Assembly (NCBI GenBank): GCA_002753105.1
Contig: PDZT01000011.1
Location: 1 to 39,638 of the forward strand
Direction: 5' to 3'
Length of the DNA: 39,638 bases
Source: Deltaproteobacteria bacterium YD0425bin50
GTDB taxonomy: Bacteria > Desulfobacterota > Desulfobacteria > Desulfobacterales > YD0425bin50
Shown here: piece by piece, positions 1 to 39,638 of the stretch
How the letters are laid out: every line of letters starts with the position of its first letter
How positions within the stretch are numbered: position 1 is the first letter of the stretch
Program-made: the position numbers and the translations under genes
The notes under the pieces: model-generated
Seen by the model: only the letters and a program-made list of their open reading frames with translations
Databases searched by the model: none
Told to the model about the DNA's origin: nothing

Positions 1-19
1 TGATTGGTAAAAAATAACA

Positions 20-1498
20 ATGAATATACATGAATTGACAATACAATCTGCTCACGATCTTTTAAGAAAAAAAGAGATCACTTCAAAACAATTAACGATT
101 GCCTATTTAGAGAGGATCAAACAGGTAGATTCTCATATCGGCGCTTATCTGACAATCGATGAAGACGGAGCCATTGCTCAGGCTGAACACGCAGATGAAC
201 AAATTGCATTAGGAAACGCTACTTATTTAACAGGGATACCTCTGTCTATTAAAGACATTATCTGTACTCAAGGTCTCAGAACAACCTGTGGATCACGAAT
301 TTTAGAAAATTTTATTCCGCCTTACAATGCTACAGTTATGGGATTACTTCATCAGCAACATGCTGTTATTCTCGGAAAAGTCAATCTGGATGAATTCGCT
401 ATGGGCTCTTCTACAGAAAATTCAGCGTTTCACGTTACACGAAATCCATGGAATACAGACTATATACCCGGAGGATCAAGTGGTGGATCGGCAGCATCAG
501 TAGCAGCAGATATGTGTTGTGCATCTATCGGTTCAGATACAGGCGGTTCCATTCGTCAACCTGCTGCGCATTGCGGCGTTGTAGGAATGAAACCAACTTA
601 CGGAAGAGTATCCCGTTATGGCTTAGTTGCGTATGCATCTTCGTTAGATCAGATTGGGCCATTGACCAAAACGGTTATGGATACCGCAATTATGTTACAG
701 GCCATTTCCGGATATGATCCTAAGGATGCAACATCAGCCAAAGCAGAGGTTCCCGATTTTGTGTCATTGCTAACTGCAACAGCTCATCAAAGCCTTTCTG
801 ATATAACTATTGGTCTGCCTGTGGAATATTTTCAGGCAGAAGGTTTGGATAAGGATGTTGCCAATTCAATTCAGCAGGTAATTGATGTTGTGAAATCCCT
901 GGGTGCAAAATGTATTGAAATTTCATTGCCTCATACCCAATATGCAATTGCATCGTATTATGTTATAGCACCATCTGAAGCGAGTTCCAATCTTGCAAGA
1001 TATGATGGTGTTCGGTTTGGATATCGGAATCAGGCAGAAAATCATCTGATCAACATGTATAAATCTTCGAGATCAAAAGGCTTTGGCTCTGAAGTCAAGC
1101 GCAGAATTATCATTGGAACCTATGCATTATCTTCAGGATATTACGATGCATATTATAAAAAAGCATCTCAGGTACGCACATTGATTGGCCAAGATTTTAA
1201 AAATGCATTTCAACAGTGTCATGTTATTTTATCTCCAGTCACACCGACACCCGCATTTGCTATTGGTGAAAAAATTGAAGACCCGCTAACCATGTATTTA
1301 ACAGATATTTTTACAATTTCTGCAAATCTTTCTGGTATTCCGGGTATTTCTGTACCCTGTGGAGTGTCATCTAAGGGACTGCCGATAGGCGTACAACTCA
1401 TGGGAAATCATTTTGATGAGAAAAACCTGTTGCAAGTCGCATATCAAATTGAAAAAGCATGCTCCATAACTCATAAAAAAAAGAAGATATTATCTTAA
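20..1498 (+). CDS. gatA: Asp-tRNA(Asn)/Glu-tRNA(Gln) amidotransferase subunit A
   Basis: GatA is the amidase subunit of the GatCAB complex. It frees ammonia from glutamine so that Glu-tRNA(Gln) and/or Asp-tRNA(Asn) can be amidated in the cytoplasm. The 492-residue protein has normal family length and carries the complete amidase-signature catalytic triad: Lys78 (in SIKDI), Ser153 (cis-Ser, in GGSSGGS) and Ser177 (in [10 protein letters not shown]). The ATG at 20 matches the usual N-terminus. gatC would be expected upstream but lies outside the window. A small gene and mutL follow on the same strand with short gaps, so they are probably co-transcribed. Identification is secure; whether the enzyme serves tRNA-Gln, tRNA-Asn or both cannot be read from this gene. 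Confidence 0.97.
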
Positions 1499-1521
1499 AA
1501 CAAGATAGAGGAGATTCCATC

Positions 1522-1716
1522 ATGTCGATTATTCCAGAAGGAGAAGATTTACGAAAAGCAGTGCAATGGATTTCAGAAAAAAGAGAAAAGCATTTAAGCG
1601 AAGCGTTAGCTGATATCATTGACTCAGCATGTTTACAATTTGATCTTAGCCCAAATGATGCTGAATTTTTATTAAGGCATATCAAAAAAAACGAATCTGT
1701 TGATAATGATAAGTAG
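1522..1716 (+). CDS. small conserved-looking protein of unknown function
   Basis: This 64-residue protein is not recognised. It is hydrophilic and predicted helical, with no Cys pair, membrane segment or signal peptide. An AGAGGAG ribosome-binding site lies about 10 bases before the ATG, and the gene sits 23 bp after gatA and 33 bp before mutL on the same strand, so it is very likely translated as part of that operon. A helical segment rich in Glu and Lys (around residues 14-32) precedes a second helix with the pattern LSPNDAEFLLRHI. Function is unknown; its position between a tRNA-charging gene and a mismatch-repair gene gives no clear hint. Confidence 0.75.
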   Translation: MSIIPEGEDLRKAVQWISEKREKHLSEALADIIDSACLQFDLSPNDAEFLLRHIKKNESVDNDK

Positions 1717-1749
1717 CTATATTTCGAATTCTTGAGCACGTAGAGAATC

Positions 1750-3534
1750 ATGTCCCACATACGAATATTACCCGAAATCCTTTCAAACAAGATTGCAGCC
1801 GGTGAAGTGGTTGAACGGCCTAGCTCTGTAGTCAAAGAACTCATTGAAAACGCAATTGATGCCAAAAGTACGCGAATCCTGATTGACGTCGAACAAGGTG
1901 GTGCCTCACTCATTCAGGTTTCAGACAATGGTATGGGTATGAATCGCGATGATGCGTTGTTGTCTATTGAACGCTACGCAACAAGCAAAGTATATAATGA
2001 AACTGATTTGTTTTGCATTCGTACTCTGGGTTTTCGGGGAGAAGCATTGCCTAGCATTGCTTCTGTTTCACAGTTCGTTTTGTCAACCAAAGATACTGAT
2101 TCTCAAGTCGGCACTGAATTAATTATTCATGGCGGAAAGCTCAGGGATGTACGTGATATCGGCATTCCTGTTGGTACGATGGTTTCAGTAAAAAATCTGT
2201 TTTATAATACCCCTGTAAGAAAAAAATTCATGAAGACAGCCTTAACTGAAATGGGGCATATTGCTGACATGATTACACGCATTGCTATGGTATGGCACGG
2301 TATTCAGTTTAAATTTAGCCACAATGGCAAGCTTGTTAAAATGTGGAATCAAACTGCTGATCGTCGCGAACGTGTTCTTGATGTACTTGGAAATGATCTT
2401 GATATTGAGCTTCTGGAAATGAATTTTCAGTCCGACCGACTTTCATTGCAAGGCTGGATATCTTCACCTAATGTCAAACGCACAACTGCCCAGAAAATTT
2501 ATGTTTATGTGAATGGCAGATCAGTCAGGGATATGAGAATTCGCTATGCATTGATTGATGGATATAAAGGTAAATTAGTGAAAGGCGAGTATCCATCTGC
2601 TGCTCTTTTGCTTCAGATTCCGTATGATCAAGTTGATGTGAACGTTCATCCATCTAAAAACGAAGTGCGGTTTGTAGATGAAAAATATATTTACCATTGT
2701 GTAAAAACATCTGTTGAAAAAGTGCTTATGTCTAGTGATAAACCGACATGGCCTAAAGGTGAAAATAAACCTGTTCAAGCCGAGATTCAATCTAAACCCT
2801 TTATTTCTCCCCCTGTATATCATCAGCCAATACCCAAAATTGCTGAAAATATTAAATTAAACGATATCCATTCAAAACTTCCAATTCAAAACACACATGA
2901 TCAACAGGATAAATTTCAAGATAAACCTCATGTGGTTCAATCTGAAATGTGGGATAACCATTTTTTTGAAGGATTAGAAATTATTGGTCAATTGCATCAT
3001 AGTTATATGGTTTGCGGCTCAAAAAATGGGATGGTTTTAATTGATCAACATGCCGCACATGAACGGGTTTTATTTGAACAGATTCAAAAGATATTTCACC
3101 ATTCAACAATAGCCGTACAACCCTTAATTTTTCCAGAGACCATTGATCTGACGTATGAAGAAAGCTGTATATTGGAAGTCAATTTAAACTATTTTAAACA
3201 ATTGGGTCTGGAAATTGAACCTTTTGGGGGCAGAACGTTTGTAATCAAAGCAGTGCCTGAAATCATGTTTCATGTTGATCCCAAATCACTAATTCGTTCA
3301 ATGGTGGAACGGATGATGGAAACAGGACGTGAAAGCGATGCGTTGTTAGATAATCTTATTGCGACGATGGCTTGTCATGGTGCAGTTAAGGCAAATCAAC
3401 CTTTACGAAATGATCAGTTAAAAACATTACTCAGTCAGCTTGATCAATGTAAGCAGCCTTCTCGATGTCCTCATGGCAGGCCTTTATGGATTTATTGGGA
3501 TATAACAGCTATTGAAAAGATGTTTAAACGATAA
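1750..3534 (+). CDS. mutL: DNA mismatch repair protein MutL
   Basis: MutL couples mismatch recognition by MutS to strand incision. The N-terminal GHKL ATPase shows motif I at residues 31-38 (LIENAIDA), DNGMGM near 59-64 and GFRGEALPSI near 94-103. The transducer domain follows, then a variable Pro/Gln-rich linker at about 330-400. The C-terminal dimerisation/nuclease domain has DQHAAHE at 432-438 with Glu443, matching the DQHA(X)2E(X)4E metal-binding motif, and CPHGRP at 573-578. This MutL should therefore nick DNA itself, as in bacteria without MutH. Length (594 residues) is normal. The ATG at 1750 has only weak ribosome-binding bases. A 107 bp repeat starts almost directly after the stop codon. 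Confidence 0.97.
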   Translation: MSHIRILPEILSNKIAAGEVVERPSSVVKELIENAIDAKSTRILIDVEQGGASLIQVSDNGMGMNRDDALLSIERYATSKVYNETDLFCIRTLGFRGEALPSIASVSQFVLSTKDTDSQVGTELIIHGGKLRDVRDIGIPVGTMVSVKNLFYNTPVRKKFMKTALTEMGHIADMITRIAMVWHGIQFKFSHNGKLVKMWNQTADRRERVLDVLGNDLDIELLEMNFQSDRLSLQGWISSPNVKRTTAQKIYVYVNGRSVRDMRIRYALIDGYKGKLVKGEYPSAALLLQIPYDQVDVNVHPSKNEVRFVDEKYIYHCVKTSVEKVLMSSDKPTWPKGENKPVQAEIQSKPFISPPVYHQPIPKIAENIKLNDIHSKLPIQNTHDQQDKFQDKPHVVQSEMWDNHFFEGLEIIGQLHHSYMVCGSKNGMVLIDQHAAHERVLFEQIQKIFHHSTIAVQPLIFPETIDLTYEESCILEVNLNYFKQLGLEIEPFGGRTFVIKAVPEIMFHVDPKSLIRSMVERMMETGRESDALLDNLIATMACHGAVKANQPLRNDQLKTLLSQLDQCKQPSRCPHGRPLWIYWDITAIEKMFKR

Positions 3535-3535
3535 A

Positions 3536-3642
3536 TATAGACTTTCACATAAATAATTTCACGGCGTTATCGGTCGGAGATATACTAAAATGTATTATCT
3601 CCTCCCTCTATCCTTGTGAAATTAATTATCTGAAAGTCTATA
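3536..3642 (-). repeat. ~106 bp TA-flanked inverted-repeat element, copy 1
   Basis: The ends are complementary (TATAGACTTTCA at one end, TGAAAGTCTATA at the other, one mismatch) and the element is flanked by TA. Its reverse complement matches the copy at 8663-8768 almost base for base, including the internal core CGACCGATAACGCCG. It can fold over most of its length. It starts just after the mutL stop codon, so its hairpin may also act as a 3' end for that operon (inference). Confidence 0.85.
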
Positions 3643-3715
3643 GAAAATGGATGTAGAAAGCCGACTTCAATTAATAATTTATAATTTTAGACAATATGTT
3701 TCTGAATTGAAGAAA

Positions 3716-3765
3716 GGAACTATCTTTTAACAAGACTTTAATGTAAAAGATAGTTTTCCTTTTTT
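3716..3765. terminator. bidirectional intrinsic terminator
   Basis: An inverted repeat pairs GGAACTATCTTTTA (3716-3729) with TAAAAGATAGTTTTCC (3744-3759), followed on the plus strand by a run of T. On the minus strand the hairpin lies about 45 bases downstream of tRNA-Cys and ends in a T-rich stretch. It could therefore terminate the tRNA transcript and block read-through from mutL. Confidence 0.7.
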
Positions 3766-3810
3766 GGGGGATTAAAAGATAAGGGGATATCAATAATCCA
3801 TTTTGTACTG

Positions 3811-3885
3811 TGGAGGCGGCATCCAGATTTGAACTGGAGAATAACGGCTTTGCAGGCCGCTGCCTTACCACTTGGCGATGCCGCC
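3811..3885 (-). tRNA. tRNA-Cys (GCA)
   Basis: Read on the minus strand, the 75 nt fold into a cloverleaf. The acceptor stem starts GGCGGCA and pairs with TGCCGCC, the anticodon loop contains CTGCAAA with anticodon GCA, the T-arm contains GTTCAAATC, and the 3' CCA is encoded. It follows tRNA-Gly by 11 bp and shares its promoter. Confidence 0.95.
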
Positions 3886-3896
3886 AAAATATAAAT

Positions 3897-3971
<75 letters not shown>

Positions 3972-3999
3972 AAAATGACATTGCGTTGAATTGAGTTCG

Positions 4000-4028
4000 T
4001 TACTAACCAATTCTCTTTACCTTGTCAA
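4000..4028 (-). promoter_or_regulatory. sigma70-type promoter for the tRNA-Gly/Cys transcript
   Basis: On the minus strand a perfect -35 box TTGACA (4023-4028) is separated by exactly 17 bp from TAGTAA (4000-4005), a fair -10 box. It lies 29 bp before the 5' end of tRNA-Gly. There is no other gene on this strand for it to serve. Confidence 0.7.
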
Positions 4029-4136
4029 GGAAAAATTTTTTTATAAAATTACCTATTGCGATTTATTTTTCATTTATCTATGTTACGTTTTTTTACTAGG
4101 TATAGTGTGATAAATCTAAAACGCATAAGGAGAACA

Positions 4137-4469
4137 ATGAATACAACAGAACTTAAGGAATATCAACTTAACAAAAATAATCTGTACCGGGAAGAAATGT
4201 TTACAGACTTAAGCATTGGTGGAATTATCCGATATACACCTGTAACACCTGATGGGTCAATTGATAAAACCCGTAAACCCGTGTTTTATGGTAAAGTGAG
4301 CATCATTACACAAATGGGACCAATACCAATACAAACTGTTATTCAAGCCAAAGATCTGCAACAAGCCATTAAACTTTTTCCTGAAACTATGAAAGCTGCT
4401 ATTGAAAAATTTATGGAAGAAGTGCGAAAGATTGAGCAACAGAAACAATCCCGTATCATCGTTCCTTAA
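4137..4469 (+). CDS. conserved-looking cytoplasmic protein of unknown function
   Basis: The likely start is the ATG at 4137, which has an AAGGAG ribosome-binding site (TAAGGAGAACA) just ahead. An upstream in-frame ATG at 4056 has none and would add an improbable 27-residue leader. The resulting 110-residue protein has no signal peptide or membrane span. Its middle is a beta-rich core with motifs such as MFTDLSIGGIIRYTPV and MGPIPIQTVIQAKDL, followed by an amphipathic helix (KLFPETMKAAIEKFMEEV). I recall similar short proteins in Desulfobacterota labelled only as cytoplasmic proteins, but I cannot give a function. The downstream carboxypeptidase gene starts 4 bp after its stop, so the two are probably co-transcribed. 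Confidence 0.75.
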   Translation: MNTTELKEYQLNKNNLYREEMFTDLSIGGIIRYTPVTPDGSIDKTRKPVFYGKVSIITQMGPIPIQTVIQAKDLQQAIKLFPETMKAAIEKFMEEVRKIEQQKQSRIIVP

Positions 4470-4473
4470 CCAA

Positions 4474-5694
4474 ATGAAAACATCCTTTAATTGTTCATAC
4501 CTACTGCGACTTGTTTTGTTGTCACTTATGGTTTTCTTTTTGTTTATAGATAAACATGATGGATTTGCTTGGATTCAAGAGGTTCAACGAATTGCTGCGT
4601 CAGGAAGTATTCTTGTCCAAAACCAGCAAGGCAAGATACTTTTAGATATCAATTCTGATGATATGTATGTTCCTGCATCAACGCTAAAGATAATTACTAG
4701 CCTTTGCGCAATCGAAATCATGGGAAAAACCTATCGATATCAAACAGAATTGTATGAAGATAACGAGTCTAATCTATTGATTAAAGGTTTGGGTGATCCC
4801 ATACTGACTTCCGAAGAGTTGGATATATTGGCAATTCGGGTAAATGCATCTGGTAAGAAATCTTTTAAGGGGATAGGCATAGATGTGTCATTTTTTGAAA
4901 GCCCATTGAAGATTCCGGGTGTTTCTATGACAGACAATCCCTATGATGCTTTAAATTCTGCATTATGTGTGAATTTTAATACCATAAGCGTATTGATTCA
5001 GGGCAAAAATGTGATATCTGGAGAATCGCAAACCCCGTTAACACCCATTGCATATGATTTGGCAAAAAAATCAGGTAAACAAGGCAGTGTTCGTATTAAC
5101 CTTTCACACCAACACAGTGATGTGGTTCAATATTCAGGAGAAATGATTGCCGCTTTTCTTCGTAAACAGGGTATTATAGTCGGGAATGCAATTCATGAAA
5201 CGGTTATTCCAAAATCACTTATCCCGTTTTATGTGCATCAGAGTTCAAAAACACTCGAAGAGATCATTCAGGGAATGCTTCACTATTCTACTAATTTTAT
5301 TGCTAACCAACTGTTTTTAACTTTAGGTGCCATACAAAAAGGACCTCCAGCTAGCCTAAAAAAATCACAGGAAACGGTTTCTGATTTTTTAAAAAAACAG
5401 GTTGGATTAAACGGATTTACTATTGTTGAAGGGTCAGGGATATCCTATGAAAATCAGTTATCAGCCCGACAACTCATGAAAGTGCTTTTGGACATCAATG
5501 CCAGATACCCTAATCTGCTATATACCAAAGACAATATGCAATTTAAGACTGGAACACTCAAGCATGTGAAATCGATTGTTGGTACATTTCCATCAATTCA
5601 ACATGAACGGATTTATTTTGTTGTTCTTTTAAAAACTCAGAATGTGAGCAAACGAGATAACATTATGATGATCTTGAAAAAAAATCTGTCATGA
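4474..5694 (+). CDS. dacB: D-alanyl-D-alanine carboxypeptidase/endopeptidase (PBP4/DacB type, peptidase S13)
   Basis: This enzyme trims or cleaves peptidoglycan stem peptides in the periplasm. All three penicillin-binding motifs are present: SxxK as Ser69-Thr-Leu-Lys72, SxN as Ser272-Thr-Asn274, and KTG at Lys358-Thr-Gly360. The start chosen is the ATG at 4474, which puts a hydrophobic signal segment (residues 9-24) at the N-terminus. The longer frame from 4402 would bury it and overlap the previous gene. At 406 residues it is shorter than E. coli PBP4 (about 477), mainly in the region between SxxK and SxN where PBP4 has an inserted domain. Its stop codon directly abuts the stop codon of the convergent regulator gene, so there is no spacer. 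Confidence 0.9.
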   Translation: MKTSFNCSYLLRLVLLSLMVFFLFIDKHDGFAWIQEVQRIAASGSILVQNQQGKILLDINSDDMYVPASTLKIITSLCAIEIMGKTYRYQTELYEDNESNLLIKGLGDPILTSEELDILAIRVNASGKKSFKGIGIDVSFFESPLKIPGVSMTDNPYDALNSALCVNFNTISVLIQGKNVISGESQTPLTPIAYDLAKKSGKQGSVRINLSHQHSDVVQYSGEMIAAFLRKQGIIVGNAIHETVIPKSLIPFYVHQSSKTLEEIIQGMLHYSTNFIANQLFLTLGAIQKGPPASLKKSQETVSDFLKKQVGLNGFTIVEGSGISYENQLSARQLMKVLLDINARYPNLLYTKDNMQFKTGTLKHVKSIVGTFPSIQHERIYFVVLLKTQNVSKRDNIMMILKKNLS

Positions 5695-7131
5695 TTAACT
5701 GACCGATGCTTCGATTTGAATATTGTATTTATCGATTTTAGACAGAAGCGTTGGCCTTGAGATACATAGAAGCTTTGCTGTTTGAGTTCTATTACCGTTG
5801 CAGATCATCAAAGATTCCCGTAACACCATTTTTGTAAAATGTTCTATTAACAAATCAAACAGATTCTCATCTTTGGATGTTCTTAACTGATTCCGAATCC
5901 ACTGAGTGATGATTTTTTCTGTATTCTCCTCATTGATTACATTGGGTTGTGACGAAGAATTCCGCTGATAATCTAATGCCTGTATAACATCATCTTGGTC
6001 TAATTGCCCGCCTCTGTTAAAAATAAGGGCTTTTTTTAAAAAATTGGCTAATTCTCTAACATTTCCGGGCCAGTCATATTGAGCTAGGGTTTTTAATCCA
6101 TTTGAAGTGATTCCATGATTTTGAATGTTCATTTCACGGGAATATTTTGATAAAAAATAATGGGTTAACAACGTTACATCTTCTTTTCGGTCTCTTAATG
6201 GCGGGAGTCGTAATGACACCACATTCAATCGATAATACAAATCTTCGCGAAAACTGCCTAGTGATACAGCCTCTTCTAAATTACGATTTGTGGCTGCAAT
6301 AATACGTACATCTACAGGTATAGGCAGACGACCGCCTAACCGTTCAATACTCCGTTCTTGCAACAAACGCAGAATTTTTGACTGGATATTAAAAGGCATA
6401 TCTCCGATTTCATCTAAAAAAATTGTTCCATGATGCGCTTGTTCTATTTTACCGATTCTGCGGTTTATTGCACCTGTAAATGCCCCTTTTTCATAACCAA
6501 ACAGCTCACTTTCAAGCAATGTATCTGGAATCGCTACACAGTTAATGACTAAAAAAGGTTTTTCAGAACGTTTGCTATGTTGGTATAAAGCTCTTGCTAC
6601 AAGTTCTTTACCCGTTCCCGATTCACCTTGAATGAGTACAGTGGCATCTGTTGGAGCTACGCGTCCAATGGATTTATAGACTTCCTGCATTAAAATACTG
6701 CGTCCAATCAGGGCATCGGGTGCGTCGGTTTCAGGCGATACATCCATTTCAACTTTTGACCGTCCAAAACGTGCAGCCTGTATGGCTTGATCAATTATCT
6801 TCAGCACTTCTGGAATATCAAACGGTTTTAGCAAATAATCAAATGCGCCTTTTTTAGTGGCCTCAATAGCAGTTTCTGTTGTTCCGAATGCCGTCATAAT
6901 AATAACAGGCAATTTCGAATCAATACGATGAATGATGTCAAATGCCTCAATGCCGTTTATCCCGGGAAGGCGAACATCTATAAACATCAGATCAACTCTA
7001 TTCTGTTTCACAAAATCAATTCCACTTTCAGCATTGGGTAAGCTATATACCGTATGTTTTTCAATTTTTAATATCTTTTCAAAACTCTGTCTCAGTTGCG
7101 GATCATCATCAACAATTAAAATAACAGCCAC
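5695..7131 (-). CDS. sigma54-dependent response regulator, NtrC/AtoC family
   Basis: This is a transcription activator with three domains in order. A receiver has phospho-acceptor Asp52 and conserved Lys102. An AAA+ ATPase has Walker A GESGTGKE at 169-176 and the sigma54-contacting GAFTGA loop at 216-221. A C-terminal Fis-type helix-turn-helix lies at about 443-475 (NRTQTAKLL...RPTLLSKI). The start is GTG, preceded by AAGGAG that overlaps the stop codon of the upstream kinase gene. The 12 bp gap marks a kinase-regulator operon. A sigma54 -24/-12 sequence in front of the divergent gene at 9015 is the obvious candidate target (inference). All key residues for ATP hydrolysis and sigma54 contact appear intact. 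Confidence 0.95.
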   Translation of the reverse strand: MAVILIVDDDPQLRQSFEKILKIEKHTVYSLPNAESGIDFVKQNRVDLMFIDVRLPGINGIEAFDIIHRIDSKLPVIIMTAFGTTETAIEATKKGAFDYLLKPFDIPEVLKIIDQAIQAARFGRSKVEMDVSPETDAPDALIGRSILMQEVYKSIGRVAPTDATVLIQGESGTGKELVARALYQHSKRSEKPFLVINCVAIPDTLLESELFGYEKGAFTGAINRRIGKIEQAHHGTIFLDEIGDMPFNIQSKILRLLQERSIERLGGRLPIPVDVRIIAATNRNLEEAVSLGSFREDLYYRLNVVSLRLPPLRDRKEDVTLLTHYFLSKYSREMNIQNHGITSNGLKTLAQYDWPGNVRELANFLKKALIFNRGGQLDQDDVIQALDYQRNSSSQPNVINEENTEKIITQWIRNQLRTSKDENLFDLLIEHFTKMVLRESLMICNGNRTQTAKLLCISRPTLLSKIDKYNIQIEASVS

Positions 7132-7143
7132 GTATTTTTCTCC

Positions 7144-8625
7144 TTAATCCTGATAAGGTAATTCAATCTGAAATGTTGCCCCTCGAAATGCATTAGACAT
7201 GACTTGAATTTTCCCGCCATGTTCTTCAATAATCCGTTTGGCAATACTTAAACCAAGACCGGTTCCTTCTTCTTTGCTGCTAAAAAAGGGATCAAATACT
7301 TTGGACATAATCGATTCAGGTATGCCCGGCCCAGTATCAATTACACGAATAATTGCAATTTTTTCTTTAGAATGCGGATCAATGAACTCTTCTTCATGGA
7401 TGTATATCGTGCCATGATCTCCCATAGCTTCACATGCATTGAGAATCAGGTTAACCAATACTTCCTTTAATTGTTCTGCATCAGCCATAATATTATCAAG
7501 GTTCTGTTTTCGTTCAACTCTAATATCTATTCCATAAGAATCAATGCGAAACTTCAAGAGTTGAAGTGTCATATCTACGACTTCCGAAGGGCTTATCCAT
7601 TGAAATTTTAATTTTGGCGGCCTGGAGAATTCAAGAAAATTTTGAACAATGGTATCAATATGGCGAATTTCTTCTGAAATAACTCCAAAATCTTCTTTTT
7701 GCATTGCATCCAGTTCCAAACTGCGCTGTAGAGAAAACAAACGCATCTTCACAGAGGTCAGAGGATTTCGAACACTATGAGCTAAACCAGCAGCCATTTT
7801 ACCTACAAGCGCAAGTTTTTCAGCTTGCATTAAATGTTCTCTGCTTTTTTCAAGTTTTGATTGTGTTTGAGTCATATCATCCATCAAATGATATACATAG
7901 TGGATTAATGCATTGACTTCATTACCAGAGGTGATTTCTTTTGTTGATGGGGAATAGGTTGCTATTGCAAGCCGTTTAATCGGTTCAAGAATTTGCCGGA
8001 TAAGAACATACGCGAGCAGCAGGCCAAGTATCAAACCTATTGGAATACCTGACCAAGCAAATAGCGTGAACAAATGAGCTGTGGTCTTATATTCATTTCG
8101 AATTTGAGATATCCGGGTTTCATGAATCGATTTATATTGCTGACATAAATCATAGATTTGAAAAAATCGATTCCGCACTTCCCAATGATGGGTTTTCCCT
8201 TCTTCATCATTGCCTTTCATATATAACCGTATGATTTGATCACGATTTGTTACATACTTGATATAGTTCGATTCAATATAATTGAGAAGCATTGAGGATG
8301 TGTCTTCTGTGCTTGTTCTCCGTGTAACGCCCATCAGATTCAAAAAATGTTGATGATGGTTATCTAATTCCTTGAGCCATTTTTCGTCTTTGGTCAGGTA
8401 ATAATAGGTTACAAATCCTTTTTGCATCACAAGTGCATTTTCCAGATTTTGTGCAGCCAATAATGAAGACACTGCACTGTCAATCATTGATGTGTATAAA
8501 TGCTGTGTACGATACGTGTACCAAAGTGTTACCGTTGATCCTAGAATATTGATAAAAACCAACAGTATTACTAGAAAAAGCAAATTCATTCGTAAGCTAG
8601 TACGTTTAAAAAAATTTAGTTTCAT
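7144..8625 (-). CDS. membrane sensor histidine kinase (partner of the NtrC-type regulator)
   Basis: The kinase has a first membrane segment at about 13-36, a predicted periplasmic helical sensor of roughly 150 residues, and a second membrane segment at about 185-210. A short linker/HAMP-like region follows, then a HisKA domain with phospho-accepting His283 (in LAHSVRNPLTS). The HATPase has its N-box around residues 391-400 (NLILNACEA), G1 DTGPGIP near 430 and G2 GTGLGLS near 454. The helical sensor with no Cys or PAS signature resembles four-helix-bundle or CHASE3-like input domains; the ligand is unknown. The ATG start lies 38 bp from the repeat element at 8663-8768, whose end contributes to a TATATAAT sequence that could be a -10 box. 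Confidence 0.93.
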   Translation of the reverse strand: MKLNFFKRTSLRMNLLFLVILLVFINILGSTVTLWYTYRTQHLYTSMIDSAVSSLLAAQNLENALVMQKGFVTYYYLTKDEKWLKELDNHHQHFLNLMGVTRRTSTEDTSSMLLNYIESNYIKYVTNRDQIIRLYMKGNDEEGKTHHWEVRNRFFQIYDLCQQYKSIHETRISQIRNEYKTTAHLFTLFAWSGIPIGLILGLLLAYVLIRQILEPIKRLAIATYSPSTKEITSGNEVNALIHYVYHLMDDMTQTQSKLEKSREHLMQAEKLALVGKMAAGLAHSVRNPLTSVKMRLFSLQRSLELDAMQKEDFGVISEEIRHIDTIVQNFLEFSRPPKLKFQWISPSEVVDMTLQLLKFRIDSYGIDIRVERKQNLDNIMADAEQLKEVLVNLILNACEAMGDHGTIYIHEEEFIDPHSKEKIAIIRVIDTGPGIPESIMSKVFDPFFSSKEEGTGLGLSIAKRIIEEHGGKIQVMSNAFRGATFQIELPYQD

Positions 8626-8662
8626 AAAATCAGCTACTCATTTTTTTTATCTCAGTTGATTA

Positions 8663-8768
8663 TATAGACTTTCAGATAATTCATTTCACAAGGCTAGAGG
8701 AGGAGATAATACATTTTAGTATATCTCCGACCGATAACGCCGTGAAATTATTTATCTGAAAGTCTATA
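8663..8768 (+). repeat. ~106 bp TA-flanked inverted-repeat element, copy 2
   Basis: This is a nearly identical, oppositely oriented partner of the element at 3536-3642. The ends TATAGACTTTCAGATAA and TTATCTGAAAGTCTATA are exact complements. The inside carries GGAGATAATACA...GTATATCTCC (a second hairpin) and the core CGACCGATAACGCCG. TA dinucleotides flank both sides. It sits in the divergent region between the kinase and the receiver-methyltransferase operon. Confidence 0.88.
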
Positions 8769-8869
8769 TATAGTGTGAGGCTATACCAAGTAAATATATT
8801 CGGTTCAATAGTCATTATGAATATTAGCCATACTTTGTCAAAATTCATTTTAAAAAAACTAAAATAAAA

Positions 8870-8888
8870 TTTTTACATATTGTAAAAA
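8870..8888. promoter_or_regulatory. candidate activator-binding palindrome
   Basis: TTTTTACA-TAT-TGTAAAAA is a perfect 8+3+8 inverted repeat located about 60 bp upstream of the sigma54 -24 box at 8949. That is a usual place for an enhancer site of an NtrC-type activator. Binding by the neighbouring regulator is inference; an AT-rich palindrome can also arise by chance. Confidence 0.4.
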
Positions 8889-8948
8889 AAATCGACATAT
8901 CTTGAATTAAACAACACGCTTCCTTTGTACCTCAGTGCCTTTTGTGTA

Positions 8949-8964
8949 TGGCATAAACATTGCC
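8949..8964 (+). promoter_or_regulatory. sigma54 (-24/-12) promoter
   Basis: TGGCATAAACATTGCC has GG and GC elements at the exact consensus distance (TGGCAC-N5-TTGC, one mismatch in the first box). It ends about 50 bp before the start codon at 9015 and is oriented toward the receiver-methyltransferase pair. A sigma54 activator gene with its kinase lies directly upstream. Confidence 0.65.
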
Positions 8965-9014
8965 TAAATTTTTCAAAAATGAGGTGATCTAAAAATTTAA
9001 GGATAGTTTTAAAT

Positions 9015-9407
9015 ATGAATCCTGTTATTTTGATTGCAGATCGAAATCCACATGTACGTGAATTTCTCAAAAGAGAGATTATGGTAGATGGATACCAAAT
9101 CTGTTTGGCCAAAAATTGTCGTGAAGTACTTAAAGCTGTATCCCATGAAAAACCAATCCGTTTAATCATTATTGATCCTGATATTCCGGGAGCAGATGAT
9201 TTTTTGATACTTAAAATGGTAAAAAATCGAATACCAGAACTTCCAATTATCATCCATTCCCATTTTACAGAATATGAAACCTATGTTAAAGGGTTACATC
9301 GAATGGTTTTTGTTGAAAAAAAAGGAAACAGTATTGAAGATCTAAAAACTGTTATTCATCAGATGTTACAACCTCCTATTGAAAGCATAGGTTTTTATCA
9401 CCAGTGA
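9015..9407 (+). CDS. single-domain receiver protein with atypical acidic pocket
   Basis: This 130-residue protein is one CheY-like receiver domain with phospho-acceptor Asp54 (IIIDPDIPG) and no output domain. The usual double-acid pair near the N-terminus (normally DD or DE) is reduced to Asp9-Arg10 within IADRNPHV, so metal binding and phosphorylation may be weakened. The usual switch Thr/Ser is probably the Ser in IIIHSHF, and a Lys occurs in FVEKKG. It lies behind a sigma54 promoter and overlaps the following methyltransferase gene by 4 bp (GTGA), so the two products are made together. It may pass a signal from the upstream kinase or act as a phosphorylation-independent adaptor. Confidence 0.85.
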   Translation: MNPVILIADRNPHVREFLKREIMVDGYQICLAKNCREVLKAVSHEKPIRLIIIDPDIPGADDFLILKMVKNRIPELPIIIHSHFTEYETYVKGLHRMVFVEKKGNSIEDLKTVIHQMLQPPIESIGFYHQ

Positions 9408-10177
9408 ACACCCAAAAAAAATGGCAACAACTCGCACCTGAATATATCATTGCTTTAAGCAAAAAAGACAAAGGGGATTATCTACGTTACAAGTTACTTA
9501 CGCCAAAACTCTTGCGTATTCTTGGAAATATTTCCAATCTTAACATTTTGGATATTGGGTGTGGGGATGGATATCTATCGAGGAAATTAGCTAAAAAAGG
9601 TGCTCATATTTATGCATTTGATTGGATAACGTCGTTTATTACATATGCAACAACCCAAGAACAAAACAAAAAGTTAACCACACAGTATTGTGTTGCAGAT
9701 GCGTTGCAATGTTTTCCGTATATCGATAGTTTTTTTGATATTGCTATAGCAAATATGGTGCTTAAAGATATGCCGATCATTGATAAAACAATTGCCGAGG
9801 CATATCGTGTGCTTAAGCATCAGGGAAAATTCATCGTCAGTATTCTGCATCCTTGCTTTTACATGAATGTGTCTCAATGGAAAGCAAGAAAATCATTAAG
9901 TCCTACCCATTCAACCTTGTCTTTTGATATGGTTGCGCCCTATATTTCTCCTTGCTCATTTTCAAAAACCGTGTCAGGAAGTAAAGAAGAAATTCAGCAT
10001 TTCCATCGTCCTATATCGGATTATATTAACGTGTTTTGTAAACATGGCTTCTTGATTTCTGGAATGTGGGAATTGTGCCTAAAAAAAGATATGTCGGTTT
10101 CTCAGAATTATTTTTATGCCACACGCATACCTCCGTTTCTCATTCTTCAGGGTATTAAAATCGGAAAATCTTCTTGA
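9404..10177 (+). CDS. class I SAM-dependent methyltransferase
   Basis: A Rossmann-fold methyltransferase of 257 residues. The SAM-binding loop is at about 48-56 (LDIGCGDGY), an acidic residue closes strand 2 (AFDW), and the motif IV region reads FDIAIANMVLKDMPIIDKTIAEAYRVLKHQGKFIVSILHP, as in Methyltransf_11 proteins. The final third has no recognised extra domain. The substrate is unknown; small-molecule targets are typical for this family. The start is GTG, overlapping the stop codon of the receiver gene, and no separate promoter is visible. Pairing with a receiver under sigma54 control is unusual and suggests a regulated modification step. Confidence 0.88.
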   Translation: MNTQKKWQQLAPEYIIALSKKDKGDYLRYKLLTPKLLRILGNISNLNILDIGCGDGYLSRKLAKKGAHIYAFDWITSFITYATTQEQNKKLTTQYCVADALQCFPYIDSFFDIAIANMVLKDMPIIDKTIAEAYRVLKHQGKFIVSILHPCFYMNVSQWKARKSLSPTHSTLSFDMVAPYISPCSFSKTVSGSKEEIQHFHRPISDYINVFCKHGFLISGMWELCLKKDMSVSQNYFYATRIPPFLILQGIKIGKSS

Positions 10178-10216
10178 TCCATGAATGATTAAATACTATG
10201 GAGGTCATTATCTATA

Positions 10217-10236
10217 GATTTTCGATTTTCGATTTG
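10217..10236 (-). repeat. short tandem 7-mer (GAAAATC, read on minus strand)
   Basis: GATTTTC occurs twice in tandem, followed by a partial third copy. The same 7-mer, as GAAAATC, is repeated three times inside the U32-family gene at 17620-17640. Confidence 0.5.
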
Positions 10237-10253
10237 TAACTTTCAACAAAATA

Positions 10254-10358
10254 TATAGTTTTTCAGAAAAGAATTTTGGCAAGGCAGCAGGGAGGAAGGT
10301 GTATACCTAATACATCGACGACCGATAACGCAGCAAAAAACTTTTCTGGAAAGCTATA
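10254..10358 (+). repeat. diverged member of the TA-flanked inverted-repeat family, copy 3
   Basis: This 105 bp element has the ends TATAGTTTTTCAGAAAAG and CTTTTCTGGAAAGCTATA and is flanked by TA. Its core CGACCGATAACGC is identical to copies 1 and 2, but most other positions differ. A central GTATACCTAATAC-like stem occupies the place of the inner hairpin of the other copies. It lies directly upstream of the chemosensory operon. Confidence 0.75.
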
Positions 10359-10390
10359 GTCTTTTTACTTTCTTTGATTTAAGGTTGTGC

Positions 10391-13300
10391 ATGGGATTTG
10401 AAAATGATCAGAACATCATCACTGATTTCATTGTTGAAACCAATGAACATTTAGATGATGTTGAAAAAACATTACTGCTCATGGAACAAACCATAGATAC
10501 CTCTGTTGAGGATGTTCCTGAAAACATAGCAGAAATTTTTCGTTTTATTCACTCCATTAAAGGCGCTGCCGGTTTTCTCAAATTTGAAAAAATTGAGAAG
10601 GTTTCACATCGAATGGAAGCGCTGTTTGATTTGATGCGTAATGGCAGGATTAGCCCTAGTCATGAAAATTTAGATGTCTTATTAACAGGCCTTGATAAAT
10701 TAAAACTCATGATGGAGGATGTTCATCGCAGTAATGAAGTCGATGTAGAAACTGTATTAGAGCAGTTAAACGGATTGATCAATACAGATTCCCACCCCAT
10801 AACTAAACCGGATATAATTCATCATGATAGTGCTGCTGAACCTAAAAAAACGATTATTCCTCAAGAAGATGCCTCCTTTCCTTTCATAAAAGATGATTAT
10901 TTTAAACTTGATGATGTATTGATTCAAAGTATTCCCTTTGAACATGATCATCTATATCTCATAAAATATAATACGCTCGAATTGGGTAAACGGAAACTGG
11001 ATATTTTATCCTTGATAAATACCATAATCACTACTGGCGCCATTGTTGACTATAATTTCGTGACAGAGGGTTTAGATAGTCTGTTTTGCATAGTGTACTC
11101 AACCATATTAGACAGTGATTTCATCCCCGACCTGTGTAAGATTGATAAAACGAATTTTATAGAACTGAATAAGGACAAATTAACTCAATATAAAGATAAA
11201 GAACAGCCGCTTCAGGATGAATCAAAAGCCAAACACAACGAGCAGCAACCCAAAGAAGAAAAGCAAACCATACATGTACATGTTGAAAAAGAACCTTATG
11301 AAGTTGTTGAACCTAAATCTATAGAACCAGTGCAAAAACAGGAAAAATTTTCAACGCCCGTTTCTCATGGATCACCAGAAAAATCAGAAACGATACGGAT
11401 TAAAGTTGACCTGATTGATCGTTTGTTGGCTTTGGCTGGAGAACTGGTTCTTGTTAGGAATCAGCAAAATCTTACTCTGGATACCCATGATGACGATGAT
11501 TCAGATTATGCTAGAATGACCCGAATGCTAGATAAGGTGACGACTGAACTTCAGGAAACGGTGATGCTGACCCGTATGCAGCCTATAGGGAATTTGTTTT
11601 CAAAACTGCCGCGTATCGTGCGAGATGTATCTAAAAAACTCAATAAAAAGATTGAAATTCATGAATTGGGCGGGGAAGTCGAAATGGACAAGAAAATTTT
11701 GGAATCACTGACCGACCCGCTGATTCATATTATCCGAAATTCCTGCGATCATGGCATTGAGCTTCCTGAAGAACGCATTATGCTGGATAAACCAGAAACC
11801 GGACAAATTATTGTTCAGGCTTTCCATGAAGCCGGGCAAATTCACATCAGAGTCATAGATGATGGCAAAGGAATTGATGTGAATAGGGTGAAACAGAAAG
11901 CCATTGAAAAAGATTTAAAAACTGAGGCTGAACTGGAGCAGATGACAATTAAAGATACTCTTTCGCTGATTCTGCTTCCCGGATTTTCTACGGCTGAAAA
12001 AATAACTGAAGTGTCTGGCCGTGGCGTTGGAATGGATGTAGTAAAAAGTTCAATCGAGCAGTTTGGAGGCGTTGTAGATATTGATTCGGTTTGGGGCCAA
12101 AGCACCACGATATATATTCGCCTGCCGCTGACACTCGCAATTATTCCGTGTTTAATCGTTCATTCAAAAAATAATGTATTTGCGATTCCACAGGTCAATG
12201 TTTCAGAAATTGTCCGGCTGTATAAAGATGAAGATGAATATGTTATTGAAAAAGTCGGAAATCAGGAAGTGTATCGCTTTCGAGATCAGCTTTTACCAAT
12301 TGTTCGGTTAAATGAACTGTTGATGTACCCGGAACCTTTTACAGAAAAGGTGAAAGATGAAATTATCAAAAAATTCGAAACAGATCATTTGAAAGCAAGG
12401 AATCCTGATGATCATGCAGATACCATGTTTACATTTATCGTTGTCAAAATGGCGGGACACTCTTTCGGACTTGTTGTGGATCAGGTCATTGGCATGGAAG
12501 AAATTGTTGTCAAACCGATGCATTCAAAATTAAAAACACTTGGCATTTATTCTGGAGCTACATTGATGGGAGATGGGCAGGTTGCTCTTATTCTGGATAT
12601 TGAAGGCATTGCCAAGCACGTTGGAATTCACTATTCCAGTATATTAGAAGACGTTCAGGCAGAGGCGGAAAAAAGGTATCGGTTTGAAGATATTCAACAA
12701 ATCATGTTGTTTAAAAGCGGAGAACATGAAACATTTGCGGTGCCATTAACATTAATTGATCGGATTGAACGATTTGAGGTTTCAAACATCAATAAAATCG
12801 GCAATAAAGACATGATCTCAATAAATGACGTACCAACGCTTGTGCTTCGATTAGATCAAGTGCTTGATGTTTCCCCAGTTAAACATAATAGTGAGATGAT
12901 GTTATTACTGCCGAAATTTATTAAAAAACCAGTGGGGATTTTAATGTCCGAAGTTGTAGATACGTGTGAAATATCCCATGAAGTCAATTTTGATACATAC
13001 TCGGAAGATGGTTTATTAGGCACATCCATTGTCAACAACCAGATCACCTTGTTTGTTGATATTTTCCGCATCGTAGAAAAGGCTCAGCCTGATTGGTTCT
13101 TAACAAGACAAACCAAGGATGTATCTTTTAAGGATGCTCGGCTGCTGGTTCTTGAAGATTCTGCTTTTTTCAGGCAACTCATTACTAAATACCTTGAATC
13201 TGATGGCTATAGAGTGGATGTAGCCAAAGACGGTTCTGAAGGGTTGAAACTGTTTAAGAAAAATTCTTATCATTTGATTATTTCTGACATTGAAATGCCT

Positions 13301-13516
13301 GTCATGAATGGATGGAAGTTTATTGAACATGTAAGAACAATGGATAAAAATATTCCTGCATTGGCGCTGACATCTTTATATTCAGAAAAAGACAGAACCA
13401 AATCTCTTGAAGCTGGGTTTAATAGTTTTTATAGAAAAATTGATCGGGAAGACCTCCTGAAAGGAGTTTATTTGACTCTAATGAAATCAAAACAAACGGA
13501 GTTAACCTTATCTTGA
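10391..13516 (+). CDS. cheA: hybrid chemotaxis-type histidine kinase CheA (Hpt-HATPase-CheW-CheW-receiver)
   Basis: A signalling kinase of a chemosensory array. Domains in order are: an Hpt domain with phospho-His54 (IHSIKGAAGFL); a variable 140-330 region with a possible P2-like fold and an acidic/Lys-rich linker; the dimerisation helix pair (IRIKVDLIDRLLALAGELV); an HATPase with HIIRNSCDHGIE, DDGKGID and GRGVGMDVV; a CheW-like domain; a second, more divergent CheW-like domain (about 755-905); and a C-terminal receiver with Asp966. The ATG at 10391 is preferred because AAGG precedes it at good spacing; the TTG six bases earlier has none. The attached receiver may act as a phosphate sink or replace a separate CheY. 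cheW overlaps its stop codon by 4 bp. Confidence 0.95.
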   Translation: MGFENDQNIITDFIVETNEHLDDVEKTLLLMEQTIDTSVEDVPENIAEIFRFIHSIKGAAGFLKFEKIEKVSHRMEALFDLMRNGRISPSHENLDVLLTGLDKLKLMMEDVHRSNEVDVETVLEQLNGLINTDSHPITKPDIIHHDSAAEPKKTIIPQEDASFPFIKDDYFKLDDVLIQSIPFEHDHLYLIKYNTLELGKRKLDILSLINTIITTGAIVDYNFVTEGLDSLFCIVYSTILDSDFIPDLCKIDKTNFIELNKDKLTQYKDKEQPLQDESKAKHNEQQPKEEKQTIHVHVEKEPYEVVEPKSIEPVQKQEKFSTPVSHGSPEKSETIRIKVDLIDRLLALAGELVLVRNQQNLTLDTHDDDDSDYARMTRMLDKVTTELQETVMLTRMQPIGNLFSKLPRIVRDVSKKLNKKIEIHELGGEVEMDKKILESLTDPLIHIIRNSCDHGIELPEERIMLDKPETGQIIVQAFHEAGQIHIRVIDDGKGIDVNRVKQKAIEKDLKTEAELEQMTIKDTLSLILLPGFSTAEKITEVSGRGVGMDVVKSSIEQFGGVVDIDSVWGQSTTIYIRLPLTLAIIPCLIVHSKNNVFAIPQVNVSEIVRLYKDEDEYVIEKVGNQEVYRFRDQLLPIVRLNELLMYPEPFTEKVKDEIIKKFETDHLKARNPDDHADTMFTFIVVKMAGHSFGLVVDQVIGMEEIVVKPMHSKLKTLGIYSGATLMGDGQVALILDIEGIAKHVGIHYSSILEDVQAEAEKRYRFEDIQQIMLFKSGEHETFAVPLTLIDRIERFEVSNINKIGNKDMISINDVPTLVLRLDQVLDVSPVKHNSEMMLLLPKFIKKPVGILMSEVVDTCEISHEVNFDTYSEDGLLGTSIVNNQITLFVDIFRIVEKAQPDWFLTRQTKDVSFKDARLLVLEDSAFFRQLITKYLESDGYRVDVAKDGSEGLKLFKKNSYHLIISDIEMPVMNGWKFIEHVRTMDKNIPALALTSLYSEKDRTKSLEAGFNSFYRKIDREDLLKGVYLTLMKSKQTELTLS

Positions 13517-14004
13517 CAGATCCCTCTGGAAAAAAAGAAATCGTTTTGGAGCAATACTGCACGTTCTGGATAGCAGAACGTCTGTTTGGGGTAAATATTA
13601 AGGATGTGAATGAAATTACAGAAGAATTTAAAATTACCCCAATTTATCATGCGCCGAAGGAAATTCTTGGCTATGTGAACATCAGGGGACAAATCTATCT
13701 TGTTATTGATACAAGAGTTGTATTAAGGTTTGACCAAAAATCACCGGATGAAAAAAGCCGGATTATTCTTTTTAAGCAATCTGTAGGAGAATATTTCGGT
13801 ATCATGGTTGACTGCATAGATGGTGTTGTAAATATTAATGAAAGAGACATTGAAAATAGGCGAAAGCGGGATACGGGGTCTCCTGATGGTAATGAAAAAA
13901 GAGTATCAATAAAAAATTTAGAAAAAGGGGTTTGCCGCATGGAAAATTTTCTTATGGTGGCATTAAACGCAGGCAGTTTTTTAGGTTCAATTAAACTCAA
14001 TTAA
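13513..14004 (+). CDS. cheW: CheW coupling protein
   Basis: A 163-residue single CheW domain that should bridge chemoreceptors and CheA. It opens with the typical pattern CTFWIAERLFGVNIKDVNEI, continues with the receptor-binding loop YHAPKEILGYVNIRGQIYLVIDTR, and has FGIMVDCIDGVVNI in the second subdomain. The start is TTG, overlapping the TGA stop of cheA as TTGA, which implies translational coupling. A GGAG about 10 bases upstream can serve as ribosome-binding site. Length is typical for CheW. It is followed 20 bp later by the binding-protein gene. Confidence 0.93.
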   Translation: MTDPSGKKEIVLEQYCTFWIAERLFGVNIKDVNEITEEFKITPIYHAPKEILGYVNIRGQIYLVIDTRVVLRFDQKSPDEKSRIILFKQSVGEYFGIMVDCIDGVVNINERDIENRRKRDTGSPDGNEKRVSIKNLEKGVCRMENFLMVALNAGSFLGSIKLN

Positions 14005-14024
14005 CTAACACAGGAGGATGTTTT

Positions 14025-14816
14025 ATGAAAAAAACACTAAGTTTTATTGGGATGATTTTATTACTGACATGTAATTTGGGAATTGCAGAAGAAATTACAA
14101 TTGTAGGAACAGGAAGCGGTATGTCGTTGCTTAAATCTTTAGGAGAAGCATTTACGGCAAAAAATCCTGATGTTCGTATTATTGTACCAGATAGTATCGG
14201 CTCTGGAGGCGGAATTAAAGCAGTGGGTAATGATGAAAATGTTCTTGGAAGAGTAGGCAGGATGATTAAAGAAAAAGAAAAAAGTTTGGGATTAACCTAT
14301 TTACCCATTTTTAAGATGCCCATTGTGTTTTTTGTAAATAAAAAAGTGGGCATTAAAGACCTTTCTACTGAACAAATATGCGGCATGTATAGTGGAAAAA
14401 TTGAAAAATGGAGCGATGTAGGTGGCCCAACAGGTAATAAAATCAGACTGATCAGAAGAGAAGACGGGGACAGTTCGCTTCAGGTGTTACAAGATTCTTT
14501 TCCGGGGTTTAAAGCAATTACCATATCAGAAAAATCCAAAACAACCTATAAAGACCCTGAAACACTTGAAGCTGCTCAGAATATTGATGATACCATTGCT
14601 TTTGGAACCAATATTGAAGCCAAACAATACAATGTAGATATTATTTCGATAAATGGTAAAAAGGCTTCAGATGAGGATTATCCTTATTTAGGCGAGTTGG
14701 CATTGGTATTCAAAGAAAAAAATAAAACCGGAAATATTCAAAAATTTATTGAGTTTTGCACCTCAACAGACGCGCATGAAGTCATTAAAAAGGGAGGCGG
14801 ACTTCCTTTGAAGTAA
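14025..14816 (+). CDS. periplasmic PstS-like substrate-binding protein
   Basis: A 263-residue secreted protein with a clear signal peptide (residues 1-20, likely cleaved after GIA) and an AGGAGG ribosome-binding site. It belongs to the phosphate-binding-protein-like fold (PBP_like/PstS relatives), shown by TIVGTGSGMSLLKSLGEAF, the glycine-rich SIGSGGGIKAV anion-binding turn and the hallmark LSTEQICGMYSGKIEKWSDVGG. No ABC permease or ATPase gene is nearby. It lies between cheW and a chemoreceptor gene, which suggests it delivers a ligand (phosphate or another oxyanion) to the receptor rather than to a transporter. The ligand is inferred from the family only. Confidence 0.88.
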   Translation: MKKTLSFIGMILLLTCNLGIAEEITIVGTGSGMSLLKSLGEAFTAKNPDVRIIVPDSIGSGGGIKAVGNDENVLGRVGRMIKEKEKSLGLTYLPIFKMPIVFFVNKKVGIKDLSTEQICGMYSGKIEKWSDVGGPTGNKIRLIRREDGDSSLQVLQDSFPGFKAITISEKSKTTYKDPETLEAAQNIDDTIAFGTNIEAKQYNVDIISINGKKASDEDYPYLGELALVFKEKNKTGNIQKFIEFCTSTDAHEVIKKGGGLPLK

Positions 14817-14825
14817 TTGAGAAAC

Positions 14826-14852
14826 AATGAGCAGCTCAACTGGCTGCTCATT
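14826..14852 (+). terminator. intergenic hairpin, weak terminator or attenuator
   Basis: AATGAGCAGC (14826-14835) pairs perfectly with GCTGCTCATT (14843-14852) around a 7-base loop. Only a short T run follows. It starts 9 bases after the binding-protein stop codon and may lower expression of the downstream receptor or stabilise the upstream mRNA. Confidence 0.45.
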
Positions 14853-14916
14853 TCAGCCACTTATTTATAATTCGGGTAGTCTTTTACAGCTCATCTTTTA
14901 CAATTATGGAGGCACT

Positions 14917-17106
14917 ATGCCAAAAAAATTTAGAAGCATAAAATACAAAATACTTCTAAATTTTGTATTTGCTGTTACAGTATTATATATAGCAACTACT
15001 GTAATCCTAAATATAAAATTATCAGCACGCATAACAGAACAATCGAACAATTTAACGGATGACTTAAAAGAACGAAAAATCAAAGACCTTTTGGGGTATA
15101 ACAAACTGATTGAATCACGTATTGATCAGATTAAGTCTGACGTTCGTAATGCAGTTAAGAATCTTGCTGATGGAGACGGTGTATTTCAAAATATTAAGTC
15201 ACAACAACTCACGCATCTTGAAAAAAGGCTTGAAAATAGCTGCAAGCTTGCCTACATGGATTTTTGTATCATATATGACTTCAAAGGAAATTTACAATCG
15301 TCATACCCCAAAGATGTTGATCCTTTTTACTCTTTAAACCTGTTTAAACGATTGAATTGCACAGACATTTTAACGAAAGTGACGAGTGGTTCAATTCCTC
15401 AAGAATCGGCTGCATTTGATGTCGTGTTAAAACTGGATTCTGATTTTTTAAATGCTGTTCATTTAACATCGAAAGATATTTTATTAAAAGGCTGCATTGC
15501 GGTATTATCAACTCATATGATTATGGATGATTTTGGAGAGCCTTATGCTTTTTCTATTATGGCAAAAATTTTAAACAAATATAATGATCCGCTGAAGGAT
15601 ATCCACCTTAAAACGGGTATCCAAAATATTATTTACTTAGATACTGTTCCGATTGCCTATGGCGGATTTAACATCAAAGAAGATATAAAGCCATTGATGA
15701 TGTTAAGTGAGCATTTACCAGAAGTGTATGCCAAAAAATTCTGTTCCCATGTAGTCAACTTAAATAATCAGAATTATCTCAGTGTATATACGAACTTAAA
15801 TGATTTTAAAGGCGAATCAATCGGTGCAATTTTTACGGGTATGCCTGAAGAACACATTTTAAAAATTCAACAAAGCATGATTGAGTATGGAAATAAAACC
15901 AAAGCTGAAATTTTTTGGTGGCTGATGCTATTATGTTTTATTTCAGTGATCTGTTTTATTTTTATTGGCTCTGTTATAGCGACAAAAGTGACTAATCCAA
16001 TTAACGAGGTCGTCAAAATATCCGGACTTGTTGCTAATGGCGACATTTCCAAAAGACTTGAAATTACGAGTGATGATGAAATTGCTGAAATGTCAAAAGC
16101 ATTAAATCATACATTTCATGATCTGTCTGGTATGTTGAGCAGGGTAAAAGATATCGCTCAAGTACTTGTCAATTCATCAGATGAACTTTCTACAGTATCA
16201 GCACAACTTACGACAACTTCGAGTGAGATGTCCATTCAGTCTGAAAATGTTGCAAATTCCACTAAAGAAATGGCAGAAACAATTAGCACGGTTGCGACCT
16301 TTGCTGAAAAAATAAATTCAACAACCGCTAGTGTTTCCATTACAGCCGACGAGATGGCAGTAAATATGAATTCTGTGGCAAGTTCAATTGAAGAAATGTC
16401 AGTAGCCATTCAGAATATTGGTCAGAATTCCTATGAGGGCTTTAAAATTTCTTCTGATGCGATGGATTTGGCGAAATCTGCCAATGAAGTTATGTTAACC
16501 CTTGGTAAAGTCGCGAAAGAAATCGGAAAAGTAACAGAATTGATTAAACGCATTGCAGATAAAACAGACCTGTTAGCCTTAAATGCAACGATTGAAGCGG
16601 CATCTGCAGGTGAGGCGGGTAAAGGTTTTGCTGTGGTTGCCAATGAAATTAAACAACTGGCAAGCAAATCCGCTAAGGAAGCGGACAACATTGCAGAAAG
16701 AATCAAAGGCGTTCAGGTTAATGCAGATAATGCGATTAATGTCTTTAGTAACGTGGCTGCTATCATTTCAAAACTCAATGAATCTGCAGAATTTATTAAC
16801 AAAGCAGTTGCAGAACAAACCAATTCAGTAAACGATGTTTCAAAAAATATTCAGGAAACCAATACAGGTGTTGTTGATATTGCAAAATCCGTAACAGAAG
16901 TAGCGAATGGTATCAATGACGTTTCAAAAAATATCGTAAAAACTGCAGAAGTAACCAATATTGTGTCAGAAAATATTCAGGGTGTTAAGCTATCTGCTGC
17001 AGAAACCAACAGCGGTGCTGAACAGGTGAATATATATGCACGGGAATTGGCAAAAATTGCAGTAGAACTTCAAACCATGTTGAAAAAATTTACGTTAGCG
17101 AGTTAA
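14917..17106 (+). CDS. methyl-accepting chemotaxis protein (transmembrane chemoreceptor)
   Basis: A 729-residue receptor: cytoplasmic tip, TM1 at about 12-31, a periplasmic sensor of roughly 295 residues (the size of a double-Cache domain), TM2 at about 332-355, HAMP, then a long coiled-coil signalling domain. The conserved CheA/CheW-binding hairpin reads DKTDLLALNATIEAASAGEAGKGFAVVANEIKQLA around residues 548-582. The ATG at 14917 follows GGAGG by 5 bases. An earlier in-frame ATG at 14827 starts inside the hairpin and is rejected. There is no C-terminal pentapeptide tether, and no cheR or cheB is seen nearby. Its partner is probably the binding protein encoded just upstream. Confidence 0.94.
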   Translation: MPKKFRSIKYKILLNFVFAVTVLYIATTVILNIKLSARITEQSNNLTDDLKERKIKDLLGYNKLIESRIDQIKSDVRNAVKNLADGDGVFQNIKSQQLTHLEKRLENSCKLAYMDFCIIYDFKGNLQSSYPKDVDPFYSLNLFKRLNCTDILTKVTSGSIPQESAAFDVVLKLDSDFLNAVHLTSKDILLKGCIAVLSTHMIMDDFGEPYAFSIMAKILNKYNDPLKDIHLKTGIQNIIYLDTVPIAYGGFNIKEDIKPLMMLSEHLPEVYAKKFCSHVVNLNNQNYLSVYTNLNDFKGESIGAIFTGMPEEHILKIQQSMIEYGNKTKAEIFWWLMLLCFISVICFIFIGSVIATKVTNPINEVVKISGLVANGDISKRLEITSDDEIAEMSKALNHTFHDLSGMLSRVKDIAQVLVNSSDELSTVSAQLTTTSSEMSIQSENVANSTKEMAETISTVATFAEKINSTTASVSITADEMAVNMNSVASSIEEMSVAIQNIGQNSYEGFKISSDAMDLAKSANEVMLTLGKVAKEIGKVTELIKRIADKTDLLALNATIEAASAGEAGKGFAVVANEIKQLASKSAKEADNIAERIKGVQVNADNAINVFSNVAAIISKLNESAEFINKAVAEQTNSVNDVSKNIQETNTGVVDIAKSVTEVANGINDVSKNIVKTAEVTNIVSENIQGVKLSAAETNSGAEQVNIYARELAKIAVELQTMLKKFTLAS

Positions 17107-17250
17107 CCCATTTTACAATCACATTCGACTCACCCAAAAACGCATAGTCTAAAAAAAATACCAGAACTCCTTGCACCTGCCGGTTCAATAGCCGGCTTTC
17201 TTGCTGGACTTAAAGCTGGTGCTGATGCCTTTTATCTTGGAATCGGCCAG

Positions 17251-19269
17251 ATGAATGCTCGTGCACGAGCACAAAATTTTGATATAGAAACAGCATTAGA
17301 AATTATTCGTATAGCTAAAGCTCATGGTAAAAAAATGTATATTGCATTAAATATTCTGGTTCATGATCAAGAAATCAACAACTGTATTGAAATACTTGAA
17401 ATGGCTGAAGACCAGAAAATCGATGCCATTATTATTCAGGATTTGGGATTACTATACATAATCCGAAACTATTTTCCGAATCTGTCAGTTCATGCATCTA
17501 CTCAGATGTTTCTTCATAACAGTCTGCAAATAAACGCCTTAGTTGAACAAGGGATATCCCGTGTTATTTTACCTAGAGAACTTCGTATTGATGAAATCAC
17601 ACGCATTCGAGAAAAATTTGAAAATCGAAAATCGAAAATCGAATTTGAAGTGTTTATTCATGGCGCCTTGTGTTTCTCGTTTTCCGGATTATGCCTCGCC
17701 TCTTCATATCTCTACAAAAAATCTGGAAATCGCGGACTTTGTAAGCAGGTATGCCGGTTTGCTTTTGACGGTGGAAAGTATAAGTATCCATTTTCAATGA
17801 AAGATTTGGAAAGCCATACGTATTTTAGAGACTTGTTAAACTCAGGTGTAGATAGCCTTAAAATTGAAGGACGGTTAAGAAATACAGACTATATTGAGGA
17901 AGTGATTTCATATTACCGACAAGCACTTGATATGTATTCAGCATCAAAACCTATACCTAAACCACCTTCATGGCGGTATAACCGAAAAACCACATCAGGT
18001 TATCTGAAGGCTATCCCTTATAGTCAAATGATTTGTGATGATGACATCCCTTGGATTGGAGAGCATGTAGGAAATGTGATCAGCATACAAAACAGCCGAA
18101 TTCAAATTCGATTTGATACATCTGTTTTTCGTGGTGAACGGTTGCGTGTATTAACAGAACAGGGTGTTAAAATCCATGAATTTACACTACTTAATGTGAC
18201 GCAAAATATGTGTTCTGAAGACTTGAAACATACACGATGGGTACCAGATAACTGCAAAGTTTATCGTGTGGGTACAAGTCAAACGCCATCTCTGGGCATT
18301 TTTAAAAAGAGTTCATTACAACCAAAGCAATGTTCAGTTCAACTCCAGATCGACTATTCTAAAAGTACCTTACATATAACGTCATTGTTATTGGAAAATA
18401 AGCAATTCTGTTTATCCTATCATTTAGCAAGTGAAAACGCATACCCACAGGTTCCGGATTTTCGGATTCAGGACTGCTTTATGAAAGTGGATCAGTATCC
18501 ATTTCAAATTGAGTCTTTGTTCATAAAGCAAACGGATTCTCTTTGTGTCCCGATTCGTGAATTAAACCAGATTCGGCGAGATTTTTTTGAAAAACTCAAT
18601 AGATTTCGTCTCGATTATCAAATCCAAAAGCATGAGATGAGAAGGTCTGAAATACATCATGAATTTGAGAACATTAAAGAACATTACGCTACAGATATAA
18701 ATTTTATCCAGAAATATCCTGTGATTCCTTATGAAGACTGGATAACCAACAAACATCTGTATGACAATGCAGAGTCGTTATGGATTGAATTGCCTTTATT
18801 TGTCAGTGAATCCAATTTATCGACTGTTTTAAATGCGCTTGATTCTCTGATTAAAGATCAACGCATTAGATTGGTTTGTCATTCATTCGGCTGGATTGAT
18901 TATTTACAAACATACCTAAGTAAAGAACGTATTGTATCTGGTGGGTATGTGTATTGTCTGAATCGGTTTACATATCAATTTTTAAACAATCACGTATCTA
19001 CGATCCTGTTATCATCTGATTTTGATCCACTAGAACTCAATTCGCTTAGGTATTTTCAACATATAGGCATTGCTGAAGAAAATGGGTTACGCTTTTTTAT
19101 TACGAGACAAGACTTGCCTTTACATACCTACAAATTCAAAAGCTGCCAATTGTCTGTGATTCCGAGACAGGGTTATTGTGAAGTTGTAAACCCAAGATCG
19201 TGTCTTGATCATCGTTGCAGCTACTCATGTAATAAGCGTGGCTGTTTAAAAGGTAATTCCGTGGAGTAA
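17251..19269 (+). CDS. U32 family protein, RlhA/TrhP-like (probable RNA hydroxylation)
   Basis: U32 proteins of this size (RlhA type) hydroxylate RNA bases and bind an iron-sulfur cluster; some are called peptidases. The U32 signature is intact (EVFIHGALCFSFSGLCLAS), followed by RGLCKQVCR. The second half resembles the DUF3656-type extension, and the C-terminus is Cys-rich (SCLDHRCSYSCNKRGC). The coordinates use the first canonical start (ATG 17251), but family homology clearly begins earlier: the same frame encodes PELLAPAGSIAGFLAGLKAG from 17161, and the expected start falls near 17149, where the codon is CTA. No ATG, GTG or TTG exists in frame between the receptor stop (17104) and 17251. 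An in-frame 7-mer tandem repeat adds residues near 130. Confidence 0.85.
   Translation: MNARARAQNFDIETALEIIRIAKAHGKKMYIALNILVHDQEINNCIEILEMAEDQKIDAIIIQDLGLLYIIRNYFPNLSVHASTQMFLHNSLQINALVEQGISRVILPRELRIDEITRIREKFENRKSKIEFEVFIHGALCFSFSGLCLASSYLYKKSGNRGLCKQVCRFAFDGGKYKYPFSMKDLESHTYFRDLLNSGVDSLKIEGRLRNTDYIEEVISYYRQALDMYSASKPIPKPPSWRYNRKTTSGYLKAIPYSQMICDDDIPWIGEHVGNVISIQNSRIQIRFDTSVFRGERLRVLTEQGVKIHEFTLLNVTQNMCSEDLKHTRWVPDNCKVYRVGTSQTPSLGIFKKSSLQPKQCSVQLQIDYSKSTLHITSLLLENKQFCLSYHLASENAYPQVPDFRIQDCFMKVDQYPFQIESLFIKQTDSLCVPIRELNQIRRDFFEKLNRFRLDYQIQKHEMRRSEIHHEFENIKEHYATDINFIQKYPVIPYEDWITNKHLYDNAESLWIELPLFVSESNLSTVLNALDSLIKDQRIRLVCHSFGWIDYLQTYLSKERIVSGGYVYCLNRFTYQFLNNHVSTILLSSDFDPLELNSLRYFQHIGIAEENGLRFFITRQDLPLHTYKFKSCQLSVIPRQGYCEVVNPRSCLDHRCSYSCNKRGCLKGNSVE
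17620..17640 (+). repeat. in-frame tandem 7-mer inside the U32 gene
   Basis: GAAAATC is repeated three times (21 bp, so the frame is kept) and encodes most of ENRKSKIE between the barrel strand and the U32 signature. The same 7-mer repeat occurs intergenically at 10217-10236. Confidence 0.65.
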
Positions 19270-19286
19270 AGGTCGCCATCTTACTT

Positions 19287-20129
19287 TTAAATCTCTATTC
19301 CCAAATTTTTAAGCATCAAACGTAAAGACTCAGATAGGTGTCTCTCTTGCTCTAATTGTCTTTCTGCCTGTTCCGCGCGTTGTGTTTCATGTTCCGCGCG
19401 TTGTCTTTCATGTTCCGCCCGCTTCTTTTCTTCTTGATAAAAAGGAACAACAAACCCGCGATACACCTCATCTTCAACCATTTTTTCTAATGTCGGGCGA
19501 TCCCATAAATCTGAAATTCGAAATTGAAAACCGGGAAGAACTTGAGATTGAATAATATTTTTTTTTATGGGGATAGGAACATAGCGTTGATTCCTGCGCT
19601 TGTAAAATGCGGTATTTTTTCCTTTAGCATCTAATATGTAATACTCTTTAACTCCGATTCTTTCATATTCTTCTTTTTTTATCATGACATCTCTTATAAT
19701 TTCTTGAGGTTTGGAATCGGATAAGGATTCGACGCATACATCAAAAACACCTGAAAAAGAACGATCGTTCATACTTAAGCGAATTGGATTATTGTTTAGA
19801 ATAACTGCCATATCTGGCTTGCGAATAGTGGTCTTATAAGGAAGTGCTAATCGAAAACCAAACTCAAGTCCCATGGTTATACCTATCGGGTTTGTTTTTA
19901 GAAAAAATTTTAATACATCAGTAAACCATTCAAACATCAAATAACTTGCCGGGTCTGTCATTGGTTTTTCCTCCAAATAACCATTATTCCACTCGCATTT
20001 TATATCTGAATTTTCATAGTATTTTTCCCAATATTCTTCTTCAGAAACGTTAAGTTTTTCTAAAGGATGAGAAAGATCATCTTCCCACTCATCTTCTTGA
20101 ATATCGACTTGTCGCATAGGCTGTGTCAT
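19287..20129 (-). CDS. Uma2 family (DUF820) putative restriction-endonuclease-fold protein
   Basis: A 280-residue protein with a PD-(D/E)XK-like Uma2 core. The motif residues appear as Pro105-Asp106 (RKPDMAVI), Glu134 in VESLSDS, Asp147 and Lys151/152 in RDVMIKKEEYERIGVKEYYILD. The N-terminal 50 residues are very acidic. The C-terminus is a coiled coil with heptad-like copies of AEHERQR (about residues 239-262), and the DNA there is visibly repetitive. Uma2 proteins are widespread, often many per genome and often near repeats; their biological role is not established. The ATG is preceded by GGAG. The gene converges with the U32 gene with an 18 bp gap. Confidence 0.85.
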   Translation of the reverse strand: MTQPMRQVDIQEDEWEDDLSHPLEKLNVSEEEYWEKYYENSDIKCEWNNGYLEEKPMTDPASYLMFEWFTDVLKFFLKTNPIGITMGLEFGFRLALPYKTTIRKPDMAVILNNNPIRLSMNDRSFSGVFDVCVESLSDSKPQEIIRDVMIKKEEYERIGVKEYYILDAKGKNTAFYKRRNQRYVPIPIKKNIIQSQVLPGFQFRISDLWDRPTLEKMVEDEVYRGFVVPFYQEEKKRAEHERQRAEHETQRAEQAERQLEQERHLSESLRLMLKNLGIEI

Positions 20130-20198
20130 GTTGTATTCTCCATTTTATTATGCAGATGTCCCATTCTCTTCAACAGTTAATCTTTTTTTGGAATAACC

Positions 20199-20226
20199 CG
20201 GGTACAAAGATTTACCTCTGTACCCG
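20199..20226. other. isolated hairpin in a gene-free stretch
   Basis: CGGGTACA (20199-20206) pairs perfectly with TGTACCCG (20219-20226) around 12 bases. There is no T tail, so it is not a standard terminator. The 20130-20342 stretch holds no convincing gene. Confidence 0.4.
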
Positions 20227-20391
20227 AGTCGTTACTGAAAGTAAAAAAAATAAAAAATCAACAGGAACCGCAAAATTCAATCAAAAAATGGTATATACCA
20301 TGAGTATCCTGCAATTAATTCTTTTTCGCCTTCAACCCTCATGGGCGTATCTAAAGGTTGGGGGAGAGGTATTTAAAGCAACAATACGACA

Positions 20392-20531
20392 CGTCATTCC
20401 GGAGAAAATTGAAAAATGAATATTTTTCAATTTTAATCCGGAATCCAGAATATATGTATTTTGCAGATTCTCTGGATTCCGGGTTAAAAACAGAAAACCT
20501 AATCGGTTTTCTGTTTTTCCCCGGAATGACG
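20392..20531. repeat. 140 bp double-hairpin palindromic repeat (GTCATTCC/GGAATCCAG class)
   Basis: The ends CGTCATTCCGG and CCGGAATGACG are complementary, and the inner blocks AATCCGGAATCCAGA and TCTGGATTCCGGGTT are also complementary. Each half encloses its own long stem: a 13 bp stem of AAAATTGAAAAAT with a 4-base loop (20405-20434) and a 14 bp stem at 20486-20518. The ATTCC...GGAATCCAG arrangement is a common dispersed bacterial repeat. Confidence 0.75.
20486..20518 (-). terminator. probable terminator of the giant repeat-protein gene
   Basis: On the minus strand AAAAACAGAAAACC and GGTTTTCTGTTTTT form a perfect 14 bp stem with a 5-base loop, ending in T-rich sequence. It lies about 75 bp after the stop codon of the 2286-residue gene and within the repeat element. 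Confidence 0.5.
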
Positions 20532-20590
20532 GTTCCTTTTTTGTTCAATTTATTCAGTCCCCAACCTTTAGATACACGCCCAACCTTCAC

Positions 20591-23500
20591 TTACTCCACT
20601 TCTAAAGAATATGGCACAATATTGAACATCATGTCTTTGAAAATATCTCCACCTTGAGGCACAAAGCCAATGAAAAAGTCAAATTCTCCGGGCATTCCGT
20701 TCAGTGATCCTTTGTAAAAATCGACTGTTGTTGATAAACCAGCTTCAGATGACGAATACACTGGAAGCTCGCCTGCCTGATAGATGACAAATGGAGTGAA
20801 AAAATCATCGACTCTAAATATCCACATTGACGGATTGTTAGGAGATGTATAATACACTCCGGCAATGATATCGAATGGTTTTTCTCCTGCTGGAATATCA
20901 ACAGGGAAACTTAAATTCACCTGTGATTTCTGATCGATCTTGATTTTACTTTCATACCGTTCAACATTATCCACGACAATGCCTGAGTTAATTTGGCCTT
21001 GATTGGGTTTCTTGTTACCTTCGATATTGACAGTTGGGACGCTAACGTGTATCTGCGCTCTGCCTCTCTTATCCATACTATCCGTGACTGTAATCTGATA
21101 CACACCTGCTTTTTCAGGTGCTATATAACTGACCATATCTCCTTCAGGATTAGACAAACTCCCTGCTTCAACTGACCAGTTATACGGCGGCGCACCTTCT
21201 GTAACAGAAAAACTATAGGTTTCTTCTGGCTGCATAAATACTTTTTTGGGACTAATCATCAGTTCTGCATGCATAATCTGAACAACAGCCATCGCAGAAT
21301 TTCCAATAGAATCAGTTACAACCACATCATATCGACCCACTTTATCATACGATGTTGTCCATATTTTTTCCTGACTTCCATCTGGCCATGTATAAGGTTC
21401 AACGCCTCTGGCAATCGCAAAATTCACTTGTTCACCGATTCCTGCCATAACTCTGAATGGGCTGATTAATAATACGCCAGACACCTGAATTGTTGACTGG
21501 CTTTGATGTCCCATCGCATCCTGAACAGTGAGATAGTAAACCCCATTCTTTTCAGGTGCAATGTAACTCACCTGTGTCCCTTGTGTTTGACTTAAACTAC
21601 CCATGTCAACGACCCAATGATACGGAGACTGACCGCCGGTTACCGTAAATTGACTGGTTTCTGACGGGTTTAATACCACTTGAGTAGGTGTAAGTATGGG
21701 AAGTGATATCACTCTGATCAACGCGGTGGAGGATTTGTCTTCACTGTCGGTTACTGTTAATTCATATTCTCCTGTGATCACAGGCGGAATAAACGTAATT
21801 GTCGCACCTGTTCCTTGTATCTGGCCTGCTGTTGTTGACCATGTGTAGGGTGTCACACCTCCAAATGCGGTAAATTCTTTGATTTCAGAAGATTCAATGA
21901 TTACTGTTGCAATTATTGGTGTTAGTTGAATGTCCAAATAGACAGTAACCGTTGCATTCACTGCTTGTCCCTTACTGTCAGTTAAGGTTATTGCATATTC
22001 TCCGCCAACGTCAGGCGAAATATAGGTTACTTGACTGCCCTCATTAGATAACAACTTCCCGCCAGAAGCCGACCATGTGTATGCAGGTTTGCCGCCAGCA
22101 GCAGTAAACATAACATTTTCTCCTTTATTGAGAGAAATACTCGCCGGGCTGATAGTTAACAGTGTTATTGTGGTTATGTTGATATTCGCTGTTAGTGTCT
22201 GATCCAATGCATCCTTAACCGTAAGCGTTACATTTCCTGCCTCTTCTGGGGCATTATAATTCATGATCCCCTCTGTGGTGCTCACTTGAATTGTTCCGCT
22301 TGTAACTGTAGCAGTGTAAGGTGTTTTACCACCGGATACAGTGAATTCTTTGGATCCACCGGATTCTATATCGGCTGTCAATGGGGACAAGCTCAGACGG
22401 GAATATACTTTTACGCTCGCTGTCGTTTTATTTCCGATCTTATCGGTTAGCGTAATAGTACAATTATTTTCACCACAAGAGGTTGGGGCTGTGTATTCTA
22501 CAGAGGGTCCGCTATTGATGTCAAAACTTCCATTGTCAGAAGCCCAACTATACGGAGGTTCGCCTCCAGATGCAGTGAATGTCTGCACTTGTTGAGGTAG
22601 AAGTTCAGCTAAACCGGGTGAAATTGAAAGCCCAATTAAATTTTTAAATACAGCCGTAACAACTATGTTTTGGGACACGGTAATCGATTTTGTGGGCGTT
22701 GTCCCACTAAAACTTCCTTCCCAATAATCAAATCGAAACCCTTCTGCAGGTTCTGCTGAAATCGAGACAGATTCACCAAAACTGTATGTTGACTTAACCG
22801 GAGTGATAACCACTTGCCCGCTATTCGTGGGTGATGTTGACACAGTTACCGTATAATCAATTGGGGTAAAGACTGCTGTTACACTAGCGTTTTTTTCAAT
22901 GACGATAGATGTTCCAGTTAATTCACCTGTTACATCTCCAGACCATTTCAAAAATTTATACCCGGTATTCGGTACGGCTGACAAGGTTACTTTTGTTCCG
23001 CAATTGAATACAGAACCATAGGGTGAAGTGCTTACGGTTCCGTTATCTGCGCTTACAGTTAAGGTAAACTGTTTTAACTTAAACGCTGCATCAACCGTTT
23101 TATTCTCATTCATCACCAGCGTACAGCTTGTATTACTTCCAGAACATGCACCTGACCATCCCGTAAATTCATAACATGGAGAATTGGGAACCGCAGTTAA
23201 TGTAACGGAGTCTCCTTGATTGAAGCTTGTCTGGTTTGGTGATGCGGTAATACTTCCACCTGTGGCTGGATTCGCATTCAGTGTCAGTGTAGGTTGTACT
23301 GTTTTTTGAAAATTAGCGGTTAATACTGTGTCAGAATTCATCGTTACAGTGATGGAACTATTCGTGCCAGTTGCACCACCAGTCCACCCGGTAAATACAT
23401 ATCCTTCATTCGGAGTTACAGATAATGTCACTGACGTTCCGCAAGTGAATGTCGTTCCAGACGGTGATGGTGTTACGGTTCCATTTGTGGATGTTACGGA

Positions 23501-26500
23501 CAGCGAATAGGTTTTTATTGTAAAATTAGCAGTAGCCGATTTATTCCCATCCATAGTTAATTGGCAGGTAGAGGTTGAATTATTCGCACAAGCTCCAGAC
23601 CAGCCAGAAAAATGGTAACAACTTTCAGGAGTTGCTGTTAAAGTTACTATCGTTCCTTCAGTATAAGCAGTTTGGGTTACATCTCTTGAGATACAGCCTC
23701 CTGAGCCTGATGTTGTTGTCAAGGTATAGGTATCGGGCACAATTTCATCAAACTTAGCGGTTACAGCGGTATTGGAATTGATGATAAGTGTTTTTGTAGC
23801 ATCTGTTCCTGTAATTCCCCCAGACCAGCTAGTAAAAGAATAGCCGCTATTCGGTGTGGCAGTGAGTATAATTTGTTCATCACAGTCATACAAAGTCTTA
23901 TTGGGATTCTTCGTTACCGTGCCATTGGCAGCAGTGATTGTCAGGGTAAATGTCTTTTTGGCAAAATTCGCCGTTACCGATTTATTTCCAGTCATGGTAA
24001 CTGTGGTTGTTGCAGATGTGCCAGAAACATCTCCAGCCCAGCCTGAAAAATTATAACAGGTGTTTGGTGTTACCGTTAAAGTTACCGTTTCGCCACAGGT
24101 ATAACTGGTTTTGTTGGGTTCTTTGGTAACTGTGCCATTGGCTGCGGCTACACTTAGCGTGTAAGTGGGTTGAGTAAAATTTGCGGTTATCGTTTTATTG
24201 GCGGTCATGGTTACAGTTGTGCTTGTAGCTGTACCAGAAGCATCACCACTCCAGCCTGAAAAGGAATAACAGGTGTTGGGTGTTACTGTTAAGGTTACAG
24301 TTTCACCTGTTGTATAACTTGTTTTATCTGGTGATACTGAAATACTGCCTCCAGCAGTTGGGCTGGATATTTTGGTGAGGGTAAAGGTCTGAATTTGTGA
24401 AAAATTAGCAGTTACAGACTTGTTTGCAGTCATGGTAATTGTTGTACTCGTTGATGTTCCACTGGCATCTCCACTCCAGCTTCCAAATGAATATCCTGTG
24501 CTCGGCGTTGCAGTTAAGGTTACAGTTTCACCACAGGTATAGCTGTTTTTGTTTGGCTCTTTGGTAACTGTGCCATTGGCAGCAGTTACATTTAGGGTAT
24601 AAGTTGGCTGCGTAAAATTAGCAGTGACGGTTTTATTGGCGTTCATGGTTACGGTGGTACCTGTAGATGTTCCAGTGGCATCACCACTCCAGCCTGAGAA
24701 GGAATAGCAGGTGTTAGGCGTTACAGTAATCGTAACAGTTTCACCTGATGTATAACTTGTTTTATCTGGTGATACTGAAATACTGCCTCCAGCAGTTGGA
24801 TTGGGTATTTTGGTGAGGGTATAGGTCTGTATTTGTGAAAAATTAGCAGTTACAGACTTGTTTGCAGTCATGGTAATTGTTGTGGTCGTTGAAGTTACGC
24901 TGGCATCTCCACTCCAACTTCCAAAGGAATAGCCTGTGCTCGGCGTTGCAGTTAATGTAACAGTTTCTCCGCAGGTATAACTCGTTTTGTTGGGTTCTTT
25001 GGTGACTGTGCCATTGGCTGCGGTTACATTTAGCGTGTAAGTGGGTTGAGTAAAATTTGCGGTTACCGTTTTATTGGCGGTCATGGTTACAGTTGTACTT
25101 GTAGCTGTGCCAGAAGCATCACCGCTCCAGCTTGAGAAGGAATAGCAGGTGTTAGGCGTTACAGTGATCGTAACACTTTCACCTGATGTATAACTTGTTT
25201 TATCTGGTGACACTGAAATACTGCCTCCAGCAGTTGGATTGGGTATTTTGGTGAGGGTATAGGTCTGAATCTGTGAAAAATTAGCAGTTACAGACTTGTT
25301 TGCAGTCATGGTAATCGTTGTACTGGTTGATGTTCCGCTGGCATCACCACTCCAACTTCCAAATGAATAGCCTGTGCTCGGCGTAGCGGTAATGGTTACA
25401 GTTTCACCGCAGGTATAGCTCGTTTTATTGGGTTCTTTGGTAACAGTACCATTGGCGGCGGTTACGTTTAGCGTGTAGGTGGGTTGAGTAAAATATGCAG
25501 TTACAGTTTTATTGGCATTCATGGTTACAGTTGTACTTGTAGCTGTACCAGAAGCATCACCGCTCCAGCTTGAGAAAGAATAACAGGCGTTTGGTGTTAC
25601 GGTTAAGGTTACAGTTTCTCCGCAAGTATAACTCGTTTTATTGGGTTCTTTGGTGACTGTGCCATTTGAGGCAGTTACATTTAGCGTGTAGGTCGGTTGG
25701 GTAAAATTAGCGGTTACAGTTTTATTGGCGTTCATGGTTACGGTTGTACTTGTAGCTGTGCCAGAAGCATCACCACTCCAGCTTGAGAAAGAATAACAGG
25801 TGTTTGGTGTTACGGTTAGAGTTACTGTTTCATCGCAGGTATAACTGGTTTTATTTGGTTCTTTAGTTACTGTACCATTGGCTGAGGTAACGTTTAGTGT
25901 GTAAGTTGGTTGACTAAATGTAGCAGCAATGGAATGATTTGCGGTAACATTGCTAAATGTGTATGTGCTAACAGCACCGACAGAAACACCATCTACGGTT
26001 ACATCTGCAATTTGGTAACAGCTATTGGGAGTAATTGAGAATGATTGACTTCCGCCCTGAGCTACAGACACTGATCCAGATGGAGAAGTAGTGCCGCCAG
26101 TGTTGGCTGAGGCAGTAATTGTACTGCTTGTTTGAGGCAAATTTACTTTTAATATTTTGATTTTACAGCCGCTAAAACCGCCGGGAGAACCATAGGTGCA
26201 AGCGCAAGCCGTTCCAATTGTAGAATAAACAACATATAGCGAAGGAATTTCAGTATTTGGGTCGGTCTTTTTCACCAAATAGGCATCATGATATCTGTAT
26301 TGCCAATTATTTTTTGGATGTACCAAATAAGCAGATTCATTACTAATTTGTTGAAATTCCCAATTTCCTTGTTTATCTCCGATAATTAAATAAATATGAC
26401 CTTGAATACTCTGATTATAATCATATTGCATGGTTAAAATATAAATATTTGAATCTGTTACAAAAATATCCTTAGGCTGGTAAGATATTCCATTTGTATA

Positions 26501-27451
26501 GGTGTAAACAAGCGATGGGGAACCAAAATTTGTGGAATAATAGAGATTGTAATTAGTATTATTATAATACGTCATATGCCAGACTCCGGCCTTATCTTCA
26601 AAAATACATTGTCCACCTACACTTATCCCACTTGTTATAGACGTAGAAGTATCCCATGTGCCGTATGAATTTTTTAAAGATTTTCCTAAAAAAAATTCTT
26701 TACTTTCAAAATCTGAAATAGGACAATATATATCTCCATTTCTTGAAAGAGTATTACTAAAGTTTGTGTAATTTTTAGTTAAATCGGGATTACCTGAAAT
26801 TCTATTAGATATAATAAACAAATTTGACAAGGTTTCTGTCGTGGTATTGAAAATTTTTTCTTTGACGGCCATGCCATAAGAAGACCAGTTAAGTCTTCGA
26901 TACAACAAATGCAGATTATTATCCGCATCTTTTATCATAGTAGAAGCGATATCTCTTGGACCTCCCCCTTCCCATCCTTCATTGCTATGAATATCTACTG
27001 TTTTGATCCAAGTTCCACCTGACAATGTATATAAAGCCGCATCACCATAACAACCATAATTATTAATACGATCTCCTTCTAATGAATAAATATATTTTTT
27101 CCCATTAAGACCAGTAGCGATAGAAGTTTCCGCAACTGCTTTTGAACGGTTAGCAACTAAACTATCACTCCAGCTATTCGTGCTGATGTTATATTCAGAG
27201 TACCTGAGTTGTTTGTCATTTCCATAAGCAAAATATAAATTCCCGTTACTATCTTCTAACAAGGAATTTTTCCCGAAAAATTTACCCAGATACATTACAC
27301 CTGGCCAATTAGAGTCATTAACATAACTAATATTATTGGAAATATTTTCAAAAGTTTTAAACTCTGTTACCGTTACCGTTGCTATTGTTAGAGAAACAAA
27401 AAATTGAAATGTCATTATAAAAAGCATACTAAACAAAAATAATTTTTTCAT
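20591..27451 (-). CDS. giant secreted repeat protein (InlB-type B-repeats and Ig-like repeats), probable surface adhesin
   Basis: A 2286-residue protein with a signal peptide (about 1-24) and AAGGAG before the ATG. Residues about 30-440 have short repeated motifs such as SNGNLYFAYGND and a probable beta-propeller of the sialidase/BNR kind. Residues about 440-1604 hold 16 copies of a ~72-residue divergent InlB B-repeat (YTLNV..NGTVTKEPN..., FSSWSGDASGT..., VTANF). Residues about 1604-2140 hold seven ~77-residue Ig-like repeats (LxISP..., GGxPPYxW, YxLTVTDS). The final ~145 residues form a unique domain. No LPXTG, autotransporter barrel or clear sorting domain is visible, so how it is held at the surface is unknown. 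Three 438 bp tandem units indicate recent expansion. Confidence 0.88.
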   Translation of the reverse strand: MKKLFLFSMLFIMTFQFFVSLTIATVTVTEFKTFENISNNISYVNDSNWPGVMYLGKFFGKNSLLEDSNGNLYFAYGNDKQLRYSEYNISTNSWSDSLVANRSKAVAETSIATGLNGKKYIYSLEGDRINNYGCYGDAALYTLSGGTWIKTVDIHSNEGWEGGGPRDIASTMIKDADNNLHLLYRRLNWSSYGMAVKEKIFNTTTETLSNLFIISNRISGNPDLTKNYTNFSNTLSRNGDIYCPISDFESKEFFLGKSLKNSYGTWDTSTSITSGISVGGQCIFEDKAGVWHMTYYNNTNYNLYYSTNFGSPSLVYTYTNGISYQPKDIFVTDSNIYILTMQYDYNQSIQGHIYLIIGDKQGNWEFQQISNESAYLVHPKNNWQYRYHDAYLVKKTDPNTEIPSLYVVYSTIGTACACTYGSPGGFSGCKIKILKVNLPQTSSTITASANTGGTTSPSGSVSVAQGGSQSFSITPNSCYQIADVTVDGVSVGAVSTYTFSNVTANHSIAATFSQPTYTLNVTSANGTVTKEPNKTSYTCDETVTLTVTPNTCYSFSSWSGDASGTATSTTVTMNANKTVTANFTQPTYTLNVTASNGTVTKEPNKTSYTCGETVTLTVTPNACYSFSSWSGDASGTATSTTVTMNANKTVTAYFTQPTYTLNVTAANGTVTKEPNKTSYTCGETVTITATPSTGYSFGSWSGDASGTSTSTTITMTANKSVTANFSQIQTYTLTKIPNPTAGGSISVSPDKTSYTSGESVTITVTPNTCYSFSSWSGDASGTATSTTVTMTANKTVTANFTQPTYTLNVTAANGTVTKEPNKTSYTCGETVTLTATPSTGYSFGSWSGDASVTSTTTTITMTANKSVTANFSQIQTYTLTKIPNPTAGGSISVSPDKTSYTSGETVTITVTPNTCYSFSGWSGDATGTSTGTTVTMNANKTVTANFTQPTYTLNVTAANGTVTKEPNKNSYTCGETVTLTATPSTGYSFGSWSGDASGTSTSTTITMTANKSVTANFSQIQTFTLTKISSPTAGGSISVSPDKTSYTTGETVTLTVTPNTCYSFSGWSGDASGTATSTTVTMTANKTITANFTQPTYTLSVAAANGTVTKEPNKTSYTCGETVTLTVTPNTCYNFSGWAGDVSGTSATTTVTMTGNKSVTANFAKKTFTLTITAANGTVTKNPNKTLYDCDEQIILTATPNSGYSFTSWSGGITGTDATKTLIINSNTAVTAKFDEIVPDTYTLTTTSGSGGCISRDVTQTAYTEGTIVTLTATPESCYHFSGWSGACANNSTSTCQLTMDGNKSATANFTIKTYSLSVTSTNGTVTPSPSGTTFTCGTSVTLSVTPNEGYVFTGWTGGATGTNSSITVTMNSDTVLTANFQKTVQPTLTLNANPATGGSITASPNQTSFNQGDSVTLTAVPNSPCYEFTGWSGACSGSNTSCTLVMNENKTVDAAFKLKQFTLTVSADNGTVSTSPYGSVFNCGTKVTLSAVPNTGYKFLKWSGDVTGELTGTSIVIEKNASVTAVFTPIDYTVTVSTSPTNSGQVVITPVKSTYSFGESVSISAEPAEGFRFDYWEGSFSGTTPTKSITVSQNIVVTAVFKNLIGLSISPGLAELLPQQVQTFTASGGEPPYSWASDNGSFDINSGPSVEYTAPTSCGENNCTITLTDKIGNKTTASVKVYSRLSLSPLTADIESGGSKEFTVSGGKTPYTATVTSGTIQVSTTEGIMNYNAPEEAGNVTLTVKDALDQTLTANINITTITLLTISPASISLNKGENVMFTAAGGKPAYTWSASGGKLLSNEGSQVTYISPDVGGEYAITLTDSKGQAVNATVTVYLDIQLTPIIATVIIESSEIKEFTAFGGVTPYTWSTTAGQIQGTGATITFIPPVITGEYELTVTDSEDKSSTALIRVISLPILTPTQVVLNPSETSQFTVTGGQSPYHWVVDMGSLSQTQGTQVSYIAPEKNGVYYLTVQDAMGHQSQSTIQVSGVLLISPFRVMAGIGEQVNFAIARGVEPYTWPDGSQEKIWTTSYDKVGRYDVVVTDSIGNSAMAVVQIMHAELMISPKKVFMQPEETYSFSVTEGAPPYNWSVEAGSLSNPEGDMVSYIAPEKAGVYQITVTDSMDKRGRAQIHVSVPTVNIEGNKKPNQGQINSGIVVDNVERYESKIKIDQKSQVNLSFPVDIPAGEKPFDIIAGVYYTSPNNPSMWIFRVDDFFTPFVIYQAGELPVYSSSEAGLSTTVDFYKGSLNGMPGEFDFFIGFVPQGGDIFKDMMFNIVPYSLEVE
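24155..25487 (-). repeat. three tandem ~438 bp coding repeats (higher-order InlB repeat dimers)
   Basis: The landmark CCTCCAGCAGTTGG recurs at 24348, 24786 and 25224, exactly 438 bp apart. Each unit encodes one pair of B-repeats (146 residues): a KEPNKTSYTCGE copy followed by an SPDKTSYTSGE copy. Nucleotide identity is high along the whole unit. Confidence 0.8.
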
Positions 27452-27495
27452 AAAATGCGTCTCCTTTATTTATTGTTATTGTTAATCTATTAATT

Positions 27496-27621
27496 GTCTG
27501 AACCGTGATTCACATGATTAAAGGATTTTCTTGAATAATCCCATAAATACCACTATTATTTTTAAATAAAAAACCATTATAATCATGATAATCCGTTAAT
27601 CATGAGAATCAAGGTTCAGAC
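27496..27621. repeat. 126 bp inverted-repeat element with GTCTGAACC ends
   Basis: The ends match as complements over about 35 bp: GTCTGAACCGTGATTCACAT at the left, with the reverse complement at the right differing at a few bases, then GATTAA.GGATT. The AT-rich centre has no coding frame. The GTCTGAACC..TGATT terminal sequence is, from memory, a dispersed repeat found in many bacterial genomes. Confidence 0.75.
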
Positions 27622-27699
27622 TAAGGAAACCATTCCCGAGGGTAAAACATAAGCCAAATTTTGCGTTGACCCATAATAGATTTATAGAAATAAGTACTG

Positions 27700-27803
27700 C
27701 TGATATGCTGATATGCTGATATGCTGATATGCTGATATGCTGATATGCTGATATGCTGATATGCTGATATGCTGATATGCTGATATGCTGATATGCTGAT
27801 ATG
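27700..27803. repeat. perfect 13-copy tandem octamer (CTGATATG)
   Basis: The 8-base unit CTGATATG is repeated 13 times without error over 104 bp, in the gap between the giant adhesin-like gene and the PIN toxin gene. The unit length is not a multiple of three and no gene crosses it. It is a candidate slippage-variable tract. Confidence 0.95.
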
Positions 27804-27876
27804 GTAAGGGATGTTTTGGATTTGTCAAGATATTTTTTTGAATTTTGGATAATTTTTTCATTTTGAGTTCATGGTT

Positions 27877-28320
27877 TTAGCTGTAGTTTGTAAGCAATAA
27901 TGCACGAAATCCTGCTTGTTGAAAATGCTCATCAGTAGTTAACGCATCCATAATTTTTCGATTTCGCATGATGATGAAAGATATGCAATCTGTCATACCC
28001 CATTCTTTATCTGGTCGCTCACAGTAAAGTTGAAACGCTTGTGTATAGTGATATAATGTCAAAGGAACAATAGTAATATTTGGATCTTCTTGAATTGACC
28101 GTAGCAATTCTATTGAAGCAGAGCGGTATCTCTGTTTTGATAAAGCGTTTCCAATTTCTAACATTACTGCACGAGTTGTTACCATGCGTGTTTGATTTGT
28201 TTCTAACTCATCAGCGAGTGCGATTGCTCGTTCGTGATGAGAATCTCGCCATACTGACAATGCGATAGCATAAGATGCGTCAAGAAATACTTCAACTTTC
28301 GTGTTGGATTTTTTTTTCAT
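27877..28320 (-). CDS. vapC: PIN-domain toxin (VapC-type ribonuclease)
   Basis: VapC-type toxins cut RNA, often tRNA or rRNA, and are neutralised by a cognate antitoxin. From the ATG at 28320 the protein is 147 residues with all expected acidic positions: Asp14 (FLDASYAIAL), Glu55 (VMLEIGNAL), Asp111 (GMTDCISFIIM) and Asp130 (TTDEHF). An upstream in-frame ATG at 28362 would add 14 unrelated residues and is less likely. The start lies inside the last 29 bp of the upstream antitoxin-like gene, the classic overlapping arrangement of toxin-antitoxin pairs. The active site is complete, so the toxin is probably functional. Confidence 0.88.
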   Translation of the reverse strand: MKKKSNTKVEVFLDASYAIALSVWRDSHHERAIALADELETNQTRMVTTRAVMLEIGNALSKQRYRSASIELLRSIQEDPNITIVPLTLYHYTQAFQLYCERPDKEWGMTDCISFIIMRNRKIMDALTTDEHFQQAGFRALLLTNYS

Positions 28321-28525
28321 ATAAATACGTTTCCAAATTTTGTGACCAATCCCGTGGTCCATCTAAATTAAGAGATCGAGCTGTTTTAAGAAAAGACAGG
28401 TTTTTCTTCTCAACAGGCGAGGTTTTCTCTATAATAATCGACACACATGTATTAGGTACAATTTGGGGTTTTTGAGTTGGTCGGAAAACCTTACCATCAA
28501 ATATTGCTTCTATCGGCTGTGTCAT
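28292..28525 (-). CDS. AF2212-type putative antitoxin (DUF104)
   Basis: A 77-residue protein whose N-terminus (PIEAIFDGKVFRPTQ, then VPNTCVSIIIE) matches the small beta-barrel family known as antitoxin AF2212-like or DUF104. Its C-terminal half is helical and would wrap around the toxin. The ATG is preceded by GGAGA. The gene overlaps the PIN toxin gene by 29 bp, so the pair should be translationally coupled and form one toxin-antitoxin module. Identification rests on the N-terminal motif and the gene order. Confidence 0.82.
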   Translation of the reverse strand: MTQPIEAIFDGKVFRPTQKPQIVPNTCVSIIIEKTSPVEKKNLSFLKTARSLNLDGPRDWSQNLETYLYEKKIQHES

Positions 28526-28565
28526 AAAAAAATCTCCACTAATTCATATAGGTACCACTCTCATA

Positions 28566-28620
28566 AACTGCGTTATTCTGGATTCCCGATTTCGTGGGAA
28601 TAACGATAACGAACGCAGTT
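28566..28620. repeat. palindromic repeat (half unit of the GGAATCCAG class)
   Basis: AACTGCGTT (28566-28574) pairs with AACGCAGTT (28612-28620). Inside, GATTCCC and GGGAAT form a second hairpin around GATTTCGT. It separates the DUF433 gene from the AF2212/PIN pair and touches the end of the DUF433 gene. Confidence 0.7.
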
Positions 28621-28624
28621 ATTC

Positions 28625-28990
28625 TCATTTTTCTTGAATTTGTTGTATAATTTCGTCTCGATGAGAACGGAAATACGCCCATGCATTGACTAAATCTTCT
28701 ACTCTTAACGTAGGATACCATTGAAGCAACTCCCCATCGGTCGTTCCCAATTGTTTTGCTTGGACTAATAGCCACACCGGAATTCTCGTTCTGACAATAC
28801 AGGGTTCTCCTCCACAAACGGTAGGAATGGACTCAATCCCGGGAAAAACATCGCCCATATCTTGTACAATCCATTGTAATACGACTGCTTTTTCAGGTCG
28901 TCGTAGCGATGAAATCAATTGAAAAACGATTTCTAGCTTATTATTATTGGTTAAATTTTTTTTTGCATATTCTATTCTATTCTTCAACAA
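28625..28990 (-). CDS. DUF433 family protein (antitoxin-like), probably orphaned
   Basis: The 121 residues match the DUF433 pattern from about residue 45 on: DMGDVFPGIESIPTVCGGEP, then CIVRTRIPVWLLVQAKQLG, YPTLRVEDLVNAWAYFRSH and EIIQQIQ. In many genomes this protein precedes a DUF5615 PIN-like partner, with which it is thought to form a toxin-antitoxin pair. Here no partner follows. The gene stops after QIQEK, a few residues short of the usual QI.ENEE ending, and a palindromic repeat begins at once. The start is TTG at 28990, immediately after an in-frame TAG, with only a weak AGAG ahead of it. An ATG start would lose the N-terminal helices. Confidence 0.75.
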   Translation of the reverse strand: MLKNRIEYAKKNLTNNNKLEIVFQLISSLRRPEKAVVLQWIVQDMGDVFPGIESIPTVCGGEPCIVRTRIPVWLLVQAKQLGTTDGELLQWYPTLRVEDLVNAWAYFRSHRDEIIQQIQEK

Positions 28991-29292
28991 CTACTCTTTT
29001 TTTATTCGGAATGAGTTTAGAGTGTATAGTGTTGATTTTATAGAAGAGCCATTAATTGTCAACACTAAAAACACTAAAAACGAAAAACTTTTTAGTATAT
29101 TTACAGGAAAGCATAGTTATTGACTATGCGATATTGAAGTGAAGTGGTTTGATTTTATTGAATTTTATTTTAGCAGGTAAACTGATACTCCAAGCATATT
29201 GAATACCAAAGTTGAGATTGCAAAAATATCAGGTAGTCTCGTTTTCTATTTATGTAATGATTACGAAACACAGGATAGTTATGTTTTATTTG
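28991..29292. other. gene-free stretch with small hairpins
   Basis: No frame in this 302 bp stretch looks like a gene. It holds AACACTAAAA repeated twice, an ACTAAAAA/TTTTTAGT stem near 29065-29095, and a perfect GCATAGT/ACTATGC hairpin with a 5-base loop (29111-29129). Nothing further is recognised. Confidence 0.5.
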
Positions 29293-29676
29293 CTATGTTT
29301 CTTCAAATTTTTGCAATACTCGTATCACCACGTCTTCCTTTAAATCCAAAAACTCTGCTATTTCCTTAATAGAAAACCCCTTTCGATGCAATTTGCGAAT
29401 ACCCTGATTTCTGCCAAGTTCAATGCCCTGATTTCTGCCAAGCACAATGCCCTGATTCCTCCCAACTTCAATACCCTGAATCATCCCAACTTCAATACCC
29501 TGAATCATCCCCTGATCATATCCAATTCTCATAATATCGCCTCGTATTTCCATAATCTTTTCTCCTCCCTCTAATTTTTCAATTTCTTCGTAATAGAGTT
29601 TTTTCTTGATGTCATCTGTGATTTCCATTGAAAAATCAATAAACTTAAATAGTGCCCTTTTGGAGGGCGAACACAA
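29293..29676 (-). pseudogene. C-terminal remnant of an Rpn/PD-(D/E)XK nuclease-transposase family gene
   Basis: Only the tail of this family is present: FIDFSMEITDD.KKKLYYEEIEKLEGGEKIMEI, a coiled region, and a C-terminal helix-turn-helix-like end (HRKGFSIKEIAEFLDLKEDVV). The N-terminal nuclease core is missing. The first ~9 residues of the open frame (MCSPSKRAL) are encoded by a palindromic repeat, so the gene was truncated there. The middle holds 4.5 copies of a 24 bp unit coding for eight-residue repeats such as GRNQGIEL. It is very unlikely to be active. Confidence 0.75.
29402..29510 (-). repeat. 4.5 tandem copies of a 24 bp unit in the Rpn remnant
   Basis: Units start at 29402, 29426, 29450, 29474 and 29498, each beginning CCCTGA on the plus strand. 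They encode GMIQGIEV and GRNQGIxL octapeptides, and the first two and last two units are most alike. Confidence 0.8.
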
Positions 29677-29689
29677 GGTTCGCCCCTAC
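29653..29689. repeat. short palindromic repeat (GGGCGAAC/GTTCGCCC)
   Basis: GGGCGAAC (29665-29672) and GTTCGCCC (29678-29685) form a perfect 8 bp stem with loop ACAAG, preceded by GCCC..GGGC at 29653. This GTAGGGGCGAACCTTGTG-like motif is a familiar dispersed repeat. It marks the truncated end of the Rpn remnant. Confidence 0.65.
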
Positions 29690-29762
29690 AATTCTGTTAC
29701 GGCAGAAATACCGTATCCTTTTAGGAACGGAACGGAAACTAAATAAGTTGCTCATTTTTTTA

Positions 29763-29829
29763 ACCACGAGATACACGAAGAGCACGAAAAATGCTTTGTG
29801 TATTTCGTGTATTTCGTGTTTTTCGTGGT
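29763..29829. repeat. inverted repeat of the ACCACGAA..CACGAA class
   Basis: ACCACGAG, ACACGAAG and CACGAAAA on the left face TTTCGTGT, TTTCGTGT and TTTCGTGGT on the right, giving a 67 bp imperfect palindrome built from CACGAA words. It holds no gene of its own. Confidence 0.65.
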
Positions 29830-29848
29830 CAAAAAATGATGAACGAAA

Positions 29849-29899
29849 GTCGCATCAAACGGGCAAGAAGCTATTGAAGCACTTGAAAAAAATTCTTAT
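29849..29899 (+). pseudogene. possible 17-residue relic of a receiver domain
   Basis: The frame starting at 29849 reads VASNGQEAIEALEKNSY, which matches helix 2 and the start of strand 3 of many response-regulator receivers (A.NGQEALEALEKN.YD). It then continues into the 3' end of the opposite-strand gene. No start, upstream or downstream receiver parts are present, so it can only be a fragment, or a chance match. Confidence 0.35.
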
Positions 29900-29911
29900 G
29901 TTTTTCTCCCT

Positions 29912-32113
29912 TTAAAACAGCGCATAAGAAAGACGCAATAAAACTCGTTGATCCCGAGATAGAGGTTTCTCCTCAGTATTGATGTCTGCATCCCGAATCA
30001 GCTTGGTGATGAAGTTTAATGAAGCGTATTTGCCTAAGCGAAACGATAACGAATTTTCCAGATTCACGATAGATTCATCAAAATTATCAAACGGTTGCAG
30101 AACATCTATCTCTGTATTCATCACAATCCAACGCAAGATTCGCAATTTACTAATTAAAGCAAGTTCCACACCCTTCTTGTAATGACTTTTCAACTCTTGT
30201 ATTTCAAACTCAGTTGTATCGGATTGATCACGTTCGGTATATAAGTTTTTCACTAATACTTGACGCGCTCCAAGACCTATACGTACATCCATACCAAGAT
30301 AGACATTTTTACATAGAGTTAGGTTAGCCCCAGCACTTTCCCTAAAAGATAAAAGTGAAAATGACTCACTGAGATCAATTTTATCTCGATTGGACAATTG
30401 ATTCAATCGGTTGCCTTTGTTGTCTGTAATACTAATCGTAGTAGGCTCGTCAAAAAACATAGTTCTCGGAAAAAAATTCGTTTCAACGTTAAATCGACCA
30501 TATGGCCCAATCCATGATTTATACCGATAGATGTAAATCGTATCGACATCAAAATTATCAAGATTATTCTCATAATCCTTGCTGCTAGGCCGCTTTGTCT
30601 GGCCTTCCTCTAACTCAACACGCAGATTTAAAAAATTTTTTTCTTTTTCATAAGTAATATTGTTATCCACAAAAAGACTGAATGATGTGGTATCCCCATT
30701 TTCAATTCCGGAAATATTATTCGTATTCTGAAAGCTAAAATTTCCACCTAAAAGGCTGTTAAATTTCCAGTTTCCAATTTTTTGATGTTCTTTTTCTTCA
30801 GTCCAAGGCGTTACGCCAGCTCCCATAAAATCTTCTGTTATAGAATCCATGACAAGGGTAAAATGAGTAAGCTTGCCGGGTTCAAGATAAACTGTAGCAA
30901 AATTTTTTCTCGCTCGGTACGTTTCACCTACTTTTATAATTTTGTATAATCCGGGTTTTAAAAGCCATGTTTGAACTACCTCACCACTTTGTTCATCCAC
31001 TCCAAAACCAGTTCCATAGACTTCCCGATTTGCGGAATTCAGTACTTCATAACTGCCACGAATGGATACGTTGCGTTCATCCACAACTCTGACCACCAGT
31101 CCTGACCATGTTGGTTGAACAACATTGACTTGATCCGCAATAATAGTAACCTTGAATAGACTTAGCTGTGATCCAACTCCAGAACCTATAAAAATTTCAT
31201 ATTCACCGGGGGCAAGAAAAATTTTTTTACCGGTTTCACCGGTTATGTTGAGTTTTCCTTTTGTCCGAATTTCAAATAAGGGTTCCCGATTTGAATTCGT
31301 CATCGCAGGAATAAACAGCGCGCCTTTTCCCAATGGGATGGGTCTGGCATCAAGAGCTATTTGATCTCGAACAGGCTGAGATTCCCATGATTCATGATTC
31401 TTTATTTCAGAATAAATTGAGTTTTTTACAGGTTCTGTGATGGTTTTGGAAAAACTAGATATAAATGTCGGAGGTTTAAATACAGAAGGTGAAACATTTT
31501 GTTGAGTAGAAAAAAAGTGATCGACTTTTACGGTGAGCTGAAACAATTCATACATCATCATTTGGCTAAGCGTTTGAACAACCATTTCCGGTGATTTGAC
31601 CAGAACCTTTTCTGTACGGTCAAATTGATGAACCACAACCACTTTACCCGATTTATTATTAATAAGCTGGTATCTCATGGCCAAGTGAGCGGATGCAGAT
31701 TCCCCGTCACTCAATTCTTCAATGTTTTGAATCTCAGTATTTAAGGCATAATCTGGGATAGATGTTTCAATGGTTGACAGCACCTGACTAAACAGATGAG
31801 TCTGCCGCAATTGACCTATAATCATTTCTGAAATCATTTTCTGAGGTTTTATACTCCACAAATGATGTGGGTAATATTCAAGTTTATAAGGCGAATAGCG
31901 ATATACCAGTTCTAAACGGTCATAGAGCGGATCAATAGCTGGCGGCTGGACTAAAACCTGATAAGAAAATTTAGGGGATACAGTAGAAATATCCCGTTTC
32001 GCAGGTTGCGTTAACACATAATACTGGCGGTTAATTTTCGTTCTGAAGCAGCCAACAAAAGCAACAGCAATCAGAATGACTAAAACAAGTTTCAGGTACT
32101 TCCTGTTGTTCAT
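29912..32113 (-). CDS. MCE-operon outer-membrane lipoprotein fused to a predicted beta-barrel
   Basis: This 733-residue protein starts with a lipoprotein signal and Cys22 (VAFVGC). Residues about 25-205 form an ABC-transport auxiliary domain of the PqiC type (YYVLTQPAKR..., VQPPAIDPLYDRLELVYR, and a conserved ending QTLSQMMMYELFQL). Residues about 250-420 contain two small beta-sandwich segments (LAPGEYEIFIGSG and LLKPGLYKIIKVG) like PEGA-type domains. The last ~310 residues alternate polar and hydrophobic residues, are rich in Tyr and Phe, and end in LRLSYALF, as expected for an outer-membrane barrel with a C-terminal Phe. It is the last gene of the MCE operon, 30 bp after the MlaD-like gene. 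The fusion is unusual; the barrel call is from composition and pattern only. Confidence 0.75.
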   Translation of the reverse strand: MNNRKYLKLVLVILIAVAFVGCFRTKINRQYYVLTQPAKRDISTVSPKFSYQVLVQPPAIDPLYDRLELVYRYSPYKLEYYPHHLWSIKPQKMISEMIIGQLRQTHLFSQVLSTIETSIPDYALNTEIQNIEELSDGESASAHLAMRYQLINNKSGKVVVVHQFDRTEKVLVKSPEMVVQTLSQMMMYELFQLTVKVDHFFSTQQNVSPSVFKPPTFISSFSKTITEPVKNSIYSEIKNHESWESQPVRDQIALDARPIPLGKGALFIPAMTNSNREPLFEIRTKGKLNITGETGKKIFLAPGEYEIFIGSGVGSQLSLFKVTIIADQVNVVQPTWSGLVVRVVDERNVSIRGSYEVLNSANREVYGTGFGVDEQSGEVVQTWLLKPGLYKIIKVGETYRARKNFATVYLEPGKLTHFTLVMDSITEDFMGAGVTPWTEEKEHQKIGNWKFNSLLGGNFSFQNTNNISGIENGDTTSFSLFVDNNITYEKEKNFLNLRVELEEGQTKRPSSKDYENNLDNFDVDTIYIYRYKSWIGPYGRFNVETNFFPRTMFFDEPTTISITDNKGNRLNQLSNRDKIDLSESFSLLSFRESAGANLTLCKNVYLGMDVRIGLGARQVLVKNLYTERDQSDTTEFEIQELKSHYKKGVELALISKLRILRWIVMNTEIDVLQPFDNFDESIVNLENSLSFRLGKYASLNFITKLIRDADINTEEKPLSRDQRVLLRLSYALF

Positions 32114-32143
32114 GGTATTAATTCCTTGTCTGATACGTTTGAT

Positions 32144-33139
32144 TTAGTCCTCTTCATGAACTCCTAAAAATAATGAAGATGGGTTTTCCTGAATGATCCG
32201 GCTAAAATTTTTTAAATTTTCAGATGCCTGATTCAAATAGTCCAATGTAGCCGCCAGATTCGTCTGGTTTCTAGCAATGGTTAAATTCAATGTTTTAATC
32301 ATTTGCTGAGTATCTGCAACAATCGTTTTTAAAGACGGATCATGTACTAATTCACTTGCATCTGAAATGAGTTGATCTGTTTTTTTCAAAATGACTGAAA
32401 GTGTTTCACGCTCTTCTTTCAGCCCGGTAATCAATCCTTGAGCAGCTTCTAATGTTTTGTAAAGTACTGGGCGGTTTTCAGTCAACATGGCGCTAATTGT
32501 TTTCAATTCTTCCTGCATTGCTGAAGATGCCTGAGTCAAATTTTGAACAAGTTGAACAATCGAAGGTCGGGAACTTGTCATTATTGCTTCTGTCTCAGAT
32601 AAAATCCGATCCATTCTGTCAAACAGTGATACTAATTTTATGCTATTTTCTTCTCTGGTTAATACGAGTAAATTATTAAGTATCTGTTCTGTTTTAAGTG
32701 CAATAGACGTTGCCTTACCTGTTAGAGTATCTACAAATGAAATTTCTTCGGGGATTTCACCACCGGGTGATAATTTTGGGGAAGCATCCGTACTTTTAAT
32801 CAGTTCAATGTATTTAAGACCTGTAATTCCCAAAGAAGTGGATACAGCCCGGGTATCTTGTTTAATTGGGGTGTTATGTTCAACACTAATGGTTAACAGG
32901 GTAGTCGAAACACTTTCTGGATCTACCTGAATAGATTCAATCCGACCCACCTGAACACCATTGTACTTAACAGTTGACCCGATCTCCAAACCACTGACTG
33001 AAGTGGCCAGCCGAATACTATATTGATCACGATTTTGAGTAAAATGAGTTCCTGTTAGCGCAACGAGTGTTCCTACAAGTACTGTAACTGCAAAAAAAAC
33101 AAAAATTCCAAGTCTGGCTTTTTGGGTTTGAGTGATCAT
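32144..33139 (-). CDS. mlaD: MCE (MlaD-type) lipid-binding membrane protein
   Basis: MlaD-type proteins sit in the inner membrane, form hexameric rings in the periplasm and carry lipids between membranes. This 331-residue protein has one N-terminal membrane helix (about 10-30) and a single MCE domain (about 38-115, with VSGLEIGSTVKYNGVQVGRIESIQVD). After that comes a ~190-residue helical tail with repeated LLVLTREENS- and LTEN-type heptads, typical of the longer MCE proteins whose helices form a tube. The start ATG overlaps the stop of the ATPase gene by 4 bp (ATGA). Whether the helices span the periplasm cannot be judged here. Confidence 0.92.
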   Translation of the reverse strand: MITQTQKARLGIFVFFAVTVLVGTLVALTGTHFTQNRDQYSIRLATSVSGLEIGSTVKYNGVQVGRIESIQVDPESVSTTLLTISVEHNTPIKQDTRAVSTSLGITGLKYIELIKSTDASPKLSPGGEIPEEISFVDTLTGKATSIALKTEQILNNLLVLTREENSIKLVSLFDRMDRILSETEAIMTSSRPSIVQLVQNLTQASSAMQEELKTISAMLTENRPVLYKTLEAAQGLITGLKEERETLSVILKKTDQLISDASELVHDPSLKTIVADTQQMIKTLNLTIARNQTNLAATLDYLNQASENLKNFSRIIQENPSSLFLGVHEED

Positions 33140-33957
33140 GAACTTTTCTCCAGAATTTGATCCGTTTGATTGGCTGAATGTTGAAAAAAATGCAGGGCTG
33201 AAGGTAAGTTTTGAGATGCTCCGATTTTACGTCCAAAAAAACTTTGAATCATGGGATGATCCATCTGGCGAACGTGATCAAGTGTTCCCTGAGAAAGCAC
33301 TTTACCCTGATCCAGCATAATGGCATGATCTGCAATGGCTTCGATGCTGGCAAGTTCATGTGTAACAACGATCACTGTCATATTAAACTGTTCTTTAATA
33401 TTCAAAAGCAACTGATCTAACCCTGATGAAGTCAGAGGATCAAGACCTGCAGAAGGTTCATCGCAAAATAAAATATCCGGGTCTAAGGCAATTGCTCGCG
33501 CCAGAGCTGCTCTTTTTTTCATGCCGCCAGAAAGTTCTCCGGGATATAATTTAGCTGCATGGGAAAGCTCTACCTGCATGAGTTTAATCCAGACGATATC
33601 CTGAATTATGGAATTTGGGAGATTGGTATGTTCTCTGATCGGCAACGCCACGTTGTCTTCAATGGTCATCGAGCTTAACAATGCGCCATTTTGAAACAGC
33701 ATTCCAATTCTGGGTAGCAGTTTTTCGCGTTTGTCTTCAGAAAGCGCATGAATATCTTCACCAAGAAGTCGCACTGTACCTGCAGTTGGATAATACAGCC
33801 CGATCATATGTTTCAATAACGTACTTTTTCCGCACCCACTACCACCTAAAACAACAGTTATTTTGCCTTGTTCTATGTTTAAGGTAATCTTATCTAATAT
33901 TTTTCTGGAGCCGTAATACGTCTCTAAGTCTTTCACTTCAATGGGATACGTCGTCAT
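33136..33957 (-). CDS. mlaF: MCE transporter ATPase (MlaF-type)
   Basis: A 273-residue ABC ATPase that powers the lipid transporter. Walker A is GGSGCGKST at 38-46, the ABC signature is LSGGMKKR near 143, and Walker B is ILFCDEPSAGLDP, followed by the switch His in VVVTHEL. Lys in place of the usual Gln in the signature (GGMKKR) is typical of MlaF proteins. It lies between the permease gene (10 bp gap) and the MCE gene (4 bp overlap), so the three are clearly one operon. The C-terminal 25 residues beyond the core are not recognised. Confidence 0.95.
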   Translation of the reverse strand: MTTYPIEVKDLETYYGSRKILDKITLNIEQGKITVVLGGSGCGKSTLLKHMIGLYYPTAGTVRLLGEDIHALSEDKREKLLPRIGMLFQNGALLSSMTIEDNVALPIREHTNLPNSIIQDIVWIKLMQVELSHAAKLYPGELSGGMKKRAALARAIALDPDILFCDEPSAGLDPLTSSGLDQLLLNIKEQFNMTVIVVTHELASIEAIADHAIMLDQGKVLSQGTLDHVRQMDHPMIQSFFGRKIGASQNLPSALHFFQHSANQTDQILEKSS

Positions 33958-33967
33958 AATCGAATCG

Positions 33968-35077
33968 TTAATCTATATACATAAAAAGAATACTAAACAC
34001 AGCATCAGCCATAATTATCAAAAAAAGACAAATCACAACTGAACTTGTTGTAACTAATCCTACGCCTTTGGCGCCACCCTGAACCTGAAAACCTTTGTAC
34101 GTGCCAACAATAGCAATAATCCATGCAAAGGCAACACTTTTAATTAACCCTGTGATAATGTCCCGAATAAAAAGCGTCTTCAATAACTGGTTAATAAACG
34201 CGACTGGACTTAATTGTAACACCACCACCCCAACAACAAAGCCGCCAAAAATTCCAAGAAGATCAGAAATAACGGTGAGTAACGGCTGGGTAAAAGTAAT
34301 CGCATAGAGTTTAGGCGTAATAATAAATCGTGTTGGGTTAATACCCATTGTCTTTAAGGCATCAATTTCTTCCGTAACCATCATTGTGGCAATTTCAGCA
34401 GCAATAGCCGCACCACTTCTACCCGCAACAATTATCGCAGCGATTAACGGTCCCATTTCCCGAGCCATAGCCACACCAATGAGATTGGCCACAAAAATAT
34501 CAGCTCCAAACTGGCGCAGTTGATAGGAAGATAGTAATGCCAAGGTCATGCCCACAAGAAACGAGGTTAATCCTACAATACCGACAGCTTCAGCACCAAT
34601 ATAGTTGGCCTGCTCAAGAATAGATTGCCATTTGGGCGCTTTTTTTTTTAGTGGGCCAATAACTGACCAGTAAAAAATATCAGAAACCAAAATAGCCACA
34701 TGGAGAAGAAAACCGAATGCTGCATAACTAGCTTCGCCAATACGTGAAAAAAAATTCCCAGAATCACGTAAAGACTCCTTAGGAATTTCTTTCCAAGGAA
34801 GCATTGAAAATGTTTTTTTCAAAGCATCATGTATTCCAATGACTTGAAAAACAATCTTACGGTGATTTGCCTGTCTTGCAATTTCAATCAACGAAGCAAC
34901 ACCTGCGGTATCAATAGATGTAACTCCAGAAAGATCAAGTTGAAACATGCCCCCTGTGAGAGCATTGATCTGTTTCTGCAGTGTTTTAAAAACCAGAGCA
35001 ACGGTTTTGAATGTAAAATCACCAGTTAATACCCAAGTATTTTCTTGTTCTGGTTTTTGGTGTATAGATATTTCCAT
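33968..35077 (-). CDS. mlaE: MCE transporter permease (MlaE-type) with N-terminal STAS domain
   Basis: The 369-residue protein joins an MlaB-like STAS domain (about 1-100, with LDLSGVTSIDTAGVASLIEIA) to an MlaE permease. The permease part has about five membrane segments and the family signature EMGPLIAAIIVAGRSGAAIAAEIATM.VTEEIDALKTMG. In E. coli these are separate proteins; STAS-permease fusions are common in other lineages. It is the first gene of the minus-strand operon permease-ATPase-MCE-lipoprotein/barrel. No convincing sigma70 promoter is visible in the 244 bp between it and the divergent DUF169 gene. Confidence 0.95.
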   Translation of the reverse strand: MEISIHQKPEQENTWVLTGDFTFKTVALVFKTLQKQINALTGGMFQLDLSGVTSIDTAGVASLIEIARQANHRKIVFQVIGIHDALKKTFSMLPWKEIPKESLRDSGNFFSRIGEASYAAFGFLLHVAILVSDIFYWSVIGPLKKKAPKWQSILEQANYIGAEAVGIVGLTSFLVGMTLALLSSYQLRQFGADIFVANLIGVAMAREMGPLIAAIIVAGRSGAAIAAEIATMMVTEEIDALKTMGINPTRFIITPKLYAITFTQPLLTVISDLLGIFGGFVVGVVVLQLSPVAFINQLLKTLFIRDIITGLIKSVAFAWIIAIVGTYKGFQVQGGAKGVGLVTTSSVVICLFLIIMADAVFSILFMYID

Positions 35078-35321
35078 AATTAATTTTTATAAAAAAGGCT
35101 GAAAAGATTCAATTTTAATATTTGGTTTAAGTTATATCCAGCTAGTTTGTCGCATGAAAACACTTTACCTGTATGGTAGCTTTAAATCAAAAAAATTTCA
35201 ATTTTAATTTTTAAATAAAGTATGTATAGGCTAAAGAAGATAAATAACGTCGTGAAATTTAATGCTATTGCTTCACTTGGGTTAATCTTACTTTCACTAA
35301 ATTGACTGGGGGTTTATTCGT

Positions 35322-36167
35322 ATGTTAGATACAATGATGCTTTTAAATGATGTCGATTTTGCAAAAACAATGTTGGATAAAAAAGAACTGACCGCATCTG
35401 ATATCGTTTTTACGCTGAAAAATCTGTTTAGAATGAAATATTATCCAGTGGCAGTAAAATTTTTCTATACACCTGAAGAACTGGGGAGTTTCAAAAAAAA
35501 TTCAGATTATCGTGTTTCCCTTCGTCCGTTTACGTTTTGCCATTACCTTGCTGCTTCACGTCAGAAAGGAGAAATTCTTTTAGGTGAATCGAAAGGATTA
35601 GGCTGTTCTAATGCAAAATATGTTTTCGGCTGGAAAGAACTGGACGACAATGAAATCAAAGGACACATGAAATATGTTAGAGATTTAGCACAGGCAGAAC
35701 GATTCATAAAAACCAAAAAGAGGCTTTCACAGGGATTACTGGCTTTTGCTACAGCACCTTTACATAAAGCACCGTTTAAACCTGATGTAATTCACGGGAT
35801 ATGTGATGTTCTTCAAGCCTATCACATCGCTAATGACTGGTGTGCGGCAAAGGATATTCAGCCTTTTGAAATGGCGATGACCATGAACAGTTCAGCATGT
35901 CATGGTGTAACCGCAGTTCATCTTACACAAAAGCCTAATATTACTCCGATGTGCAGTGGGAGTTATACAGCAGGAAAAACAGAACAAGGCGAAATAAACT
36001 GGATATGGCCGGGTGAAGATATTCTGCCAACTGTAAGGTGGACGCTGGAAAGAACGGTGAGAGATGGCGGTGCTTCATATCCGCGCACAGGTGACACTTA
36101 TCCGGGTTCAGATGTGTGTAAGCTGTGTCCTTTTCTCATTTGGAATAAGCCAGATCGAGGGGAATAA
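35322..36167 (+). CDS. DUF169 family protein
   Basis: A 281-residue cytoplasmic protein of the DUF169 family, whose function is unknown. Typical features are YYPVAVKFFYTPEEL near the N-terminus and a set of conserved Cys residues. Here Cys73 (FCHYLAASRQ), Cys95 (GCSNAKYVFG), Cys193 (SACHG) and Cys211 (MCSGSYTAGKTEQGE) fit the family, and an additional C-terminal pair Cys266/Cys269 (VCKLCPF) could bind metal together with them. A GGGGG run 9 bases before the ATG acts as ribosome-binding site. It converges on the receiver gene and lies opposite the MCE operon, so no operon partner helps to define its role. Confidence 0.88.
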   Translation: MLDTMMLLNDVDFAKTMLDKKELTASDIVFTLKNLFRMKYYPVAVKFFYTPEELGSFKKNSDYRVSLRPFTFCHYLAASRQKGEILLGESKGLGCSNAKYVFGWKELDDNEIKGHMKYVRDLAQAERFIKTKKRLSQGLLAFATAPLHKAPFKPDVIHGICDVLQAYHIANDWCAAKDIQPFEMAMTMNSSACHGVTAVHLTQKPNITPMCSGSYTAGKTEQGEINWIWPGEDILPTVRWTLERTVRDGGASYPRTGDTYPGSDVCKLCPFLIWNKPDRGE

Positions 36168-36187
36168 TTATCCGATAAAAAAATAGA

Positions 36188-36568
36188 TTACATTCCCAAC
36201 ATGGCTTCAATTTTATCAATTAATGTAATTATGGACGCTGACTTTGAGATTATAGGTCGCCCATCGCTGCTCACTCCAGTTTCACCGGACTCTTCTTCCC
36301 GAAGTAATGATGAAAAGAATAATAACGGTATATCCTTCGTTTTATCTGATTCTGACAAAGCATAGGCGACATCATCGCCGGTAACTTTGGGCATGTCAAT
36401 ATCGCAGATTATTAAATCTGGTTGTTCTCTTTGGGCTAAATTAAAAGCCTCGCTTCCATCATTTGTAAAGAAAACCTTAAATTTTTTACTCTTTTCAAGC
36501 AATGTTTTTAATGCAACCGTAATATCCTCATCATCATCTACCAACATAATTTTTTTAATATCATTCAT
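36188..36568 (-). CDS. single-domain response-regulator receiver protein
   Basis: A 126-residue receiver with all catalytic residues: the acid cluster DDDED at 11-15, phospho-acceptor Asp56 (LIICDIDMPKVTG), Ser in LLFFSSL and Lys in IISKSA. It has no output domain. The loop between strand 4 and strand 5 is longer than usual and very polar (REEESGETGVSSDGR), which may be the contact site for a partner. No kinase gene is adjacent. The 188 bp in front of its ATG contain a TA-flanked inverted-repeat element. Confidence 0.9.
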   Translation of the reverse strand: MNDIKKIMLVDDDEDITVALKTLLEKSKKFKVFFTNDGSEAFNLAQREQPDLIICDIDMPKVTGDDVAYALSESDKTKDIPLLFFSSLLREEESGETGVSSDGRPIISKSASIITLIDKIEAMLGM

Positions 36569-36619
36569 TCCGAATAACTCCTTTCCTTTAAAAATTTTTA
36601 CTTAATTAATTATCTATGT

Positions 36620-36645
36620 AAAAGTATAACGATTTCTATACTTTT
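36620..36645. other. small hairpin next to the TA-flanked element
   Basis: AAAAGTATA (36620-36628) pairs perfectly with TATACTTTT (36637-36645) around 8 bases. The right arm is also the left end of the element at 36636-36743, so part of that terminal repeat is present a third time. Confidence 0.5.
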
Positions 36646-36743
36646 GCAATTTTTTTTCTTTTTAACGTAACTCGCTGGAATGACGTTCGACAAATTTTTA
36701 AAATAAGTTATTCAATAGGTTACGAAAAAATGCAAAAGTATAG
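36636..36743. repeat. 108 bp TA-flanked inverted-repeat element (second family)
   Basis: CTATACTTTTGCA at the left end and TGCAAAAGTATAG at the right are exact complements, continuing with about 6 T facing 6 A. The ends have the same TATA-CTTTT style and TA flanks as the elements at 3536, 8663 and 10254, but the interior lacks the CGACCGATAACGC core. It lies upstream of the receiver gene and just after the FG-GAP gene. Confidence 0.7.
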
Positions 36744-36756
36744 ACTATTTGTATGA

Positions 36757-38580
36757 TCAGTATTTTAGAGATGCAATATCTAATTCCCAGTACCCTTCTG
36801 TTTTAAAAAGCAACGTGAACGACAATTTTATATCTTGGAATACAGCGCATGAGATATTCAAATTAAGGTCTTGGCCAACCTGAAGACAGTCAGAATTATC
36901 ACCATCAGCAATATCATAGGTTACAGAATTCATATCAAAACTCCATCGATATTTAAGAGGATCGATTAGGTTTAGGGTTAGTCCAAGTTTCATGGTTCCT
37001 CCCATATAATCGATGCATGGAATTCGAAAACTTAGATCTTGATTTAATGTTAAACATCCACAATTTTCGCATGTTCCAGAATCCTTCGAAGCTGGGTCTA
37101 AAATCAAAGCTGTCCACCCATTTGAAACTTTACTCCATGCACCCTCCGGGGCACAAACTGCAATGTCGGCAGATTGATTTCCATCAAAATTTCCAACAGC
37201 CATAGCGCTACCCATCCAGCCGCCTGATAAACTATCCACAGGTTCTGGAGCAAAAATCATTAAATCAGATTCTTTGTCAATTTCATATTTTTTAGCTAAG
37301 GTATTTTTTCCATAAATAACATGAATCCATCCATTGGGTGAGGCATTAAAAAATGCTGATGGAGTACTGATGATTATATCTCCAATTCCATCTCCAGTAA
37401 TATCTTTAGCTACAATAGCCGTACCAGTATAAAATCGATCAATAACGTCATCGCTTAGTCTTAAGGTTACATCTGAATCTTCGTATAGATCCATCGTTGT
37501 AGATAGACTACTACTGCCATAGACTATTTGAACTTTTCCGTATCCTGTTGCGCCTGAAACTCCAAGTCCAGATTGTGGTGCGCCAATTAATATGTCAGCG
37601 TATTTATCACCATTTACATCACCGACTGCCATAGTTCCACCAACTTGATCTTTCTCAAATTCTCCTTGAATTGACAAATTTACAGCAGTAGGAATCTCCA
37701 TTTCAGCATTAAACGTTTTTTTCCCATATATGACATAAACAATACCAGCTAAATCAAGGCCTAATTCCGCGATATTATGTTCTGGAACCCCTAATGCCAC
37801 GTCAGCTATACCATCTCCATTGATATCTCCTGCAGCCATACTCATGACTTTAATCATTGAACCAGTTTTAGATTTCAATACTACATCTGGAACAATTTCG
37901 CCTGTCCAATCACTTTTACCTAAAAAAATGTAGCCAGTACCACCGTAGTCATCCCACTCTATAATATCATATTTTCCATCACCGTTAATATCATCAGAGC
38001 ATACTGAGCTAACACGCATCTTTAAGGCAGCCGGAAGTGGCAAGGTAACATCAGCTCCGCTACTTAAAGTAATTGCTCCAGAAAGTCCTGTTTTACCAAA
38101 TACAATATATCGTTTAGTATTTTCGTAAAAACTGTTTCGACGTTGGGCAATAATCAATAAATCATCCACACCGTCACCATTATAATCTCCTGATGATAAT
38201 TTTCTCCCAGCATGTTCATTTTCTAAACCACCAAAAAGGACAACATCAGCTTGATTTACACCATCTTTGATTTTGTCCGTACCCGTCAATGTGGGCAAAC
38301 TTGATTTTCCAAAAAAAACGAAAACAGCTCCAACATCCTTAATACCTCTTTTAGAATCTTCCTGTGGTGCTCCAAATGCAACATCATCTATTCCGTCTGC
38401 ATTGAAGTCACCTACAGTTACATCAGTTCCCATGTAAGCATAATCAGTAGAACCATGTCCAAGAAAATTTACAACTTCTAACTTTTCAGTGAGTTGTAGT
38501 GTGTTGGCGTTCAATAGGGGTATGCCAAACATTAGACAAGTCATACCAATACCAATAACTAAAGCGATTTTTTTCTTCAT
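36757..38580 (-). CDS. secreted FG-GAP repeat protein (integrin-like beta-propeller) with C-terminal duplicated domain
   Basis: A 607-residue exported protein (signal peptide about 1-25) with a GGGAGG-type ribosome-binding site. Seven Ca-binding FG-GAP loops are visible: DFNADGIDD (about residue 58), DYNGDGVDD, DINGDGKYD, DINGDGIAD, DVNGDKYAD, DITGDGIGD and NFDGNQSAD. They predict a seven-bladed propeller like an integrin alpha head. The last ~110 residues hold two related copies of a Cys-containing unit (LTLNQDLSFRIPC..., LQVGQDLNLNISC...), each ending in an aromatic-rich strand. A similar tail is, from memory, found on other secreted proteins of Desulfobacterota. A role in adhesion or surface attachment is inferred. 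Confidence 0.88.
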   Translation of the reverse strand: MKKKIALVIGIGMTCLMFGIPLLNANTLQLTEKLEVVNFLGHGSTDYAYMGTDVTVGDFNADGIDDVAFGAPQEDSKRGIKDVGAVFVFFGKSSLPTLTGTDKIKDGVNQADVVLFGGLENEHAGRKLSSGDYNGDGVDDLLIIAQRRNSFYENTKRYIVFGKTGLSGAITLSSGADVTLPLPAALKMRVSSVCSDDINGDGKYDIIEWDDYGGTGYIFLGKSDWTGEIVPDVVLKSKTGSMIKVMSMAAGDINGDGIADVALGVPEHNIAELGLDLAGIVYVIYGKKTFNAEMEIPTAVNLSIQGEFEKDQVGGTMAVGDVNGDKYADILIGAPQSGLGVSGATGYGKVQIVYGSSSLSTTMDLYEDSDVTLRLSDDVIDRFYTGTAIVAKDITGDGIGDIIISTPSAFFNASPNGWIHVIYGKNTLAKKYEIDKESDLMIFAPEPVDSLSGGWMGSAMAVGNFDGNQSADIAVCAPEGAWSKVSNGWTALILDPASKDSGTCENCGCLTLNQDLSFRIPCIDYMGGTMKLGLTLNLIDPLKYRWSFDMNSVTYDIADGDNSDCLQVGQDLNLNISCAVFQDIKLSFTLLFKTEGYWELDIASLKY

Positions 38581-38765
38581 TAAACAACCTCCCTAAAAAT
38601 CAAGTATATCTTCTTATAAAAAAATAGTGATCGGCCTATCCGACTACTATCCATCATCCATCTTTGTCCTGCAAATGTTCAGGTTTAGGTTCTAACGGCG
38701 ACCATCACCTGCAGGAATGAAGAGTAGCGAATTCCCGTCCATGTGCAGGGCATTGTTCAATGATT

Positions 38766-39332
38766 CTACTTGCCAAATAATTGCATATAGAAATACTCCC
38801 CGACTTCAACCAATTGAGTTGGGTTTAGATCAATGATAGTTCTGAGTTCTTCAGGTGAGAATCTCATATTAAGAGGAGGACCAAAGGGAGTGTCTTCCTT
38901 CTTTATTTCGACGATAGCTAGTTTCCCATTAGATTTGAGCAGGCGTTTTACTTCATTGACAAATCCTGCCATTTGTGTTCCTGAAAACCCATGAATGACT
39001 GTCGAGATATAGACTAAGTCTATGGAAGATGTTGTTAACTCTGTTTGTTTCGTTATGTCTCCGATGAATGCCTCAATGTTTGTACCTACCGTTTCTGTTC
39101 TTAGGATATCTATTGAAACAGTATCTGGATCCAAAGCATATACCTTTCCCATTTTTCCAGTCAGCTTTGCAAATTCCTTTGCCATGTAGCCGTTTCCACA
39201 GCCAGCATCAAGAATGACTTGAGAAGGAACTATGGGTAAGTTGGCAAGTATTTTATTTTTGTCCAAAAAGATTTCAGATGACTTTCCACGGTGGTGATGA
39301 TTATGATCACTTTTAGTCTTGCTTTCTGACAT
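38766..39332 (-). CDS. class I SAM-dependent methyltransferase with His-rich N-terminus
   Basis: A 188-residue methyltransferase. The SAM loop is at about 41-49 (LDAGCGNGY), the strand-2 acid is in VYALDPD, motif II is IEAFIGDITKQ, and the post-motif reads LLKSNGKLAIVEIKKEDTPFGPP, ending in the helix MRFSPEELRTII. The N-terminus is rich in His (DHNHHHRG), which might bind metal. The closest style is small-molecule methyltransferases such as those near arsenic or metal genes, but no such neighbours are present, so the substrate is unknown. The preceding FG-GAP gene is separated by about 185 bp containing no recognised site. Confidence 0.85.
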   Translation of the reverse strand: MSESKTKSDHNHHHRGKSSEIFLDKNKILANLPIVPSQVILDAGCGNGYMAKEFAKLTGKMGKVYALDPDTVSIDILRTETVGTNIEAFIGDITKQTELTTSSIDLVYISTVIHGFSGTQMAGFVNEVKRLLKSNGKLAIVEIKKEDTPFGPPLNMRFSPEELRTIIDLNPTQLVEVGEYFYMQLFGK

Positions 39333-39430
39333 ATTAGTATTCCTTTCTCATCTAATATTGAGTTGAGTGCTAAACATGTAGTCAGGTCTGTGATTATGTT
39401 TCTCTTTCCAATTTATACTTCGGTCATACT

Positions 39431-39638
39431 TTAATTTAATCCAGAATGCAATGCCTTCTGAGCCTCTTGCAAAATAAAATTTATATCAGTCATACCCGCA
39501 TCCAGACATTTTTCTCTAACTCCTTTTTGTGTATCAGAAGATGTACCAATAATTGGGATATGATGTTTTGGAAAATTTATGCTGTTAGAACTACGAATTA
39601 ATTTTGTTAATTCAAACCCATTCATATCTTTTAATGTT
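39431..39638 (-). CDS. receiver domain, partial (runs off the window)
   Basis: The frame is open to the window edge and encodes the last two thirds of a receiver domain: TLKDMNGFELTKLIR (after the phospho-Asp), then the strand HIPIIGTSSDTQKG and CLDAGMTDINFIL. It is the kind of receiver found at the C-terminus of hybrid kinases or in stand-alone regulators. The conserved Lys that normally follows the AGM.D segment (as in ...KP) is absent; FILQEAQKAL takes its place. The C-terminus may therefore be degraded, or the protein may not be a normal phospho-switch. The N-terminal part is outside the window. Confidence 0.7.
   Translation of the reverse strand, partial: TLKDMNGFELTKLIRSSNSINFPKHHIPIIGTSSDTQKGVREKCLDAGMTDINFILQEAQKALHSGLN

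Follow-up and report, generated by a model that had tools for sequence, protein, structure and literature searches.

Does the kinase-regulator operon of this locus control the receiver gene that diverges from it and, if so, is this control local? The window, by which we mean the whole 39,638-nucleotide stretch, encodes on its minus strand an NtrC-type enhancer-binding response regulator (5695..7131; receiver, AAA+ domain with GAFTGA and Fis-type HTH, matched in Pfam as Sigma54_activat and HTH_8 for the latter two) and a membrane sensor histidine kinase (7144..8625; Pfam HisKA and HATPase_c), its likely cognate partner by adjacency. The plus strand encodes a single-domain receiver of a distinct family (9015..9407; ILIADRNPHVR...DPDLPD...VEK) and a class I SAM methyltransferase (9404..10177), whose reading frame starts before the receiver stop; this overlap makes cotranscription of the two likely. 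The original prediction joined these genes into a local signal path, in which the pair switches on a degenerate receiver and a methyltransferase. Its landmarks are where it placed them. The divergent operon has the Pfam domains of a membrane kinase and a complete sigma54 activator. A -24/-12 element with correct GG-N10-GC spacing, TGGCATAAACATTGCC (8949..8964, plus strand), lies 50 bases 5' of the receiver ATG at 9015, and a perfect palindrome, TTTTTACA-TAT-TGTAAAAA (8870..8888, plus strand), lies 60 bases 5' of the -24 element. The palindrome, an exact 19-mer present as a single copy in its own genome, supplies the core of a longer putative activator site, TTTACA-N3-TGTAAA-N6-YGACA (8872..8897, plus strand). 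An Rfam scan of the window returned two tRNAs and nothing else.

In an AT-rich intergenic region, a palindrome of that composition and a sigma54-like match could coincide by chance, with the receiver served by a sigma70 promoter. Against the sigma54 -24/-12 consensus, TGGCAC-N5-TTGCW, the window promoter scores 9/11; the window holds two matches of at least 9/11, and 60 first-order Markov sequences of the same length hold a mean of 5.0. By itself the element is therefore not above chance, and it is the comparative evidence that makes the match convincing. TTTACA-N3-TGTAAA has a single match in the window, while the 60 Markov sequences have none. Between 8600 and 9100 the number of sigma70-like matches equals the shuffle expectation, and the only strong one (TTGACA-16-CATAAT, 11/12; 8814..8841, minus strand) points toward the kinase and is a candidate promoter of the kinase-regulator operon. 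A minus-strand sigma54 promoter for that operon was rejected, as its best match (7/11) is the reverse of the same element. Because the plus strand of 8600-9100 yielded no sigma70-like site, and because site and promoter are conserved across many families, we regard a chance origin as highly improbable.

Conservation upstream of orthologous receiver genes had been set in advance as the test that could refute the sigma54 promoter, and both the motif and the -24/-12 element are conserved there. Close relatives of the receiver in the 58 genomes of the order (36-53% identity at E<1e-18) stand apart from generic receivers (E 1e-7 to 1e-10) and have ILIADRNPHVR, DPDLPD and VEK in common; with the receiver as query, plasmids gave 0 matches. 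The aligned upstream regions show TTTTACA-N3-TGTAAA, then YGACA at a fixed distance, and TGGCAY-N5-TTGC downstream. For an independent test in named genomes outside the motif definition, we started from 72 loci, removed 11 that overlapped the training set and dropped 4 of the remaining 61 that had less than 300 bp upstream. Allowing up to three site mismatches within 1500 bp, we found site plus -24/-12 element upstream of the receiver in 38 of 57 loci, compared with 55 of 2025 control windows and 0 of 1440 shuffles; the control-window matches are probably in part genuine sites of neighbouring operons. The other 19 of the 57 receiver genes have no site and promoter inside 1500 bp, which counts against the explanation that we favour. 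In several loci other genes stand ahead of the receiver, and site and promoter then precede one of these. The genome itself carries a gene for sigma54 (RpoN), and the GG-N10-GC element, conserved as it is at orthologous genes, has the marks of a sigma54 promoter.

The site is not confined to receiver genes. At up to one mismatch it occurs 116 times in the 58 genomes, against 4 occurrences of the reversed pattern, and is found in 36 of them. This set was read in part; among 75 distinct sites from fetched loci, 63 have a -24/-12 element scoring at least 9/11 downstream. Seven matches at up to one mismatch fall in the window's own genome, where it also stands in front of several other operons. 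The purely local circuit of the original prediction was rejected on this ground.

We then asked which protein might act at the site. The neighbouring regulator has the domains (receiver, AAA+ with GAFTGA, Fis-type HTH) that define sigma54-dependent two-component enhancer-binding proteins. Its best NCBIfam match is NtrC (TIGR01818), which it resembles in domain order and AAA+ core; at 493.6 bits against a cut-off of 558.6, it is not an NtrC equivalog. The sensor region of the kinase gave no clue to the signal, its 4HB_MCP-like match in Pfam being weak and below cut-off (26.0 bits against 27). Kinase orthologs near the regulator are 45-58% identical over their full length, and kinase and regulator (45-75% identical) lie near the receiver in many loci. 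The proposal that the kinase-regulator pair, the sigma54 promoter and the palindromic site belong together stands as far as recurrence goes, since all of them recur across the order; binding of the site by the regulator is its predicted part.

That prediction draws on co-occurrence. A regulator ortholog (E<=1e-120) is encoded in 35 of the 58 genomes, exactly one in each; 34 genomes have both regulator and site, 1 the regulator only, 2 the site only and 21 neither (Fisher p 1.6e-12, uncorrected for phylogeny). The exceptions are G051, with the regulator only, and G006 (one 1-mismatch hit) and G018 (85% complete), with the site only. Across 395 genomes of the phylum, with a cut-off of E<=1e-150, the corresponding numbers are 59, 15, 22 and 299 (Fisher p 2e-37, again uncorrected for phylogeny), and the association holds within 13 families picked as mixed by reading the tables (stratified p 2.7e-4). 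Two groups in the phylum speak against the link: the 15 of 74 regulator genomes that have no site and the 22 site genomes without a close ortholog, several of which have one 1-mismatch hit. Regulator and site are also physically linked, with a site no more than 700 bp downstream of the regulator gene at 37 of 75 distinct regulator loci and 0 in control stretches inside the genes. Regulators at least 53% identical to that of the window carry SRPTL or TRPTL as HTH signature; relatives of about 48% identity from site-free genomes (L171, L172) carry NRSTL or SRNTL. The helix alone does not decide, since in family f101 the regulator is present in 5 genomes, with the SRPTL helix in the four read, and the site in only 1.

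Alternatively, the site could belong to a different activator that is co-inherited with the kinase-regulator pair. From co-occurrence alone one cannot tell which protein binds, and other sigma54 activators, seen as partial response-regulator matches of 33-40%, lie near some of the operons. However, the adjacency of site and regulator gene in 37 of 75 loci, the single regulator ortholog per genome and the persistence of the association within families argue against this, and we think it unlikely. Because the site tracks the presence of the regulator and sits close downstream of its gene, it very probably marks a regulon of that regulator rather than a local pair, with the gene pair of the window as one small branch.

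What does this regulon contain? Forty of the fetched loci were chosen for holding a site, so the following tallies describe site-bearing loci and not an unbiased sample. The 63 operons with site and promoter include a Cache kinase in 30 and a DASS or TauE permease in 21, and 48 of them have at least one core gene. Universal stress (single or double), CBS, acyl-CoA synthetase-GNAT and receiver-CBS proteins are found in 6 operons each. DASSa or DASSb occurs in 15 of the 63, and PF00939 was confirmed on all three proteins tested; DASS (PF00939) genes behind the site are what a sulfate-uptake regulon should show, here by family membership only. Pfam further backs the targets with PF01925, PF00582, PF00571, ATP-grasp/Succ_CoA_lig and PPDK_N; dCache_1 scores below cut-off on the own-genome kinase. 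In the window's own genome, the genes behind sites are TauE-PPDK-like (L118), a Cache kinase with a receiver (L119) and TauE-DUF4881 (L120), and behind a weaker site (L123) a Cache kinase, receivers and a formate/nitrite-transporter fusion; behind these own-genome sites we saw TauE and no DASS gene. The fusion joins a receiver to a formate/nitrite-transporter domain (PF00072 and PF01226; L123 6076-7347, contig C500), and its operon lies behind a 1-mismatch site with an 8/11 promoter match. In Desulfosarcina alkanivorans (L226, site at 10515) and D. widdelii (L228), site and promoter stand directly before a Cache kinase-receiver-DASS-receiver/CBS operon; likened by gene content, this is the cluster type reported as Desulfosarcina sulfate-uptake genes. 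PBP-like genes also lie behind the site in some relatives (L028, L035, L043).

The methyltransferase has no part in this pattern. The original prediction had treated receiver and methyltransferase as a pair; as a conserved module this pairing is rejected, given that no relative of the methyltransferase at E<=1e-12 is found in the other 57 genomes (0/57) and none in the 72 receiver loci (0/72). No NCBIfam equivalog matched it above cut-off. In relatives, a Cache-type kinase and then single receivers, and not a methyltransferase, are usually encoded downstream of the receiver. The methyltransferase of the window is best seen as a lineage-specific, private passenger of the promoter in its own genome. 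The receiver itself (PF00072, 43.1 bits against a cut-off of 30.2) had been called degenerate. In an alignment of 22 of 32 receiver sequences, D54 never varies, conservation of D9 and K102 reaches at least 90%, and the second position of the acidic pair holds R10. The receiver therefore appears only partly degenerate: the acidic pair is altered, and the phosphorylation site, the predicted phospho-acceptor Asp (D54), is kept. A small receiver without an output domain, often first in its operon, could serve as a phosphate sink or connector.

Site and promoter have a typical geometry. The distance from TGTAAA to TGG is 102-111 bp in 93 of 127 distinct site-promoter pairs. Of 118 long promoters, 44 have a box resembling the IHF consensus (up to one mismatch), where 17.7 would be expected; 34 of these boxes start 37-41 bp before the -24 element, and 40 of the 44 share one orientation. 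In the window the -24/-12 element follows the TGTAAA half-site after 62 bp, an unusual spacing that, like the 9/11 score of the element, counts against the favoured explanation, and no IHF-like box was found in this promoter, the best candidate having three mismatches. The other perfect sites of the same genome have spacings of 64, 87 and 111. The window promoter looks like a shortened version of the usual layout of about 105 bp, without the IHF-like box. Some sites match the extended motif whichever strand is read, the palindrome being flanked on either side by a YGACA-like arm (L163 9312-9348, L167 16504-16540, L169 7880-7916, L228 10341-10377), which suggests that the activator site could serve both directions.

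Taken together, sequence comparison makes it very likely that we are dealing with canonical sigma54 activation by a two-component enhancer-binding protein with a scattered regulon that includes the window promoter. Motif, spacing, recurrence, co-occurrence and physical linkage were computed; binding, the direction of regulation, phosphotransfer and the signal are what we infer. A signal would be sensed by the kinase (7144-8625), which would phosphorylate the neighbouring regulator (5695-7131). The activated regulator would assemble on TTTACA-N3-TGTAAA-N6-YGACA (8872-8897) and, by DNA looping, drive sigma54 RNA polymerase to form an open complex at 8949-8964; the receiver gene would thereby be switched on, as would, via read-through and the overlap, the methyltransferase. 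The usual distance between site and promoter is about 105 bp, and DNA bending may come from the IHF-like box positioned between them. In relatives the same regulator would control scattered operons for Cache-domain kinases, single receivers, receiver-CBS proteins, DASS and TauE/SafE anion permeases, universal stress proteins, CBS proteins and ADP-forming acyl-CoA synthetases. From these targets one might guess that the kinase responds to sulfate or energy status. Tentatively, the pair might even act throughout Desulfobacterota as a general switch for energy-stress genes and for the uptake of sulfate and sulfur anions. It would then be the DNA-binding factor that the DASS/Cache-kinase clusters have lacked, and the ADRN-type receiver would be a dedicated feedback modulator of phosphoryl flow made by the regulon itself.

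Finally, we asked if the system is already known under another name. The regulon might be that of Desulfovibrio vulgaris DVU0539/DVU0946 in another order, in which case regulator and site would be essentially known. As described (PMC3333781; PMC4641369; PMC10102598), these are likewise two-component sigma54 activators of sulfate reducers, with universal stress proteins and anion-permease families among their targets and one kinase-regulator pair divergent from a target operon. Specifically, the DVU0540-DVU0539 kinase-regulator pair is described as divergent from a universal stress/PSE-transporter operon (PMC10102598), both regulators as targeting transporter operons, with orthologs and motif reported conserved in Desulfatibacillum alkenivorans (PMC3333781), and TSUP (TauE) or PSE transporters as present in nine sigma54 operons (PMC4641369). 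On the other side, the targets named in the text are PSE-transporter and lactate operons, whereas here they are DASS/Cache-kinase/CBS/TauE operons; the main text of PMC4641369 has 0 occurrences of DASS, and the f101 regulator orthologs mostly lack the site. We take this identity seriously without favouring it. NmpRSTU of Myxococcus xanthus, as its description goes (PMC11841059), is alike in having an NtrC-like regulator, a multi-component kinase/receiver system, a palindrome upstream of sigma54 promoters and CBS and universal stress proteins in its regulon; that regulon is oxygen-related, and its site is GCGCA-N5-TGCGC, in pairs mostly 14-15 bp apart, in contrast to the TTTACA-N3-TGTAAA found here. 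The DASS cluster of Desulfosarcina variabilis, compared as a cluster type and not as a locus, is described with two-component systems, N-terminal cache kinases and CBS proteins (PMC11887813). There a 2025 proteogenomic study assigned DASS clusters, by proposal, to kinases and WalR-type regulators, unlike the sigma54 regulator considered here; in its main text NtrC and enhancer have 0 occurrences and sigma has one, in another context (PMC11887813). A 2018 transporter survey describes high-affinity transport as regulated, with no regulator named in the text consulted (PMC5840216). In the text of open-licence PMC papers we found no published description of the site or of a sigma54 regulator for DASS clusters, and the site letters as a query brought up no relevant sulfate-reducer paper among the matches listed. 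The mechanism is ordinary; no account of the regulon, its site or its set of targets turned up in open-licence PMC, and the main threat to their novelty is identity with DVU0539/DVU0946. With a regulator that is single-copy per genome in the order and a defined 26-bp site ahead of such clusters, the on/off control of sulfate uptake in sulfate reducers becomes testable, and site plus promoter form a signature usable on metagenomes.

Two further features of the window deserve mention. A dispersed hairpin with the core GACCGATAACGC lies on both flanks of the receiver-methyltransferase pair, at 8661-8770 and about 10247-10356 (cores 8729-8740 and 10320-10331), and again at 3564-3575 on the minus strand. 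It had no match in Rfam. The core has 64 exact copies in its own genome, against 0 for the reversed core, and CGACCGATAACGC is patchily distributed over 15 of the 58 genomes, with up to 117 copies in G049; the hairpin is probably a mobile or REP-like element. Directly next, at 10385-17106, lie genes for a CheA-receiver fusion, CheW, a solute-binding-protein-like product and a chemoreceptor.

Follow-up and report, generated by a model that had tools for sequence, protein, structure and literature searches.

To our knowledge, the docking ring of PqiC-type MCE systems lies under the outer membrane, and we know of nothing in these systems that crosses it. In Escherichia coli, PqiC forms an octameric ring that has been proposed to surround the PqiB needle as a collar (PMC10897342). 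The Mpc system of Brucella abortus (MpcEFDA) is a stable complex of a four-gene, Mla-Pqi chimeric type that includes an MCE needle, and its PqiC-like lipoprotein has been proposed to form an octameric cap (PMC12436622). A comparable assembly is available as PDB deposit 13HR, which contains eight ABC_trans_aux lipoprotein chains and eight MCE chains. Elsewhere, an MCE system can carry an outer-membrane barrel of its own, as does the long MlaD of Veillonella parvula (PMC10665443). Here, we studied a four-gene MCE operon in which the ring-type lipoprotein is joined, within a single polypeptide, to a predicted outer-membrane beta-barrel.

The operon lies in a window of 39,638 nucleotides, the whole stretch of DNA that was analyzed (contig PDZT01000011.1), from the metagenome-assembled genome (MAG) of Deltaproteobacteria bacterium YD0425bin50. 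All four genes are on the minus strand. The first encodes a 369-aa permease (33968-35077) with a STAS domain joined to the permease N-terminus (Pfam MlaE 2e-71 and STAS_2 2.8e-11; NCBIfam TIGR00056 over cut-off), and the second a 273-aa MlaF-type ATPase (33136-33957; Pfam ABC_tran 4.8e-32) for which MlaF is the best NCBIfam model and which matches Pseudomonas aeruginosa MlaF (7ch8) with E 1.5e-57. These are followed by a 331-aa MCE protein (32144-33139; Pfam MlaD 4.1e-16 at residues 40-115) and by a single open frame of 733 aa (29912-32113) that combines a lipoprotein, two small beta domains, and the predicted barrel. The spacing between the four frames, in gene order, is 10 bp, a 4-bp overlap, and 30 bp, and an AAGGA precedes the last gene, so an operon is likely. 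A preliminary description of this DNA had given the same gene order and had called the identity of the first three genes secure; open reading frames, Pfam, and NCBIfam agree on both counts. A second MCE gene set occurs in the same genome outside the window (L048; G000 contig C176:15525-18749) and comprises part of a permease, a 235-aa ATPase, and a 379-aa MCE protein. By eye, the ATPase of that set looks degenerate, with neither the Walker A nor the LSGGQ signature intact (SGETSKDS, IDGRRRWQ), and that system may therefore lack ATP hydrolysis of its own.

An MlaE permease, an MlaF ATPase, and an MCE/MlaD protein are thus encoded together, as in MlaEFD-type transporters, but neither MlaC nor MlaA was found among the four genes or the neighboring scanned ORFs, as the canonical system (MlaFEDB-C-A) would need. 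The lipoprotein part of the last gene product belongs to the ABC_trans_aux family (PF03886, 56.2 bits; cut-off 26), whereas the NCBIfam model for PqiC proper (NF033620) scores 11 bits against a cut-off of 200. What remains is the Mpc combination of MlaE, MlaF, MCE protein, and PqiC-like lipoprotein in one operon. Judged by gene content, the system is of Mpc type, and is neither canonical Mla nor PqiC proper. It shares with Brucella Mpc a permease, an ATPase, a needle protein with one MCE domain, and a PqiC-like lipoprotein encoded last, in an operon without MlaC; it differs in that STAS is here fused to the permease, and in that MpcA is described as a PqiC homolog with no mention of a barrel, whereas here the lipoprotein continues into two beta domains and then a predicted barrel (PMC12436622). 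What it shares with E. coli PqiABC is the PqiC domain and, probably, a docking ring at the outer membrane that receives the MCE needle; there, PqiA takes the place of MlaE/F, three MCE domains occur in PqiB, and PqiC is a separate, barrel-less protein of 187 residues (PMC10897342).

The MCE protein has an N-terminal transmembrane helix, one MCE domain, and a probably helical part of about 200 residues that would form the needle; its residues 7-260 match chain 13hr_I (E 1.6e-19). At its C-terminus is the motif ENPSSLFLG (32162-32188, minus strand), a peptide through which the protein probably docks into the lipoprotein ring; its counterpart in 13hr_I is ENPANYLLG. Of the 24 relatives in which an MCE gene was matched, nearly all have a QPSQLLFG-like tail by eye (14 by a strict pattern). 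Because ENPSSLFLG matches the tails of both 13HR and the relatives, docking of the needle through its tail has probably been kept here. In the loci L002-L030, the tails take a form like QPSQLLFGxPPPPR, of which the ENPSSLFLG protein keeps the core without the proline-rich end. Structures 13HR, 13HS, and 13HQ resemble this system in the MCE match and the tail motif of 13hr_I, and the chain list shows 13hr_A to belong to one family with the relatives' short lipoprotein; however, the lipoproteins in these structures have 206-214 residues and no extension. The MCE protein ends at residue 331 in its docking-motif tail, and it is not a long MlaD of the Veillonella type. Among MCE systems that carry a fused barrel, Veillonella parvula MlaD is nevertheless the closest precedent, with the difference that there the barrel sits on the MCE protein and a lipoprotein is not needed, whereas here it sits on the lipoprotein (PMC10665443).

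The 733-residue protein (all features on the minus strand) begins with a signal peptide and a lipobox, both read by eye, with a putative lipobox cysteine at residue 22 (AFVG-C; 32048-32050). The PqiC-type ABC_trans_aux domain occupies residues 32-186 (31556-32020; PF03886 4e-15) and is followed by a linker (residues about 187-255) and two small domains (about 255-425) that appear by eye to be beta-structured (together 30785-31555). The predicted barrel domain, with about 12 strands in the low-confidence models, spans residues 444-733 (29915-30784). For the middle part (residues about 187-443) there was no Pfam, NCBIfam, or PHROG match above cut-off and no homolog in the genomes searched; it may act as a spacer that separates the ring from the barrel. 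Codon log-odds favor the annotated frame over both others in each 60-codon window as far as residue 720, and base composition does not change across the junction of lipoprotein and extension. The extension is therefore not a read-through artifact of the ORF list, and the fusion proposed in the preliminary description is borne out, with one coding frame carrying the PF03886 domain and a 547-residue extension. Within its own genome (a MAG 75% complete, in 589 contigs), PF03886 occurs once, and the protein is single-copy.

Among related genomes, the lipoprotein is common and the extension is not. The PF03886 domain was found in 44 of 146 related genomes, and in the 28 loci where its end could be mapped it is followed by 16-40 residues (27 loci) or 112 residues (one locus), compared with 547 here; the MCE protein and the ATPase are encoded just upstream in most of these loci. 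The 112-residue tail of a relative's lipoprotein (L019:1297-2217) is not barrel-like, which suggests that the lipoprotein tolerates C-terminal additions. A class-wide PF03886 search (389 genomes) returned, among the matches listed, mostly frames of 200-300 residues. Several longer frames in relatives (G120, 845; G357, 687; G030, 495; G151, 430; G189, 412) were considered as fusions and rejected because the excess is frame overhang and the actual lipoproteins have about 200 aa. A repeat of the fusion beside mlaE/F/D genes, for which the preliminary description had proposed a search, was not found in the genomes covered (146 related; 389 class-wide, among the matches listed; and a phylum search). 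Single-protein scans of genome and viral contigs yielded no close relatives, and plasmids had no match to the 733-residue protein; E. coli OmpX as a query against plasmids gave nothing useful, and barrel-profile matches within the order were weak, short, and unconvincing. A literature search, which missed most subscription papers, turned up no published case of a barrel fused to a PqiC-type lipoprotein. From these sequence comparisons, the fusion appears to be new and is so far seen in a single genome, and the transporter that carries it is common. The idea that a whole transport path in four genes is in itself unusual is not supported, because many members of the order have this operon with a short lipoprotein as its last product and because Brucella has it as Mpc (PMC12436622).

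The C-terminal domain has two homologs among the genomes searched. Residues 450-708 match two stand-alone proteins (L055 and L056, ∼335 residues each) in two further MAGs from the phylum (CP070770.1, "Deltaproteobacteria bacterium," and JAQTNV010000054.1), with E 2.8e-13 and 7.6e-12 in the phylum search and 5e-18 and 6e-17 pairwise, in alignments of at most about 270 residues. With the barrel alignment as query, a scan gave only these two among genome contigs and none among viral contigs. By eye, both begin with apparently ordinary signal peptides; unlike the domain here, they are separate genes away from mce operons, with no mce genes found near them. L055 passes the cut-off of DUF3078 (PF11276; 26.2 bits against 25), and L056 falls just below it, as does the 733-residue protein, whose weak match (20.3 bits) spans 30467-30691. 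PG1786 of Porphyromonas gingivalis, a DUF3078 protein, is given as an outer-membrane protein and as a hypothetical component of type 9 secretion (PMC9722745). A further DUF3078 match, in G013, was set aside as a generic barrel match because it is part of a TonB-dependent receptor.

Strand pattern points the same way. With a simple amphipathic-strand score, for which the reference was 131 E. coli proteins, 12 of them outer-membrane proteins (OMPs), the C-terminus scored 5.54, within the E. coli OMP range, and ranked seventh of 136 (E. coli OMP mean 5.09; non-OMP mean 3.08, sd 0.99), a value reached by 4 of 500 shuffles; L055 and L056 ranked 3 and 17 of 136. The score is also high for the non-OMPs rplT, yfcV, and murA, and reaches 4.78 for the PF03886 lipoprotein domain itself. 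Two AlphaFold models from a three-sequence input are of very low confidence (pLDDT 27.6 and 34.5), probably because the alignment has just two homologs, and are nearly all-beta, with about 12 long strands; in the model of a homolog, most of these have 11-16 residues. Foldseek found no match below E 0.001 for the low-confidence model, and its ranking was discarded as proof of a barrel, because AlgE, OmpF, FapF, and NanC rank there but so do pore-forming complement proteins. The OMP_b-brl match of the fused protein is below the Pfam cut-off. The terminal Phe does not lie in phase with the hydrophobic side of the final strand (L-2, Y-4, L-6), and the C-terminal residue of L055 and L056 is not Phe. 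Taken together, residues 444-733 probably form an outer-membrane beta-barrel. The barrel of the preliminary description thus gains from homology to DUF3078-type secreted proteins and from an OMP-like strand pattern, but not from structure models of such low confidence; the outcomes that description had set against a barrel, a soluble fold or homologs that are soluble enzymes, were not seen.

Two other accounts of the extension have to be weighed against a functional barrel. The C-terminal part could be a soluble, beta-rich periplasmic or surface domain, as might be argued from models that are not confident, from the lack of a significant Foldseek match, from an OMP_b-brl match under cut-off, and from a strand score that separates OMPs imperfectly from other beta proteins. 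We consider this unlikely, given that the stand-alone homologs are DUF3078-type and one DUF3078 protein is listed as outer-membrane (PMC9722745), that all three homologous sequences score in the OMP range, and that strand lengths in the low-confidence model are typical of barrels. Less probable still is that the fusion arose from a sequencing or assembly artifact (a lost stop codon or a mis-join), or is a lone, decaying, functionless copy. The protein does come from one fragmented and incomplete MAG, and the fusion was found in no other genome searched, but the same frame is favored by codon usage before and after the junction, composition is even, the linker and two beta domains are unlike debris, and neither the operon nor the MCE tail motif is disrupted.

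It is likely, in our judgment, that this is an Mpc-type transporter whose docking-ring lipoprotein has gained a DUF3078-type outer-membrane barrel of its own, mainly as an anchor. An inner-membrane MlaE/MlaF complex would drive a hexameric MCE protein, whose helical needle would span the periplasm and whose tail peptide would dock into a PqiC-type lipoprotein ring at the outer membrane. The lipoprotein would have been lengthened by fusion, so that the ring domain is followed by the linker, the two small beta domains, and a DUF3078-type barrel whose source was a stand-alone outer-membrane protein. Two attachments would therefore fix each ring subunit in the outer membrane, the lipid at its N-terminus and the barrel at its C-terminus, and the barrel would most likely serve as an anchor, rigid or laterally fixed, that positions the ring within the membrane. 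In this explanation, the sequence shows the operon, its domains, the fusion, the homology of the C-terminus, and the tail motif; we infer the barrel fold, the ring stoichiometry, the anchoring role, and the identity and direction of the lipid cargo. The preliminary description had instead made the barrel a lipid conduit, with a continuous path from MlaE through the MCE needle and the lipoprotein ring to the barrel. A needle would then be capped by a barrel-bearing PqiC-type ring, the barrels would help to move lipid between needle and outer leaflet, and four genes would provide a path without MlaA or porins. Fusion does place barrel and docking ring on one chain, and LptD, in which lipid passes through the barrel, is a precedent. 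So, too, is Veillonella MlaD with its own barrel, but that barrel was judged too narrow for the passage of phospholipid (PMC10665443). Moreover, an octameric ring would bring up to eight barrels around the needle axis, rather than a single coaxial pore, which favors an anchor or scaffold, and relatives manage without any barrel. We therefore find both the conduit and the four-gene lipid path built on it improbable; one polypeptide may well supply both docking lipoprotein and barrel, as first proposed, but the lipid pore did not find comparable support.

The fusion is of value chiefly because it hints, by a natural example, at the way in which the docking ring and the outer membrane meet. Just as partners can be recognized from fused genes, the joining of the ring protein to a barrel indicates where the ring lies and in which direction it is oriented; it also hints that relatives may use a separate outer-membrane protein in place of the barrel. 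If the fused domain is a barrel, MCE systems would have gained barrels at least two times by different routes, on MlaD in Veillonella and on the lipoprotein here.

Other genes lie near the operon in the window. A short protein at 29293-29676 contains repeated GIELGRNQGI-like units, resembles the tail of a larger nuclease-type family, and by eye is probably a fragment. At 27877-28990, a PIN-domain protein is encoded near a DUF433 protein, possibly as a toxin-antitoxin-like pair, and positions 20591-27451 encode a 2286-aa protein with 15 divergent InlB B-repeats (PF18998).
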